A stretch of 61,814 bases of DNA from Castellaniella caeni NBRC 101664 (lineage in GTDB: Bacteria; Pseudomonadota; Gammaproteobacteria; Burkholderiales; Burkholderiaceae_B), in contig NZ_BCWN01000022.1 in NCBI RefSeq assembly GCF_001592225.1, positions 1 through 61,814 of the forward strand. Reading direction: 5' to 3'. This document shows positions 1-61,814 of the stretch, one piece after another (within the stretch, counting starts at the first letter, position 1; every line of letters begins with the position of its first letter). The position numbers were made by a program, and so were the translations under genes. The notes under the pieces were generated by a model. It did no database searches, was not told where the DNA came from, and was given only the letters and a program-made list of their open reading frames with translations.

Positions 1-48
1 CCGCCGACGGGCCAGATCCGGCGCGGGACAAGAAAGCGCCGGGTGTGC

Positions 49-828
49 CTATCTTGGAGACAGAGCGGCAGCCGCCTCTTGCAGCAGCGTCAGGGCGGTT
101 TCGAGCGAGGGGCCCGCGTGCTGGTCGATCCGGCGGATATAGGGTGACGTGAGCACGGCGATGGCGTGACCGTCGGGCCCCAGGATGGGGCTGGAAATAT
201 CCGTGACGCCATACGACTGCAGGCTTTCCCGGCACTCGTGGCCTTGCGCGGCGATCCGTTGACAGGACGCCTCGAGTTTTTCTTGCGGAAAGGGGACTTC
301 ACCCTGGACGGCACGGTGTTCCGCCAGCATGCGCGCGCGCTGCTCTGCCGTCTGGAATGCCAGCAGCACCTGGCCCGAGCAGGTATCGACGAGCCCGACG
401 TGGGCGCCGATGCGCACGGCCATTCCCCAGACCCCGGGGCCCGGCACCTGGGCGATGACCAGCACATTGCCCTGGTCGTATACACCCAGATGACAGGATT
501 GTTCCGCTTGTGCCGAGAACTGGTTCATCAGGGGTTGCGCCAGCGCGACCAGGCGGCCAATGGGCGGATGGCACAGGCCCAGCGCCAGCAGCTTCAGGCT
601 GAGCGAGTAGCGATCGCCCTCGGTTGAGCGGATGACGTAGCGGCGGGCGACCAGCCGTTCGAGCATGCGGTAGATCTCGCTGGGGCTGCGGTTCAGCGCC
701 TTGATGATCTCTGCGCGCGTCATGCCTTGCAGATGGCCCGCAAGCAGTTCCAGGATGTCCAACCCCTTGTCGAGGGCCGGTGCGCGGTATCGAGTGTCTT
801 CTGGTGTGGCCTTGGGTGCAGCGTTCAT
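49..828 (-). CDS. IclR-family transcriptional regulator of the fucose cluster
   Basis: Protein of 259 aa with the IclR layout: an N-terminal winged helix-turn-helix at about residues 18-80 (LDILELLAG, then SPSEIYRMLERLVARRYV) and a C-terminal effector-binding domain at about 85-255 (CHLGVYDQGNVLVIAQ, DTCSGQVLLAF, the late SYGVTDISSPI segment). Length is normal for the family. It is divergent from the sugar-binding-protein gene across about 210 bp that contains a perfect 15-nt palindrome. IclR proteins usually repress neighbouring catabolic operons and are released by a pathway metabolite, so local control of the L-fucose genes is the simplest reading. The effector is not deducible from the sequence; L-fucose or 2-keto-3-deoxy-L-fuconate are guesses. 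Confidence 0.9.
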   Translation of the reverse strand: MNAAPKATPEDTRYRAPALDKGLDILELLAGHLQGMTRAEIIKALNRSPSEIYRMLERLVARRYVIRSTEGDRYSLSLKLLALGLCHPPIGRLVALAQPLMNQFSAQAEQSCHLGVYDQGNVLVIAQVPGPGVWGMAVRIGAHVGLVDTCSGQVLLAFQTAEQRARMLAEHRAVQGEVPFPQEKLEASCQRIAAQGHECRESLQSYGVTDISSPILGPDGHAIAVLTSPYIRRIDQHAGPSLETALTLLQEAAAALSPR

Positions 829-961
829 ATGCCTGTGGCTGGAGTCTCTTTCAGGGGGGTAATGCGGCCTTCAGTGTATTCAATCGTTGAAGCTTCTGCT
901 GTCGGTGTGTGTTTAGGGTAAACACCGATTCTTGGGCAATTGACTTCTTTATATCAATATA

Positions 962-976
962 TGAACATTATGTTCA
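962..976. promoter_or_regulatory. Candidate IclR operator (perfect 15-nt palindrome)
   Basis: TGAACATTATGTTCA is a perfect inverted repeat around one central base. It lies in the AT-rich gap between the divergent IclR gene and the ABC-transporter gene, about 60 bp before the likely start codon of the latter. Size and symmetry suit a dimeric IclR protein; binding is inferred. Confidence 0.5.
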
Positions 977-1038
977 CTAATGAAAATATCAACAACACCC
1001 TCATCAACTCCTTTGAAGAGGGCTTTTCGGAGACAAGC

Positions 1039-2082
1039 ATGGTGCAATCAAAGCGTGGGTTCAAACGGGGGCTGCGGGCGGGGCATGGGTTTGCCAGGCT
1101 GGTGGCCGTCGCGGCGTTGGTGTCCGGCCTGGGCGTTGCCAGCCAGGCTCAGGCAAGCCAGCCCGTGGGGGTCGTCTTGCCGATGCTGACGTCGCCCTTC
1201 TGGCAGGCCTACAACAAATACATCCCCGAGATGGCGGCCAAGCTGAAGGTCGATATTCTCGCACCCTTGAACTCCGACCAGGACCCGGTCAAGCAGATCA
1301 CGGACGTGTCGAACCTGATCAACCTGGGGGCCAAGGGTCTTGTGGTGGCGCCGCTTGATTCCGCCGCCGTGCGCCGGGCCCTGGACAATGCCGCCGCCAA
1401 GAACATCCCGGTCGTGGCGGTGGACGTGGCGCCCACGAGCGGCAAGGTGGCGATGGTGGTGCGTGCCGATAACGTGGCCTATGGCACGAAATCATGCCAA
1501 TACCTGGGCGAGCACGTGAAAACCGGCAAGGTCGTACAGATCATGGGCGATCTGGCCTCCGTCAACGGGCGCGACCGGGCCGAGGCGTTTCGCACCTGCA
1601 TGAAGCAGTATCCGAATCTCCAGGTGCTCGAGATCGCCGCGGGCTGGAAGGCCGATGCGGCCGCCGCCGGGCTGGACAGCCTGCTGTCGGCCAATCCGGA
1701 CGTCAAGGGCATTTACATGCATGCCGGGGGCGTCTATCTTTCGCCCACCCTGCAGACACTGCGCCGCAAAGGCCTGCTCTATCCGGTCGGCGACCCCAAG
1801 CACATCGTCGTCGTCAGCAATGACGGTATTCCGCAAGAATACGATGCGATTCGCAAGGGCGAAATCGATGCCACCATCTCCCAGCCCGCCGACCTCTACG
1901 CCATGTATGGTCTTTACTATGCGCGCGAGGCGATGAAAGGGACGACGTTCAAGCCGGGCCCGACCGACCACGGCAGCACGATTGTCGAAGTGGCGCCTGG
2001 TATTCTCGAAGATCAGTTGCCCGCGCCGGTCGTGACGCGCGAGAACGTCGATAACCCCCGGCTGTGGGCCAACCAGAAATGA
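1039..2082 (+). CDS. Sugar ABC transporter substrate-binding protein (probable L-fucose)
   Basis: Periplasmic binding protein of the ribose/galactose type (Peripla_BP_4), 347 aa from the ATG at 1039. This start has a GGAG ribosome site just upstream and begins a clear signal peptide (basic n-region, hydrophobic VAVAALVSGLGVA, cleavage near AQA|SQ at residue 39); a longer reading from 940 adds an implausible leader. Family landmarks are the opening beta-strand and sugar-contact segment (GVVLPMLTSPFWQAYNKY), the GAKGLVVAPLDSAAV hinge region and the late NDGIPQEYDAIRKG segment. First gene of the transporter; its stop overlaps the ATPase start (ATGA). Specificity for L-fucose is inferred from the downstream pathway genes. 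Confidence 0.88.
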   Translation: MVQSKRGFKRGLRAGHGFARLVAVAALVSGLGVASQAQASQPVGVVLPMLTSPFWQAYNKYIPEMAAKLKVDILAPLNSDQDPVKQITDVSNLINLGAKGLVVAPLDSAAVRRALDNAAAKNIPVVAVDVAPTSGKVAMVVRADNVAYGTKSCQYLGEHVKTGKVVQIMGDLASVNGRDRAEAFRTCMKQYPNLQVLEIAAGWKADAAAAGLDSLLSANPDVKGIYMHAGGVYLSPTLQTLRRKGLLYPVGDPKHIVVVSNDGIPQEYDAIRKGEIDATISQPADLYAMYGLYYAREAMKGTTFKPGPTDHGSTIVEVAPGILEDQLPAPVVTRENVDNPRLWANQK

Positions 2083-3623
2083 GCCAGCTGTCTCGTTCGC
2101 CCGCCGCCGCAGCGGCGCCCAGCCAGGCGCCCGTCGTCGAGGCGCGCGGGCTCGTCAAACGCTTCGGGGCCATGACGGCGCTCAATGACGTGAGTCTGGC
2201 GGTATATGCCGGAGAGTCGCATGCGCTGGTCGGGCGTAACGGAGCGGGCAAGTCCACGCTGGTGTCGATGCTGACGGGCTTGAGGGCGCCGGATGTCGGC
2301 CAGGTTCTGTTCGGTGGGCAGGCTGCTCCGCCCGTGAGCGACCCGCTGGCCTGGCGCAAGCATGTTGCCTGCGTCTATCAGCATTCCACCATCATCCGCA
2401 ACCTGACGGTTGCGGAGAACCTGTTCATCAATCGGCAGCCGTGCCGCCATGGACTGATCGACTGGCGCCGCCTGAATGAAGCGGCCCGCGCGCTGCTGGA
2501 CGAATGGCACATCGACGTGGCCGAGGACGCGCTGGCCGACAGCCTGGGCATCGAGTCCAGGCAGCAAGTCGAGATCGCCCGGGCGCTGTCGTATGGGGCG
2601 CACTTCATCATTCTGGACGAACCGACCGCGCAGCTGGATGGTGAAGAAATCCGGCGTTTGTTCAAGCGCATCCGCGAGCTGCAGGACAGAGGGGTCACCT
2701 TTCTGTTCATCTCCCATCATCTGCAGGAGATCTACGACATCTGCCAGACCGTCACGGTATTGCGCGACGCGCGCCATATCGTCACCGGCCCGGTGGGCGA
2801 AATCGACAAGACCCGCCTGATCGAGGCGATGACGGGCGAGGCGGCTGACAGAAGCAGCGCGCCTCGGGCCAGTGCCGCCTTGGCCGCCGATACGCCGGTC
2901 TTGTTGTCCCTGGAAGGGGTCGGTGGCGAGCATTTCAAGCACGTCGATCTCGCGATCCGCCAGGGCGAGGTGCTGGGCCTGACGGGTTCCACCAGCAGCG
3001 GGCGCACCGAACTGGGCGAGGCGGTGGCCGGGCTGAAGCCGTATGCCACGGGCGCCATCCGGGTTCGTGGGCGGACGCTGCCGACGGGCGATATCGCGGC
3101 GGCCCTGGCGCTGGGGGTGGGCTGCGTGCCCAAAGAGCGCCACCACGAAGGGCTCGTCCTGGGGCAGTCGATTGCCCGTAACGCCACGATGCCGGTTATG
3201 GGCCGCCTGGGCCGGGCAGGCTTCATCAGCCTGGCGCGCGAGCGGGCAACGGCATTGGCCGCGATGCGCTCGCTTGGTGTCGTGGCCCAGGGGCCAGAGC
3301 AAGCGGTGTCGGGGCTGTCCGGCGGCAATCAGCAAAAGGTCGTGATGGCCCGGGCGCTCTCCACGCATCCCGATGTCCTGGTGCTGATCGATCCGACCGC
3401 GGGTGTCGATGTGAAGTCCAAGCAGGCGCTGCTGGCTGTGGTGGATGAACTCAAGTCACAGGGCAAGGCCGTGTTGCTGGTCAGTACCGAGCTGGATGAC
3501 TTGCGCGTGTGCGATCGGGTCGTGGTCATGCTGCATGGCGAGGTGCATGCCGAGTTTCCCGCAGGCTGGGAAGACGGCGAGCTGATTGCCGCAATAGAGG
3601 GGGTAGTTCTCGATGAGTGCTGA
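2079..3623 (+). CDS. Sugar ABC transporter ATP-binding protein (two ABC domains)
   Basis: Duplicated ATPase of the RbsA/XylG/MglA type, 514 aa, energising import by the neighbouring permease. The first domain has an intact Walker A (GRNGAGKST, residues 52-60) and Walker B (FIILDEPTAQ) but a degenerate signature (LGIESRQQ). The second has a degenerate Walker A (GSTSSGRTE) but an intact LSGGNQQKV signature and VLIDPTAGVD. This complementary decay is normal for sugar ATPases of this family. The ATG at 2079 overlaps the preceding stop as ATGA and is preferred over the GTG at 2064. The end overlaps the permease start by 11 bp, so the three genes are translationally coupled. Confidence 0.92.
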   Translation: MSQLSRSPAAAAAPSQAPVVEARGLVKRFGAMTALNDVSLAVYAGESHALVGRNGAGKSTLVSMLTGLRAPDVGQVLFGGQAAPPVSDPLAWRKHVACVYQHSTIIRNLTVAENLFINRQPCRHGLIDWRRLNEAARALLDEWHIDVAEDALADSLGIESRQQVEIARALSYGAHFIILDEPTAQLDGEEIRRLFKRIRELQDRGVTFLFISHHLQEIYDICQTVTVLRDARHIVTGPVGEIDKTRLIEAMTGEAADRSSAPRASAALAADTPVLLSLEGVGGEHFKHVDLAIRQGEVLGLTGSTSSGRTELGEAVAGLKPYATGAIRVRGRTLPTGDIAAALALGVGCVPKERHHEGLVLGQSIARNATMPVMGRLGRAGFISLARERATALAAMRSLGVVAQGPEQAVSGLSGGNQQKVVMARALSTHPDVLVLIDPTAGVDVKSKQALLAVVDELKSQGKAVLLVSTELDDLRVCDRVVVMLHGEVHAEFPAGWEDGELIAAIEGVVLDEC

Positions 3624-4620
3624 TGCAATGATGAAAAAGCCAATCATGAGCCAGAAAAAAATACCGAGTCTGGGGCGGGTGCGCGATTTCGCCCTGATTC
3701 CCGCGTTGATCGTGTTGTGCCTCGTCGGGGCGATCACCAATCCGATCTTTCTGACGGAAGCCAACCTGATCAGCATCCTCAGTGCGTCCGCCGCATTGGC
3801 ACTGGTCGTGCTGGCCGAGTCGCTGGTCATCCTGACGGGGAAGTTCGACCTGTCCCTGGAATCCACCGTGGGGATCGCTCCGGCGTTGGGCGCCATGCTG
3901 GTGATTCCCGCAAGCGCTTCCGGGTTTGGCACCGAGTGGCCGGTCGCCCTCGGGCTGCTGGCGATTCTCGTCGTCGGGGCCGGGATCGGGCTGGTCAATG
4001 GGTTTCTGGTCGTCAAGCTGCGCTTGAATGCTTTCATCGTCACCCTGGCGATGCTGATCGTCCTGCGCGGCATCCTGGTGGGCGCGACCCGAGGCGGCAC
4101 GCTCTTTGACATGCCGCCCGTGTTTTTTGCCCTGGCAACCGAGAAATTCGCGGGCCTGCCCCTGTCGGTCTGGCTTGCCCTGGTGGCCTTCATGCTGGCC
4201 GGCCTGTTCCTCAAGCGGCACCGCCTGGGGCGCGCCCTGTATGCCATTGGCGGCAATGCCGCCGCGGCCAGGGCCGCCGGCATTCAGGTCGATCGTGTGG
4301 TCTGGGGCGTGTTCGTGCTGGCGGGCATGCTGGCCGCGCTGGGGGGCGTCATCATGATGGGCTACGTGGGGGCGGTCAGCGCCAACCAGGGCAATGGCAT
4401 GATTTTCACCGTGTTTGCCGCGGCCGTGATCGGCGGCGTATCGCTGGACGGCGGCAAGGGCACGATGTTTGGCGCCTTGTGCGGGGTGCTGCTGCTGGGC
4501 GTCGTGCAGAACCTGTTGACCCTGGCGCAGGTGCCGTCCTTCTGGATTCAGGCCATTTACGGCGCCATCATCCTGGGGTCGCTCATGTTGGCGAAATTGA
4601 CGGGCGAGAACCAGCAATAG
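3613..4620 (+). CDS. Sugar ABC transporter permease
   Basis: Inner-membrane permease of the RbsC/BPD_transp_2 family, 335 aa, with about nine to ten hydrophobic segments beginning near residue 20 (FALIPALIVLCLVGAI). The LAESLVILTGKFDLS segment and the EAA-like stretch near LYAIGGNAAAARAAGI, which contacts the ATPase, are typical of the family. The start is preceded by GAGGGGG and overlaps the ATPase gene by 11 bp. It completes a three-component importer. About 160 bp follow before the first enzyme gene, so the enzymes may be read through from the transporter or have their own promoter. Confidence 0.92.
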   Translation: MSADAMMKKPIMSQKKIPSLGRVRDFALIPALIVLCLVGAITNPIFLTEANLISILSASAALALVVLAESLVILTGKFDLSLESTVGIAPALGAMLVIPASASGFGTEWPVALGLLAILVVGAGIGLVNGFLVVKLRLNAFIVTLAMLIVLRGILVGATRGGTLFDMPPVFFALATEKFAGLPLSVWLALVAFMLAGLFLKRHRLGRALYAIGGNAAAARAAGIQVDRVVWGVFVLAGMLAALGGVIMMGYVGAVSANQGNGMIFTVFAAAVIGGVSLDGGKGTMFGALCGVLLLGVVQNLLTLAQVPSFWIQAIYGAIILGSLMLAKLTGENQQ

Positions 4621-4781
4621 CCGTACGGACGGAGACGGGCGGGCCGCCGTGCCCGTACGCCGCCCGGGCAATCCGGAAATCCGAATTTTGTCGTGGTGTG
4701 CAAGGGCAGTGCCCTGCGCACCAGGGGGTTTCGCACCTTGTGCGCGCCCTGGGAAAGTGATTGATCAAGTCGAGGTTGATA

Positions 4782-5555
4782 ATGATGTCAGGAAGAATCG
4801 CAAATAAAACCGCAGTGATTACCGCCGCCGGGCAGGGCATCGGGCGTGCCAGCGCCTTGGCGCTGGCGCGTGAGGGGGGGCTGGTCTGGGCAACGGACAT
4901 CAATCCGGATGCGCTCGAAACGCTGGCCCGAGAGGCCGCGGCGGAAGGCCTGGCGGTAAAGACCGCCGTGCTGGATGTCTGCAACGATGCGGCCGTGGCC
5001 GATTTCGCCGCCCGGCTTGGCGCGGTCGATGTCCTGTTCAACTGCGCCGGGTTCGTGGCCAGCGGCACGATTCTCGACAGCACGGAGCACGACTGGAACT
5101 TCAGCTTCGAGCTGAACGTGAAGTCGATGTACCGGACGATCCGCGCGTTTCTGCCCGGCATGCTGGCGCGGCAATCGGGTTCCATCATCAATATGTCGTC
5201 GGCGGCGTCCAGCATCAAGGGCGTGCCGAACCGCTTCGTTTATGGCACGACCAAGGCCGCCGTCATCGGCCTGAGCAAGGCGGTCGCGGCGGACTTCGTG
5301 ACAGCGGGCATCCGGTGCAATGCCATTTGTCCCGGAACCATCGACTCCCCGTCGCTGGCCGGGCGCATCAGCGCCCAGGCCGAGAAAAGCGGCATGGACA
5401 GCGCGGCGGTACGCGCCGCCTTCGTGGCGCGCCAGCCGGTGGGCCGGATCGGCAGCCCCGAAGAGGTCGCCGCCCTGGTGGTCTACCTGGCTTCGCCCGA
5501 GTCGGCATTCACGACGGGCACGGTCCACGTCATCGACGGCGGCTGGTCGAACTGA
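4782..5555 (+). CDS. SDR oxidoreductase, probable 2-keto-3-deoxy-L-fuconate dehydrogenase
   Basis: Classical short-chain dehydrogenase, 257 aa from the ATG at 4782 (GAGG lies 7 nt upstream; a TTG at 4761 is less likely). The Rossmann motif is AAGQGIG at residues 15-21, the NCAG motif is at 87-90, and the catalytic Ser-Tyr-Lys set is Ser139/140, Tyr154 (YGTTK) and Lys158. It sits directly before L-fuconate dehydratase. In the oxidative L-fucose route an SDR oxidises 2-keto-3-deoxy-L-fuconate to the 2,4-diketo acid with NAD+, and this gene fits that step better than the second SDR further downstream. The assignment between the two SDRs rests on sequence character and order, not on assay. Confidence 0.75.
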   Translation: MMSGRIANKTAVITAAGQGIGRASALALAREGGLVWATDINPDALETLAREAAAEGLAVKTAVLDVCNDAAVADFAARLGAVDVLFNCAGFVASGTILDSTEHDWNFSFELNVKSMYRTIRAFLPGMLARQSGSIINMSSAASSIKGVPNRFVYGTTKAAVIGLSKAVAADFVTAGIRCNAICPGTIDSPSLAGRISAQAEKSGMDSAAVRAAFVARQPVGRIGSPEEVAALVVYLASPESAFTTGTVHVIDGGWSN

Positions 5556-5587
5556 TGCGCCAAGTAGACGATAAGGGACCGCAATCT

Positions 5588-6871
5588 ATGACCACCGTCA
5601 TTCAATCCTTTGAAGTACTGGATGTCCGTTTCCCCACCTCGAAGCAGCTGGACGGATCGGACGCCATGAACCTGGACCCCGACTATTCCGCGGCGTACGT
5701 CGTGTTGCGAACGAGCGTGGCGGGCCTGGAAGGGCATGGCCTGACGTTTACCATCGGTCGGGGCAACGAAGTCTGCTGCGCCGCCATCCGCGCGCTGGCC
5801 GATCGGCTGGTGGGGATGGAACTCTCCTGGATCACCGAGGACCTGGGCCGGTTCTGGCGGTTCATGACGTCCGATAGCCAGCTGCGCTGGATCGGGCCGG
5901 ACAAGGGCGCCATCCATCTGGCGACGGGGGCGGTCGTCAATGCCGTATGGGATTTATGGGCCAAGGTGGTGGGCAAGCCGGTCTGGCAGCTCGTGGCGGA
6001 CATGAGCCCGGAAGAACTGGTCAAGCTGATCGATTTTCGCTACATCACCGATTGCATCACCCCTGACGAGGCGCTGGCGCTGTTTCGGCGTGGTGAAGCG
6101 GGCAAGGCCGCGCGCCGCGCCGATCTGCTGGAAAACGGCTACCCCTGCTACACGACGTCCGCCGGCTGGCTGGGCTACGATGATGCGAAGCTGCGGCGTC
6201 TGGCGCAAGAAGCGGTCGATCAAGGCTTCACGCACATCAAATTGAAGGTCGGACGCGATCTCGACGACGATATCCGGCGCTTGCACATCGCCCGGGAAGT
6301 GCTGGGGCCCGATCGGATTCTGATGATCGACGCCAATCAGATCTGGGAAGTCGATCAGGCGATCGACTGGCTGAAGCAGCTGGCGTTTTCCCGCCCCTGG
6401 TTCATCGAAGAACCCACCAGCCCGGACGACGTTGCCGGCCACCGGCGTATCCGGCAAGCCGTGGCGGGCTCGATGCGCGTGGCGACCGGGGAAATGTGCC
6501 AGAACCGGATCCTGTTCAAGCAGTTCATCATGGAAGGCGCGGTGGACGTCGTACAGATCGATGCCTGCCGTCTGGGCGGGCTGAATGAAGTCCTGGCGGT
6601 CATGCTGATGGCGGCGAAGTACGGGCTGCCCGTGTGCCCGCATGCGGGCGGCGTGGGTTTGTGCGAATACGTGCAGCATCTGTCGATGATCGACTATCTC
6701 TGCGTCTCGGGTACGAAAGAAGGCCGCGTCATCGAATACGTCGATCACTTGCACGAGCATTTCCTGGACCCCTGCACTATTCGTCACGCGGCCTACATGC
6801 CGCCGTCGCGCCCTGGCTACTCCATCGAGATGAAGCGCCAGTCGCTGGAAACCTACCGCTACCGGGGGTGA
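5588..6871 (+). CDS. L-fuconate dehydratase
   Basis: Enolase-superfamily dehydratase, 427 aa from the ATG at 5588; the reading frame is open further upstream, but that stretch overlaps the SDR gene. It dehydrates L-fuconate to 2-keto-3-deoxy-L-fuconate. The N-terminus (FEVLDVRFPTSKQLDGSDAM, then NLDPDYSAAYVVLRT) is characteristic of FucD rather than of rhamnonate or galactonate dehydratases. Superfamily catalytic residues are all present: K218-x-K220 base, metal ligands D248, E274 and E302, and H352 in CPHAGGVGL. These match the positions I recall for Xanthomonas FucD almost exactly. It is the most diagnostic gene of the cluster and fixes the substrate as L-fucose. Confidence 0.93.
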   Translation: MTTVIQSFEVLDVRFPTSKQLDGSDAMNLDPDYSAAYVVLRTSVAGLEGHGLTFTIGRGNEVCCAAIRALADRLVGMELSWITEDLGRFWRFMTSDSQLRWIGPDKGAIHLATGAVVNAVWDLWAKVVGKPVWQLVADMSPEELVKLIDFRYITDCITPDEALALFRRGEAGKAARRADLLENGYPCYTTSAGWLGYDDAKLRRLAQEAVDQGFTHIKLKVGRDLDDDIRRLHIAREVLGPDRILMIDANQIWEVDQAIDWLKQLAFSRPWFIEEPTSPDDVAGHRRIRQAVAGSMRVATGEMCQNRILFKQFIMEGAVDVVQIDACRLGGLNEVLAVMLMAAKYGLPVCPHAGGVGLCEYVQHLSMIDYLCVSGTKEGRVIEYVDHLHEHFLDPCTIRHAAYMPPSRPGYSIEMKRQSLETYRYRG

Positions 6872-6876
6872 TCGTG

Positions 6877-8545
<1,669 letters not shown>

Positions 8546-8561
8546 CGTGACGGAGCGGACG

Positions 8562-8918
8562 ATGATACGTCGCGACGTGTTGATGCTGGATTTGCGGGAT
8601 GATCCGCTGTTGATTGAACAGTACGAGGCCCACCACCGGGCGGTCTGGCCGGAGGTGCGGGCGCATCTGGAACGGCAGGGGGTGCTCGACATGGAGATCT
8701 ACCGTCTGGGCACGCGCCTGTGCATGGTGATGGAGGTGGACGAGCAGAAATTTGACGCCGCGCGCATGCGGCAGGCCGAGCAGGAAGACCCCAGCCTGCA
8801 GGCGTGGGAGCGTTTGATGTGGACGTTCCAGCAGCCTACGCCATGGACGCCCGATGGGTGCAAGTGGGTGCCTGCGCGCTGTATTTTTCGGCTGTCGTCG
8901 GGCGCTGATGCGGTTTGA
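8562..8918 (+). CDS. L-fucose/L-rhamnose mutarotase family protein
   Basis: COG3254 (RhaM/FucM-like) protein of 118 aa. It interconverts sugar anomers so that the dehydrogenase sees its preferred form. Landmarks are MLDLRDDPLLIEQYEAHH near the start, the acidic/histidine face HHRAVWPEVRAHL, and the TPWTPDGCKWVP ending. The ATG at 8562 has CGGAGCGG upstream; a GTG at 8547 in the same frame would add five residues. The protein is slightly longer than the usual 104-110 aa because of a short C-terminal tail. It overlaps nothing and is 16 nt from the dehydrogenase. Confidence 0.85.
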   Translation: MIRRDVLMLDLRDDPLLIEQYEAHHRAVWPEVRAHLERQGVLDMEIYRLGTRLCMVMEVDEQKFDAARMRQAEQEDPSLQAWERLMWTFQQPTPWTPDGCKWVPARCIFRLSSGADAV

Positions 8919-8995
8919 ACGGTGGTTCGATCTGTCGGCCTGATATGAGGCGGGCCGCTGGGCCCTGGTTCCGGGCATGAAACGAGGAGAGTGAA

Positions 8996-9853
8996 ATGAA
9001 GTTGTTGCGTGTGGGCCCGTCAGGGCAAGAAAAGCCGGCCGTGCTGGATCCGGATGGGCGTTTGCGGGACTTGTCCGGTGTCGTGCCGGACGTCACGCCC
9101 GATGTGCTGGCGCCAGCCGGCCTGTCCGCCTTGCGCGCGCTGGATCTGGGCGCGCTGCCGATCCTGGACGACGCCGTCCGTATCGGGCCGCCCGTTGCGC
9201 GGGTCGGCAAGCTCATCTGCGTGGGCTTGAACTATCGCGATCATGCGGCGGAAACCGGGGCTGAGATTCCGCAGGAGCCCGTCCTGTTTTCCAAGTGGTC
9301 GCGGCCGACCGGGCCGAATGATCCCATCGTGTTGCCGCAGGGGTCGGTCGAAACCGATTGGGAGGTGGAGCTGGGCGTCGTCATCGGGACGCAGGCGCGC
9401 TATGTCAGCCAGGCCGAAGCCCTGGCGCACGTCGCCGGGTACTGCGTGATCAACGATGTTTCCGAGCGCGAATACCAGCTCAAGCGCGGCGGCACCTGGG
9501 ACAAAGGCAAGGGCTGCGATACCTTCGCCCCCCTGGGGCCCTGGCTGGTCACCGCGGACGAGGTGGCCGACCCGCAGAACTTGTCGATGTGGCTCGACGT
9601 CAATGGGCACCGCTATCAGGATGGCAATACCCGCACCATGATTTTCAATGTCGCGTATCTGGTGCACTACATCAGCCAGTTCACCACCTTGTATCCAGGA
9701 GACGTCATTTCGACCGGGACGCCCCCGGGCGTTGGCCTGGGGCAAAAACCGCCGGTCTATCTGAAGGCGGGTGATGTGGTGCGCCTGGGTATTCAAGGGC
9801 TGGGTGAACAGACGCAGATCGTGCACCCTTGGAATCAGTCGCTGCTCGACTGA
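8996..9853 (+). CDS. FAH-family hydrolase, probable 2,4-diketo-3-deoxy-L-fuconate hydrolase
   Basis: Fumarylacetoacetate-hydrolase-fold protein, 285 aa, with a good GAGGAGAG ribosome site. The catalytic domain starts near residue 68 (GKLICVGLNYRDHAAETG). The metal-binding carboxylates are visible in DWEVELGVVIG and INDVSERE, and the C-terminal VISTGTPPGVGLG loop is typical. In the L-fucose and L-rhamnose diketo routes this family splits the 2,4-diketo-3-deoxy acid to pyruvate and lactate. It is the last gene of the operon, followed within 40 bp by a rho-independent terminator. Confidence 0.85.
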   Translation: MKLLRVGPSGQEKPAVLDPDGRLRDLSGVVPDVTPDVLAPAGLSALRALDLGALPILDDAVRIGPPVARVGKLICVGLNYRDHAAETGAEIPQEPVLFSKWSRPTGPNDPIVLPQGSVETDWEVELGVVIGTQARYVSQAEALAHVAGYCVINDVSEREYQLKRGGTWDKGKGCDTFAPLGPWLVTADEVADPQNLSMWLDVNGHRYQDGNTRTMIFNVAYLVHYISQFTTLYPGDVISTGTPPGVGLGQKPPVYLKAGDVVRLGIQGLGEQTQIVHPWNQSLLD

Positions 9854-9891
9854 CGTATGGTTTCCGTAGTGTAGTTCTCAGCAGGGACTTG

Positions 9892-9922
9892 GCCCAGGAA
9901 CTTCGGAACCTGGGCTTTTTTT
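9892..9922 (+). terminator. Rho-independent terminator of the fucose operon
   Basis: GCCCAGG and CCTGGGC form a perfect 7-bp stem around a 10-nt loop, directly followed by a run of seven to eight T residues. It lies 38 bp after the hydrolase stop. Confidence 0.88.
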
Positions 9923-10065
9923 GCCCTTGCGCACCCTTCAGTTTTGAACAGCAGCCTAGCACCGCTTGCGGATATCTCATTGGCCCTGGCCATCGTTACC
10001 CGTTGACCTTGCCACCATGACAAGCATCAAAATCCGGAAATTCCTCTAATTCACCGGGAGACCCC

Positions 10066-10542
10066 ATGCGCCGACACCACCAGGCAACATCAATACTTTT
10101 CAGTCTCACTTTTGCCGGTCTCAGCGGCGTAGCCAGCGCTCATGGTGCAACAATGTCCCACCCCGCCACAGGCACGCATGCGGGCCATCCGTCGGCCACG
10201 CGCATCGTTCACGTCGCCATGGACGACACCATGCGTTTTCACCCCAGCACCATCGCCGTGCATGTCGGTGAAACCATCACCCTGGACATCAAAAATACAG
10301 GCAAACTGCAACACGAACTGACCATTGGCAAACTCGATGAGCTTCAGGCACACGCGCAACAAATGCGTCAGCACCCTGACATGCCCGCACACCATGAAGC
10401 CAATGCCATCACGCTCGATCCTGGCCACCAAGGCACCCTTACCTGGACATTTGCCACTCCCGGCACACTCGACTTTGCCTGTCTGATCCCAGGACACTAC
10501 GAAGCGGGCATGAAAGGGCAATTCGTCGTCAGCCAAGAGTGA
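10066..10542 (+). CDS. Periplasmic cupredoxin-like copper protein
   Basis: Protein of 158 aa with a signal peptide (cleavage near residue 25, ASA|HG) and a single cupredoxin fold. Type 1 copper ligands can be placed as H83 (QHEL), C139, H144 and M149 in the C-terminal ACLIPGHYEAGM segment. The mature N-terminus is rich in His and Met, and a His/Met/Gln-rich insertion (about 95-110) precedes the last strands; both suggest extra copper contacts. It may act as a copper chaperone or small electron carrier. It stands alone, has a GGGAG ribosome site, and converges on the ApbE gene. Its partner is not evident, although the adjacent operon is also redox related. Confidence 0.82.
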   Translation: MRRHHQATSILFSLTFAGLSGVASAHGATMSHPATGTHAGHPSATRIVHVAMDDTMRFHPSTIAVHVGETITLDIKNTGKLQHELTIGKLDELQAHAQQMRQHPDMPAHHEANAITLDPGHQGTLTWTFATPGTLDFACLIPGHYEAGMKGQFVVSQE

Positions 10543-10641
10543 TGGGCTGCTGCCGGTTGGGACGATCCTGGTGGTCGTCGGCCAGCGCGCTGATGCCGCA
10601 GCAGGGCTGCGGCGATGCCGATTGTGCTATTCGCCGCGCGC

Positions 10642-11619
10642 TCATGCCGCGTCCGGCGCCGTAGGCGTGGCAAAACGCCCCGAACCCAACTCAACCAGCG
10701 CCTTACCTCGGCGCAACAGCCACAGCGCCTCCAGGCCGTGCCGGTGTGCCAACGCCAGACCCTCGCTCGGGCCGGCCACCAGCAATGCGGTGGCCCAGGC
10801 GTCGGCATCGATGCAGGCGGGCGCCAGCACCGTGACGCTGGCGACGCCGTTGTTCACTGGCGTGCGGCTGCGCCCATCCATGCTGTGCGCCAGACGCACC
10901 TCGCCGACCTGCACGAAATGCCGGTAGTCACCCGAGGTGGCGACTGCCAGATCCTGCAGTTCGATCACGCCCTGTGCGGTGCGTACATCGGGTCGGGGAT
11001 TCTCCAGTGCCACGGCCCAGGGCGCGCCACTGGCCTGGGCGCCGATGGTGCGCAACTCGCCATCGAGCGCCGCCAGAGCGTGGTGCACGCCGTGCTGCCC
11101 AAGCACGGTACACAGGCGATCGACCGCATAGCCCTTGGCGATGCCACATAGGTCGAGCTGTAGCGGCGCGTGCTTGCGCACCCGGCCCGCGGCCAGATCC
11201 AGCTCAAGGGCTTGCGGTGTCGGCGGGCGTTCGGTATGGCGAGCGGCGCGGATGGCCTCGGCATCCGGCGTGTCGCGCGCCGCGCCAAAGCCCCAGGCAT
11301 CGACCAGTGCACCGACGGCGGGATCAAATACTCCGTCGCTCAGGCGGCAGACTTCGAGCGCGCGCGCCAGTACCTCCAGCAGTTGGGGCGGTAGCGCTAG
11401 CCAATCGCCCACCGGCGCGCGGTTGAGCTGGTTCAGTGCGCTCTCGGGCTTCCAGGGCGACATCTGCTCGTCCACCTGCTCGACTGTATCAGTCAGCGCC
11501 TGGCGCAGCGCACCCACGTCCAGCGCCGACGGTACGTCGCAGCGTACGGCCCAGTGTGTGCCCATGGTCGGCCCGAACAGTTGCAGCCGGTGTAATGGCT
11601 CAGAACAGGTCTTCGGCAT
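10642..11619 (-). CDS. apbE: FAD:protein FMN transferase (ApbE)
   Basis: ApbE transfers FMN from FAD to a Thr/Ser of target proteins. The 325-aa sequence has the family segments FGPTMGTHW (15-23), DLCGIAKGYAVDRL (156-169), DGELRTIG (186-193), ATSGDYR (227-233), HSMDGRS (245-251) and DADAWATAL (271-279), so it looks catalytically complete. Unlike classic ApbE lipoproteins it has no signal peptide or lipobox, and an in-frame TGA a few codons upstream rules out a longer N-terminus. It overlaps the reductase gene by 20 bp and is the last gene of the leftward operon. The likely substrate is the DUF2271 protein of the same operon. Confidence 0.92.
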   Translation of the reverse strand: MPKTCSEPLHRLQLFGPTMGTHWAVRCDVPSALDVGALRQALTDTVEQVDEQMSPWKPESALNQLNRAPVGDWLALPPQLLEVLARALEVCRLSDGVFDPAVGALVDAWGFGAARDTPDAEAIRAARHTERPPTPQALELDLAAGRVRKHAPLQLDLCGIAKGYAVDRLCTVLGQHGVHHALAALDGELRTIGAQASGAPWAVALENPRPDVRTAQGVIELQDLAVATSGDYRHFVQVGEVRLAHSMDGRSRTPVNNGVASVTVLAPACIDADAWATALLVAGPSEGLALAHRHGLEALWLLRRGKALVELGSGRFATPTAPDAA

Positions 11620-13804
11620 AGCGCCCCTCGGTTTTCAGTGTGTTCACGTCAAGGCCCAGCGGCGCCAGCAGCGCGTCGAGTACCTCGATCACGCCCTGAG
11701 CCATGGGGCGGCTGCCACAGACGCGCACGGCGGCGCCGGCGGCCAGCAGCGTGCGCAGGCGTTCAGCATCGCGGCGCAGGATATCTTGCACATAGCCGCC
11801 GCCGGGCACGCGCGAGAAGATGGTGTTGACGCTGGCCACGCGCTGCTCGGCCCGCCAGCGCTCGATCTCGGACCCGAAGTAATAATCGGTGGCCGGGTCG
11901 CGCGCGCCGAAGTACAGATGCATGGGTGTGCGCTGGTCGTTGCGCCGGATGAAGCCTGCCAGCGGCGCTACGCCGGTGCCGGCGCCGATCAGCAGCACGC
12001 TCGGATGCCGACCGCTCAGGGCAAAGCCTGGGTTGGCGCGGATGAAGGCCTGTGTGCTGTCCCCCGGCTTGAGTCCCAGCAGGTGCGTCGAGCACACACC
12101 ACCGGGCCACTGGCGCACGCAGATTTCCAGAAAACCGTCGGCGCTGCCTGAAGCCAGCGAGTAATAGCGCGCCACCGTGCTGCCGGGCGCTACGATACCC
12201 ACCAGGTCGCCCGCCTCGAAGCGCGCCAGGCCGCGCCCGAGCACGCGCGCCAACCACGGCTGGCGCGGCCAGGCAAAGCGCAGGATGGCCGTGGGTCGAT
12301 CCGCCTGGCTGGGGTAGTCGCGCCGCTCGACCAGCATCAGCGCCGTGGTGGTTGGCAGGCGTGGCCGGTATTCGATCGCCAGCGGCTGGCCCAACGTCTG
12401 CACCAGCGCCTCGCCCCAGCGGACGAACTGCTGCGCCGACTGTTGGTGGATGATCTCCAGCGGCAGCAAGGTCGGGTGTCCCTTGGTGCGCAGCGCCTCG
12501 TCGATCGTCTGGGCAAAAGCGCCGAAGGCCGGGTACTGGCGATCGCCAAAGCCCAGCACGGTCACCGGCACGCTGCTGACACCTTGTGCAGTGATGCGCG
12601 CCAGCGCATGGCGTGCATGCGTGGGTGGCTGGCCGTCGCCGTGCGTGGCGGCGAGGACGAACACCTGGCGTGCCGTCGGCGTGATCTGAAAGTGCTCCAG
12701 ACCCGAGCTGTGCACGCGCCGCCCGGCACGAACCAGCGCGGCGTGCAGCGCCTGGGCAAAGCCCCAGGTGCTGCCGCCCTCGCTGGCGACGAAGATCAGC
12801 ACTTCGGCCTGCTGCAACGCGCTGTTGTCATCAATGCGTATGAAGTTTTGTCGAACTTGCCGCCAGATCAGTACACCGGTGAGCCAGAACAGCAGCACGG
12901 AGAGGCCGGCGAGACCCATCACTACGGCCCAGGGCCAGGCGCTCTCGCCAGTGTGCAGCACACGTGCCCAGTCATCGAGCCGCTGCATCAGGGTCGCCTC
13001 TTGCCAAGCCAAGGTATCACCGCTGTGGCGGTCGATCCAGCCCTGGCCGCGCGTCGTCGCCACCTGCCAGGTATCGGTGGGATCATCCGCACCGGGGAGG
13101 TTGACGCGGCGCAGCTCGCCGACGCCAAGATCGCGCAGCAGCGCAAGCTGCGTCGGCGCCAGGTCGGCCTCCTCGCTGACACTGGAAATGACGTCGGGCT
13201 CGGGCCCGGCTTCCAGCTCGACCAATCCCAGGGTCGAGGCGCTCATGGTCAGCGCTGTGATCGATGACAGCAGCAGCAAGACCAGGACTATCCGACCCGC
13301 CAGCACATGCAGGCGCTGCGCCAGCGTGCCGCGCACCCGGCCTGCCACATGGCGCCAACCGCCCATGCGGTGCAGCAACAGCACCAGGCCCGAGATCGAG
13401 AGCACCACCATGGCCAGCGCGGTGGCCGCCGTGCCCCAGCGTCCGCCATCGCCCAGCAGTAGCGCGCGGTGCAGGTTCTTGACCCAGCGCGGCAGGCTGG
13501 AGGGCTGGTAGTTGCCCAGTAACTGGCCGCTGGTCGCATCGACGTAGCGCGCCTGCGCCTGATCGCCGTCGAAACCGAAGGCCGCGATTGCGCCCGAGGG
13601 CAGGCGGCGGATTTCCTCGACGTCGGGCATGGCCTGCCGCACCTGTTGCACCAGCGTGGCCACCGGCAGGTCGGTCGACGCCGTCGGCGCCTGCCAGGCC
13701 TGTTGCACCGGATCCAGTGCCAGCAGCGCACCCGAGAGGCTGAGTACCAGCGCCAGTGTGCCCAGGCTCAGGCCTAGCCATCGATGGATGGCTTTCCAGT
13801 TCAT
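11600..13804 (-). CDS. Membrane flavoreductase: PepSY-TM domain fused to flavodoxin and FAD/NAD(P)H domains
   Basis: Protein of 734 aa that should carry electrons from NAD(P)H through FAD and FMN toward or across the inner membrane. Residues 1-320 form a PepSY_TM region with four membrane segments (about 10-30, 124-146, 170-190, 292-315) and histidines near their ends (H7, H112, H145, H167). A flavodoxin-like FMN domain follows (about 333-475), then a sulfite-reductase/P450-reductase type FAD domain (RYYS at 546-549, GGVCS at 568-572) and an NAD(P)H domain (GAGTG at 607-611, CGSRPMA). It lies 10 bp after the DUF2271 gene and overlaps apbE. Electron acceptor unknown; metal or haem reduction is a guess. 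Confidence 0.85.
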   Translation of the reverse strand: MNWKAIHRWLGLSLGTLALVLSLSGALLALDPVQQAWQAPTASTDLPVATLVQQVRQAMPDVEEIRRLPSGAIAAFGFDGDQAQARYVDATSGQLLGNYQPSSLPRWVKNLHRALLLGDGGRWGTAATALAMVVLSISGLVLLLHRMGGWRHVAGRVRGTLAQRLHVLAGRIVLVLLLLSSITALTMSASTLGLVELEAGPEPDVISSVSEEADLAPTQLALLRDLGVGELRRVNLPGADDPTDTWQVATTRGQGWIDRHSGDTLAWQEATLMQRLDDWARVLHTGESAWPWAVVMGLAGLSVLLFWLTGVLIWRQVRQNFIRIDDNSALQQAEVLIFVASEGGSTWGFAQALHAALVRAGRRVHSSGLEHFQITPTARQVFVLAATHGDGQPPTHARHALARITAQGVSSVPVTVLGFGDRQYPAFGAFAQTIDEALRTKGHPTLLPLEIIHQQSAQQFVRWGEALVQTLGQPLAIEYRPRLPTTTALMLVERRDYPSQADRPTAILRFAWPRQPWLARVLGRGLARFEAGDLVGIVAPGSTVARYYSLASGSADGFLEICVRQWPGGVCSTHLLGLKPGDSTQAFIRANPGFALSGRHPSVLLIGAGTGVAPLAGFIRRNDQRTPMHLYFGARDPATDYYFGSEIERWRAEQRVASVNTIFSRVPGGGYVQDILRRDAERLRTLLAAGAAVRVCGSRPMAQGVIEVLDALLAPLGLDVNTLKTEGRYAEDLF

Positions 13805-13814
13805 GTCTGACTCC

Positions 13815-14291
13815 TTACTTCAGCTGGAAGCTGGCCGACTGGATGTACTGCTTGCCTGCCTGCGGCTTGCCGACGTTTGCCGCCGTCAGAGGCAGACGCA
13901 CCTCGGCCGGACTGTCGCGCATGTCTTCGACTGCGGCGTCGATGCGAATTTCATAGCCGGCGTCAATCAGCGCATCAGCCAGATCGGCCGTCACCTTGAG
14001 CGTGCGACCGGCGCCGACGCTGGCGCCGGTCACCCCTTGCAGACGCTTGGCGTCACCAGACGAGAAGCGATTCCAGTCCGCCAGGTGCTTGTAGTACTTG
14101 GCCTTGCCACCGGCCACCCAGAGTGTGCCGACGTAGGCACCCTTGGCATCGATCAGGTAGACCGCCAGGTAGGCGCCGTCGCCGCCGTAGTTCTTCAGCT
14201 GGGTGGCGATGGTGACTTCGCGCGCCTGGCCGAGGGCGGGCACGGCCAGCGCACAGGCTGCGGCAATGGCGGTGATCAGGGGTTTGGACAT
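13815..14291 (-). CDS. DUF2271 protein with a candidate ApbE flavinylation site
   Basis: Exported 158-aa protein of family DUF2271. A signal peptide covers about residues 1-23 (cleavage near GQA|RE). The ATG at 14291 has AGGAGAATCC upstream; a longer open frame to 14441 is not needed. The central segment contains Asp80 and then T-G-A-S at 88-91, which matches the [ST]-G-A-[ST] motif whose last residue receives FMN from ApbE. The rest is a beta-rich domain with the conserved YLAVYLIDAKG and WNRFSSGD pieces. Its place between a PepSY protein and a flavoreductase, with apbE in the same operon, supports a periplasmic flavoprotein electron carrier. Flavinylation is inferred. Confidence 0.82.
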   Translation of the reverse strand: MSKPLITAIAAACALAVPALGQAREVTIATQLKNYGGDGAYLAVYLIDAKGAYVGTLWVAGGKAKYYKHLADWNRFSSGDAKRLQGVTGASVGAGRTLKVTADLADALIDAGYEIRIDAAVEDMRDSPAEVRLPLTAANVGKPQAGKQYIQSASFQLK

Positions 14292-14319
14292 GGGATTCTC
14301 CTGGAAGATGAGAAGAAGT

Positions 14320-14733
14320 TCATTGCACCTGGCCGCGCGGCGTGCCGCCCGGGGTAAAGAGGGGTGAGGAAGGGGCGGCGTCGGCGTCCTGCGATGTGTG
14401 GTCGCGCCGGTGCTCGCGCTCCCGATCCTTGTGATGGTCATCGTGCTCGCGCGACTTGATCTTCAGCACCTGCAGGGTCTCGGGATCGAGCTTGGCCTTG
14501 AAGCGCCGACCCTGGGCGTCGGTGCCACGGATTTCGTAGCAACCGTCATCGATCTTCAGTCGCTCAATCTGCCAGCCCTGCTGCGCCGCCAGCTCGCGCA
14601 CGGCCTCGCGCGACTGCCATTGCGAGGTCGGCGCGTCGCAATCGCTGGATGCCAACACTGGTAAGGAGACCACCGTCAATATCAAGGCCAGGATGGCCCG
14701 CTGTGGTTTGAAATGTGGGGCTTGTTTCATCAT
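14320..14733 (-). CDS. Small periplasmic PepSY-domain protein
   Basis: Protein of 137 aa with a signal peptide (LALILTVVSLPVLAS, cleavage near residue 29) and one PepSY-like domain at about 35-92 (SREAVRELAAQQGW, CYEIRGTDAQGRRF, LDPETLQVLKI). The C-terminal tail from about 95 is highly charged and His-rich (EHDDHHKDREREHRRDH), plausibly metal binding or disordered. First gene of the four-gene leftward operon; AAAGGA precedes the ATG at 14733. It lies downstream of an elaborate four-half-site promoter array. Exact function unknown; a partner of the membrane PepSY reductase is inferred. Confidence 0.75.
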   Translation of the reverse strand: MMKQAPHFKPQRAILALILTVVSLPVLASSDCDAPTSQWQSREAVRELAAQQGWQIERLKIDDGCYEIRGTDAQGRRFKAKLDPETLQVLKIKSREHDDHHKDREREHRRDHTSQDADAAPSSPLFTPGGTPRGQVQ

Positions 14734-14771
14734 CGGTTCCTTTCACAGCACAAGCGCTGCTGATGCCGATG

Positions 14772-14830
14772 ATTCTGGCAAACCGCGCGTGAACCGGTGT
14801 TGAACCGATGGTTCATCTTGCGTTCATCCG
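14772..14830 (-). promoter_or_regulatory. Promoter module with four 11-bp-phased half-sites (copy A)
   Basis: On the plus strand the pattern TGAA-N7-TGAA-N7-TTCA-N7-TTCA starts at 14790, so the four half-sites are spaced exactly one helical turn apart and are symmetric. Reading leftward, the direction of the PepSY-DUF2271-reductase-apbE operon, a CAGAAT -10-like hexamer (14772-14777) follows 11 nt after the last half-site flank. The same 59-bp arrangement recurs upstream of cytochrome b561 at 30484-30542 without gaps. Paired repeats with 11-bp spacing are typical of OmpR/PhoB-type response regulators. Confidence 0.7.
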
Positions 14831-14910
14831 ACCGAGGCAATGGTAGGTCGGGTTCTTGCCAGTGCGGGTAGCCCCGCGCCCGGAATAGAAGGCAAGGTGA
14901 AAGGGCTTGC

Positions 14911-16398
14911 CTACTGTGAAGATGCGCCCCCACCCAGCGCCTGATAGAGCGCCACGTTATCGATCAAGCGCTGCGCCTGCGCCGCAATCAAGCGGGTACG
15001 TGCGTTGTCGGCTTGCTGCTGTGCGACCAGCAGTTGCACATGGCTCGCCGCGCCCAGTTCGTGCTGGTCGCGGATGTTCTCCACCGAAGCGCGCGCGGCT
15101 TGATCGGCGGCGGCTGAAGCTGCCAGCGCCTCGGCGTCGTTGTTGAGCGCGCGCAGCGCATCGGCCACTTCGCGCAAGGCGCTGAGAACCACTGCCTGAT
15201 AGTTTGCGGCCGCAGCATCGATCGCCGCCAGCGCCGCGCGCCTTTCCGCCGGAAGGCCAGGGCGAAAAAGCGGTTGCGTCAGTTGCGCGATCGCGCTCCA
15301 GACTGCGGTTCCGGGGCCGAACAAAGCGCCCATGGTGAGCGCCTGCGCTCCGAGGTTGGCGCTCAGGTCCAGTTGCGGGTAGAGCTTGGCGACCGCGATG
15401 CCATAGTTGGCGGTGGCCGCGTGCAGCAGCGCTTCGGCAGCCTGGATATCGGGGCGGCGACGTACTAATTCAGATGGCAGCAAGACTGGCAGCTCTGCCG
15501 ACAGCTTGAATTCGGCCAGCGTGAAATTCGGCACACTCGCTGCGCCTGGGGCTTGGCCTCCGAGAATCGCGAGCAGGTGCTCCGTTTTTTCGAGTTGCGT
15601 GCGCAACGCCGGCAGTGCGGTGCGCGCCGTTTCGACCTGGGCTTGCAACGAGAGCACGTCGTCCGGCGGGATCTGACCGATGCGCGCGCCTTCGCGCGTC
15701 AGTTCCAACTGTTCGCTTCGTGCGGAGATCATGGCCTGCGTCGCAGCGATCTGGCCCGCCAGCCGGGCACGCACGATGGCCGCAGTGGCCACGTTCGTCG
15801 CCAGCGCCAAGCGAGTCGCATCGAGTTCGCGGTGCTGATAGTCGGTGCGCGCCGCCAGGGCCTCCAGTGCGCGTCGGCTGCCGCCCGCGAAGTCGAAGCG
15901 GTAACGAACGCCGATGCCGGCGTTCACCAGGTTGAAATCGTCGTTGAACATGGAAAGCGCCTGCGGCTCGTCGACCAGCCCCATCGCGGTCGGGTTGACG
16001 CGCTGGCGCTGCGCGCCGAGGCTGGCATCGATTTGCGGATATCGCGTGGCGCCGGCCTGCGCGGCGTATGTCTCTTGCGCCTGGCGCAAGGTTGCGCGGG
16101 CGGCCGCGAGCGTCGGGTTGGCGGCGAGTGCCTGCTGGATGAGCGCATCGAGCCGTGCCGAGCCCAGGCTGCGCCACCATTCGGTGGCCACGTCCTGTCC
16201 CACGCGAAAGCGCTGCGCTGCGCCCAGCTCCGTTGCCGCGGAGGCCGTTTTTTCTGGGAGCGGCTGCGCGGTGTAGCGACTCACGTCGGGCGCGGCGGGC
16301 GCGTGGAAGTCCGGGCCGGCGGTGCAACCTGCAAGGGCGAACGCCATGACCAGGGCAGTGCGGACGTGATGCCCACGGAGAGCTCGGGCGACGATCAT
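14911..16398 (-). CDS. RND efflux outer-membrane lipoprotein (NodT/OprM family)
   Basis: Outer-membrane factor of 495 aa that gives an RND pump its exit channel. A lipoprotein signal with lipobox LAGC (Cys25) is followed by the usual GPDFHAP start. Two OEP repeats cover about residues 60-260 and 280-490, with family segments PTLAAARATLRQAQ and LVRRRPDIQAAEALL. The ATG at 16398 overlaps the RND-pump stop as ATGA, so this start is preferred over an upstream one at 16440. It is the last gene of the leftward pump operon. Confidence 0.9.
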   Translation of the reverse strand: MIVARALRGHHVRTALVMAFALAGCTAGPDFHAPAAPDVSRYTAQPLPEKTASAATELGAAQRFRVGQDVATEWWRSLGSARLDALIQQALAANPTLAAARATLRQAQETYAAQAGATRYPQIDASLGAQRQRVNPTAMGLVDEPQALSMFNDDFNLVNAGIGVRYRFDFAGGSRRALEALAARTDYQHRELDATRLALATNVATAAIVRARLAGQIAATQAMISARSEQLELTREGARIGQIPPDDVLSLQAQVETARTALPALRTQLEKTEHLLAILGGQAPGAASVPNFTLAEFKLSAELPVLLPSELVRRRPDIQAAEALLHAATANYGIAVAKLYPQLDLSANLGAQALTMGALFGPGTAVWSAIAQLTQPLFRPGLPAERRAALAAIDAAAANYQAVVLSALREVADALRALNNDAEALAASAAADQAARASVENIRDQHELGAASHVQLLVAQQQADNARTRLIAAQAQRLIDNVALYQALGGGASSQ

Positions 16399-19300
16399 CG
16401 GGCGGCATCCTTTTCCGGGTCGTGGCCGCGTGCAATCCACGCGTAATACAGCAGCGGAATCACCAGCAGCGTGAGCATGGTGGACACCAGCACGCCGAAG
16501 ATCAGCGAGACCGCAAGCCCTTGGAAAATCGGGTCGGCGAGGATGAAAAAGCCGCCGATCATCGCGGCTATGGCGGTGAGCGCGATCGGCTTGGCGCGCA
16601 CCGCGGCGGCGGAAATCACCGCGTCCGCCAGCGGCTGTCCACGCCCCAGTTCCAGGTCGATGAAGTCGATCAGCAGGATCGAATTGCGCACGATGATGCC
16701 GGCGAGTGCGATCATGCCGATCATCGAAGTCGCGGTGAACTGCGCGCCCATGAGCGCGTGCCCGGGCATCACGCCGATCACCGTGAGCGGGATCGGCGCC
16801 ATGATGATCAGCGGCACCACGTAGCGCCGGAAGTGGCCGACGATCAGCAGATAAATCAGCACCAGCCCGACGCCATAGGCGATGCCCATGTCACGGAAGG
16901 TCTCGTAAGTGATCTGCCATTCGCCGTCCCACTTGACCGCGTAACCGGCGGCGCCGGTGGGCTGGTGGACGAAGTTCTGTGCGAGCTGCTGCCAGGCAAC
17001 GGCGGTGTGCGCCAGCTTGGACACCATGTCGAACATGCCGTAGAGCGGGCTGTCGGTGTGGCCCGCATCGTCCGCAGTCACGTAGGTGTAAGGCAACAGA
17101 TCCTTGTGGTAGATCGCTTGCTCCGCGTCGGCTTTGTGCACGGTGACCAGCGCCGAAAGCGGCACCAGCGCGCCGCGAGCGGCGCGTACGCGCAGCGCGA
17201 GCAGCTCTTCCATCGATGCCTGGCCACTGGCCGACAGGCGCAGGCGGATCGGGATCGCATGGCGCGCCACGCCGTCCATCAGATAGGTCGCGTCGTAGCC
17301 CGAGAGCGCCGCCTGCAGCGTGCGCGCGATGTCGGCTTGGCTCACGCCCAGCCGCGCCGCGCGCTCACGGTCGACCACGATGACATCGCGCCGCGCACCA
17401 GCTTCGACGCTGGTGTCGATATCGACCAGATCCTTATCGCCGCGAAAGAGCTTTGCAACGCCAAGCCCCAAAGTGCGCAACTTGTCGTAGTCCGGGCCGT
17501 AGATCTCCGCCACGATCGGCGCCAGCACCGGCGGGCCGGGCGGTACTTCCACTACTTGCACCGCAGCGCCGTGGCGCGCACCGATGGCGGCGAGCATGGG
17601 ACGCACCGCCAGCGCAATCTGGTGGCTTTGGCGCTTGCGTTCGCCGTTGTCGACCAGATTCACTTCAAGGTCGCCCACGAGGGGCCCGGAGCGCAGGTAG
17701 TACTGGCGCACTAGGCCGTTGAAGGTGATGGGCGAGGAGATCCCGGCGTAGCCCTGGTAGTTCTTCACCTCGGGCACGCTGTTCAGTGCGCCGGCCATTT
17801 CGGCGAGCACCGCGTTGGTGGCCTCCAGCGTGGCACCGGCGGGCATATTCACCACTACCTGGAATTCCGACTTGTTGTCGAACGGCAGCATCTTCAGCAC
17901 CACTGCCTTGACGGCCATCAGCCCCACTGCCGCCAGCACTAGCGCGGCCATGGCCGCAAACAGCAGGTTGCGGTGGCGCCGGGCACGTCTGCCGTGAACG
18001 AAGGGCGTCATCAGATGGCGGAAGAAGCGCAGCAGGCGCGTCTCCCGCGTGGTCGCGGGTTCGTCTCTCTGCGTCAACCCGGACACCGTCGCCGACGTGT
18101 GCTTCAGCACATGGAGCGCGAGCCAAGGCGTCACCACCAGCGCGACCACGAGCGAGAGCAGCATGCCGACGGAGGCGTTCACCGGGATGGGCCGCATGTA
18201 CGGCCCCATGAGGCCTGAGACGAAGGCCATCGGCAGCAGCGCCGCGATCACCGTGAAGGTGGCGAGGATGGTGGGCCCACCCACTTCGCCCACGGCTTCC
18301 GGAATCGCGGCGCGCAGTGTGCGCCCGCCAAGCGCCATGTGACGGTGGATGTTTTCCACCACGACCACGGCATCGTCGACCAGGATGCCAATGGAAAAAA
18401 TCAGCGCGAACAGCGATACGCGGTTGATGGTGAAGCCCATGGCCCATGACGCAAACATCATCAGCAGCAACGTGATCACGACCGCCGCGCCCACCACCAG
18501 GCCTTCGCGCCAGCCGAGGGCCAGCAGCACCAGCAGCACCACCGCGAGCGTCGCAAAGGAGAGTTCGTGGAACAGACTGTCGGCCTTGGCCGTGGAGGTC
18601 TTGCCGTAGTCGCGCGTCACCACCACGTGCACATCCGAGGGAATTACGATGCCTTCGAGCTGAGCGATGCGCCCACGGACAGTGGCGGTAATGTCGGCGG
18701 CGTTGGCGCCGGAGAGCTTGGTGATCGCCAGCGTCACGGCGAGAGCCGTGCCGCTGGCGGGGCCGACGCGACCGGGCGGGCTCCCGAACCAGACATATTT
18801 GTCGGGCAGGTCGGCGCCGGTTTGGACAGTAGCCACGTCGGAGAGAAATACCGGCTGACCGCCTTTCAGCCCGATCACGAGGTTGCTCACGTCGCTCGCA
18901 TGTGCGAGGAACCTGCCGGCCGTCACCGGGATGTCGCGATCGTCGTTGACGCGCGCTCCAGCCTGCGTCACGACGTTGGCCGCTTGCAGCGAATGAGCGA
19001 GGTCTTCGACCGTCAGGCCGTAGCTCGCGAGCCGCGCCGGGTCGAGCCGCACCATCACGGCGCGGTCGGGCGTGCCCAGCGTGTAGACGTCGCGTGTGCC
19101 GGCAATGTGCTTGAGCTCGGTTTCCAGCGTGCGGGCGACCTGTGCGAGCTGCACTGGGCCGCTCGCCGGATCATCGCTCCAGAGCGTCAAGGCCATGACC
19201 GGCACGTCATCAATACCGCGCGCATGAACCAGCGGTTGCCCGACGCCGAGATTCGGCGACCACAGGTCACGGTTCTGGAAAACCTGGTTGTAGAGGCGCA

Positions 19301-19643
19301 CCAGCGCCTCCTGGCGCGGCACGCCGACCTGGAACTCGGCGGTCAAGACAGCCACACCCGGACGGCTTACCGAATAAACGTGCTTGATGCCTTGAATGCC
19401 GGCGAGCTGCTGCTCCAACGGAGTAGCGACGAGACGTTCGACCTCGTGCACGCCGGCACCCGGAAAAGGCACGATCACATTGGCCATGGTCACGTCGATC
19501 TGCGGCTCTTCCTCGCGCGGCGTGATCATCAGCGCGGCAAAGCCGATCAGCAGCGCCGCGAGCGCCAGAATGGGCGTGAGTGGGTGATCCTGGAAAACGC
19601 GCGCGACACGCCCGGCAAATCCGATTTGGCCGAGGGCATTCAT
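16395..19643 (-). CDS. RND efflux pump, inner-membrane permease
   Basis: AcrB-superfamily proton antiporter of 1082 aa with the normal duplicated plan: TM1 near residues 20-40, large periplasmic loops, TM2-6 (about 340-510), a second loop, and TM8-12 (about 890-1060). The proton-relay Asp pair is in GILVDDAVVVVENI, typical of HAE-1-like pumps and unlike the single-Asp metal pumps CusA/CzcA; the late TM10 motif reads IIVRNSILLIDF. It overlaps the adaptor gene (19640-19643) and the outer-membrane factor gene by ATGA. Substrate unknown; the neighbouring sulfide-type regulator and relics suggest a reactive-sulfur or redox setting rather than a plain drug locus. Confidence 0.92.
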   Translation of the reverse strand: MNALGQIGFAGRVARVFQDHPLTPILALAALLIGFAALMITPREEEPQIDVTMANVIVPFPGAGVHEVERLVATPLEQQLAGIQGIKHVYSVSRPGVAVLTAEFQVGVPRQEALVRLYNQVFQNRDLWSPNLGVGQPLVHARGIDDVPVMALTLWSDDPASGPVQLAQVARTLETELKHIAGTRDVYTLGTPDRAVMVRLDPARLASYGLTVEDLAHSLQAANVVTQAGARVNDDRDIPVTAGRFLAHASDVSNLVIGLKGGQPVFLSDVATVQTGADLPDKYVWFGSPPGRVGPASGTALAVTLAITKLSGANAADITATVRGRIAQLEGIVIPSDVHVVVTRDYGKTSTAKADSLFHELSFATLAVVLLVLLALGWREGLVVGAAVVITLLLMMFASWAMGFTINRVSLFALIFSIGILVDDAVVVVENIHRHMALGGRTLRAAIPEAVGEVGGPTILATFTVIAALLPMAFVSGLMGPYMRPIPVNASVGMLLSLVVALVVTPWLALHVLKHTSATVSGLTQRDEPATTRETRLLRFFRHLMTPFVHGRRARRHRNLLFAAMAALVLAAVGLMAVKAVVLKMLPFDNKSEFQVVVNMPAGATLEATNAVLAEMAGALNSVPEVKNYQGYAGISSPITFNGLVRQYYLRSGPLVGDLEVNLVDNGERKRQSHQIALAVRPMLAAIGARHGAAVQVVEVPPGPPVLAPIVAEIYGPDYDKLRTLGLGVAKLFRGDKDLVDIDTSVEAGARRDVIVVDRERAARLGVSQADIARTLQAALSGYDATYLMDGVARHAIPIRLRLSASGQASMEELLALRVRAARGALVPLSALVTVHKADAEQAIYHKDLLPYTYVTADDAGHTDSPLYGMFDMVSKLAHTAVAWQQLAQNFVHQPTGAAGYAVKWDGEWQITYETFRDMGIAYGVGLVLIYLLIVGHFRRYVVPLIIMAPIPLTVIGVMPGHALMGAQFTATSMIGMIALAGIIVRNSILLIDFIDLELGRGQPLADAVISAAAVRAKPIALTAIAAMIGGFFILADPIFQGLAVSLIFGVLVSTMLTLLVIPLLYYAWIARGHDPEKDAAR

Positions 19644-20746
19644 CGTGTTTTTCCTGCGTTCGAACGCAGCTTTGCGAGATAGACGACCGCAGCGTCCGCA
19701 TCGGCCGCGACGCGCTCGCCCGCGCTCAGCCCCGACAGCACCTCGACGGCGTCACCACGGCGCTCGCCGAGGCGCAGCTGACGCAAAGTCACGATGTTGT
19801 CGGCACCGACGACGTAAACCCCGCGCACTTCGCCGTGGCGAACGAGCGCCGGCTCGGGCACCAGCAGTTGCTCGCTCCCATGAGCGGAACGGAAGGCCAC
19901 TTTCACCGTCATGCCCGGATACAGTCCCGGCGTTCCGGCAGGCAGATCGACACGTACCTGAAAGGTATGGCTGGCCGCATCGGCGTAGGGAAGAACCGTG
20001 ACCCTCTGCGCGCGCACGCGTTCGGTGTGCGCAGGCGTCGGCAACACCTCGGCCACCGGGTTCGAGCGGATCTCCGCCGCTGCGCTCTGCGGCACCACTA
20101 CGTCGACGCGCAAGGCGGCGAGTGACGCCACGGCAATCAGTGGCTGCGGCGGTGCAGGCTGCACCGCCTGGCCCACGTCCGCGAAACGCCGCGTGACCAC
20201 GCCGTCAAACGGCGCGCGTACCACGGTGTAATCCGTTTGCTGCCGGGCGGCGCGCAGCGCGGCTTGAGCCGCCTGCAGTGCGGCTTCGGTGTTGTCGCGC
20301 CGCGCGAGCGCCTGATCCAGTTGTGCGCGTGCGATCAATCCCCGCTGTGACAGTTCCGAGGCGCGCTTCCAGTTGGCCAGCGCTTCGTCGCGATTGGCGC
20401 GCGCCGACGCCACGGCGGCGTCGGCGCCGTGGCGAGCCGACTGCTGCTCCACGTCGGTGAGGCGCAGCAGCATGTCGCCTTTTTTGACGTGGTCGCCCAC
20501 GTCGACGCGCATTTCGGCCACGCGCCCGCTCGTCTGCGCCGCGACGATCGTGGATTGAACCGCCTCGATCACGCCATCCCACCGCTGCTCATGCACTACC
20601 TGCTGCGGCTCGATTTCCAGCGTGGCGAAGGGTGGCGGCGCAAGCAAAGGCGGTACTTCCTGCGGGCGTTGCCCGCAGGAGGCGAGCACGCCAGCCAGGA
20701 ACAGCACGCTCGCCAGCGAGACCGACGGTCGGCGACGCAGGAGCAT
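19640..20746 (-). CDS. RND efflux periplasmic adaptor (lipoprotein)
   Basis: Membrane-fusion protein of 368 aa. The lipobox LASC (Cys24) predicts anchoring to the inner membrane. The order is beta-barrel strand, barrel-sandwich half (VAAQTSGRVAEMRVDVGDHVKKGD at about 70-93, quoted as two pieces: VAAQTSGRVAE and VGDHVKKGD), an alpha-helical hairpin (about 100-165), the second half (YTVVRAPFDGVVTRRF), and C-terminal barrel domains. The ATG overlaps the stop of the upstream DUF302 relic (TGATG), so translation may be coupled to it. It links the pump to the outer-membrane factor. Confidence 0.92.
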   Translation of the reverse strand: MLLRRRPSVSLASVLFLAGVLASCGQRPQEVPPLLAPPPFATLEIEPQQVVHEQRWDGVIEAVQSTIVAAQTSGRVAEMRVDVGDHVKKGDMLLRLTDVEQQSARHGADAAVASARANRDEALANWKRASELSQRGLIARAQLDQALARRDNTEAALQAAQAALRAARQQTDYTVVRAPFDGVVTRRFADVGQAVQPAPPQPLIAVASLAALRVDVVVPQSAAAEIRSNPVAEVLPTPAHTERVRAQRVTVLPYADAASHTFQVRVDLPAGTPGLYPGMTVKVAFRSAHGSEQLLVPEPALVRHGEVRGVYVVGADNIVTLRQLRLGERRGDAVEVLSGLSAGERVAADADAAVVYLAKLRSNAGKTR

Positions 20747-20880
20747 CAGGCTGCCTCGTTGATCATGCCGATCCGCGTAGCGCCGACTTCGGTGTAAACC
20801 GAATGGTGGCGCTTGACGGCGGCGTCCAGATCGGTCGCGGCCTGGTCAAACGGTTTCTTGCTATCCACGATGTAGTACAT
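20746..20880 (-). pseudogene. DUF302 gene relic with an in-frame internal deletion
   Basis: A 44-codon reading frame that begins like an intact DUF302 protein (MYYIVDSKKPFDQAATDLDA, then AVKRHH) and then jumps to what looks like the extreme C-terminus of the same family (SVYTEVGATRIGMIN). DUF302 domains are normally about 120-150 aa, so roughly 80-90 internal residues seem missing while the frame is kept. A ribosome site (AGGAACAA) precedes the ATG, and its stop overlaps the adaptor start. It may survive only as a coupling leader for the pump genes. The identification rests on recall of family ends. Confidence 0.65.
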
Positions 20881-20912
20881 GATTTGTTCCTGGTTGCAAT
20901 GAATTCCGCCCG

Positions 20913-21119
20913 TCATTTCTGGAAGGCACAGCCCGGCTGCAGGCCCAGCTTGGCGAGGATGCGGGCGAGCGGGCAGAAGCCCGTGAACGACGCCTGCAGC
21001 AAATTGGCGCCGACGAAAAGCGCGAGCAGCAACCACCATGGCGAAATAAAGTGCGCGAGCGCCACACTCGCAATCACCATGGTTCCGGCAAAACGCATCA
21101 CCATTCGATCGATATTCAT
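20913..21119 (-). CDS. DUF2892 small membrane protein (YgaP-type)
   Basis: Protein of 68 aa. It starts with the family NIDRMVMRFAGTMV segment and has two hydrophobic helices (about 9-24 and 27-46), ending in the conserved TGFCPLARILAKLG, with a cysteine as in the membrane part of YgaP-like rhodanese proteins. DUF2892 genes often accompany sulfide-oxidation and rhodanese genes. Here it lies between two relics (DUF302 and the SQR-like gene) in the leftward operon and appears intact. Function unproven. Confidence 0.8.
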   Translation of the reverse strand: MNIDRMVMRFAGTMVIASVALAHFISPWWLLLALFVGANLLQASFTGFCPLARILAKLGLQPGCAFQK

Positions 21120-21275
21120 CTTCGTAACTCCCGGAGTTCAGATGGGCCGCGCTGCCGGACGGTGAGACTTTTCAATACCTGCCGCGGCAGCTTCTACGGC
21201 AAGGCGTCGTGCGCACCCCCCAGGCTCGATAGCTCGTGGGCGGTGCGTGCTGACGCGGTGTGCAGCCATGCGGTC

Positions 21276-21632
<357 letters not shown>

Positions 21633-21720
21633 TCAAGCCTCAAGGTAATTCGCCGCTCGCAGCGGCTGCTTGATGGGCGTCAAACCTTTTCTACTGTCCC
21701 ACCGTACGTAGTTTAGTATA

Positions 21721-21733
21721 CGCTTAATTAGCG
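21721..21733. promoter_or_regulatory. Candidate ArsR operator in the divergent promoter region
   Basis: CGCTTAATTAGCG has 4-bp inverted arms (CGCT/AGCG) around an AT core. It lies in a short AT-rich island, unlike its GC-rich surroundings, about 50 bp before the arsR start and 108 bp before the relic flavoprotein start. Binding by the adjacent ArsR protein is inferred. Confidence 0.4.
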
Positions 21734-21783
21734 ATTGGTAAAATACGATTCAACACTCCACCAGATCAAGTGCACGAGGCACC

Positions 21784-22116
21784 ATGACTCAGGAATCCAC
21801 ATTCGACGCCGATGCGCTGCAGGCCAGCTCGGACGACGCAGCGCGACTACTGCGCGCGCTGGCGAATGCGCAGCGGCTGCGCATCCTTTGCCTGCTGTCG
21901 GGCGATGAAATGACCGTGGGCCAGATTAACGAGCAGTTGCCTGATCTGAGCCTGTCGGCTTTGTCGCAGCACCTGGCGCGGCTCAGGCGTCAAGGTCTCG
22001 TGACCACGCGGCGCGAGGCGCAAAGCATGTGGTATTCGCTGCCGCAAGGCCCTGCGCAGGTCATCATCGCGACGCTCTATCGTATTTATTGCGCGCCGCA
22101 AGAAAGCGATCCTTGA
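21784..22116 (+). CDS. ArsR-family regulator with persulfide-sensor cysteines (BigR/SqrR-like)
   Basis: Winged-helix repressor of 110 aa. Helix 1-2 reads DDAARLLRALANAQRLRIL, and the recognition helix lies in SLSALSQHLARLRRQGL. It lacks the metal-site ELCVCDL box of arsenic sensors. Instead it has exactly two cysteines, Cys36 (RILCLLSG) and Cys103 (LYRIYCAP), at the positions of the redox pair that forms a polysulfide bridge in BigR/SqrR/YgaV. It is divergent from the SQR relic, DUF2892 and RND genes, matching a sulfide-responsive locus. Target and inducer are inferred from that architecture. Confidence 0.87.
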   Translation: MTQESTFDADALQASSDDAARLLRALANAQRLRILCLLSGDEMTVGQINEQLPDLSLSALSQHLARLRRQGLVTTRREAQSMWYSLPQGPAQVIIATLYRIYCAPQESDP

Positions 22117-22143
22117 ATCGCGGCAAGAGCGGCGTGGGTTCGT

Positions 22144-23694
22144 TCACCCATGAATGGATGGGATGGAAAGCGTTTCTGCGCCGGACTTCCGCAGGAACCG
22201 GGCCGGGGTTGACGCTGTTCGCGCAGGCGCATCCCAGCCGCCCCCGAGCGCCTTATACAGCGCCACCAATTGCACAGCGGCGTTGGTGTGCGCGCGTGCA
22301 ACGGCGGTCTCGGCTTCGTGCAGGCTGCGCTGGGCGGTCAGCAGTTCCACCAGAGGCACATCGCCCGCGGCGTAGCGGGCCTTGGCATAGCCGTAGCTGG
22401 TTCGTGCCGCATCCAGGGCCATGGCGCGGCGCTTCAATGTGTCCAGTCCGCCGTGATAGTCGCCCAGGGCGCGTTCGGCGTCGCCCAGCGCCGCCAATAC
22501 CGCTTGCTCATAGGCGAGTGCAGCCTGCCGCTCGGCGGCCTCGCGCGCCCGGATTTCGGCGCGCACGCGGCCACCGTCGAACAGGCGCCAGGAAACCAGC
22601 GGCAGGATGGAGAAACGCGAACTGGACGCATCGAACCAGTTGCCTGTGCTGAGCGCCTGGAACCCCCCGCCCACACCGATGGAGAGTTTGGGGAACAGCT
22701 CGGCCGTGGCTACGCCGATATCGGCGGAACTTGCCGCCAGGCGCCGCTCCGCAGCTAGCACGTCGGGGCGGCGGCGCAGCAGGTCGGCACGCTCGCCCAC
22801 CGGCAGGGCCCGCAGCGTGCTCGGCACCAAGGGGCCGTCGAGCAAGGCCAATTCACGCTCTGGTGGGGCGCCCAAAAGCACGCTCAGGCCAAGCACTGCG
22901 GCGCGCTGACGTGCCTGGATATCCGGCAGCAGCGCATTGACAGCGGCCCATTGCGCATACGCAGCCTCCACGTCGGCGGCGGATGCATCGCCGGACGCGT
23001 GGCGTAAGCGTATCAGCTCCAGAGTTTTCTGCAGCGTGCCCAATATGGCTCTTTGTGCTTGTAATTCCTGATGAGCGCCAACAGCGGTGAACCAAGTGCG
23101 AGCGACCTCGGCCACGATGCGCATGCGCACACCCTGTGTTTCGACTTCGGTGGCTTGCAGGCGAGCGCTGGCGCCTTCCAGGGCGCGGCGCTTGGCGCCG
23201 AACAGATCGACCTCCCAGGCGGCGTCAAAGCCCGCGTCGTAAATGGTCTGGGTGGCGTCGAGCCCAGGGACGGAGCCCACGGGCAAGGGGCCGTTTTTAC
23301 TTTGACGGCGCCGATTGACGCTGGCCCCGGTGCTAACGGCGGGAAGTCGATCTCCTGCCGCGCGGTCGCGCAGCGCACGCGCTTCGTCAATGCGTGCCGC
23401 GGCTTGGCGCAGATCCAGGTTCTGTGCCAGCGCCGTGCCCATCAGACGGTCGAGGATGGGGTCATGGAACGCGGACCACCAGCGCGCCAGATCTGCAGAC
23501 TGCGATTCGCTCGTCAGTGGCAAGGTCCAACCGGCGCCGATATCCACCGGAGGCGGCTCGCGGTAGTCGGGGCCCACGGCCGCACAGGCAGTCAACAGCA
23601 CGCAGGACAGGGCCAGTGCGAGTGGGTGCAGGCGCCTGGGTGTTGGCTCCGCAGCGGGCGTGCGCGAGGAAGAGTGACGGGCTGTGGTTTTCAT
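22144..23694 (-). CDS. Efflux outer-membrane lipoprotein (NodT family) of the ABC efflux operon
   Basis: Outer-membrane factor of 516 aa. A long basic n-region is followed by the lipobox LTAC (Cys37) and the family start AAVGPDYREPP. OEP repeats cover about residues 90-290 and 310-490 (QNLDLRQAAARIDEARAL, RRPDVLAAERRLAA). The ATG at 23694 overlaps the upstream permease stop (ATGA); the much longer open frame to 24807 is out-of-frame shadow of the permease. It supplies the outer-membrane channel for the YbhGFSR-type exporter encoded just upstream. Confidence 0.88.
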   Translation of the reverse strand: MKTTARHSSSRTPAAEPTPRRLHPLALALSCVLLTACAAVGPDYREPPPVDIGAGWTLPLTSESQSADLARWWSAFHDPILDRLMGTALAQNLDLRQAAARIDEARALRDRAAGDRLPAVSTGASVNRRRQSKNGPLPVGSVPGLDATQTIYDAGFDAAWEVDLFGAKRRALEGASARLQATEVETQGVRMRIVAEVARTWFTAVGAHQELQAQRAILGTLQKTLELIRLRHASGDASAADVEAAYAQWAAVNALLPDIQARQRAAVLGLSVLLGAPPERELALLDGPLVPSTLRALPVGERADLLRRRPDVLAAERRLAASSADIGVATAELFPKLSIGVGGGFQALSTGNWFDASSSRFSILPLVSWRLFDGGRVRAEIRAREAAERQAALAYEQAVLAALGDAERALGDYHGGLDTLKRRAMALDAARTSYGYAKARYAAGDVPLVELLTAQRSLHEAETAVARAHTNAAVQLVALYKALGGGWDAPARTASTPARFLRKSGAETLSIPSIHG

Positions 23695-24809
23695 TGCAGA
23701 CGTCCTCGGACGAATACGGTGGCCATCGTGAGCGTGGTCAGGGCAATGGCCGCCAGGGGCCACAGGCTGGCGAGAATGTCGCCGGGCGGCATGGCCTTGA
23801 GGAAACTGCCCTCGACGATGATGAGGAAGTGGGTCAGCGGAATCGCCTGGGCCAGCCATTGCAGGACGAGGGGCATGTTTTCCACAGGCGTCGCAAAGCC
23901 CGACATCAGTACCGCCGGCACGCCGATGGCGAACGCTCCCAGGATGGCCTGCTGCTGGGTCATGCTGACGGCGGAAATCATCAGGCCGATACCGACCACC
24001 GACAGGATGAACAGCACCAGGCTCACGAGCAGCAGCGCAAACGAGCCGGTGAACGGGATGCCGAACAGGAACACGCCGACGCTGATCATGGACAGGCCCA
24101 GCAGCGTGCCGATGGCGAGCGCCGGCAGTGATTTGGAGATGATGATCTCCGGCGTCGAGGTGGGTGACACCAGCAGCTGGTCGAAGGTGCCCAGTTCGCG
24201 CTCGCGTGCGATCGACAGCGAGGTGATGAGCAGCGCGCTGAATAGCGCCAGGATGCCTGTGAGGCCGGGCACGATGAACCAGCGGTAGATCAGGTTTGGA
24301 TTGAACCAGTGGCGCACGACCACGGGCGTCGGCGCCTGCGCGTCGGGCACGGCTTCGGCGCCGACGTCGGCGGCGATGGTGGACAGGTAGGCGACGGTGA
24401 TCTGGCCCGAGTTGCTGCGACGGCCATCGACTACCACCTGGGCCTTGCCACTGCCACCGGCGGCGATGGTACGCGAGAAATCCACGGGGATGGCGAGCGC
24501 GGCGATCACCTCGCCCCGATCGATCATCTCGTGCAGCTGCCGCTGGCTGTCCACATGCCGGACGTGGGTGATGAAGCGGGCGCTGTCCAGGCGCTGCACC
24601 AGCTCGTGCGACCAACGTCCGGCGTCCTGGTTGTAGACGGCGATGTCGACGTTGTGCACTTCGAGCGTGGCGGCAAAGGCGAACACCAGCAGCTGCAGGA
24701 TGGGCGGCACGAACACCACCATGCGGCTGCGCGGATCGCGCAGCACGCTGAGCACTTCCTTGATGAACTGGGCGCGCAGGCGGGTGAATGAGAAGGCGGA
24801 GGTCCACAT
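23691..24809 (-). CDS. ABC-2 type efflux permease (YbhR-like)
   Basis: Membrane protein of 372 aa with the ABC-2 plan: one N-terminal TM (PPILQLLVFAFAATL, about 35-50), a periplasmic domain of about 120 residues, then five to six TMs from about residue 175 (GLTGILALFSALLITSLSIA) with the ERELGTFDQLLVSP coupling loop. It overlaps the outer-membrane factor gene by ATGA and starts 4 bp after the other permease stop. With its partner it should form the membrane half of a drug or lipid exporter. Confidence 0.9.
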   Translation of the reverse strand: MWTSAFSFTRLRAQFIKEVLSVLRDPRSRMVVFVPPILQLLVFAFAATLEVHNVDIAVYNQDAGRWSHELVQRLDSARFITHVRHVDSQRQLHEMIDRGEVIAALAIPVDFSRTIAAGGSGKAQVVVDGRRSNSGQITVAYLSTIAADVGAEAVPDAQAPTPVVVRHWFNPNLIYRWFIVPGLTGILALFSALLITSLSIARERELGTFDQLLVSPTSTPEIIISKSLPALAIGTLLGLSMISVGVFLFGIPFTGSFALLLVSLVLFILSVVGIGLMISAVSMTQQQAILGAFAIGVPAVLMSGFATPVENMPLVLQWLAQAIPLTHFLIIVEGSFLKAMPPGDILASLWPLAAIALTTLTMATVFVRGRLQ

Positions 24810-24813
24810 GGCA

Positions 24814-25983
24814 TCACTCCAGGTTCTTGCGCGTGGCGCGCTTGGCGATCAGGAAGAACAGTGCCCCGATCGCAGCCATGGCCGCCAGGTTGGGCAGGAA
24901 CACCGCCCAGATGTCGCCAGCCAGGAACACGGACTTGAGCGAATCGACGAAGTAGCGTGCCGGAACGGCTCGGGTAATGGCGCGGATCGGCGCTGGCATG
25001 GCGTCGATTTCGTACAGGAAACCCGACAACATGAAGGCTGGCAGAAAGCCCGTGAACAGCGCGATCTGCGCCGCCAGAAACTGGTTGCGCGCCAGCGACG
25101 AAATTAGCAGGCCCTGGCCCAGCGCTGGCACCATGAACATCGCCGACAAGAGCAGCAGCGCCGCCAGCGAACCGCGCATTGGCACGCCAAAGACGAACAC
25201 CGCCAGCGCCGCCGCGCCCAGCGTGGACAGCATGCCGAGCACGAAGTAGGGCAGCAGCTTGCCGATCAGGATTTCCGCCACCGAGGCGGGCGTGGACAGC
25301 ACCGCTTCCATGGTGCCGCGCTCCCATTCGCGCGCCACCACCAGCGCGGTGAGCATGGTGCCGATGATGGTCATGACGATGGCAATCGCGCCTGGGATCA
25401 GCGCGCGGCGGCTTTCCAGCTCGGGGTTGAACCAGTAGCGCGGCTCCAGCACAACGGACTGCGCGGGTGCCGCGACATCCAGCCCCGCGCGCCAGGACTG
25501 CACCACGCCGCGGGCGTAGTTCTCGACGTAGTTGGCCGTGTTGGGGTAGGAGCCATCGGTGATGATTTGCACCAGCGGCTCTGCTCCGCGCTGGGTCAGG
25601 CGCTGCTCGAAATCCTGCGGAATGACGATGTAGCCGCGCAGCGCACCGGAGACGAGTTGCTCGGCCACCTCGCGCCGGTCGTGGGCGAATTGCGTCTTCA
25701 GGAATCGAGTGCCCGAGAAGGCGGCGGCCAGCGACTGCGCCGATGCGCCAGACGTTTCCAGCACCACGCCGACGCGGACCTCCTTGGCATCGAGCGACAC
25801 CGCATAGGCGAACAGCAGCAGCAACACCACCGGCAGCACGAAGGCGATCAAGAGCGTCGAGGGGTCACGCAGCGCCTGGTAACTTTCCTTGGTGACCAGG
25901 GCCACCAGGCGTCGCAGGTCGAAACGGCGCAAGTCGGGCTGCATCGAAGCAGCTCCTTCCTTGTGTTCTGCAACGGCGTTCAT
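24814..25983 (-). CDS. ABC-2 type efflux permease (YbhS-like)
   Basis: Second permease of the pair, 389 aa, same topology: TM1 at about 38-55 (LLIAFVLPVVLLLLFAY), a periplasmic domain, then a C-terminal TM bundle with REWERGTMEAVLSTPAS as coupling loop. The ATG at 25983 overlaps the ATPase stop (ATGA), and this start is taken over a long upstream open frame that only shadows the ATPase gene. Position in the operon is ATPase, this permease, second permease, outer-membrane factor. Confidence 0.9.
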   Translation of the reverse strand: MNAVAEHKEGAASMQPDLRRFDLRRLVALVTKESYQALRDPSTLLIAFVLPVVLLLLFAYAVSLDAKEVRVGVVLETSGASAQSLAAAFSGTRFLKTQFAHDRREVAEQLVSGALRGYIVIPQDFEQRLTQRGAEPLVQIITDGSYPNTANYVENYARGVVQSWRAGLDVAAPAQSVVLEPRYWFNPELESRRALIPGAIAIVMTIIGTMLTALVVAREWERGTMEAVLSTPASVAEILIGKLLPYFVLGMLSTLGAAALAVFVFGVPMRGSLAALLLLSAMFMVPALGQGLLISSLARNQFLAAQIALFTGFLPAFMLSGFLYEIDAMPAPIRAITRAVPARYFVDSLKSVFLAGDIWAVFLPNLAAMAAIGALFFLIAKRATRKNLE

Positions 25984-27755
25984 GCGGCGGCCTCCAACTC
26001 GCGGTCGGCCGACTCGACCAGGTGAATGAAGGCGTCCTCCATGGTCGGGTCGGGGTGTTCGGCATTCGCGGCGGCGCGCTTGAGCGCATCGGGCGTGTCG
26101 AGTGCGATCAGGCGTGCGCGCGAGAGCATGGCAACGCGGTCGCAGTACTCCGCCTCGTCCATGAAATGGGTGGTGACCATGATGGTCACGCCCTTGCGCG
26201 CCAAGCCGTTGATGTGGGTCCAGAATTCGCGCCGGGTGATCGGATCCACGCCTGAGGTGGGTTCGTCCAGGAACAGCACGGGTGGACGGTGCATGAGCGA
26301 ACAAGCCAGTGCCAGGCGCTGCTTGTGCCCCAGCGGCAGGGAATCGGGCGTGGCGGACAGCCAGTCGCCCAGGTCGAAGGTTTCGATCATTTCCGCGATG
26401 CGCTCGCGCCTGGTGTTGCCTTCCAGTCCGTAAACACCGGCCGAAAATTCCAGGTTCTGCTGCACCGAGAGCAGACCGTAGAGCGAGAACTTCTGCGCCA
26501 TGTAGCCGAGCCGGCTCTTGGCCGCGCCGGTGGCGCGGCGCAGATCGTGCCCCACCACATGCGCCTCGCCCGCAGTGGGTTTCAGTAGGCCGCACAGCAT
26601 CTTGAAGGTGGTGGACTTGCCGGCACCATTGGGGCCAAGCAGGCCGAAGATTTCGCCTTTTTGCACTTCAAAACTGACTTGGTCGGTGGCGGTGAACTCG
26701 CCGAAACGCTTGGTGAGATTACAGCAGGAGACGGCAATGTCGGAACCCAGGTCGACCGGCGGCAGGCGTTCTGCCAGGGTTGATGTACCGCCTGGCCCAC
26801 CACCGAGAAGATCAATGAAGGCGTCTTCAAAGCGCGCGGGCACCTGCGCCAGTTCGACACGCACGCTATCGGCCAGCGCTTGGATTTGGCTTGCCCGCGC
26901 ACCGTCCCGCAGTACCACGCGCACCCCGGCGCCCTGGATCACGCCATCGCTCACGCTTTCCAGTTCGAGTGCCTCGGTCAGAACCGCCCGGCGCTCGGTG
27001 CCGACGTTTTCCAGTCGGAAGCTGCGACCTTCGAGGTGCGCCGTCAGCTGTTGCGGCGGGCCATCGAACAAGAGTTGCCCCTGGTTCAGCAGCAACACGC
27101 TCTCGCAGCGTTCGGCCTCGTCCAGGTAGGCGGTAGACCAGACCACGGCCATGCCCTTATCGGTCAATGCCTGCACCATGCGCCATAAATCCTGGCGGCT
27201 GACCGGATCGACGCCGACACCCGGCTCGTCCAGTAGCAGCACCTTGGGCCGCGCCATCAGCGCACAGGCCAGCCCCAGCTTTTGCTTCATACCGCCGGAG
27301 AGCTTGCCGGCGAGGCGCTTGGTGAAGGGCCCGAGTCGAGTGAAATCGAGCAACTCCGCAAATAGATCGGCATTGCGATTGGCGTCCATGCCGCGCAACT
27401 GCGCATACAGGCGCATGTTCTCCATCACCGACAGATCTTCGTAGAGGCCAAAGCGCTGCGGCATGTAGCCGCTGGCGGCGTGGATGGCGTCGTTGTCCTT
27501 GACCACGTCAAAGCCAGCCAGGGTGACGTGGCCGGCATTGGGCACCAGCAGGCCGGTCAGGATGCGCATCAGCGTGGTCTTGCCGGCGCCATCCGGGCCG
27601 ACCAGACCGGTCAGCCGCCCGTAGTGGATGTGTGCGCTCAGCCCGCGCAGGGCCTGTACCTGGCCGAAATGCTTGTCCACGCCTTTGATGACAACGGCTG
27701 TGGCAGCCGTGTTTGCACTGACCGGCGTGGCGGCTATGGTGTCGTTTTCCTGCAC
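25980..27755 (-). CDS. Efflux ABC ATPase with two nucleotide-binding domains (YbhF-like)
   Basis: ATP-binding protein of 591 aa from the GTG at 27755, which is chosen because GGGGAG lies 7 nt upstream and the adaptor stop is one base before it; a start at 27797 would add 14 residues. Domain 1 has GPDGAGKTTL and LSGGMKQK; domain 2 has GPNGAGKSTT and the LPLGHKQR form of the signature, usual for YbhF. Both Walker B strands are visible (LLLDEPGVGVD, LFLDEPTSGVD). The fused double ATPase pairs with the two ABC-2 permeases. Confidence 0.9.
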   Translation of the reverse strand: MQENDTIAATPVSANTAATAVVIKGVDKHFGQVQALRGLSAHIHYGRLTGLVGPDGAGKTTLMRILTGLLVPNAGHVTLAGFDVVKDNDAIHAASGYMPQRFGLYEDLSVMENMRLYAQLRGMDANRNADLFAELLDFTRLGPFTKRLAGKLSGGMKQKLGLACALMARPKVLLLDEPGVGVDPVSRQDLWRMVQALTDKGMAVVWSTAYLDEAERCESVLLLNQGQLLFDGPPQQLTAHLEGRSFRLENVGTERRAVLTEALELESVSDGVIQGAGVRVVLRDGARASQIQALADSVRVELAQVPARFEDAFIDLLGGGPGGTSTLAERLPPVDLGSDIAVSCCNLTKRFGEFTATDQVSFEVQKGEIFGLLGPNGAGKSTTFKMLCGLLKPTAGEAHVVGHDLRRATGAAKSRLGYMAQKFSLYGLLSVQQNLEFSAGVYGLEGNTRRERIAEMIETFDLGDWLSATPDSLPLGHKQRLALACSLMHRPPVLFLDEPTSGVDPITRREFWTHINGLARKGVTIMVTTHFMDEAEYCDRVAMLSRARLIALDTPDALKRAAANAEHPDPTMEDAFIHLVESADRELEAAA

Positions 27756-27756
27756 C

Positions 27757-28797
27757 TTAACGCTCCCCTGTGCGCGCGCTGGAGGCTGGCTCGGCATCGA
27801 TCGCTATCGTCACCGGCATGCCTTGACGCAAGGCAGTGTCGCTGTCGGCTTGGTCGATCACGATACGCAGGCGGTAGACCAGATCCGTGCGCAAGTCCGT
27901 CGTCTCTACCGTCTTGGGGGTGAACTCGGCGCGCGGCGAGATGAAGCCGATCTGGCCGCGATAGACCTTTTCCCCGAAGTCGCTCTTGACGTGCACCACG
28001 GTGCCGGGTGCGATGCGGCCCAGATCCCGCTCGCCCACGTAGGCGCGCACGTACACGGGCTTGTCCAGGCTCAGGCTGTAGACCGTGCTCTGGCTGGCGA
28101 CCATGCTGCCGGGCTCGCGCACCCGGGCAATGATGGTGCCGTTGCTGGGTGCCGTCAGTTCGGTGTCCGCCAGGGCCGTGCTGGCTTGCGCCGCGGCTGC
28201 CTGCGCGGCCGCAAGGCGCGCCTCTGCTGCAGCAATGTCTTCCTTGCGAAAGCCCTCGGATGCCTGCGACAGGACGGCCTTGGCTGATTCGACGCCCGCA
28301 ACCGCCTGATCTCTTGCAGTGCGTGCTGCATCGACCGTGCGCTGGCTGCTGGCACCCGACGCAAGCAGGCCGCTCTGACGTTGAAAGTTGCGCTCGGTAT
28401 CAATTGCAAGCGCTTGCGCTTTCTTAAGTGCCTCGCGTGCCTGGGTGATTTCCTGCGGACGCAGGCCGCGGCGCATCTTGGCCAGTTCTGCCTGCGCCAC
28501 CTGTACCTGGGCTTGTGCCGCCCCAAGGGCTTCTCGATACGGCTGCGCATCCAGCGCGGCCAGGCGCGTGCCGGCTGTGACGAAATCGCCCTCGTCAAAA
28601 GCCATTTGTGTGACGCGCCCAGGCTGGCGGAACGCCAGTTGAACCTCGCGGATATCGACGTTGCCGTAAAGACGCAATGTCTCTTGCTGGTCATGGCTGC
28701 GCGCGAACCAGAACGCCAGTGCGCAGCCAAGAGCGAGCAGGGCAAGAATGATCACGACCCAATGGGTTTTTCTTATGCGAAAGTGCAAATTTGTCAT
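27757..28797 (-). CDS. HlyD-family membrane-fusion protein (YbhG-like)
   Basis: Periplasmic adaptor of 346 aa from the ATG at 28797. An N-terminal anchor helix (VVIILALLALGCALAFWF, about residues 12-30) is followed by a biotinyl-lipoyl half (GRVTQMAFDEGDFVTAG), a long coiled-coil hairpin (about 80-195, rich in Ala, Gln and Arg), the second half (LTAPSNGTIIARVREPGSMV), and a barrel domain. It is the first structural gene after tetR and bridges the ABC exporter to the NodT-family channel. Confidence 0.9.
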   Translation of the reverse strand: MTNLHFRIRKTHWVVIILALLALGCALAFWFARSHDQQETLRLYGNVDIREVQLAFRQPGRVTQMAFDEGDFVTAGTRLAALDAQPYREALGAAQAQVQVAQAELAKMRRGLRPQEITQAREALKKAQALAIDTERNFQRQSGLLASGASSQRTVDAARTARDQAVAGVESAKAVLSQASEGFRKEDIAAAEARLAAAQAAAAQASTALADTELTAPSNGTIIARVREPGSMVASQSTVYSLSLDKPVYVRAYVGERDLGRIAPGTVVHVKSDFGEKVYRGQIGFISPRAEFTPKTVETTDLRTDLVYRLRIVIDQADSDTALRQGMPVTIAIDAEPASSARTGER

Positions 28798-28912
28798 CGA
28801 TGGTTCCCGCCGAAAGTAGATCCTGCGCTGCACTGCGTGTCACCGTGTTGATTGGTCGGGAGTCCTGAGCAGACTGCGGATTGTTCTGCTGTCTGAAGAC
28901 TGGACAAATGCT

Positions 28913-29521
28913 TCATTTGCTGTTGCCGATGCCGCGGCGGTAGATGGCAAATGCAGCGGGTGCATCTCTGCGAATCTGGCTGGCATTGCCGGCCAGCAGA
29001 GACTGCATGACCAGGCCCTGGATTGTGCCGATGAATAGTGCCGCCGCGACTTCCACGTTTAGTTCCGCGCTCAGTTCGCCTTGCGCCTTGCCCTCTTCCA
29101 TCAGGCGGCGCAGGCGCTGTTCGTACTGGCGAATCAGGTTTTGCACCATGCGCTTGGCCAGCGTTTCCTCAGCGCGTTGCAGCTCTCCGAACAGCATGCG
29201 GGGAACGCCGGGACGTTTGGCCACGAAGTCAATATGCGTCATGAACATGGCTTCGAGTGCGGCAGCGGGGGATGCCGCGTCTTCGGCGGCCTCGTCCACG
29301 CGAACCAGAAGACGTTCGCCAACCCAAGACATCGTCGCCTCCAGGATGGCTTCCTTGGTAGGAAAGTGACGAAACAATGCGCCCTGCGTCAGACCCATTC
29401 GGTCGGCAATTGCCGTAGTCGTGATCTCGGCCGGGTTTTGCTCGGCCGCCAGGTCGACGACAGCCTGCACTGTGGCTTCACGGCGATCTTCGGCGGACAG
29501 GTATTGAGGACGTTGACGCAC
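28913..29521 (-). CDS. TetR-family repressor of the ABC efflux operon
   Basis: Regulator of 202 aa with an N-terminal TetR helix-turn-helix (TTTAIADRMGLTQGALFRHFPTKEAIL, i.e. ADRMGLTQGALFRHFP at about 39-54) and a helical ligand domain with a hydrophobic C-terminal dimer helix (AALFIGTIQGLVMQSLL). It is transcribed in the same direction as the exporter, 115 bp ahead of it, as in YbiH-YbhGFSR loci, so it probably autoregulates and represses the whole operon. A candidate operator is just upstream. Confidence 0.9.
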   Translation of the reverse strand: MRQRPQYLSAEDRREATVQAVVDLAAEQNPAEITTTAIADRMGLTQGALFRHFPTKEAILEATMSWVGERLLVRVDEAAEDAASPAAALEAMFMTHIDFVAKRPGVPRMLFGELQRAEETLAKRMVQNLIRQYEQRLRRLMEEGKAQGELSAELNVEVAAALFIGTIQGLVMQSLLAGNASQIRRDAPAAFAIYRRGIGNSK

Positions 29522-29535
29522 GGTTCAGATTCCAA

Positions 29536-29557
29536 ATAGTTAGTAAGTAGTCACTAT
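29536..29557. promoter_or_regulatory. Candidate TetR operator upstream of the efflux operon
   Basis: A 22-nt imperfect inverted repeat (8 of 11 pairs match) with perfect outer arms ATAGT/ACTAT. It lies 15-36 bp upstream of the tetR start within a markedly AT-rich stretch, the position expected for autoregulation. Binding is inferred. Confidence 0.5.
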
Positions 29558-29729
29558 CATAATATGTTAAATGCAGATGGTGCAAGACGAGTTGGATCGT
29601 CCTGCGGGAAGAAGTCTTGCTGCGCCAAGTCTTCGGCGAGACTTCGATGGGGCTGCGGATGGGTGACGGGCCTGAGAGAAGGTGATGGTCACCTGTGGGT
29701 GGCCATCCATGTATGCTGGCTTCCATGAA

Positions 29730-29757
29730 GCTGACGCGATCTCGAGATCGCGTCAGC
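29730..29757. repeat. Perfect 28-nt palindrome
   Basis: GCTGACGCGATCTC and its exact reverse complement abut without a loop, with CTCGAG at the centre. It lies 30 bp beyond the cytochrome b561 stop. Read leftward it is not followed by a T-run; the short T-rich stretch is on the promoter-proximal side. It could cap the b561 mRNA or be a protein-binding site. The rest of 29567-29786 shows no gene. Confidence 0.75.
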
Positions 29758-29786
29758 AAATGAAAAACAAGGTTAGTTCACTGGCA

Positions 29787-30362
29787 TCAGAGCGACCCTT
29801 TGGCGTGCGCTGAAGGCAGCATGTTGTGCAAGGTGTCGTCACGTATTATGTAATGGTGCCAAAGCGCCGCCAACGCGTGCAGACCAATCAAGCCATAGCC
29901 AATTTTGCCAATGGTCTCGTGGATTGCCTCCATAGACTTGGCAAAGGCGGGATCCGCCGTAACGAGTGCTGGCAAATTCAAGCCATACAGCGGCACAGGC
30001 TTTCCTTTTGCGCTCAGGACGACCCAGCCCAGCACCGGCATCACCACTAGAAAGGCATACAGGGTCCAATGCATGGCAGTCGCCAGCCTGTGTTGCCAGA
30101 GGGGTGGCGCGGGGTGAATGTCCGGGGCCGGAAAAATCCCGCGAAGGATCAGGCGGATGAACACAAGGCCGAAGACCGTCAGGCCCAGCATTTCATGCCA
30201 TATCTTCATCAGATCATGCGCAGCAGTGCCCTTGGGGTAGATCCCTCGTAATTCTATGAGCGCATAGACGGCAATCAGAAGGATCACGGTCAACCAGTGC
30301 GCCGCGATTGACATTGGATGAAATGACGAAACCTGGATGTTGGCAAGTGGCTGCTGTTGCAT
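29787..30362 (-). CDS. Cytochrome b561 family protein
   Basis: Four-helix diheme membrane cytochrome, 191 aa from the ATG at 30362 (AGGA lies 7 nt upstream); an in-frame GTG at 30386 would add eight residues. Helices are at about 18-36, 56-75, 97-116 and 153-170, and the haem histidines fit H22, H56, H148 and H162. Such proteins pass electrons between quinol and periplasmic acceptors. It is a single-gene unit with a short leader ORF and the same four-half-site promoter module as the DUF2271/ApbE operon, suggesting joint regulation and a linked electron-transfer role. Confidence 0.88.
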   Translation of the reverse strand: MQQQPLANIQVSSFHPMSIAAHWLTVILLIAVYALIELRGIYPKGTAAHDLMKIWHEMLGLTVFGLVFIRLILRGIFPAPDIHPAPPLWQHRLATAMHWTLYAFLVVMPVLGWVVLSAKGKPVPLYGLNLPALVTADPAFAKSMEAIHETIGKIGYGLIGLHALAALWHHYIIRDDTLHNMLPSAHAKGSL

Positions 30363-30382
30363 GATGGCATCCTGGACGAGGT

Positions 30383-30424
30383 TCACAAGGGATCAGGGGC
30401 AACGATGTTTGTGTTGGCAGGCAT
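30383..30424 (-). CDS. Possible 13-codon leader ORF ahead of cytochrome b561
   Basis: ATG at 30424 with a strong AGGAG ribosome site 8 nt upstream encodes MPANTNIVAPDPL, and its TGA overlaps an in-frame GTG (30386) of the b561 reading frame. It could couple or tune b561 translation. No homology can be claimed for so short a peptide. Confidence 0.35.
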   Translation of the reverse strand: MPANTNIVAPDPL

Positions 30425-30483
30425 AGTGATGGCTCCTTTGAATATCACCGAATTGTTCCGGTATTGAGCCGGGGCTTGATGTC

Positions 30484-30542
30484 ATTCTGGGCATTACCAG
30501 GTGAACCAATGATGAAGGACGTATTCATCTGTCATTCATCCG
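30484..30542 (-). promoter_or_regulatory. Promoter module with four 11-bp-phased half-sites (copy B)
   Basis: The plus strand reads TGAA-N7-TGAA-N7-TTCA-N7-TTCA from 30502, and a CAGAAT hexamer on the minus strand (30484-30489) lies 11 nt beyond the array flank, exactly as in copy A at 14772-14830. Across the 42-bp array block the two copies match at 29 positions without a gap. It sits about 120-180 bp upstream of the b561 start. Confidence 0.7.
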
Positions 30543-30756
30543 GATGTTGCTATAAGGCCTTCCTTGATGAATACGAACTTGCATATTTTGCCGAGTGCCA
30601 GAGCCGTTCTGCGAAGATGTTGTTATGACAGCGCTGCCGCCCGTCCATGCTGATCTTCACGATCCGTGAATTCGTCGCGGGTGAACTGCGGGCTCTGGCG
30701 CAAAACAACCAGGAGCTGATTTCCTTCTGCCTGGAACATGAGTTGTTTTAGTGTGT
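30543..30756. other. Intergenic stretch without a recognised gene
   Basis: Together with the promoter module it completes a gap of about 390 bp between cytochrome b561 and the IclR gene. A short open frame from 30648 on the plus strand has no recognisable motif and runs into the antisense of the IclR gene. No RNA gene, repeat or terminator with a T-run is seen. Confidence 0.5.
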
Positions 30757-31539
30757 TTATCCCCGCCAGGCCCCCAGCCGCTCGGACAGCCGGTCGGCCA
30801 GCTTGCGGATGGCCTGGCCCGCGCGCGCTTCGAGCGCCGGGTTGGCTTCCAGCGAGCGGATGCTGACGGCCACGCCGGCCACGGCTTCGGGGTGGTGCGA
30901 ATCGAAGACCGGGGCGCCGTAGCAGTACATGCCCTCGCGCACGCCCTCGTGATCCATCGAGTAGCCGCGCTGCCGGGTGTCCTGCAGTTCGGTGATGAGC
31001 CCCTCGGTGTCGCGCACCCCCTTGGCGGTGAAGGGCGCGGGCCAGGCGTATGCGGGTGCGCCAAACAGCTTGCGGATGCCCGAGTCGGGCAGGGTGCTGA
31101 GCATGGCCAGCCCCGTGGCCGTGTACACCGCGGGCATGCGCATGCCCGCGTGAAAGCTCAGCCCCAGGGGATGCTTGCCGTTGCGGCAGGCGATGTAGAC
31201 CACTTCCTCGCCGTCGCGCACCGACAGGGTGATGGTTTCTTCGGGCAGCACGCGCATGTCATCCCAGGAGGCGAAAAACTCTTGCGTGATGTCCAGCCGC
31301 GCCATGAAGGCGTTGGCCCACATCATGACGTGCGGGCCCAGCGTCATCAATCCGCTGTCCACCCGGGTGATGAGATTGAGCTGTTCGAGTGTCGTGCACA
31401 GGCCGTGCAGGCTGCTCTTGGGCAAGGCCAGTGCCTTGGCCAGGGTGGCCAGCGAGACGGGGCTGCCGGTGCGCGCCATGAAGTCGAGGACGGCGGTGGC
31501 GCGGGCGACGGCGGGGGCGGCGAGTTTGTCGGCGGGCAT
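30757..31539 (-). CDS. IclR-family regulator of the semialdehyde dehydrogenase gene
   Basis: IclR protein of 260 aa from the ATG at 31539; two further in-frame starts (31572, 31599) are possible and none has a strong ribosome site. The winged HTH covers about 10-75 (VSLATLAKALALPKSSLHGL), and the effector domain has RDGEEVVYIACRNG, TATGLAMLSTL and QRGYSMDHEGVREGM. It is divergent from an aldehyde dehydrogenase gene across a gap with a near-perfect 22-nt inverted repeat. Local repression of that gene is inferred. Confidence 0.87.
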   Translation of the reverse strand: MPADKLAAPAVARATAVLDFMARTGSPVSLATLAKALALPKSSLHGLCTTLEQLNLITRVDSGLMTLGPHVMMWANAFMARLDITQEFFASWDDMRVLPEETITLSVRDGEEVVYIACRNGKHPLGLSFHAGMRMPAVYTATGLAMLSTLPDSGIRKLFGAPAYAWPAPFTAKGVRDTEGLITELQDTRQRGYSMDHEGVREGMYCYGAPVFDSHHPEAVAGVAVSIRSLEANPALEARAGQAIRKLADRLSERLGAWRG

Positions 31540-31658
31540 GGGGTTCGTGGGGCGGAGTAAGGTTGCCGCCATATGCGGCGGGTACGGACGCGCCGCCACC
31601 GCGCGGATTGACGAAATCCAGAGGGGCCGCTATCATCTTTCCGTTCAATATATCATAT

Positions 31659-31680
31659 ATCGTTCAGTATAATGAACGAT
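31659..31680. promoter_or_regulatory. Candidate IclR operator (22-nt inverted repeat)
   Basis: ATCGTTCA and TGAACGAT arms surround a 6-nt core (10 of 11 pairs match). The repeat ends 14 nt before the aldehyde dehydrogenase start, and another CGTTCA lies at 31642. The AT-rich context and position suit a repressor site for the divergent IclR protein. Confidence 0.55.
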
Positions 31681-31693
31681 CAATCGGAGCGAG

Positions 31694-33148
31694 ATGATGT
31701 TGCCTTTGAAACGACCCGATCTCCTGCGCCAGCAGGCCTACGTCAACGGCCAGTGGTGCGCGGCGGATTCAACCGAGACCATTCCCGTCACCAACCCGGC
31801 CACCGGCGAAACCATTGGCACGGTGCCCAATATGCGCGCCGCCGAAACCCGCCGCGCCATCGAAGGCGCGCAGGCCGCCTGGGGCGCCTGGCGCGCCCTC
31901 ACCGCCAAGCAGCGCGCCGTCATCTTGCGCCGCTGGTTCGACCTCATGACGGCCAACGCGCAAGACCTGGCTGTCATCATGACGGCAGAGCAGGGCAAGC
32001 CGCTGGCCGAATCCAAGGGTGAAATCGCCTACGGCGCCGCTTTCCTCGAATGGTTCGCCGAAGAAGGCAAGCGCGCCTATGGCGACGTCATCCCCTCGTT
32101 TGCCGCCGACCGCCGCATCGTGGTCACCAAAGAGCCCATCGGGGTGTGCGCCGCCATCACGCCCTGGAACTTCCCTTCCTCCATGATCACCCGCAAGGCT
32201 GGCGCCGCCCTGGCCGCCGGTTGCCCGCTGGTGGTCAAGCCCGCCTCGCAGACCCCGTTCTCCGCGCTGGCGCTGGCGGTGCTGGCCGAAGAGGCCGGGA
32301 TTCCCGCCGGGGTGTTCTCGGTGCTCACGGGCAGCGCGTCGGCCATCGGCGGCGAAATGACCAGCAATCCGCTGGTGCGCAAGGTGTCGTTCACCGGCTC
32401 CACCGAGGTGGGGCGCCTGCTGATGGAACAATGCGCCTCCACCATCAAGAAGATGTCGCTCGAACTGGGGGGCAACGCGCCCTTCATCGTGTTCGATGAC
32501 GCCGACCTCGATGCCGCCGTCGAAGGCGCCATCGCCAGCAAGTACCGCAACGCCGGGCAGACCTGCGTGTGTACCAACCGCTTCTATGTGCAAGACGCCG
32601 TCTACGACGCCTTCAGCGAGAAGCTGGTGCGGGCCGTGAACAAGCTGCGCGTGGGCAATGGCCTGGAAGACGGGGTCACCCAGGGGCCGCTCATCGATGC
32701 CGCCGCCGTGGTCAAGGTGCAGGAACACATCGCCGATGCCGTGGCGCACGGCGGACGCGTGCTCACGGGCGGCAAGCCGCACCCGCTGGGCCACACCTTC
32801 TTCGAGCCCACCGTGCTGGCCGACGCCACCACCAGCATGAAGCTCGCGCGCGAAGAAACCTTCGGCCCGCTGGCGCCGCTGTTCCGCTTCAAGGACGACG
32901 CCGAAGTCATCGCCCTGGCCAACGATACCGAGTACGGCCTGGCATCCTACTTCTACAGCCGCGACATCGGTCGTGTCTGGAAAGTGGCCGAAGCGCTCGA
33001 ATACGGCATGGTGGGTATCAATACCGGCCTCATCTCCAACGAAGCCGTGCCCTTTGGCGGCGTGAAGCAGTCGGGGCTGGGGCGCGAGGGCTCGCACTAC
33101 GGGCTGGACGACTACCTGGTCGTGAAGTACCTGTGCATGGCCCTCTAA
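31694..33148 (+). CDS. NAD(P)+-dependent succinate-semialdehyde dehydrogenase family protein
   Basis: Aldehyde dehydrogenase of 484 aa, normal GabD length. Landmarks are the TPWNFPSSMITRKAGAALAA cofactor region, the general base in LELGGNAPF, the catalytic cysteine in GQTCVCTNRF, and the terminal PFGGVKQSGLGREGSHYGLD. The second Cys near the nucleophile (C-V-C) is as in GabD enzymes. GGAGCGAG precedes the ATG pair at 31694. No GABA aminotransferase lies nearby, so the true substrate may be another C4-C5 semialdehyde; the divergent IclR suggests an inducible catabolic role. Confidence 0.88.
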   Translation: MMLPLKRPDLLRQQAYVNGQWCAADSTETIPVTNPATGETIGTVPNMRAAETRRAIEGAQAAWGAWRALTAKQRAVILRRWFDLMTANAQDLAVIMTAEQGKPLAESKGEIAYGAAFLEWFAEEGKRAYGDVIPSFAADRRIVVTKEPIGVCAAITPWNFPSSMITRKAGAALAAGCPLVVKPASQTPFSALALAVLAEEAGIPAGVFSVLTGSASAIGGEMTSNPLVRKVSFTGSTEVGRLLMEQCASTIKKMSLELGGNAPFIVFDDADLDAAVEGAIASKYRNAGQTCVCTNRFYVQDAVYDAFSEKLVRAVNKLRVGNGLEDGVTQGPLIDAAAVVKVQEHIADAVAHGGRVLTGGKPHPLGHTFFEPTVLADATTSMKLAREETFGPLAPLFRFKDDAEVIALANDTEYGLASYFYSRDIGRVWKVAEALEYGMVGINTGLISNEAVPFGGVKQSGLGREGSHYGLDDYLVVKYLCMAL

Positions 33149-33225
33149 GTCCACGTTCAGGCAAGTGGCCCGCGTGGGCGGGCCGCCACGCGTCCAAAGA
33201 ACCGTTGTGTTCGCCGGACGCGGCA

Positions 33226-33258
33226 GCAACAAAAGCGCCTCCATGGCGCTTTTGTTGC
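33226..33258 (+). terminator. Strong rho-independent terminator after the dehydrogenase gene
   Basis: GCAACAAAAGCGCC and GGCGCTTTTGTTGC form a perfect 14-bp stem with a 5-nt loop. The inner A4/T4 tracts make it able to act in both directions. It lies 78 bp after the dehydrogenase stop and insulates the polysaccharide cluster. Confidence 0.85.
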
Positions 33259-33331
33259 ATCTGTATCTTCCGCGCAGCAGCATAAGTTACAAAATTGGCC
33301 GATAATCTCGTTTTGCCTTTTTAGGATCGCC

Positions 33332-34474
33332 TTGAACGTCTCCAGCTTGTCCGCCTCGCTCAGTTGGCCCCTTATCGGAATCGTGGCCTTCATGGTCGGC
33401 GGGCTGATCGTCGTGTCCGAACGCTGGCATGGCCGGTTCACGGGCGACAACGATCTGCACAAGCCGCAGGCCATGCACAAGCGGGCCGCGCCGCGCGTGG
33501 GCGGCCTGGCCGTCGTGGCCGGCAGTCTGGCCGGGCTGCTGGTGCTGGGGCCGCACAATATGACGCTCACCTGGCTGTGGCCGGCCCTGTTCGTGGCGGC
33601 CCTGCCCGTGTTCGTGGCGGGCCTGCTCGAAGACATCACCAAAGAAATCGGTTCGGGCAAGCGGCTGCTGGCCGCCTTCATCTCGGCGGGCATCGCCTGG
33701 TGGGTGCTGGGCGGGGTGTCCCGCGTGGGGCTGTCCTGGGTGGACATGCTGCTGTCCAACTGGCCCGTCATTTCCTTGGTGTTTACCATCGTCGCCGTGG
33801 GCGGCTGCACACACGCGCTCAACATCATCGACGGCATGAACGGCCTGGCGGGCATGATCGCCACGCTCATGGCCGTCTCGCTGGCCCTGGTGGCCCTGCA
33901 GGTGCAAGACATTCCCATCTTCATGATCGCCCTGGCGCTCGCGTCGGCCACCCTGGGTTTTCTCGTCTGGAACTTCCCTTTCGGGCGCGTCTTCCTGGGC
34001 GACGGCGGGGCGTATTTCCTGGGCTTCATGCTGGCCGAGCTGGCCGTGCAGCTGGTGGTGCGCAACCCCGGCGTGTCGCCCTTCTATGCGCTGGCGGTGC
34101 TGTTCTATCCGGTGTTCGAAACCCTTTTTTCCATCTGGCGGCGCAAGTTCAAGCGCGGCGTGCCGGTGGATCAGCCCGACGCCCTGCACCTGCACCAGCT
34201 GGTCTTCCGGCGCCTGGTGCGCGTCACCTTCAGCCGCGACAGCCGCCATGACGTGCCCGCCCTGTGCAACGCCATGACCTCGCCCTACCTTTGGGTGCTG
34301 GCGCTCATCGGGCTGGTGCCCGCCACCCTCTGGTGGGACAGCGCCTGGCTGCTGTGCCTGAGCATGGCGCTGTTTGCCGCCGTCTATATCTGGCTGTACA
34401 TCCGCCTGGTCACCTGGCGGCGACCCCGCTGGCTGCTGCTGCCTTCCATCGGGCGGCGCAGTCGGCGCGAGTAA
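33332..34474 (+). CDS. WecA/MraY-family sugar-phosphate transferase (polysaccharide initiation)
   Basis: Polytopic membrane protein of 380 aa with about ten to eleven TMs. It should load the first sugar-1-phosphate onto undecaprenyl phosphate. Family motifs are HKRAAPRVGG near residue 50, a GLLEDITKEIGSGKRLL segment (the usual DD reads ED here), NIIDGMNGLAGM, the metal motif FLGDGGAYFLGF, and HLHQLVFRR. The apparent start is TTG at 33332 with AGGA 7 nt upstream; no ATG fits better. First gene of the rightward cluster. Confidence 0.87.
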   Translation: MNVSSLSASLSWPLIGIVAFMVGGLIVVSERWHGRFTGDNDLHKPQAMHKRAAPRVGGLAVVAGSLAGLLVLGPHNMTLTWLWPALFVAALPVFVAGLLEDITKEIGSGKRLLAAFISAGIAWWVLGGVSRVGLSWVDMLLSNWPVISLVFTIVAVGGCTHALNIIDGMNGLAGMIATLMAVSLALVALQVQDIPIFMIALALASATLGFLVWNFPFGRVFLGDGGAYFLGFMLAELAVQLVVRNPGVSPFYALAVLFYPVFETLFSIWRRKFKRGVPVDQPDALHLHQLVFRRLVRVTFSRDSRHDVPALCNAMTSPYLWVLALIGLVPATLWWDSAWLLCLSMALFAAVYIWLYIRLVTWRRPRWLLLPSIGRRSRRE

Positions 34475-34516
34475 AATTCCTTCGATCAATACGGCAATGA
34501 TGCCGGGGAGAGTTTC

Positions 34517-35791
34517 ATGAACATTCAGGACGTCCGTCTGGCCGTCGTCGGCCTGGGCTATGTGGGCCTGCCGCTGGCTGTCGAATTCGGCAAGCAGCGC
34601 GATGTGCTGGGCTTCGACATCAACACGCGGCGTGTCGATGAGCTGCGGGCCGGGCGTGACCACACCCTGGAAGTTTCCGGCCCCGAACTGGCCGAAGCCG
34701 CACATCTGCGCTTTTCCAGCGACCCCGCCGAACTGGCGAGTGCCAACGTCTTCATCGTCACGGTGCCCACGCCCATCGACGAATACAAACAGCCCGACCT
34801 CACCCCGCTCGAGCGCGCCAGCGAAACCATCGGCCGCATCCTCAAGCGCGGCGACACCGTCATCTACGAATCCACCGTCTATCCGGGGGCCACGGAAGAA
34901 GTCTGCGTGCCCGTGCTCGAACGCACCTCGGGCCTGAAATTCAACGTCGATTTCTACGCGGGCTACAGCCCCGAGCGCATCAACCCGGGCGACAAGCAGC
35001 ACCGTGTGTCCACCATCCGCAAGGTGACCTCGGGCTCCACCCCCGAAGTCGCCGAGCTGGTCGATACCTTGTACCGTCAGATCATCACGGCGGGCACGCA
35101 CAAGGCCTCGTCCATCAAGGTGGCCGAAGCCGCCAAGGTGATCGAAAACACCCAGCGCGACGTCAACATCGCCCTCATCAACGAACTGGCGCTCATCTTC
35201 AACCGCATGGGCATCGACACGCTCGACGTGCTCGAAGCCGCCGGCACCAAATGGAACTTCCTGCCCTTCCGCCCGGGGCTGGTGGGCGGCCACTGCATCG
35301 GTGTCGATCCCTACTACCTCACGCACAAGGCGCAGGCCATCGGCTACCACCCCGAGATCATCCTCGCGGGGCGTCGTCTCAACGATTCGATGGGCGGCTA
35401 CGTGGTGTCGCAGCTGGTCAAGGCCATGACCAAGCGCCGCATCCAGGTGCAGCGTTCGCACGTGCTGGTGATGGGCCTGACCTTCAAGGAAAACTGCCCC
35501 GACCTGCGCAACACCCGTGTCGTGGACATCGTGCGCGAACTGGGCGAATACAGCATCGACGTCGATGTCTATGATCCCTGGGTCGATCCCGCCGAGGCGC
35601 AGCACGAATACGGCATCACGCCGGTGGCCAAGCCGCAGCAGGGTGCCTATGATGGCATCATCCTGGCGGTCGCGCACCACCAGTTTGCCGAGATGGGGGC
35701 TGCGGCCATCCGCGCCCTGGGCAAGTCCGAGCACGTGCTCTACGACCTGAAATACCTGCTGGCGGCCAATGAATCCGACCTGCGTCTCTGA
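34517..35791 (+). CDS. tviB: UDP-sugar 6-dehydrogenase (TviB/WbpO-like)
   Basis: Nucleotide-sugar dehydrogenase of 424 aa that oxidises a UDP-HexNAc to the uronic acid. The Rossmann motif is [12 protein letters not shown] (residues 10-21), the catalytic cysteine lies in [19 protein letters not shown], and the C-terminal UDP-binding domain has [18 protein letters not shown]. The VipA/TviB/WbpO subtype is suggested by these segments and by the adjacent C4-epimerase. GGGGAGAG is the ribosome site. It starts 42 bp after the initiator gene. Confidence 0.85.
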
Positions 35792-35800
35792 GGTTTTGCC

Positions 35801-36826
35801 ATGACGACACGTTACGATGCGGCGCGCGCCGAGATTCAGGCCAGCCCGCGCACCTGGCTGGTCACGGGGTGTGCCGGCTTCATCGGCTCCAACCTGCTCG
35901 AAGCGCTGCTGGGCCTGGATCAGACCGTGGTGGGGCTGGACAACTTCGCCACCGGCTATCAGCACAACCTCGACGAAGTCCAGCGCCTGGTCACGCCGCA
36001 GCAGTGGGCGCGCTTTCGCTTCATCGAGGGAGACATCCGCGATATCGACACCTGCCACCACGCCGTCGAAGGGGTGCGGCACGTGCTGCACCAGGCGGCC
36101 CTGGGCTCGGTGCCGCGCTCGCTCAAAGACCCGATGACCACCAACGCTGTCAACGTGGGCGGCCAGCTCAACATGCTGGTGGCGGCGCGCGACGCGCGGG
36201 TGCAGTCGTTCGTTTATGCGGCGTCCAGTTCCACCTATGGCGATCATCCGGGCCTGCCCAAGGTCGAAGACCAGATCGGCAAGCCGCTGTCGCCCTACGC
36301 CGTCACCAAGCTGGTCAACGAACTGTATGCCGACGTCTTTGCCCGCGCCTACGATTTTCGCGCCATCGGGCTGCGTTACTTCAACGTCTTCGGCAAGCGG
36401 CAAGACCCGGACGGCGCCTACGCCGCCGTCATCCCCAAGTGGGTGTCGTCGATGATCCGCGACCAGGAAGTCGTCATCAACGGCGACGGCGAGACCAGCC
36501 GCGATTTCTGCTATATCCAGAACGTCGTGCAGGCCAATCTGCTGGCATCGATGGCGGGGTCGGAAGGTGTCAATCAGGTCTACAACGTGGCCTTCAATGC
36601 GCGCACCAGCCTCAACCAGCTGTTCGGCTACCTGCGCGACATTCTCGGGCGCAACGGGGTCGGCTACGCGCGCACGCCGCGCTACGCCGACTTCCGCGCC
36701 GGCGACGTGCGCCATTCCCAGGCCGATGTCTCCAAGGCGCGCGAACTGCTGGGCTACGAGCCGCAATTCGACATCCTCCACGGGCTCGAGCTGGCCATGC
36801 CCTGGTACATCCAGTTCCTGCGCTAG
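35801..36826 (+). CDS. tviC: UDP-GlcNAc(A) C4-epimerase (TviC/WbpP-like)
   Basis: Extended-SDR epimerase of 341 aa with Rossmann motif [14 protein letters not shown] near residue 23, SSSTYGDHP with the catalytic Ser/Thr, and the YAVTK pair. Together with the preceding dehydrogenase it should make UDP-GalNAcA. The order dehydrogenase then epimerase is as in Vi-antigen and Pseudomonas O6-type loci. Only 9 bp separate the two genes. Confidence 0.87.
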
Positions 36827-36910
36827 GGCTGCAGCGGCGTGCCGGGGGTTTTCGTCCACCGAGACAGGGGCAGTCGCGTAAGGCCTGGCAGCTTCTTTCC
36901 GGATTAGGCC

Positions 36911-38272
36911 ATGCGTTCCTTCAAGCAACGGCTGATGACCTTGCACGCCGATCATCGGCGCATTGCCCTGGGCGCCGCGCGCGTGGCGTTTTTCCTGCTG
37001 ATGGGCAAGGCCGTCGGCGCCTTCAAGGAAATGGCGGTGGCCTACCGCTACGGCATCAGCGACGTGGTGGACGCCTATCAGTTCACCCTGACGATGGCCA
37101 ACTGGCTGCCGGTCACCCTGGTGGGCTCGTGCTCCGTGGTGCTCATCCCGGCGCTGGTGCGCAGCCGCCAGGGGGATCGTGATCTGCACGGGCGCTTTCT
37201 GGGCGAGCTGCAGGCCTGGGCGATCGGCCTGGGGGTCGTCGTCGGCCTGTTGCTGGTGTCCGTCTGGCCCTGGGTGCTGCAGTGGGCGGGCCAGGGGCTG
37301 TCGGCCCCGGTGCAGGGCATGAGCCGACTGCTCATCCTGGGGTTTGCCCCGGCGGCGCTGTTCACCATCTCGACGGGACTGAGCGCGGCGCGCCTGCGCG
37401 CGCACGAGCGCCACATCAATACTTTGCTCGACAGCGTGCCCGCGCTCATGATCCTGGTCTGGGTGCTGCTGGCGCCGCCGGGGGCGGGCGTGATGCCGTT
37501 GCTGTGGGGCACGCTGCTGGGCTATGCCCTGCAGTCATTCTTGCAGCGACGCCTGGCGCAGCGCGCCGATGGCGTGCCGACGCGCCTGCGCTTGCGGCAT
37601 CAGTCGCCGCAGTGGTCCAGCCTGGCTGCGGCGGCGGGCATCATGCTGGTGGGCCAGCTGGCCATGAGCTTTGTCGGGCCCATCGACCAATACACGGCGG
37701 CCCGGCTGGGGCAAAACGCCAACGCCACGCTGGGCTACGCGGCCCGCCTGCTGTCGCTCATGATCGGCCTGGGCGCCGCCTCGGTGGGTCGCGCCGCGCT
37801 GCCGGTGCTGGCCGACATCCAGGGGCGCGGCGACGCCGCGCACGCGCGCGCCATGGCGCTGAAATGGTCGGCGGCGATGCTGGCCGTGGGCGCCGTGGTG
37901 GTCGTGCTGGGCTGGTGGCTGGCGCCCTGGATCGTCTCGCTGCTGTTCGAGCGCGGCGCCTTCACCGCCCAGAACACGTTGGCCGTGGCCGAAGTCTTGC
38001 GTTGGGGGCTGCTGCAGCTGCCGTTTTTCTTCGGCGTGCTGATTCTCGTGCAGTTGCTGGCCAGCCAGAACCGCTATGGCTGGATGGCCACGATTGCCGT
38101 CGTCAATTTTCTCGTCAAGGCCGGGATGAACGCCGTGCTGGCCCCGCGCATGGGCGTGGCCGGCATCATGCTGGCCACCAGCCTGATGTACGCCATGTCG
38201 TACACGGGCTATCTGCTGCTGGCCCTGCGCGTGCGGCCCGGCGGCCCGATTTCACAGAACGAAGCGCCATGA
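36911..38272 (+). CDS. MurJ/MviN-family flippase of the polysaccharide cluster
   Basis: Polytopic protein of 453 aa (about 12-14 TMs) with the MurJ-type opening KAVGAFKEMAVAYRYG and later FVGPIDQYTAARLGQNANAT. It is shorter than housekeeping MurJ (about 510 aa), and no cell-wall genes are near. Its place between sugar-nucleotide enzymes and glycosyltransferases implies export of the lipid-linked repeat unit, a job usually done by Wzx. The stop overlaps the next gene by ATGA. Confidence 0.82.
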   Translation: MRSFKQRLMTLHADHRRIALGAARVAFFLLMGKAVGAFKEMAVAYRYGISDVVDAYQFTLTMANWLPVTLVGSCSVVLIPALVRSRQGDRDLHGRFLGELQAWAIGLGVVVGLLLVSVWPWVLQWAGQGLSAPVQGMSRLLILGFAPAALFTISTGLSAARLRAHERHINTLLDSVPALMILVWVLLAPPGAGVMPLLWGTLLGYALQSFLQRRLAQRADGVPTRLRLRHQSPQWSSLAAAAGIMLVGQLAMSFVGPIDQYTAARLGQNANATLGYAARLLSLMIGLGAASVGRAALPVLADIQGRGDAAHARAMALKWSAAMLAVGAVVVVLGWWLAPWIVSLLFERGAFTAQNTLAVAEVLRWGLLQLPFFFGVLILVQLLASQNRYGWMATIAVVNFLVKAGMNAVLAPRMGVAGIMLATSLMYAMSYTGYLLLALRVRPGGPISQNEAP

Positions 38273-39396
38273 GCACCTCTCGACTCGACCTCATGATCGT
38301 CATCCATTCGCTGCGCGGGGGCGGGGCGGAGCGGGTGGCGGTCGATATGGCGGCCTACTGGCAGGCTCGCGGGTATCAGGTGGCCGTCGTCACCCAGACG
38401 GGCGCGGAGCAGGATGCCTATGCGCTGGCCGAGGGCGTGCAGCGCCACGCCCTCGGGCTGGCGGGCAACAGCACGGGGCCGCTGGGCGCTGTCTGGGGCA
38501 ATCTGCGCCGCTACTGGGGCCTGCGCCGCCTGGTGCGGCGGCTGCGCCCGCGCGTGGTGCTGGGGATGATGACGCGCGGCTCGGTGCTGGCCGTGCTGGC
38601 CGCGCGCGGGCGCGCCTGTCGCGTGGTCGCCACCGAGCACACCCATCCACCCATCCAGCGCCTGCCCGAACTCTGGCAGCGCCTGCGGCGGCGCACCTAC
38701 CCGCAGGCCGATGCCGTCGTGGCGCTCACCCAGGGCACGGCGCAGTGGCTCGACGCCCACCTGCCCGGCGTGCGGGCGCAGGTCATCCCCAATTCGGTGC
38801 GCTGGCCGCTGGAAGACGGCGCGCCCGTCATCGCGCCCGCGCCGAACCCGGGGCGCCATCGGCTGCTGGCCGTCGGGCGCCTGCATGCGGTCAAGGGCTT
38901 CGACTGCCTGCTGCGCGCCTTCGCGCAGCTGAGCCGCATCCATCCCGACTGGGATCTGACGATTCTGGGCGAGGGCGCCGAACGCGCCGCGCTGGAGGCG
39001 TTGCGCGACGAACTGGGCCTGCGCGACCGGGTGGCGCTGCCGGGCCGCGTGGGCAATATGGCCGCCTGGTACGCGGCGTCCGATCTGTACGTGCTGAGTT
39101 CGCAGGCCGAGGGCTTGTCCAACACCTTGCTCGAAGCCATGGCCAGCGGCCTGCCCTGCGTGGCCTTCGACTGCGAGACCGGGCCGCGCGAGATCATCCG
39201 CGACGGCATCGACGGCGTGCTGGTGCGTCCCGTGCAGGATGCCGACGCCCTGGCCCATCAACTGGCAAACCTGATGGCTGACCCCGCGCTGCGGACGCGC
39301 TATGCTGCCCGGGCGGTGGACGTGCGCGACCGCTTCAGCGCGGCGCGCATCATGGCGCTATGGGAGCAGGTCTTTCAGGGACGACGGGTGAATTGA
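38269..39396 (+). CDS. Glycosyltransferase family 4 (first of the cluster)
   Basis: Retaining GT-B transferase of 375 aa. The N-terminal domain opens with IHSLRGGGAERVAVDMAAYW (acceptor side), and the C-terminal donor domain carries LAVGRLHAVKGFD and the catalytic E-x7-E in AEGLSNTLLEAM. The ATG at 38269 overlaps the flippase stop; the long upstream open frame in this phase shadows the flippase gene. It ends on TGATG shared with the next gene. Confidence 0.9.
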   Translation: MSTSRLDLMIVIHSLRGGGAERVAVDMAAYWQARGYQVAVVTQTGAEQDAYALAEGVQRHALGLAGNSTGPLGAVWGNLRRYWGLRRLVRRLRPRVVLGMMTRGSVLAVLAARGRACRVVATEHTHPPIQRLPELWQRLRRRTYPQADAVVALTQGTAQWLDAHLPGVRAQVIPNSVRWPLEDGAPVIAPAPNPGRHRLLAVGRLHAVKGFDCLLRAFAQLSRIHPDWDLTILGEGAERAALEALRDELGLRDRVALPGRVGNMAAWYAASDLYVLSSQAEGLSNTLLEAMASGLPCVAFDCETGPREIIRDGIDGVLVRPVQDADALAHQLANLMADPALRTRYAARAVDVRDRFSAARIMALWEQVFQGRRVN

Positions 39397-40502
39397 TGCA
39401 TACGCTGTTTCTGGTCAGTTCCATGCACGGCGGCGGGGCCGAGCGGGTGGCCGCCACCCTGGCCAACGCCTGGGCGCGGCGCGGTGACCGCGTCACGCTG
39501 GTGTGCTGCTATTCCGGCCACGGCACCTGCCTGCAGCAGCTCGAACCAGGTGTCGAGCTGCTGTGGCTGGCCGATCGGCTGCGCGGGCCGCGCTGGTGGC
39601 GTCCGCTGGGCAAGATCCTGGCCTTGCGGGCGCTGGCTCGCGCGCTGCGCCCCGACCGCGTGCTGTCCTTTCTCACCAACGTCAACGTCACCACCTTGCT
39701 GGCCACCCGCGGCCTGGGGTTGCCCGTGGTGGTGGCCGAACGCACCGACCCCGCCCACAGCGTCAACCTCGAACCTGTGCTGCGCTGGGCGCGCCGCCGT
39801 CTGTACCCGTGGGCGCGGCGCGTGGTGGTGCAGACGCGGCAAAGCGTGCCACACCTGCGCCAGGTGGCGCCCGGCGTGCGCCGCCTGATGGCCATTCCCA
39901 ACCCCTTGCCCGATCATCTGCCGGGCGTGCGCGAGGTCGAACCGCCCGGGCCGCGCTACCGCCTGGCCGCGCTGGGGCGCTTCAACCCCATCAAGCAGTT
40001 CGACCGCCTGATCGAGGTGTTTGCTACGCTTGCCGAGCGTTGCCCCGCGTGGGATCTCGTCATCTGGGGCGATGGCGCCCAGCGCGCCGCCTGTCAACAG
40101 CGGGTCGAGGCGCTGGGCCTGTCCGGCCGCGTGCTGCTGCCGGGCTTCAGCGCCGACCCCTGGGCCGACCTGTACACGGCGCACGCCTTCGTGCTCAGTT
40201 CGCGCGTCGAGGGCTTTCCCAATGCCCTGCTCGAAGCCATGGCGCTGGGCCTGCCCTGCGTGGCCAACGATTGCCCGTCGGGGCCCCAAGAACTCACGCA
40301 GGCGGGCCGCTACGCCGAACTCGTCCCGTTTCAGGATGAAGCGGCGCTGGCGCAGGCCCTGCTGCGCGTCATGCGGCAAAGCCCGGATCAGCGCGTGGCC
40401 GCCGGGCACGCGGCGGCGGCCAGCGTGCGCGCCCGCTACGGTCTGGATGCGGTGCTGCGAGCCTGGGATACTGCCTGGGACGATGGCCCTGCATCGACAT
40501 GA
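39396..40502 (+). CDS. Glycosyltransferase family 4 (second of the cluster)
   Basis: GT-B transferase of 368 aa. It opens with LFLVSSMHGGGAERVAATLA and has RLAALGRFNPIKQFD plus E-x7-E in VEGFPNALLEAM. The ATG at 39396 shares its A with the previous TGA, indicating translational coupling; an upstream ATG at 39360 is less likely. It resembles the preceding transferase in layout, and both have the GGGAERV motif, suggesting an old duplication. Confidence 0.9.
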   Translation: MHTLFLVSSMHGGGAERVAATLANAWARRGDRVTLVCCYSGHGTCLQQLEPGVELLWLADRLRGPRWWRPLGKILALRALARALRPDRVLSFLTNVNVTTLLATRGLGLPVVVAERTDPAHSVNLEPVLRWARRRLYPWARRVVVQTRQSVPHLRQVAPGVRRLMAIPNPLPDHLPGVREVEPPGPRYRLAALGRFNPIKQFDRLIEVFATLAERCPAWDLVIWGDGAQRAACQQRVEALGLSGRVLLPGFSADPWADLYTAHAFVLSSRVEGFPNALLEAMALGLPCVANDCPSGPQELTQAGRYAELVPFQDEAALAQALLRVMRQSPDQRVAAGHAAAASVRARYGLDAVLRAWDTAWDDGPAST

Positions 40503-40566
40503 ACTTTCAATACTGGACAGACCCGGGGCGCGGGTGGCCCGCCGCCGGGGCATCACAGGACACGCC

Positions 40567-43137
40567 ATGAGCGATATGGAACACGAGAACCCTTTGCCCG
40601 CACCGGACGCCGGCCAGCCGCCGCGCGCGGCCGCCCAGGGGGCGGGCGCTGCGTTGCCCGACGCGGCCGACGAGTCCGCCGCGCAGCCGCCCTTGCGGGT
40701 CGTGCACGTCATCTCCGGCCTGCTGCATGGCGGGGCGGAAACCGTGCTGCAGCGCCTGGTGACGGCCCCGGGCGGCACGGCGCGGCACACGGTGGTCTCC
40801 ATGACCACCGAAGGGGTGATCGGCGTCGCGCTGCGCGAGGCTGGGGTCGAGGTCGTCACGCTGGACATGCAGGGGGCCGTGGGTTCGCTGCGCGGCCTGT
40901 GGCAGCTGTATCGCCTGCTGCGGGCGCGCCGCCCGGACGTCGTCCAGACCTGGATGTATCACGCCGATCTCATCGGCGGTCTGGTGGCGCGCCTGGCGGG
41001 CATCCGGGCGCTGGCCTGGGGCGTGCGCAATTCGGGCGTCAGCCTGGCCGAAAGCAGCCGCTCGTCGCGCGCCACGGCCTGGCTGTGTGCGCGGGTGTCG
41101 GGTTGGCTGCCAGGCGTGATTGTGGTTTGCGCGCGCAAGGCCGCTCAGGTACACCGCGCCTGGGGCTACCGGGCCGACCGCATGCTGGTCGTGCCCAACG
41201 GTTACGATTTTTCGCGCTGGCATCCGGACGCCGCCCAGCGCGAGGCCCTGCGCGCCCAGTGGGGCGTGTCCGACGATGCCGTCGTGCTGGGCTGCGTGGC
41301 CCGCTGGAACCCCCTGAAAGATCATGCCAACCTGCTGGCCGCCCTGGCGCTCAGCCTGCAGGCCGATGCGCGGCTGCGCTGCGTGCTCATCGGCCTGGGC
41401 ATGTCGTGCGACAACGCTGAACTGATCGCGCTGGCGCGCCAGTACGGCGTGCTCGATCAGCTGATCTTCCTGGGGCGCCGCGACGATGTCCCGGCGCTCA
41501 TGCGCGGGCTGGACGTGCACGTGCTCTCCAGCAAGGCCGAGGGCTTTCCCAACGTGGTCTGCGAGGCCATGGCCTCGGGCGCCGCGTGCGTGGTCACCGA
41601 CGTGGGCGATGCCGCCGATATCGTCGCCGACCATGGCTGGGTGGCCCCGGCCCAGAACCCGTCAGCCCTGTCGCAGGCCATCGGCCAGGCTGTGGCCGCC
41701 GTGCGCCAGCCCGACTGGCCCGCGCGCCGCGAGGCCGCGCGCGCCTCGGTGGCACAGCGCTACGGCTTGCAAACCATGGTCGAGCGCTATCAGACCGTCT
41801 GGGCGCGCCTGGCGGCGGATTCTCCCGCCGACGCCGGTGTGGCGGGCCGCCTGGGGCGCTGGCTGCGGGTGCAACGGGCCGCACGCGTTCAGCCGCCGGC
41901 CACGGGGACGGCGGTCGTGGGCGGCGAACAGGCCGGGGTTCATGCTGGCATGCAGGTCTCGGCGGCTTCGCGTGACGGCCAGGCCGTGCGCGCGAATCAG
42001 GCGCCCCGGCTGCTGTTTTTCATCACCAATCCGGCCTTCCTGGTGTCGCACCGCTTGCCGCTGGCGATCGCCGCGCGCGATGCGGGCTACGACGTACACG
42101 TGGCATCCATGGGCGGGCCCGCGGTGGCCCAGCTCGAAGCCCTGGGCCTGACGCACCACACGCTGCCTCTGTCGCGCACCAGCATGCGCCCCTGGACGGA
42201 GGCGCGCAGTTTCTGGGCCATCTGGCGCCTGTTGCGCCGCCTGCGGCCCGCCGTGGTGCACGCGGTTACCCTTAAATCGGTGCTCTATGGCGGCATCGCC
42301 TGCCGCCTGGCACGCGTGCCCGCCTACGTGGTGGCCATTTCCGGCCTGGGCTACGTCTTCATCCAGAGCCGCGACCTCAAGCGGCGGGTCTTGCGCCGCC
42401 TGGCGCTGGTGCTGTACCGCCTGGCGCTGGGCCACGCGCGCTGCCGCGTCATTTTCCAGAACCCCTCCGATCGCGACATGCTGATGCGGGCGGGCGCCGT
42501 GCGCCCCGGCCAGGTGGTGATGATCCGCGGTTCGGGTGTCGATCTCGATCAGTTCTCGCCCCGGCCTCTGCCCGACGGGCCTGTCGTGGTGGCGATGGCC
42601 GCACGGCTGCTGCGCGACAAGGGCGTGGAAGAATTCGTCGCAGCGGCCCGCCTGTCGGCGGCCCGGGGCGGGGGCGTGATCTGGCGGCTGGCGGGCAGCC
42701 CCGACCTCGAAAACCCGGCCTCGGTGCAAGACGCCCAGCTGCAGGCCTGGCAGCGCGAGGGGGTGATCGACTACGTGGGCGAATGCCACGACGTGGCGGC
42801 CTTTTATGCCGGCGCCCACATCGTCACCCTGCCGTCGTACCGCGAGGGCCTGCCAAAGTCACTGATCGAGGCGGCGGCCTGCGGGCGCCCGGTGGTCACC
42901 ACCGACGTGCCGGGCTGCCGCGACGTCATCGAGCCGGGCGTCAGCGGCTTGCTGGTGCCCGCCCGCGATGCCCAGGCGCTGGCCGATGCCGTGGCCCGCC
43001 TGGCCGCCGACGCCGATCTGCGCACCCGCATGGGGGCCGCGGGCCGCGCCCTGGCCGAGCGGGACTTTGGCCTGCAGGGCGTGGTGCAGGCGCACCTGGC
43101 GGTGTACGACGAGCTGTCAGGCAAGCACCCCCTGTGA
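40567..43137 (+). CDS. Two-domain (tandem) glycosyltransferase family 4 protein
   Basis: Protein of 856 aa containing two complete GT-B units. A Pro/Ala-rich leader (1-42) precedes unit 1 (about 43-420: VVHVISGLLHGGAETVLQRL, VARWNPLKDH, E-x7-E in AEGFPNVVCEAM). A linker of about 60 residues leads to unit 2 (about 480-850: LLFFITNPAFLVSHRLPLA, VAMAARLLRDKGVEEF, E-x7-E in REGLPKSLIEAA). Both catalytic motifs are intact, so two sugars may be added by one polypeptide. AGGA lies 6 nt before the ATG at 40567. Unit 2 resembles PglA/WbpN-type transferases. Confidence 0.87.
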   Translation: MSDMEHENPLPAPDAGQPPRAAAQGAGAALPDAADESAAQPPLRVVHVISGLLHGGAETVLQRLVTAPGGTARHTVVSMTTEGVIGVALREAGVEVVTLDMQGAVGSLRGLWQLYRLLRARRPDVVQTWMYHADLIGGLVARLAGIRALAWGVRNSGVSLAESSRSSRATAWLCARVSGWLPGVIVVCARKAAQVHRAWGYRADRMLVVPNGYDFSRWHPDAAQREALRAQWGVSDDAVVLGCVARWNPLKDHANLLAALALSLQADARLRCVLIGLGMSCDNAELIALARQYGVLDQLIFLGRRDDVPALMRGLDVHVLSSKAEGFPNVVCEAMASGAACVVTDVGDAADIVADHGWVAPAQNPSALSQAIGQAVAAVRQPDWPARREAARASVAQRYGLQTMVERYQTVWARLAADSPADAGVAGRLGRWLRVQRAARVQPPATGTAVVGGEQAGVHAGMQVSAASRDGQAVRANQAPRLLFFITNPAFLVSHRLPLAIAARDAGYDVHVASMGGPAVAQLEALGLTHHTLPLSRTSMRPWTEARSFWAIWRLLRRLRPAVVHAVTLKSVLYGGIACRLARVPAYVVAISGLGYVFIQSRDLKRRVLRRLALVLYRLALGHARCRVIFQNPSDRDMLMRAGAVRPGQVVMIRGSGVDLDQFSPRPLPDGPVVVAMAARLLRDKGVEEFVAAARLSAARGGGVIWRLAGSPDLENPASVQDAQLQAWQREGVIDYVGECHDVAAFYAGAHIVTLPSYREGLPKSLIEAAACGRPVVTTDVPGCRDVIEPGVSGLLVPARDAQALADAVARLAADADLRTRMGAAGRALAERDFGLQGVVQAHLAVYDELSGKHPL

Positions 43138-43164
43138 TCAGGCGTATTTGAGTCGCGTGCCGGT

Positions 43165-43187
43165 CGGGCAGCGCCGGGCGCTGCCCG
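43165..43187. terminator. Hairpin between convergent genes
   Basis: CGGGCAGCG and CGCTGCCCG form a perfect 9-bp stem with a 5-nt loop, midway between the tandem glycosyltransferase and the convergent phosphomutase gene. There is no immediate T-run, so termination is only likely from position. Confidence 0.45.
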
Positions 43188-43221
43188 AAGTGGCTACGCT
43201 GTTTTTGCGCTGGCCGCTGTT

Positions 43222-44607
43222 TTAAAACGGCAAGGCGCACCCAGGCAGCAAGGCCAGGATGGCCGCGCGAAATTCGCCCTGGATGCGCGCCAGGGCCTCG
43301 GGTGTGTCGCCCTCGAAGCGCAGCACCACCACCGGGGTGGTGTTGGATGCCCGGGCCAGGCCAAAGCCGTCGGCGTATTCGGCGCGGATGCCGTCGATCG
43401 TCACGCGCCTGATCGCCGTGGGAAACTGCCCCTGGCTTTGCAGCTGCCGCACGAAGGGGTGCGGCTCGCCCTCGCGCATGGCGAGTTTGAGTTCGGGGGT
43501 GGAGATGCCCTGCGGCAGGGCTTCGAGCACCCGGCCGGGGTTGGTGCTGCGCGACAGGATTTCGAGCAGGCGGGCGCCGGCGTACAGGCCGTCATCAAAA
43601 CCGTACCAGCGTTCTTTGAAGAACAAGTGGCCGCTCATTTCGCCTGCCAGCGGCGCACCGGTTTCAGCCAGACGCGCCTTGATGAGCGAGTGCCCGGTCT
43701 GCCACATTTCGGGCACGCCGCCCGCGTCGCGGATGGCCTGCCCCAGGTGGCGGCTGCATTTCACGTCGTAGATGATGGACGCGCCCGGTTCGCGCGAGAG
43801 CACGTCGCGCGCGAAGAGAATCATTTGCCGGTCGGGCCAGATGATCTGCCCGGATTTGCTCACCACGCCCAGCCGGTCGGCGTCGCCGTCGAAGGCCAGG
43901 CCCACTTCGCAGTCGCTGTCGCGCAGGTGGCCGATGAGGTCTTGCAGGTTTTGCGGTTCGGCCGGGTCGGGGTGGTGGTTGGGAAAGCGCCCGTCCACCG
44001 TGCAGAAGAGCTCGTCCACCTGGCAGCCCAGCGCGCGAAACAGCCGCCCCGCCGCCACGGCGCCCACGCCGTTGCCGCAGTCGATGGCGATGCGCATGGG
44101 GCGCGCGAGCCTGACGTGATCGGCAATGGTGCGCACGTAGGTATCGACCAGGTCTTGCGCAGTGCGGCTGCCCGGCTCGGTGCCCTGGGGCGCGGCGATG
44201 TTGGCCATGGCGGCGCGCAGCGCCTGGATGTCGTCGCCGTGCAGGGTACGCCCGCCCATCATCAGCTTGAAGCCGTTGTAGTCAGGCGGGTTGTGGCTGC
44301 CCGTGATGGCCACGCCCGAACCGCTGCCGCCTACGTGCGCGGCAAAGTACACCAGCGGGGTGTGGACGAGACCGAGGTCGGTGGTGTCGATGCCGCCCGC
44401 GTGCAGGCCGTCTTGCAGGGCGTCGGACAGCGCGGGGCTGCTCAGGCGCCCGTCGTGGCCGACCACCAGGGTGCGGATGCCTTCGTGACGCGCCATGGCC
44501 GCCAGGGCCAGCCCCAGGCGCCGTGCAAACGCGGCGTTGAGCTGGCCGGGCACGGTGCCCCGGATGTCGTAGGCTTTGAAGACGGCGGCGGGCAGGGAAT
44601 CGGTCAC
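43222..44607 (-). CDS. Phosphomannomutase/phosphoglucomutase
   Basis: Alpha-D-phosphohexomutase of the AlgC type, 461 aa from the GTG at 44607, which gives the family's usual length and start (AVFKAYDIRG); an open frame to 44718 adds an unrelated leader. The active-site phosphoserine loop is VAITGSHNPPDYNG, the metal loop DGDADRLG, the sugar-binding loop GEMSGH. It converts mannose- or glucose-6-phosphate to the 1-phosphate for sugar-nucleotide synthesis, which suits the adjacent polysaccharide cluster although it lies on the opposite strand. Confidence 0.9.
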   Translation of the reverse strand: MTDSLPAAVFKAYDIRGTVPGQLNAAFARRLGLALAAMARHEGIRTLVVGHDGRLSSPALSDALQDGLHAGGIDTTDLGLVHTPLVYFAAHVGGSGSGVAITGSHNPPDYNGFKLMMGGRTLHGDDIQALRAAMANIAAPQGTEPGSRTAQDLVDTYVRTIADHVRLARPMRIAIDCGNGVGAVAAGRLFRALGCQVDELFCTVDGRFPNHHPDPAEPQNLQDLIGHLRDSDCEVGLAFDGDADRLGVVSKSGQIIWPDRQMILFARDVLSREPGASIIYDVKCSRHLGQAIRDAGGVPEMWQTGHSLIKARLAETGAPLAGEMSGHLFFKERWYGFDDGLYAGARLLEILSRSTNPGRVLEALPQGISTPELKLAMREGEPHPFVRQLQSQGQFPTAIRRVTIDGIRAEYADGFGLARASNTTPVVVLRFEGDTPEALARIQGEFRAAILALLPGCALPF

Positions 44608-44773
44608 GGCAGATCTCGCATGGGAAACGGTAATGGAAGCAGGGCGCGCATCGGGGGCCGTGCAGCGGCGTTTTCCTTGCGTGAAGACGCCAAGCACGCC
44701 ACCGGGACGCAGCGTCAATTATCGCCCATATACAATGAATCCCTCTTCGCACAGGACATAGGGTTTTCTCGTC

Positions 44774-46192
44774 ATGGATCATCTGAAAGCATTGCGGGCG
44801 ATGGTGGGTGAGTCGCAGGTTCTGGCCGGGGCCGACGCGCAGCCCTACGCCGTCGATTGGCGCGAACGCTATCGCGGCCAGGCCCTGGCCGTGGTGCGCC
44901 CCGCTGCCACCGACGAGGTGGCCGCCGTCGTACGCTACTGCGCGCAGCACGGGGTGCCGGTGATTCCCCAGGGCGGCAACACTGGCCTGTGCGGCGGCGC
45001 CACGCCTGACGATAGCGGCACGGCGGTGATCCTGTCGCTGCAGCGCCTCAACCGCGTGCGTGGCATCGACACCGACAACGACACCATGGACGTCGAGGCG
45101 GGCTGCGTTCTGCAGGCCGTGCAGCAGGCCGCGCGCGACGCCGGGCGGCTGTTTCCCCTGAGCCTGGCCGCCGAGGGCAGCTGCACGATCGGCGGCAACC
45201 TGGCCACCAATGCCGGGGGCACGCAGGTGCTGCGCTACGGCAATATGCGCGAGCTCACCCTGGGGCTGGAAGTAGTCACCGCGCAAGGCGACATCTGGCA
45301 CGGCCTGCGCGGCCTGCGCAAAGACAATACCGGCTACGATCTGCGCGACCTCTTCATTGGCAGCGAAGGCACGCTGGGCGTCATCACCGCCGCCACGCTC
45401 AAGCTGCACCCGCTGCCCGTGGCGCGCTGCACGGCGCTGCTGGCCTTCGATTCCATCGAGTCCGCCATCGCCATGCTGGGGCGCGCGCGCGCGGGCATGG
45501 GGGCGTCGCTGACCGGCTTCGAGCTCATGGCGGGCAGCTGCCTCAAAGACGTCGTGCGGTGTTTTCCGCAGCAGCGCCTGCCCTTCGAGGGCCCCTCGGC
45601 CGATCTGCCCTGGTACGCCGTGCTCGAGCTCTCCGACAGCGAATCCGAGGCCCATGCGCGCGAGCGCTTCGAGGTCGTGGTGGGCGAAGCCATCGAGGCG
45701 GGCATCGTGCTCGACGCCGTGATCGCCGAATCGGTGGCGCAAAGCCACGCCCTGTGGCACCTGCGTGAAAGCATCCCGCTGGCCGAAAAACAGACGGGCA
45801 AGAGCATCAAGCACGATGTCTCGATCCCCGTTTCGCGGATGGCCGAGTTCGTGCTGGGCACCAACGCCGCCCTGCAGGCCGCTTTTCCGGGCATCCGCCA
45901 CGTCATCTTCGGCCATCTGGGCGACGGCAACCTGCACTACAACGTCGCGCGCGGCCCCGAGTGGGCCGAAGGCCAGCTGCTGGCCTGCCAGGATCAGGTC
46001 TATGCCCTGGTGCACGACCGGGTCAACGCGGTGGGCGGCTCGATCAGCGCCGAACACGGTGTGGGCCAGCTCAAGCGCGACGCCCTGCCACGCTACAAAG
46101 ACCCGGTCGAGATGGCCATGATGCATCGCATCAAGGCGGCGCTCGACCCCCAGGGCATCATGAACCCGGGCAAGGTCTTAGTGGCGGATTGA
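44774..46192 (+). CDS. FAD-linked oxidoreductase of the D-2-hydroxyacid dehydrogenase family (GlcD-like)
   Basis: Flavoprotein of 472 aa with an N-terminal PCMH-type FAD domain (PQGGNTGLCGGATP near residue 65, then SCTIGGNLATNAGG and the FIGSEGTLGVIT strand) and a C-terminal FAD-oxidase_C domain with FGHLGDGNLHYN and the final SAEHGVGQLKRD and MNPGKVL. This pattern covers D-2-hydroxyglutarate and D-lactate dehydrogenases; the short range of motifs seen cannot choose between them. It is monocistronic and divergent from the phosphomutase. Confidence 0.88.
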   Translation: MDHLKALRAMVGESQVLAGADAQPYAVDWRERYRGQALAVVRPAATDEVAAVVRYCAQHGVPVIPQGGNTGLCGGATPDDSGTAVILSLQRLNRVRGIDTDNDTMDVEAGCVLQAVQQAARDAGRLFPLSLAAEGSCTIGGNLATNAGGTQVLRYGNMRELTLGLEVVTAQGDIWHGLRGLRKDNTGYDLRDLFIGSEGTLGVITAATLKLHPLPVARCTALLAFDSIESAIAMLGRARAGMGASLTGFELMAGSCLKDVVRCFPQQRLPFEGPSADLPWYAVLELSDSESEAHARERFEVVVGEAIEAGIVLDAVIAESVAQSHALWHLRESIPLAEKQTGKSIKHDVSIPVSRMAEFVLGTNAALQAAFPGIRHVIFGHLGDGNLHYNVARGPEWAEGQLLACQDQVYALVHDRVNAVGGSISAEHGVGQLKRDALPRYKDPVEMAMMHRIKAALDPQGIMNPGKVLVAD

Positions 46193-46347
46193 TCTGATGC
46201 CACCGCACGGCGTCGCGTCTCGTCCGTGGCCGATGCCTGCCGCCTGGTGCGCGCCCCGATAGAGGGGGGCGGCGGGCGGGGCGCGTCGGCACCTTCGAGG
46301 CTCACGGGTTATCATGGCGCCATTTTCCCCCTCTCGGAGATTGAATC

Positions 46348-46692
46348 ATGACGATTCAGCGTATTGAACCCGGCAAGCGCATGAGCGGTGCCGTCGTCCA
46401 CGGCAACACGGTGTACCTCTCGGGCCAGACCGGCACCGGCGACGACGTGCAGGCCCAGGCCCGCTCGGCTCTGGCGCGAGTCGATGAGCTGCTGGCCCAG
46501 GTGGGCAGCAGCAAGTCCAAGGTTCTGCAAGCCACGATCTGGCTGCGCGATATGGCCGACTTCGACGCCATGAACCCTGTCTGGGAAGCCTGGATCGACC
46601 CGGCCAACCCGCCCGCGCGCGCCACCGGCGAAGCCCGTCTGGCCGCCCCTGGCCTGAAGTTCGAAGTCATCATCGTGGCCGCGCTCGACTGA
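46348..46692 (+). CDS. RidA family (YjgF/YER057c) protein
   Basis: Protein of 114 aa with the RidA fold: VVHGNTVYLSGQTG, a helix with QARSALARVDELLAQVG, KVLQATIWLRDMADF, and WIDPANPPARATGEARLAAP, where the conserved Arg of the active pocket is present. RidA proteins deaminate reactive enamine/imine intermediates, but this subgroup is divergent at the C-terminus and its activity is not certain. It is followed by a clear terminator. Confidence 0.88.
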   Translation: MTIQRIEPGKRMSGAVVHGNTVYLSGQTGTGDDVQAQARSALARVDELLAQVGSSKSKVLQATIWLRDMADFDAMNPVWEAWIDPANPPARATGEARLAAPGLKFEVIIVAALD

Positions 46693-46734
46693 GCCTGCCA
46701 GCCGGGCTGCCAAGAGCCGCCCCGATGCAGACAA

Positions 46735-46766
46735 CCCGCTCAGATGATGTTTCGAGCGGGTTTTTT
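46735..46766 (+). terminator. Rho-independent terminator after the RidA gene
   Basis: CCCGCTC and GAGCGGG form a 7-bp stem with a 12-nt loop, followed by TTTTTT. It stands 42 bp after the stop, just before the convergent mutM gene. Confidence 0.88.
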
Positions 46767-46779
46767 GCTTTTGTACGCT

Positions 46780-47607
46780 TCAGCGCTTTTGGCAACCTGG
46801 GCAGAAATACGTAGCGCGCTGGCCTTGCACGATACGGCGGATGGGCGTGCCGCAGCGCGGGCAGGGCTGCCCGGCGCGTTCGTACACCGCCGCGTGCAGG
46901 GTGAAGTAAGCCCCGGGCGTGCCTTGCGCATTGACGTAGTCGCGCAAGGTGCTGCCGCCCGCTTCGAGCGCTTGCGTGAGCGTGGCCAGAATGGCCGCGT
47001 GCAGCTTGGCGCAGCGCGGGCGGGAAATGCGCGCGCCCGGCGTGCGCGGGTCGATCCCCGCCAGGTACAAGGATTCTGACGCGTAGATATTGCCCACCCC
47101 CACCACGACACGGCCCGCCAGCAGCAATTGCTTGATGGACTGGCGATGGTCGTGGATGCCCGCGTACAGATGCGCGGGCGTAAAGGCCGGATCGAAGGGT
47201 TCCGTACCCAGGGATGCGAGCAGCGGGTGCGCCTCGATGGGCCCCGCCTCGGCAGGGTGCCACAGGACGGCGCCGAAGCGGCGCGGGTCGTGCAGCAGAA
47301 ACCGGGCATCGTCGAATATCCATTCCACATGGTCGTGCTTGCGCAAGGGCGCGTCGAGCGGCACCCGCCGCAGCGACCCCGACATGCCCAGATGCACGAT
47401 GAGCGTGCCGTGGGGAAAGCGGATCAAGAGGTATTTGCCCCGGCGTTCGCAGGCCAGCACCCGGGTGCCGCGCAGGATGCCCGGCAGGCTGTCGGGGATG
47501 GGCCAGCGCAGCCGTGCATCGTGCACGACCAACTGTCGCAAAATTTGTCCGGGCATGACCGTGGCAATTCCACGACGGGTTGTTTCCACTTCTGGCAGTT
47601 CGGGCAT
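46780..47607 (-). CDS. mutM: Formamidopyrimidine-DNA glycosylase
   Basis: Fpg/MutM, 275 aa, excising oxidised purines such as 8-oxoguanine. The catalytic N-terminus is exact (MPELPEVETTRRG, with Pro as nucleophile after Met removal and the following Glu). The helix-two-turn-helix and the C-terminal zinc finger (CPRCGTPI with CPGC at the end) are complete, and VGVGNIYASESLYLAGI is the family signature. It is divergent from the TPR gene, an arrangement usual in this bacterial group. Confidence 0.96.
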   Translation of the reverse strand: MPELPEVETTRRGIATVMPGQILRQLVVHDARLRWPIPDSLPGILRGTRVLACERRGKYLLIRFPHGTLIVHLGMSGSLRRVPLDAPLRKHDHVEWIFDDARFLLHDPRRFGAVLWHPAEAGPIEAHPLLASLGTEPFDPAFTPAHLYAGIHDHRQSIKQLLLAGRVVVGVGNIYASESLYLAGIDPRTPGARISRPRCAKLHAAILATLTQALEAGGSTLRDYVNAQGTPGAYFTLHAAVYERAGQPCPRCGTPIRRIVQGQRATYFCPGCQKR

Positions 47608-47692
47608 GGCGGGGTGATAACATCCTGGTTCGATGATGCAATTTTGCCACTAGACGCGGGCTGTTCTCGCGTTGCGGCCCTGGTTACCGCCA

Positions 47693-49465
47693 ATGAGATT
47701 CCCCGCCTCTGTATTGCCCGTGGTGCTGGCCCTGGCTGCTGTGCACGAGACTGCCTGGGCTGCGCCACCGCCGGCACCCGCAGATACGGTGGAAACCATC
47801 CGCTTGCGCCCCGGCGAGCCCCCGGCCGTCACGCTCACGCCCGAACTGCTGTACCGCATCCTGGTGGCCGAACTGTCCGCCCAGCAGGGCCAGTACGACG
47901 ACGCCGCGCAAGAGCTGCTCAGCCTGGCGCGCGACACGCTCGATCCGCGCCTGGCGCACCAGGCCTTCCAGGTGGCCATGTCCGGGCGCAACCTGGCGCT
48001 TGCCCTGCAGACGGCGCGCGAGTGGGCCAAGCTCGACCCCGGCAATCCCGAGGCCGTGGCCGCCTCGCTGGCCCTGTCGGCCTCCAGCGGCCAGACCGAT
48101 GGCCTGGCCAAAACCCTGGCGCGGCGCATCGAATCGGCGGACGACAAAGATCAGGCCATCATCCAGGCCGTGGCGATCGTCTCCAAGATGACCGACAAGC
48201 GCCTGGCCCTGGACGTGCTCGACAAGGCGCTGGCGGGGGTCGCCAAGACCTCGGCGCTGGCGCACCTGGCGCTGTCCGATGCCGCCTGGGCCGCGGGCGA
48301 GCCCCGCCGCGCCATCGACGAGGCCTACAAGGCGCAGGCGCGCGACCCCGATTCCACCGACGCGGCCCAGCGCATCCTCGAATACGGCCTGCGCGTCGAA
48401 CCGCGCCAGGCCATCCGCGACACCTACGGCTTCCTGGCCAATCATCCCAACCAGCGGCCCTTGCAGCTGCTGCTGGTCAGCCGACTCACCGGCCAGGGGC
48501 AGTTCGACGAAGCCTTGCGCCTGCTGGGGCAGATGCGCAAGCAGACCCCCGAAGACTTCGACCTGCTGTATACCGAGGCCGAGGTCAATGCCCGGGCCGG
48601 GCGCTACGATGCCGCCAAGGCCTTGCTGGCCGAATACATTTCCATCGAGCAGCAACGCCGCAAGACCGTGGCCGACGGCGCCTCCAATGCGCAGGCCGAC
48701 GTGTCCGACGCGCGCCTGCTGCTGGTGCAGATCGCCGAGCGGCAGAACGACCTCAAAGAAGCCATCCGCCAGCTGCAGCGCATCGATGAGCCCACGCTCA
48801 AATTCCAGGCGCTCACGCACGAGGCCGTGCTCTACGGCAAGCTGGGCGACCTCGCCCGGGCGCGCGCCACGCTCGACGCCATCAAGCCGGTGGATCGGCG
48901 CGAACGGGTGGTGGTGCGCCTCACCCTGGCTTCCATCTACCGCGATGCGGGCCGCACCGACCAGGCCATCGATCTGCTCAAGGCCGCCGATCTCGACATG
49001 CCGGACACCGCCGAGATCAAATACGAGCTGGGCATGCTGCTGCAGCAGCAGGGCAAGAAGGCCGAGTTCGAAGCGCTCATGCGCCGCGTCATCCAGCTCG
49101 ACCCCGACAACGCCAATGCCTACAACTCGCTGGGCTACACCTTCGTCGAAGACAACCGTCAGCTGCCCGAGGCGCGCGACCTGCTCGAACGGGCGCTTGA
49201 TCTTGATCCCGACAATCCTTACATCCTCGACAGCGTCGGCTGGTATCTGTTTCGCACGCACGACTACCAGGGGGCGCTTGAATACCTGCGGCGTTCGTAC
49301 GATCAGCTGCCCGCGGCGGATGTTGCCGCGCACCTGGGCGAAACCCTGTGGATGCTCAAGCGCCGCGAAGAAGCCCGACGCATCTGGGCCGAGGGCCTGA
49401 AGGCCGATCCCGCCAATGCCACGCTGCTCGATACCCTCAAGCGCCTGCAGGTCAAGCTGCCATGA
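47693..49465 (+). CDS. Exported tetratricopeptide-repeat protein
   Basis: Protein of 590 aa from the ATG at 47693, beginning with a signal peptide (LPVVLALAAVHETAWA). Most of the rest is helical TPR-like repeats; the clearest lie in the last third (AYNSLGYTFVEDNRQLPEAR, LDSVGWYLFRTHDYQGALEY). In related betaproteobacteria a gene of this type precedes lolB and ispE, and the stop here overlaps lolB as ATGA. It may be a periplasmic scaffold in envelope biogenesis. Specific role unknown. Confidence 0.85.
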   Translation: MRFPASVLPVVLALAAVHETAWAAPPPAPADTVETIRLRPGEPPAVTLTPELLYRILVAELSAQQGQYDDAAQELLSLARDTLDPRLAHQAFQVAMSGRNLALALQTAREWAKLDPGNPEAVAASLALSASSGQTDGLAKTLARRIESADDKDQAIIQAVAIVSKMTDKRLALDVLDKALAGVAKTSALAHLALSDAAWAAGEPRRAIDEAYKAQARDPDSTDAAQRILEYGLRVEPRQAIRDTYGFLANHPNQRPLQLLLVSRLTGQGQFDEALRLLGQMRKQTPEDFDLLYTEAEVNARAGRYDAAKALLAEYISIEQQRRKTVADGASNAQADVSDARLLLVQIAERQNDLKEAIRQLQRIDEPTLKFQALTHEAVLYGKLGDLARARATLDAIKPVDRRERVVVRLTLASIYRDAGRTDQAIDLLKAADLDMPDTAEIKYELGMLLQQQGKKAEFEALMRRVIQLDPDNANAYNSLGYTFVEDNRQLPEARDLLERALDLDPDNPYILDSVGWYLFRTHDYQGALEYLRRSYDQLPAADVAAHLGETLWMLKRREEARRIWAEGLKADPANATLLDTLKRLQVKLP

Positions 49466-50115
49466 CGGCGCCGGGCTTTTGCTCTGGGCGAGCCGCGTGG
49501 GTACGAGGGCAGGGCAAGGTGCCGCGTACCTGGCTGGGCGAACAGGCGGTCGCGCGCCTCTGGCGGCTCGTCTGTGTATCGCTGCTGGCGGCCGGGCTGG
49601 CTGCCTGTGCCGCGCCCGCACGCATCGCCGGGCAGGGGCCCGCCTTCGAGCGCCTGGGCCGGTTCGCCGTCAATCTGCAGCCCGTGGCGCAGGCGCCGTA
49701 CGCGGCGCAAGGCGGGTTTTCCTGGCGTGACGATGGCCGCACCTTGCGGCTCGATCTCAGCACGCCCCTGGGCAGCGTGCTGGCCCGCATCCAGGTCGGC
49801 CCCGGCATGGCTGTGCTCGAACGGGCCGACGGCTCGCGCGAGACCGCCGCCTCGCCCGACGATTTGCTGGAACGCCTCTGGGGCCACCCGATGCCGGTGG
49901 CCGGGCTGCGCGACTGGATGCGCGGCGCGCCCGAGCCCGGCCAGCCCGTGTTGGGCGCGCAGCGCGACGAACAAGGGCGCCTGACCCGGTTTCAGCAAAA
50001 TGGCTGGGACGTGCGCCTGTCGTCCTACGACGATCAGGGGCCGCGGCGCATCCGCCTGTTCCGGCAGGACGCCCAGGGCGAGTGGCGCCTGCAGTTCCTC
50101 GTGGATCACGGCTGA
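49462..50115 (+). CDS. lolB: Outer-membrane lipoprotein receptor LolB
   Basis: LolB accepts lipoproteins from LolA and inserts them in the outer membrane. The 217-aa reading has a long n-region and then a hydrophobic segment ending in the lipobox LAAC (about residue 47), so a later internal start is also possible. The mature part is a beta-barrel half with GRFAVNLQP, GGFSWRDDGRTLRLDLSTPL and the DWMRGAPEPG loop typical of LolB. Position between the TPR gene and ispE supports the call. It ends in TGATG shared with ispE. Confidence 0.85.
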   Translation: MTAPGFCSGRAAWVRGQGKVPRTWLGEQAVARLWRLVCVSLLAAGLAACAAPARIAGQGPAFERLGRFAVNLQPVAQAPYAAQGGFSWRDDGRTLRLDLSTPLGSVLARIQVGPGMAVLERADGSRETAASPDDLLERLWGHPMPVAGLRDWMRGAPEPGQPVLGAQRDEQGRLTRFQQNGWDVRLSSYDDQGPRRIRLFRQDAQGEWRLQFLVDHG

Positions 50116-51137
50116 TGGCGGGCAAGCCAGGCGGGCGGTGCGCGTCATTGCCCGATGCAGGGCCACAGGGCGCCGCGTCAGGTGCCATCGAGCCGCTACG
50201 GTCGCTGGGGTCGCCGCAGCCAGCCCGGGCGCCGGTGCTCTCGTGCTCGACTTTGTACGACGTGCCGGCTCCCGCCAAGCTCAATCTTTTTTTGCATGTC
50301 GTGGGGCGCCGCCCGGATGGCTATCACCAGTTGCAGACGGTGTTCCGCTTCGTCGATCTGTGCGACCGCCTGGATTTCGAGCGCACCGGCGACGGCCTGA
50401 TCCTGCGCGACGGCGAGACCCTGCCAGGCCTGGCGCCAGAGGCCGACCTGGTGGTGCGCGCCGCGCGCAGTCTGCAGCAGGCCAGCGGTACGCGCTTCGG
50501 TGCGCGCATCCGCTGCGCCAAGCACATTCCGGCGGGCGGTGGCCTGGGCGGCGGGTCGAGCGATGCCGCCACCACGCTGATCGCCTTGAACCGCCTGTGG
50601 GGCACGGGCCTCACGCGCGCCGATTTGCTGCGCCTGGCCCTGCCGCTGGGGGCCGATGTGCCGGTTTTCGTCTTTGGCCAGTCGGCTTTTGCCGAGGGCG
50701 TGGGCGAGCAGTTGCAGGCAGTAGCCCTGCCGCCGCAGGCCTACTGCATCATCCGCCCGCGGGCGCACGTCGAGACCGCGGCCATCTTTCGCGACCCCGA
50801 TTTGACAAGAAATTCAGAATCGGTAAAAATCTCGGTCTTTACTGATTGGCAAACAGAACACCGCAGCCTTTTTGGCCGCAACGATCTGGAAGCCACGGTC
50901 AGTCGGCATCATCCCGTGGTGGCCCAATTATTGGGCGTCATGCGCCACGCAGGCCTGGATGCCCGCATGACAGGTTCGGGTTCGTGCCTGTTTGCCGGGT
51001 GCTACGGCATTGCGCAGGCCCGGATGCAACTCGACCGGATTATCAGTAAAATACAGGGCTCATCTGTTGAGCAGGTCGAAGGTTTCTGGGTTTGCCAGGG
51101 GCTGGACGACCATCCGCTCAAGAGCTGGCTCGATTGA
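50115..51137 (+). CDS. ispE: 4-diphosphocytidyl-2-C-methyl-D-erythritol kinase
   Basis: GHMP kinase of the MEP isoprenoid pathway. Core motifs are PAPAKLNLFLHVVGRRPDGYH, the ATP loop PAGGGLGGGSSDAA and the late MTGSGSCLFAG. Translated from the ATG that overlaps the lolB stop, the protein has 340 aa, about 45 more than usual, with a low-complexity leader; a GTG at 50235 would give a normal length of about 300 aa. The overlap favours the first start, family length the second. Confidence 0.92.
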   Translation: MAGKPGGRCASLPDAGPQGAASGAIEPLRSLGSPQPARAPVLSCSTLYDVPAPAKLNLFLHVVGRRPDGYHQLQTVFRFVDLCDRLDFERTGDGLILRDGETLPGLAPEADLVVRAARSLQQASGTRFGARIRCAKHIPAGGGLGGGSSDAATTLIALNRLWGTGLTRADLLRLALPLGADVPVFVFGQSAFAEGVGEQLQAVALPPQAYCIIRPRAHVETAAIFRDPDLTRNSESVKISVFTDWQTEHRSLFGRNDLEATVSRHHPVVAQLLGVMRHAGLDARMTGSGSCLFAGCYGIAQARMQLDRIISKIQGSSVEQVEGFWVCQGLDDHPLKSWLD

Positions 51138-51142
51138 GCAGT

Positions 51143-51219
51143 TGGGGAATCGCCAAGCTGGTTAAGGCACCGGATTTTGATTCCGGCATGCGAAGGTTCG
51201 AATCCTTCTTCCCCAGCCA
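51143..51219 (+). tRNA. tRNA-Gln (anticodon TTG)
   Basis: A 77-nt cloverleaf including an encoded CCA. Acceptor stem TGGGGAA/TTCCCCA, T-arm GGTTCGAATCC, and anticodon stem CCGGA/TCCGG around TTTTGAT with anticodon TTG. It starts 5 bp after the ispE stop, and this ispE-tRNA-Gln-prs order is familiar in betaproteobacteria. Confidence 0.95.
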
Positions 51220-51240
51220 TCTACTGCAGACACACTTTCA

Positions 51241-51280
51241 GGCTGTTGAGTCGGCCCCATCGGGGCGCTGGTCAACAGCC
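51241..51280 (+). promoter_or_regulatory. Long hairpin between tRNA-Gln and prs
   Basis: GGCTGTTGA and TCAACAGCC form a perfect outer 9-bp stem that encloses an inner GCCCC/GGGGC stem. Only TTGTCATTTG follows, so it is a poor terminator by tail but a stable structure. It may process the tRNA transcript or act in the prs leader. Confidence 0.5.
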
Positions 51281-51309
51281 TTGTCATTTGACACTCTGGT
51301 ATCGATACC

Positions 51310-52260
<951 letters not shown>

Positions 52261-52271
52261 TTTTTTCGTCT

Positions 52272-52343
52272 CCCGCTGGTCGCGGCGGGGGATTCATCGC
52301 AGCTTCGGCTGCTGGTATGCAGGGGCCCACGGGCCCCGTTTTT
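52272..52343 (+). promoter_or_regulatory. Three-hairpin leader upstream of rplY
   Basis: Successive hairpins occur at 52272-52289 (CCCGC/GCGGG), 52299-52312 (GCAGC-TTCG-GCTGC) and 52322-52337 (GGGGCCC/GGGCCCC). The last is followed by GTTTTT that runs directly into the GGAG ribosome site. It could terminate prs transcripts or attenuate rplY. Confidence 0.5.
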
Positions 52344-52353
52344 GGAGTTTTCC

Positions 52354-52968
52354 ATGAAATTCACCGCCACTTCGCGTAGCGTCCAGGGTTCGAGTGCGAG
52401 CCGCCGCCTGCGCCGCGCCGGTCGCGTGCCCGCCATCGTTTACGGTGGCAAGTCGGCCCCGGCCAACATCGAACTCGACCACAACGAGATCTACCACGCC
52501 CTGAACAAGGAAGAATTCCACGCTTCCATTCTGGACATGGATCTCGACGGCAAGGTCGAGCCCGTGCTGGTGCGTGCCGTGCAATGGCACTCGTATCGCC
52601 CCCAGGTTCTGCACGTCGATTTCCAGCGCGTTGACGCGTCGCAAGCCGTCAGCACCAAGGTGCCCGTGCACTATCTCAACGCCGACCAAAGCCCGGCTGT
52701 CAAGCTGGCTGGCCAAGTCGTCACGCACGGCCCGGCCGAGCTCGACATCACCTGCCTGCCGGCCAATCTGCCGCAGTTCATCGAGGTTGACCTCAGCGGC
52801 ATGATCGGCAACTCCCGCGTGCACCTGGCCGACATCACGCTGCCGATCGGCGTGAAGTACGTGCCCCACGGCGACGACGTCAACCCGCTGCTGGCCCAGG
52901 CCGCCGCGCCCAAGGGCACGGGCAGCGACGACGATGCCGCCGCGCCCGCCGCCCCGGCTGCCGAGTAA
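52354..52968 (+). CDS. rplY: 50S ribosomal protein L25 (CTC form)
   Basis: Long-form L25/general-stress protein Ctc, 204 aa. The 5S-rRNA-binding L25 domain covers residues 1-95 (SSASRRLRRAGRVPAIVYGG, HASILDMDLDGK) and the TL5-like C-terminal domain about 100-185 (LDITCLPANLPQFIEVDLS), ending in an Ala/Pro/Asp-rich tail. The ATG at 52354 has GGAG 6 nt upstream and is preferred to one at 52342. Usual partner of prs and pth. Confidence 0.95.
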   Translation: MKFTATSRSVQGSSASRRLRRAGRVPAIVYGGKSAPANIELDHNEIYHALNKEEFHASILDMDLDGKVEPVLVRAVQWHSYRPQVLHVDFQRVDASQAVSTKVPVHYLNADQSPAVKLAGQVVTHGPAELDITCLPANLPQFIEVDLSGMIGNSRVHLADITLPIGVKYVPHGDDVNPLLAQAAAPKGTGSDDDAAAPAAPAAE

Positions 52969-53008
52969 GTCTGCCAGGCCGACTGCCCGATGTTGCATCG
53001 GGCGGTGC

Positions 53009-53051
53009 AAATGCCCGCGTGATGGGACGCCTGTTCCGTTCGCGGGCATTT
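53009..53051 (+). terminator. Probable terminator after rplY
   Basis: AAATGCCCGCG and CGCGGGCATTT make an 11-bp perfect stem with a 21-nt loop. The A3/T3 ends give it a weak tail in both directions. It lies 40 bp after the rplY stop. Confidence 0.55.
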
Positions 53052-53165
53052 CTCATCTGGCCGCCGGGTCGTGGGGAGGAACGATTCCTTCCGGCTTGCT
53101 TTGCCGAGCTGCGGCTGGGACACAGGTAAAATGCGGGCTGTTGATAATTTTGATCAGATTCCTAG

Positions 53166-53756
53166 ATGACCGCGCCCATCCGCCTCATCGTGGGCCTGGG
53201 CAACCCCGGCCCCGAGTATGAAATCACCCGTCATAACGCCGGTTTCTGGCTCGCCGACCACTTTGCCGACGATCTGAAGTGCAATTTCACTTTGGAGAAA
53301 GGGTTTTTCGCCTGGGTGGCCAAGGCGCGTCACGCGGGACAGGCCGTGATTCTCGCCAAACCCATCACCTTCATGAACAAATCCGGGCAGGCCGTTGGGG
53401 CGCTGGCCAGTTTTTACAAGCTCAAGCCCGAAGAAATCCTGGTGCTGCACGATGAAATGGATCTGCTGCCCGGTGCCGTCAAGCTCAAGTTCGGCGGCGG
53501 GCATGCTGGGCACAATGGTCTGAAAGACATCCAGGCGGTGCTGGGCACGCCCAAGTTCTGGCGCCTGCGTATCGGCATCGGGCATCCGCGCAGCCTGGGG
53601 CTGGCGCAGTCGGTGATCAACTTCGTGCTGCATCCGCCGCGCAAGGAAGACATGCCCGGCATCGATGAGGTCATCAACCGCTGCCGGGTGCAGCTGCCAC
53701 GACTGCTGGATGGCGAGTTCGACCGAGCCACCGAGCAGCTGCATCAGGGCAATTAA
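53166..53756 (+). CDS. pth: Peptidyl-tRNA hydrolase
   Basis: Pth, 196 aa, recycles peptidyl-tRNA released from stalled ribosomes. Family residues are visible: the Asn in [18 protein letters not shown], the catalytic His just after it, [10 protein letters not shown], the Asp in HDEMDLLPG, and [11 protein letters not shown]. The start at 53166 follows an AT-rich promoter-like stretch. It completes the prs-rplY-pth series. Confidence 0.96.
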
Positions 53757-54032
53757 CGTTTTTTGGACTGAACCACATGTTCCCGTGCGGTGTCCGTGAT
53801 TCTTGCCATGCCGTGTCGCGGTGGCTGGCGATAGCCTGATTCTCGCTGTGGCTTATGCCGGGTCTGGCCGTGTTGTCCGTCTAGACTCGGTGTCGTGGTT
53901 GAAGTCGGCTGGCCCAGGATGGCCCGACTCGCGCTTGGCCATCGCGGCTTCCTGTGCGGGAAAGTGCCTGTGGCCGGGCAAGCGTGCGGGCTGGCATGAT
54001 ATGTCGTGTAAGAAGCATCGAGCAGGATTCAG

Positions 54033-54830
54033 ATGACCGTATTGACCCTTCTTCGCCGCCCCGCGGGTTTGCCCACCATGGGCGAGGAAATCGTCGATTT
54101 CCTGAAATTCATCGTCCACCCGCGTCCTGGGCCGCGCCTGGCGGCGCATCGCACGGGCCAGGGCCTGCGGGCCGATTTCCGCCTCAATGCGCCCTGGTGG
54201 CGCCTGCTGCACTGGGCCGTGCTGTTGTGGATGGTCAATATTTTCGTCTTTGCGCCGCTGGCGCTGTCCGCCGCGCAAGCCAGCGGTGCCGTACACCGGC
54301 TCGACATTCATAACCTGCCCTGGCTGACGGCGCTCGTCTGGGCGCCCATCGTCGAAGAACTGACGTTCCGCTATGCCCTGCGGCGGCCCGCCATGATCTG
54401 GTGGTTCGTGCCGCTCATGGCCGCCATTCTGATGCAGGGGGCGGGGGCAACGTCCGTGCTGCTGGCCGCCGTGGCCCTGCTGCTGGCCCTGGCACCGTTG
54501 TGGTATCCGGCGCAATACCGCTGGCACAACGGCTGGACGGCGGCCTGGCGCTGGCGGCGACGCATGCACCGGGCGTACCCGGTGCTGTTTCACGCGGCTG
54601 CCCTGGCGTTTGCCGCCGTGCACTTGTACAACTATCAGCTCAATGCGCTCAATGTGGTGCTGCTGCCCCTGCTGGTGCTGCCTCAGTGGGTCACCGGCCT
54701 GGTGCTGGGCTGGATGCGTGTCAAGCGCGGCATCGGCGCTTCGATGGCGTTGCACGCCATCTTCAATGGCGGCCCGTTGCTGCTCATCGGCCTGGTACTG
54801 CATTTCCTGCCCGAGGTGGCGGCGTATTGA
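54033..54830 (+). CDS. CPBP-family intramembrane protease-like protein
   Basis: Membrane protein of 265 aa with six to eight hydrophobic segments. The CPBP/Abi motifs are present: the glutamate pair with arginine in APIVEELTFRYAL (about residue 107), a His in FAAVHLYNY and another in ALHAIFNGG. CPBP proteins include prenyl-protein proteases and bacteriocin-immunity proteins; the substrate here is unknown. It is monocistronic between pth and ychF. The 53757-54032 gap before it shows no gene. Confidence 0.75.
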   Translation: MTVLTLLRRPAGLPTMGEEIVDFLKFIVHPRPGPRLAAHRTGQGLRADFRLNAPWWRLLHWAVLLWMVNIFVFAPLALSAAQASGAVHRLDIHNLPWLTALVWAPIVEELTFRYALRRPAMIWWFVPLMAAILMQGAGATSVLLAAVALLLALAPLWYPAQYRWHNGWTAAWRWRRRMHRAYPVLFHAAALAFAAVHLYNYQLNALNVVLLPLLVLPQWVTGLVLGWMRVKRGIGASMALHAIFNGGPLLLIGLVLHFLPEVAAY

Positions 54831-54887
54831 ACCCTAGCGGCTACAATAAGGCCCTGATTTTTCCCTCTTTTCTGATCCAGGAACCCC

Positions 54888-55979
54888 ATGGCACTGCAAT
54901 GCGGCATCGTTGGTCTGCCCAACGTCGGTAAATCCACTCTGTTCAACGCCCTGACCAAGGCGGGCATTGCCGCGGAAAACTATCCCTTCTGCACCATCGA
55001 GCCCAACGTGGGCGTGGTCGAAGTGCCCGATCCGCGCCTGGCCAAGCTGGCCGCCATCGTCAGCCCCGAGCGCATCGTGCCCGCCGTGGTCGAATTCGTG
55101 GATATCGCCGGGCTGGTGGCGGGCGCGTCCAAGGGCGAGGGCCTGGGCAACCAGTTTCTGGCCAACATCCGCGAGACCGATGCCATCGTCCACGTGGTGC
55201 GCTGCTTCGAAGACGAAAACGTCGTGCACGTGGCTGGGCGCGTCGATCCCATTTCCGACATCGAAGTCATCAATACCGAGCTTGCCCTGGCCGACCTGGC
55301 CACTGCCGACAAAATCCTGCAGAAGAACCGCAAGCTGGCCAATTCCGGCGACAAAGAGGCCATCCACCTGGTGGGCCTGCTCGAACGCGTGGTGGCGGCG
55401 CTGGATGCGGGCAAATCGGTGCGCAGCCTGGGTCTGGACGACGAAGAGCAGGCGCTCATCAAGGGCTATTGCTTCATTACCGCCAAGCGCGCCATGTACG
55501 TGGCCAACGTGCGCGACGACGGCTTCGAGGACAACCCGCACCTGAAAGCCGTGCAAGACTACGCCGCCGCCGAGAGCGCCCCCGTGGTGGCGGTGTGCGC
55601 CGCGATTGAGGCCGAAATCGCCGATCTCGACGAAGAAGACAAGGGCGTGTTTCTCGAAGACATGGGCATGACCGAGCCCGGCCTGGATCGCGTCATCCGC
55701 GCGGGCTACCAGCTGCTGGGCCTGCAAACCTACTTCACCGCGGGCGTCAAGGAAGTGCGCGCCTGGACGATCCCCGTGGGCGCCACCGCGCCGCAGGCCG
55801 CCGGCGTCATCCACACCGACTTCGAGCGCGGCTTCATCCGCGCACAAACCATCGGCTTTGACGATTTCATCGCCTGCAAGGGCGAATCAGGCGCCAAAGA
55901 AGCCGGGAAAATGCGCGCCGAAGGCAAGGACTATGTGGTGAAGGATGGGGACGTGATGAACTTCTTGTTCAACGTCTAG
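54888..55979 (+). CDS. ychF: Redox-regulated ATPase YchF
   Basis: Obg-related P-loop NTPase, 363 aa, usual length. G1 is [15 protein letters not shown], followed by [12 protein letters not shown], the [20 protein letters not shown] segment (G3 region), and the C-terminal TGS domain ending FNV. YchF prefers ATP over GTP and binds ribosomes and stress proteins. The gene is complete, but its downstream region has been replaced by an IS end, whose hairpin is placed to terminate it. Confidence 0.96.
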
Positions 55980-56030
55980 CCAGCCAGTCAAATCCGAGAT
56001 AGTCCGAGTAATACCGAAATGCCCTGTATA

Positions 56031-56147
56031 TGAACTGCACCCCAAAAGTTGGACACTGATCCAACCTTTGGGGTGTTTTTCATGGCGAAATACGATGAGC
56101 AATTCAAGCTGTCCGTAGTGCAAAGCTACGAGTCGGGTAGCCAATGA
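56031..56147 (+). mobile_element. Left-end remnant of an IS3-family element
   Basis: TGAACTGCACCCCAAAAG looks like an IS3-group terminal repeat. It opens a 16-bp nearly perfect hairpin (56038-56075) followed by TTTTT, and after it comes the start of an OrfA-type transposase reading frame (56082-56147: MAKYDEQFKLSVVQSYESG), which stops after 21 codons. No orfB or right end is seen downstream, so only about 120 bp remain. The assignment relies on recall of IS3 OrfA N-termini. Confidence 0.65.
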
Positions 56148-56317
56148 GCAAAGGCGAGGCCGACGCGGGGTATCAGGTGAGCAACGAGCGCACCTTGGAG
56201 CTCGGGGGCCAACTGGGCGGGGCCGTGGATCTGATGCGCGTCGCCTTGGGCGAGTGCCATAGCTTGGCCGCTATCTACGCGAAGGCTCCGACGGCGGAAG
56301 AGCTGTACGGGGAATGA
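56144..56317 (+). other. Short open frame after the IS remnant, unrecognised
   Basis: A 57-codon frame begins on the ATGA that ends the transposase stub. It has no recognisable domain and no ribosome site of its own, and may be the tail of a gene cut by the element. Listed as possible gene debris only. Confidence 0.25.
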
Positions 56318-56359
56318 AGCAGGGCACCCTTGCCAAATTCCCATGCTGCAAGCCCCTTG

Positions 56360-56380
56360 AATATATACGCAACTTGCGTA
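56360..56380. promoter_or_regulatory. Candidate HigA operator upstream of higBA
   Basis: ATACGCAACTTGCGTAT has perfect ATACGCAA/TTGCGTAT arms around a single C, set in the AT-rich sequence just before the toxin start. Antitoxins of this family bind such palindromes to repress their own operon. The exact ends may be off by a base or two. Confidence 0.6.
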
Positions 56381-56391
56381 TAATTTAAGCG

Positions 56392-56730
56392 ATGAAGGCC
56401 GTCTTCGTCGAACTGCCCGCCTTCACCCGCTACAGGGCCGACTATCTGGACGACGAGGGTTTCCGTGGCCTCCAAGAGGCCATGATGAAGAACCCCGAAG
56501 CTGGGGACGTGATCGAGGGCACGGGCGGCCTGCGCAAGCTGCGGCACGGCGACCCGCGCCGAGGCAAGGGCAAGCGAGGCGGCTTGCGGGTGATCTATTA
56601 CTGGTGGGATGGCGGCTCGCAATTTTGGCTGTTCACCCTGTACGACAAGGACGAAATGGCCGACTTGAGCCCCGACGAGAAGAAGGCGCTCAAGGGGATG
56701 TTGAAAGCGGAATTGGAGGCGAGGCGATGA
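56392..56730 (+). CDS. higB: HigB/RelE-family toxin
   Basis: Toxin of 112 aa with a RelE-like fold: an N-terminal helix (YRADYLDDEGFRGLQEAM), then the basic strand run GTGGLRKLRHGDPRRGKGKRGGLRV (LRKLRHGDPRRG), YYWWDGGSQFWLFTLYDK, and a final helix. It would cut mRNA on the ribosome. The toxin-first order and the ATGA overlap with the antitoxin are typical of higBA. The upstream TATATACGCAACTTGCGTATA has inverted TATACGCAA/TTGCGTATA arms (56360-56380), a likely autoregulatory operator. Confidence 0.85.
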   Translation: MKAVFVELPAFTRYRADYLDDEGFRGLQEAMMKNPEAGDVIEGTGGLRKLRHGDPRRGKGKRGGLRVIYYWWDGGSQFWLFTLYDKDEMADLSPDEKKALKGMLKAELEARR

Positions 56731-57041
56731 AAAAGCGGGATCTGTTTGCAGAGATTGCCGAGGGCTTCGATGCCCTGACGAACGCGCGCGCCGGCAAACA
56801 GACGCTGCGCACGCACGAGGTGGAAATTCACCCAGCGCCGGACGTGACCGCCGACGAACTGCTTGCCCTGCGCGAACGCCTGCACCTGTCGCGCCCGGTG
56901 TTCGCCCGTTACCTGCGCACCAACCCCCGCACCCTGGAAAACTGGGAGCAAGGCCGAGCCAAGCCCAACGCCCAGGCCGCCCTGCTGATCCGCTTGGTCG
57001 AGAAATTCCCCGACACGGTGGAACGGCTGGCGGTGGTGTGA
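56727..57041 (+). CDS. higA: HigA-family antitoxin (XRE helix-turn-helix)
   Basis: Antitoxin of 104 aa starting on the ATGA overlap with the toxin stop. The N-terminal half (about 1-45) is the toxin-wrapping region. The XRE-type DNA-binding domain is at about 45-95 (LLALRERLHLSRPVFARYLR, then TNPRTLENWEQGRAKPN). It neutralises HigB and represses the operon. Confidence 0.85.
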   Translation: MKKRDLFAEIAEGFDALTNARAGKQTLRTHEVEIHPAPDVTADELLALRERLHLSRPVFARYLRTNPRTLENWEQGRAKPNAQAALLIRLVEKFPDTVERLAVV

Positions 57042-57093
57042 CGGATTTTCAAAAGCGGGTATGAAAGTGGATACGAAATGACCGTGCCAGCCA

Positions 57094-57477
57094 GTGCAGC
57101 AAGCAATGAAGCGGATTGCAGCCCGTTCTTCCCGTTTAACGTCTAAGGGCTATATCGAGCATGGAGGCACAGGCCGGGGGACATATTGGTGTCTGTCGCC
57201 CGCGCTGTACCGCCGCTTGGCAGGCGACGGACAGGGTGAAAAGCGCCGTCGGATCGACTGGGATGCGGCCAAGGTTCGTGTGCTCAGCATCCTGATGGAG
57301 CGCGCCAGGCGCGGTGAGCCTGGATTGAGTAACCAGGAAATCCGGCAGATCACGCACTATGATCGGAGCCAGTCAAGAAGGCTGATGCAGGAGCTTCAGG
57401 CGGAACACCCAGATCTTCAGCAAGTCGGTGAACGTTGCTGAACCCGCTATGAGTATGTCATTGCGCGCGAGCATTGA
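57094..57477 (+). pseudogene. Broken C-terminal fragment of a winged-helix DNA-binding/ATPase-like gene
   Basis: The frame 57094-57441 encodes two winged-helix-like pieces: the end of one (TSKGYIEHGGTGRGTYWCLS) and a second (GLSNQEIRQITHYDRSQSRR, then LMQEL). These resemble the C-terminus of AlbA_2/RecG-like regulators. The N-terminal part is absent, and a TGA at 57439 interrupts what would be the wing; reading on in the same frame gives TRYEYVIAREH and stops at 57477. Probably a relic left with the IS remnant and higBA. The remaining gap to 57711 shows nothing recognisable. Confidence 0.5.
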
Positions 57478-57711
57478 TTCGAGCATAGAATCTGGCCTAT
57501 GAAATTTCTATGCGGTTTTGCATATGAGTGCCCATAGGTGATCGTATGGTCAAGCTCGTGGTTGTGCTCGCGAGCGTAGCGGCACGGTAGCCCCTCACGC
57601 CTATCCTAAGGGTTTCTCTCGATACCCATTGAATCTTGAATTGTTAACATGTTAGCTTTAGAGGCAGGCTGAAAAAACCTGCCAGGCATGTTTTGATTCA
57701 GGAGACCTTGC

Positions 57712-58758
57712 GTGAACACTACCCCTCGTATTCCGGCGCTTGCGCCGTTGGCCCAGTGGCTGCGGGCCGCCAGTCTGCCGCTGGCGGGTGCGGCCTTACT
57801 GGCTTTGGCGGCTGGCCCGGTGCTGGCGGCGTCGAGTGATGCCGCGTCGGCCAAGACGGTGGCTGCCGCACCCGCCGCGGCTGTGGCAACCCCCTACGTC
57901 CAGCTGCTGGGCACCAAGGGCGGGCCGTCGCTGCTCACGCCCAAGGCCTTGCCGCAATCCAGTGCCATCGTTACGCCTGATGGCATCATCGTGGTGGATG
58001 CCGGCTACGGCGCCAGCTACCGGTTGGTGCAGTCCAAGCTCAAGCTGCGCGACATCCGCGCCATTTACATCACGCACCTGCACAGCGATCACGTGGTCGA
58101 CTACCCGGCGCTGCTGATGAACGCGTGGGCCACCGGGCTCAAGCATCCGATTGCGGTCTATGGCCCCAAGGGGACGAAGGCCATGACGGAATACACCTGG
58201 AAGGCCTTTGAAGACGACATCGAAAAGCGCATCAAGGATGAAGGCAAGCCCGACCCGCGCAAGCTGGTCACGGTGACCGAGATCGACGAAGGCCCCATCG
58301 ATACCCAGGGGGCGTCGGTGCAGGCGGCGGCGTTGCGCGTCTGGCACCCGCCCTTTGCCGATGGCGAGGCCTATGCCTACCGCTTCAAGACGGGCGGGCG
58401 CACCATCGTCTTTACCGGCGATCTGCACGAGTTTCCCAAGGGGTTCAGCCAGTTTGCCCAGCAGGCCGACCTGCTGGTAAGCGAGGCGGCAGAGCCCGCC
58501 GCGCTTGAAAACCTGGCCAAGCGGGTGGGCAATGGCGACAAGAATTTCGCCAAGGCCATCTTGTCGCACCACGTCACCACCGAGCAGGTGGGGCAGGCTG
58601 CCGCGCAGGCCAAGGTCAAGCAAGTGGTCATCAGCCACCTTGTGCCGGCGGACGACCCCAGCATCACCGATCAAGACTGGATCAACGGGGTCGCCAAGGC
58701 CTATCACGGCCCCGTTACTGTTGGCCACGACCTGATGCGCATCGACTTTGCCCAGTAA
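57712..58758 (+). CDS. Exported metallo-beta-lactamase-fold hydrolase
   Basis: Protein of 348 aa starting at a GTG with CAGGAGACC upstream. A signal peptide ends near residue 40 (VLAAS). The metal motif THLHSDHVVD (H122, H124, D126, H127) is complete, and later ligands fit TGDLHEFPKG and ISHLVP. The layout recalls arylsulfatase/RNase Z-like periplasmic MBL enzymes with unknown substrate. It is monocistronic and convergent with the next gene. Confidence 0.85.
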   Translation: MNTTPRIPALAPLAQWLRAASLPLAGAALLALAAGPVLAASSDAASAKTVAAAPAAAVATPYVQLLGTKGGPSLLTPKALPQSSAIVTPDGIIVVDAGYGASYRLVQSKLKLRDIRAIYITHLHSDHVVDYPALLMNAWATGLKHPIAVYGPKGTKAMTEYTWKAFEDDIEKRIKDEGKPDPRKLVTVTEIDEGPIDTQGASVQAAALRVWHPPFADGEAYAYRFKTGGRTIVFTGDLHEFPKGFSQFAQQADLLVSEAAEPAALENLAKRVGNGDKNFAKAILSHHVTTEQVGQAAAQAKVKQVVISHLVPADDPSITDQDWINGVAKAYHGPVTVGHDLMRIDFAQ

Positions 58759-58846
58759 AAGCCGAAGCCCTGCGGAATAAGGGCAGGGCAGGCGCGCCAA
58801 CCTTGCCCGCATGGCGACGTGCGTCGCCGCCTGATGGGTGGTGAGA

Positions 58847-59566
58847 TCATGGCGCCAGGATGCGCGGCAGCGCCGCCGCGTATTCGGCCAGTACCGCGTC
58901 GCCGTGCCCCTGGTAGCTGGCGCCGTGCATGATGGCCAGGCAGCGGGGGCGCAGCGCGGCCAGGCGCATCAGGGTCGGCTGCGTGTGTGGCGTGCAGGGG
59001 ATCGGATCCCGAAACGGGGTCTGCTGGCCCTCTTGCAGGTCGTGGATGGCGGCGTCCAGGACGGCCTCGTCCACCGGGGCCGGGTTGCCGCGCTGCAGCA
59101 GCAGGTCTGAACAGAACAGGGTGCTTTCGGTTTCGTCGAAGAGCAGGGTGGATTCCCAGCTGTGGGGCACGTAAGGAGTGACGAGAAAGCGTACGATGTG
59201 GCGCCCGAGGCATAGCTGGTCGCCGTCTTCCAGAATGCGCGGTGGGCGGCTGATGTTGTCGTTGATGCCGGTGACGGCGGCCAGCAGTCCGGACAGTGCC
59301 GTCGCGTGCGGCGCGGCGTCCAGCCAGTGGTTCAGCGCGCCGTTTTCGTCGGCCTCGTTGTGGCTGAAGCCGATCCAGCGCAGGGTGTGGATGTCGATCA
59401 GCGATTCGACTGCGGCCCGCACTGCGGGAAACAGGGCATTTTGCCCCGTGTGATACAGCAAAGGCTGTTCGTCGCGGATCAGGAACTGATTGAATTGCAG
59501 GTTGGCTTCCGGCACGAAGGTGGAGATGCGGAAGATGTCGGGGGCGATTTCATAGACGGAGCTCAT
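58847..59566 (-). CDS. Stand-alone flavodiiron-type MBL domain protein (ODP)
   Basis: Protein of 239 aa from the ATG at 59566 (GGGAGA upstream). The fold resembles the di-iron domain of flavodiiron proteins: H69-x-E71-x-D73 in SHNEADENG, H135 in PHSWEST, D154 in FCSDLLL and H214 in AIMHGAS. The residue after the first motif is Glu where His is usual. There is no flavodoxin domain, so a separate electron donor is needed if it reduces O2 or NO. It is divergent from miaE. Confidence 0.8.
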   Translation of the reverse strand: MSSVYEIAPDIFRISTFVPEANLQFNQFLIRDEQPLLYHTGQNALFPAVRAAVESLIDIHTLRWIGFSHNEADENGALNHWLDAAPHATALSGLLAAVTGINDNISRPPRILEDGDQLCLGRHIVRFLVTPYVPHSWESTLLFDETESTLFCSDLLLQRGNPAPVDEAVLDAAIHDLQEGQQTPFRDPIPCTPHTQPTLMRLAALRPRCLAIMHGASYQGHGDAVLAEYAAALPRILAP

Positions 59567-59717
59567 GGGTGGTCTCCCGCGGTTCAATGCCATGAAGATA
59601 CACCCGTGCCCATGGGTTTGCGTGTATTGCCAATACAGACATAGGCTTATGTCGTCTGCCGTATTGGATAAAGTAACGTTGGATCCGCTCTCGAGATATT
59701 GATCTGAAAGATAGGAA

Positions 59718-60368
59718 ATGATGCTTCAGGAAATGCCAGTCAAACCCTTGCCCGTGATGTTGCCCCCCGACCTGCTCGCTTTCCTGCCTTGCCCGACGCC
59801 TGCGGCCTGGGTGCAAGCCGCCCTGGCACAGCAGGACGTGCTGCTGCTCGATCACCGCAATTGCGAGCTGAAGGCGGCGGCCTCGGCCATGAGCCTCATT
59901 GCCCGCTACAGCCATGACGCGCAGCTGGCCATGTCCCTGTCCAAGCTCGCGCGCGAAGAGCTGGTGCATCACGAGCAGGTCTTGCGGCTGTTGAAACGCC
60001 GCAACATCGCGTTGCGCCCGCTCACGGCCAGCCGCTATGCCGTGGGCCTGCGCGCCGCCGTGCGCACGCACGAGCCCGCCAAGCTGGTGGATACCCTGGT
60101 GGTGGGGGCCTTCATCGAGGCCCGTTCCTGCGAACGCTTTGCCGCCCTGGTGCCGCATCTGGACGACGAACTGGCGGCCTTTTATGCGGGGCTGCTGCAG
60201 TCCGAGGCGCGGCATTACGACAATTACCTGCAGTTTGCCCGGCGCTTTGGTGGCGAGGCCGACGTGCGGCGCACCGTCGATCGCATCCGCCCGATCGAAC
60301 AATCCCTCATCGAATCGCCGGACGCCGAGTTCCGCTTTCATAGCGGCTGCCCCGCGTCCGGCGCCTGA
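59718..60368 (+). CDS. miaE: tRNA-(ms2io6A37) hydroxylase
   Basis: Di-iron oxygenase of 216 aa that hydroxylates ms2i6A37 in tRNA. Two carboxylate/His sets are clear: REELVHHEQ (E-x2-H) and SEARHYDNY (E-x2-H), with further Glu in DHRNCELKAA and EARSCERF. Several close ATG codons make the precise start uncertain (59718, 59721 or 59733). It requires O2, as the divergent ODP protein may as well. Confidence 0.9.
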   Translation: MMLQEMPVKPLPVMLPPDLLAFLPCPTPAAWVQAALAQQDVLLLDHRNCELKAAASAMSLIARYSHDAQLAMSLSKLAREELVHHEQVLRLLKRRNIALRPLTASRYAVGLRAAVRTHEPAKLVDTLVVGAFIEARSCERFAALVPHLDDELAAFYAGLLQSEARHYDNYLQFARRFGGEADVRRTVDRIRPIEQSLIESPDAEFRFHSGCPASGA

Positions 60369-60445
60369 CTCCGCCGGCTGTCGCCTGGCCGCGCGGGGGG
60401 GCACCGCCGCCCGTGGTCTCCGCGTTCTACCGTCGTCCGGACAGC

Positions 60446-61750
60446 TTATTTAGCCTGCTGTTCCATCCAGGTTTCGATGGGCATGGGGCGCGCCATCCAG
60501 AAGCCTTGCAGCGCATCGCAGCCGTGCTGGAACAGGAACTCGGCCTGGGTGGCCATTTCGATGCCCTCGGCGACCACGCGCAGGCCCAGTTGCCGCGCCA
60601 TGCCCAGAATCATCTGGATGATGGCCTGGCTGTCCATGTTTTCCGGCAAGTCCTGCACCTGGCTCTTGTCGATTTTCAGTTCGTCGATGGGCAGCCGCCT
60701 GAGATAGGTCAGGTTGGTGAAGCCCGCGCCGAAATCGTCGATGGAAAAGCGGATGCCCAGCTGGTTCAGCTCTCGCATGTGCTGGGCGGCGATCTCCAGG
60801 TCGTCCAGCCAGGCTTCTTCGGTGATCTCGAAGATCAGGCGGCTGGCGGGGGCCCCGGTCTTGTCCAGGATGGTCTTGACGGCAGCGACGAAGTCGGGCT
60901 GCAGCAGGCTCTGGGGACTGATGTTGACGGAAAGCGGGTGGTTGACGCCGCGCTGTTGCAGCGCCACCAGGGTTTTGCAGGCAACCCGTAGCGACCAGCA
61001 CGTCAGCTGGCGCATCAGGCCCGCCTCGGCGGCGATGGGAATGAATTGCGCGGGGGAAATGCTGCCACGCACCGGGTGCGTCCAGCGTGCCAGCAGCTCG
61101 GCCCCCGTGACCTGTCCGTGCTGGCCGTATTGCGGCTGCAAGACCATGTGCAGCTGCGAGGCTTTCAGCGCGGCGGCCAGGTCGCGTTCCAGCGACAGGC
61201 GTTCTGTGATTCTGGTCTGGATGCGCGAGTTGAAGAAGACGATGCAATTGCCGCCCTTTTCCTCGGCCATGTGCAAGGCCATCCCGGCTTCCTGCAGTAC
61301 CTGGCTGATTTTCGCGCTGTGTTCGTCCAGTATGGTCAGCCCGATGCTCACCTGGATGAAGAGCGAGACCTCGCCCGTCTGGAACGGCTCTTCGGTCAGG
61401 ATGCTGTGCAGTTTTTCGGCGGTCTTCAGGGCGCTGCTGGCGGCAGCCAGGCGATCTGTGCCGAGCAGGGCCAGCAGCACCATGAATTCGTCGCCATTGG
61501 TGTGTGAAACCATGTCGCAAGGCTGGATGGCACCCGTCAGGCGCCGACCGATTTCGTGCAGGATCAGGTCGCCCGCGTCCAGGCCGTAGGTTTCGTTGAT
61601 CTTGCGAAAGCCGTCGATGTCCAGCACCAGCACGGCGCCCAGCACCTTTTTCTTCCGCACGAGATCGACCAGGGTCTGGTCGATATATTTGATGAACATC
61701 TGGCGTTGTGGCAGTTCTGTCACAGGGTCATAAGAAGCTATGGGGTGCAT
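60446..61750 (-). CDS. GGDEF-EAL protein, probable c-di-GMP phosphodiesterase
   Basis: Cytoplasmic protein of 434 aa from the ATG at 61750; a stop codon just upstream excludes a longer N-terminus. The GGDEF domain (about 5-170) has NGDEF at 85-89 instead of GGDEF and no RxxD inhibitory site. The EAL domain (about 185-430) has ELLARW, VNISPQSLL, FEITE, IDDFGAG, KIDK, VAEGIE and LQGFW, so the catalytic set looks complete. No sensor domain or TM is present. Net phosphodiesterase activity is inferred. Confidence 0.88.
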   Translation of the reverse strand: MHPIASYDPVTELPQRQMFIKYIDQTLVDLVRKKKVLGAVLVLDIDGFRKINETYGLDAGDLILHEIGRRLTGAIQPCDMVSHTNGDEFMVLLALLGTDRLAAASSALKTAEKLHSILTEEPFQTGEVSLFIQVSIGLTILDEHSAKISQVLQEAGMALHMAEEKGGNCIVFFNSRIQTRITERLSLERDLAAALKASQLHMVLQPQYGQHGQVTGAELLARWTHPVRGSISPAQFIPIAAEAGLMRQLTCWSLRVACKTLVALQQRGVNHPLSVNISPQSLLQPDFVAAVKTILDKTGAPASRLIFEITEEAWLDDLEIAAQHMRELNQLGIRFSIDDFGAGFTNLTYLRRLPIDELKIDKSQVQDLPENMDSQAIIQMILGMARQLGLRVVAEGIEMATQAEFLFQHGCDALQGFWMARPMPIETWMEQQAK

Positions 61751-61814
61751 CACCTACCTACCATCCTTGTTGTGACTGTGGTGCCGGGACGTTGTGCGCC
61801 AGTACAGAAAACCG

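Follow-up and report, generated by a model that had tools for sequence, protein, structure and literature searches.

Several features of a four-half-site DNA module in Castellaniella caeni NBRC 101664, namely its motif, its spacing, its -10 elements, its co-occurrence with a regulator and the close kinship of that regulator with FeuP, with which it shares a box, indicate that the module is a symmetric, two-way promoter element of the activator type. Very probably, each of its arms is a class II activator promoter bound by a FeuP-type regulator of the OmpR family, and the four half-sites amount to two such promoters. The window, by which we mean the whole stretch of 61,814 nucleotides that was analysed, contains two copies of the module.

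Both copies follow the pattern TGAA-N7-TGAA-N7-TTCA-N7-TTCA, to which no strand is assigned. The first array (14790 to 14826) is one of four perfect sites in the genome, and its half-sites (14790-14793, 14801-14804, 14812-14815 and 14823-14826) start at steps of 11 bp, at 14790, 14801, 14812 and 14823, in mirror order. The second array, found by the pattern search and likewise perfect, occupies 30502 to 30538. A preliminary description of the window had placed the two modules at 14772-14830 and 30484-30542, and both arrays were confirmed there with no mismatches. With up to three mismatches allowed, the window contains these two perfect matches and one with three mismatches, whereas shuffled versions of it contain 0.08 matches on average. 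The modules had also been described as being of the same length, 59 bp, and free of gaps, and an ungapped alignment indeed gives 38 identical positions out of 59; the reported identity of 29 out of 42 was reproduced over 14789-14830, and the bare arrays agree at 24 of 37 positions. On the minus strand, each copy is followed by a -10 element, CAGAAT, at 14772-14777 for the leftward operon and at 30484-30489 for the cytochrome b561 gene. The claim that this hexamer stands at a fixed distance holds, given that the distance is equal in both copies, but the hexamer and the outer TTCA are separated by 12 nt and not by the 11 nt originally given.

On the plus strand, the mirror position holds a degenerate hexamer in the first copy (AATGGT, 14839-14844, matching TATAAT at three of six positions) and an intact -10 in the second (TATAAG, 30551-30556, five of six). 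No target gene was recognised to the right of 14839-14844, and the two-way reading is inapplicable to this site at present, because the -10 of its right arm has decayed and no gene lies there. Downstream of 30551-30556, no gene was recognised up to about 30750, and a search of the window from 30300 to 31000 gave no Rfam match; the right arm of this second module may be the promoter of a transcript that is not annotated, or it may be left over from a divergent gene that has been lost.

The genes behind the two copies are those that had been proposed. For the first, Pfam confirms a PepSY-DUF2271-flavoreductase-apbE operon, encoded throughout on the minus strand. It begins with a small PepSY_2 protein (14320 to 14733; PF13670, 1.4e-28), whose ATG is preceded by a Shine-Dalgarno-like AAGGA, and continues with a DUF2271 protein (13815 to 14291; PF10029, 3.5e-35), whose start we placed at MSKPLI, a fusion of a PepSY_TM protein with flavodoxin and FAD/NAD reductase domains (11600 to 13804; Pfam) and an ApbE flavin transferase (10642 to 11619; PF02424, 7.4e-78). 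DUF2271 has been shown to be a substrate of ApbE that becomes flavinylated, and PepSY-like clusters have been tied to iron reduction (PMC8238504). The DUF2271 protein found here contains TGAS, which fits the published flavinylation motif [S/T]GA[S/T] (PMC8238504), and a Caulobacter PepSY-DUF2271 operon has been linked to fitness under EDTA (PMC12004947). A plasmid search with the reductase gene returned three records covering 3% of the query and no informative match. Behind the second copy, PF01292 (2.3e-24 for the frame 29787-30386) identifies a cytochrome b561 on the minus strand at 29787 to 30362, its start being inferred at the ATG at 30362. Between the b561 promoter and this start, there is a 13-codon frame (30383-30424, minus strand) that may encode a leader peptide, MPANTNIVAPDPL, and that is accompanied by a strong ribosome-binding-like sequence, AAAGGAG.

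When the whole genome of 3,282,217 bases was searched with up to two mismatches allowed, four full modules were found, all of them without a mismatch; there were no sites with one or two mismatches, and the reversed-pattern control gave no match. As had been predicted, the matches were few and all four face redox or PepSY genes: in addition to the two loci of the window, one on contig C6 precedes a ferric-reductase-like FAD/NAD protein, and one on contig C9 precedes a small PepSY_2 protein. A half-module, defined as TTCA-N7-TTCA plus, at the spacing seen in the sites, the two best positions of the -10, was matched 11 times in the genome and never in the control, compared with 66 genome and 11 control matches for the bare TTCA-N7-TTCA without a -10. 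Seven of the 11 face genes of the regulon type, namely the four full-site targets, a b561 gene on each of contigs C4 and C3 and an operon on contig C23 that encodes a regulator; one is the outward arm of a window site, and beside the remaining three, on C8, C13 and C25, we recognised no redox gene. Half-modules with one mismatch were noisy (60 in the genome and 22 in the control), and inspection by eye revealed no further convincing target among them. The earlier suggestion of an electron-transfer regulon of at least two loci is therefore supported by all four full sites, and the half-modules add two b561 genes and the regulator operon. The predicted regulon would comprise the PepSY-DUF2271-flavoreductase-ApbE operon, three b561 genes, the ferric-reductase-like gene, the small PepSY protein gene and the regulator operon, and it would serve electron transfer in the membrane and the periplasm, possibly the reduction of ferric iron.

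The module is conserved in relatives, as the preliminary description had anticipated. Counting C. caeni itself, it is present in perfect form in nine of 61 near genomes and in 83 of 268 genomes of the family, with no match to the reversed control in any of them. The family scan yielded 91 sites, of which 61 were read, and the 60 distinct ones were used for the counts of geometry and neighbourhood. Forty-nine of these 60 lie upstream of a PepSY-response regulator-kinase operon, and on the opposite side of 44 of the 49 there is a PepSY or ferric-reductase gene (one more, at L064, is found by Pfam). Ten of the 11 remaining sites (four from C. caeni, L005, L006, L007, L031, L035 and L062, but not L067) precede a ferric reductase, PepSY or b561 gene or a DUF1924-diheme cytochrome-b561 operon. 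The last of these, to the left of the module at L062 (genome G104), encodes a DUF1924 protein, a diheme cytochrome c and a cytochrome b561, and widens the electron-transfer theme. Across the phylum, the full module was found in nine of 349 genomes besides C. caeni. Two of these matches fit the regulator-linked pattern, one in the same order (L208, where the module adjoins PepSY-regulator-kinase) and one in which the module adjoins its regulator by coordinates (L201); others are L202, L203, L205, L206, L209, L210 and one place in genome G554. Four genomes of the family to which Mesorhizobium belongs (L204, L207, L212 and L213) have two full four-half-site arrays that lie 205-289 bp apart, and at L213 a CoaD-like frame was seen by eye close by.

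The geometry of these sites is what reveals the nature of the element. Although the sites had been selected without any -10 criterion, a hexamer matching TATAAT at no fewer than four of six positions stands exactly 12 nt outside the array in 109 of 120 arms (60 distinct sites), whereas none of the remaining gaps between 0 and 25 nt gives more than 14 such arms. The same spacing is found in 53 of 62 arms when the largest genus is excluded, in 22 of 24 arms of 12 sites from 11 genera (genus g1 being represented twice) and in five of the eight arms of C. caeni. A table of base composition by column shows good -10 hexamers but, at the distance expected of a -35 element, no consensus resembling TTGACA; the half-sites lie there instead. 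Furthermore, of the arms pointing at a recognised target gene, 101 of 103 retain the -10, as opposed to eight of the other 17 (Fisher p = 1e-7); four targets added by hand would change this to 105/107 and 4/13, but L066 and L068 are unconfirmed as PepSY, so the automatic table was used. Such retention on gene-facing arms and decay elsewhere is expected of a two-way class II promoter after gene loss. Thus, in most of the relatives that were read, the element appears to be a promoter for both directions whose -10 boxes mirror each other, a property that the preliminary description had missed.

The second pair of half-sites in both window sites might be a functionless relic of a lost divergent promoter, which we regard as a serious possibility, if not the favoured one. 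Single arms are all that is found at the second and third b561 genes of C. caeni and at its regulator operon, and at 14839 the outward -10 has degenerated. Against a relic, the outward -10 is weak (at most three of six) in three of the four full sites of C. caeni, and yet all eight half-site bases are perfect; the absence of C. caeni sites with one or two mismatches also hints at selection on the four half-sites, a hint that is weak because the search pattern itself selects perfect half-sites.

The same geometry bears on whether the module could be a repressor operator, through which the regulator would block two divergent promoters. Since the half-sites lie across the -35 region, a protein bound to them might also shut out the polymerase; the column table, however, shows no TTGACA-like consensus there, the half-sites taking that place with a 12-nt spacing that does not vary, as is the case in class II activation, and FeuP has been described as being needed for the activation of its targets (PMC3616915). 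Repression is thus quite unlikely, and activation by a FeuP-type regulator is the reading that we retain.

The preliminary description had proposed an unlinked regulator of the OmpR/PhoB type, and a candidate was found on C23, another contig of the draft assembly. This protein (about C23:23322-23987) has the Response_reg and Trans_reg_C domains of the OmpR family and is the best match in C. caeni to the module-adjacent regulator of its relatives (62% identical; the next C. caeni protein, 44%). Against NCBIfam, it scored below the cut-off of all of the best 25 models, the best being PmrA (230.8 of 330). Its operon (5946-8396 in locus L060) encodes, in order, a small exported PepSY protein, the regulator and a kinase, and is preceded at C23:22890 by a single-arm box of two half-sites, TTCATCCCCCATTCA-N12-TAAGCT. 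Orthologs of the regulator (E <= 1e-84) are present in 102 of the 268 family genomes, including all 83 that have the module: both occur in 83 genomes, the module alone in none, the regulator alone in 19 and neither in 166 (Fisher 4e-51, with kinship ignored). Within genera, genomes with both and with neither number 34 and 9 in g4, 4 and 6 in g53, and 2 and 7 in g16, and genera g62 and g64 have relatives of the regulator that are 49-57% identical and no perfect module. The co-occurrence partly reflects linkage and shared descent, because the module adjoins the regulator gene in most of the relatives read; the evidence for action in trans proper comes from C. caeni, where the modules lie on C22, C6 and C9 and the regulator on C23, all of them draft contigs. 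The patchy distribution of the regulator in the family (102 of 268 genomes) and its being nearer to rhizobial regulators than to its own paralogs suggest loss or horizontal transfer.

The rhizobial connection leads to FeuN-FeuP-FeuQ of Sinorhizobium meliloti. Between the C23 regulator and S. meliloti FeuP, the identity is 62.4% (45% for the next C. caeni paralog), and between the C23 kinase and FeuQ it is 34.5% over 467 columns. The feuPQ genes have a role in iron in Rhizobium. In a tree that has long paralog branches and that does not include S. meliloti FeuP among its rows, the C23 regulator groups with family relatives and with Mesorhizobium, Chelativorans and Nitratireductor, apart from the nine other C. 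caeni paralogs (99/99). As in C. caeni, the annotated S. meliloti record has the genes for a small protein, the regulator and the kinase in that order (feuN-feuP-feuQ), and the feuN promoter has the same layout of TTCA-N7-TTCA, 12 nt and a -10 (TTCATTTGCCATTCA, 12 nt, TAATGA). TTCA-N7-TTCA has been published as motif 3, which precedes 12 genes, among them five that depend on FeuP, and as a candidate FeuP site (PMC3616915). In sequence, the half-module is this published candidate FeuP box, a point that had escaped the preliminary description.

Of the 29 best regulators with loci that a scan of 349 genomes of the phylum gave outside C. caeni, 28 belong to another class; one of the genera is Mesorhizobium, recognised by an identical protein sequence in a scan of named genomes. 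TTCA-N7-TTCA lies upstream of 21 of these 29 once the loci are re-oriented; in the named scan, it lies upstream in 78 of 80 loci, with none in the control. The boxes of FeuP-like loci are situated 250-480 nt ahead of the regulator start, and among 76 distinct ones, a -10-like hexamer is found at a gap of 12 in 50, the next best gap (21) accounting for 17. On the megaplasmid of Cupriavidus metallidurans CH34 (L216), a FeuP-like regulator and kinase are preceded by a TTCA-N7-TTCA box about 400 nt upstream. The Burkholderia BiofilmReg operon was considered and rejected as a counterpart; it is a different operon, described as having a LysM/FecR protein between regulator and kinase (PMC5192318).

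There are also differences from S. meliloti. The module has four half-sites in mirror order and forms two promoters in most of the relatives read, and its predicted targets are membrane electron-transfer genes, whereas FeuP is known for ndvA, the cyclic glucan exporter gene that is its known target (PMC3616915, PMC12486126). The half-module pattern has 13 matches in the S. meliloti record and none in the control; one match is 289 nt upstream of the gene for a glucan ABC transporter, and none has an annotated ferric reductase, b561 or PepSY gene beside it, the annotation being incomplete, so the two regulons seem to differ. No glucan exporter was seen beside the half-module matches of C. caeni. 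One S. meliloti half-module adjoins coaD and is oriented away from it. FeuN is a periplasmic protein described as binding and restraining FeuQ (PMC12486126). The small PepSY protein occupies the place of FeuN, but a relation between the two is not demonstrable: BLAST finds no match, hhalign gives 9.9%, and no Pfam family matches FeuN at E 0.1. By analogy of position, with no support from sequence, the PepSY protein is a possible restraint on the kinase.

The genome of C. caeni encodes 10 full-length OmpR-type regulators, and TTCA-type direct repeats resemble the boxes of several members of this family, so one might ask whether one of the nine others binds the module while the FeuP-like protein merely travels with it. 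We consider this very unlikely: 49 of the 60 sites lie in the divergent promoter of the FeuP-like regulator itself, no module-bearing genome is without this regulator, S. meliloti feuN-feuP-feuQ carries the same box, and the paralogs differ in what we take to be the recognition helix. Chance similarity of two promoters, conceivable as long as two copies in one window were all that was visible, can practically be dismissed given the 0.08 matches expected in shuffles and the complete absence of the reversed control from every genome searched with the full pattern.

According to the FeuP-type mechanism that we propose, each arm would function as a class II activator promoter composed of TTCA-N7-TTCA, 12 nt and a -10 hexamer, with a head-to-tail dimer of the regulator sitting in the place of the -35 element and recruiting RNA polymerase. 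The full module would then be two such promoters back to back around one common centre, to whose four half-sites two dimers may bind cooperatively. In most of the relatives read, both directions would be switched on, one being the regulator's own operon of PepSY protein, FeuP-like regulator and FeuQ-like kinase and the other a PepSY or ferric-reductase gene. In C. caeni, the regulator operon, located on another contig, would use its own single-arm box, and the modules, presumably bound by the C23 regulator, would front membrane electron-transfer genes. The inducing signal can be guessed to be the periplasmic redox or iron state. More speculatively, and with considerable doubt, we suggest that the two dimers converge on a shared centre and drive both the sensor operon and the redox target in balance, that PepSY proteins on both sides close a loop in which the FeuQ-type kinase reads the state of a periplasmic chain of electron transfer or iron reduction and that this lineage has spread the module from a single locus into an unlinked regulon.

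Other known systems share some of these traits. The AgrR box of C. metallidurans, as described in PMC7380067, also serves an OmpR-family regulator, with an inverted repeat and, at some operators, in-phase flanking direct repeats; divergent operons among the targets, a type II activator position and autoregulation are further similarities. It differs in its ATTACA half-sites, 6-4-6 core and imperfect flanking repeats and in its targets, which are concerned with silver and metal resistance (PMC7380067). The main operon of the window is of the ApbE/DUF2271/PepSY-like flavinylated electron-transfer kind, for which iron reduction has been proposed (PMC8238504); the excerpts of that paper name no regulator for these clusters, whereas here a box of the two-component type precedes the operon. 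Searches of an open-access library, mostly at the level of titles, gave no sign of the mirror-symmetric module with its two directions, of its presence in the family or of the electron-transfer regulon, and they gave no paper that joins PepSY, cytochrome b561 and a two-component system, or FeuP and betaproteobacteria. In tandem boxes of the PmrA/PhoB type, two direct half-sites 11 bp apart replace the -35 element; their half-site sequence is different, and they have a single orientation. The regulator and the half-box are of a known kind, and what appears to be new, as far as these searches go, is the two-way module, the fact that it occurs in the family and the electron-transfer regulon.

To our knowledge, the regulation of membrane electron-transfer proteins such as PepSY/DUF2271/ApbE, ferric-reductase-like proteins and cytochrome b561 has been little studied, and the present analysis puts forward for them a regulator with its box and a regulon that can be tested. 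It also suggests that one regulator and its box have kept their promoter geometry from the rhizobia to the Castellaniella lineage while the targets changed. With its fixed 12-nt spacing and mirror layout, the module would provide a clean system for studying how one activator serves two divergent promoters.
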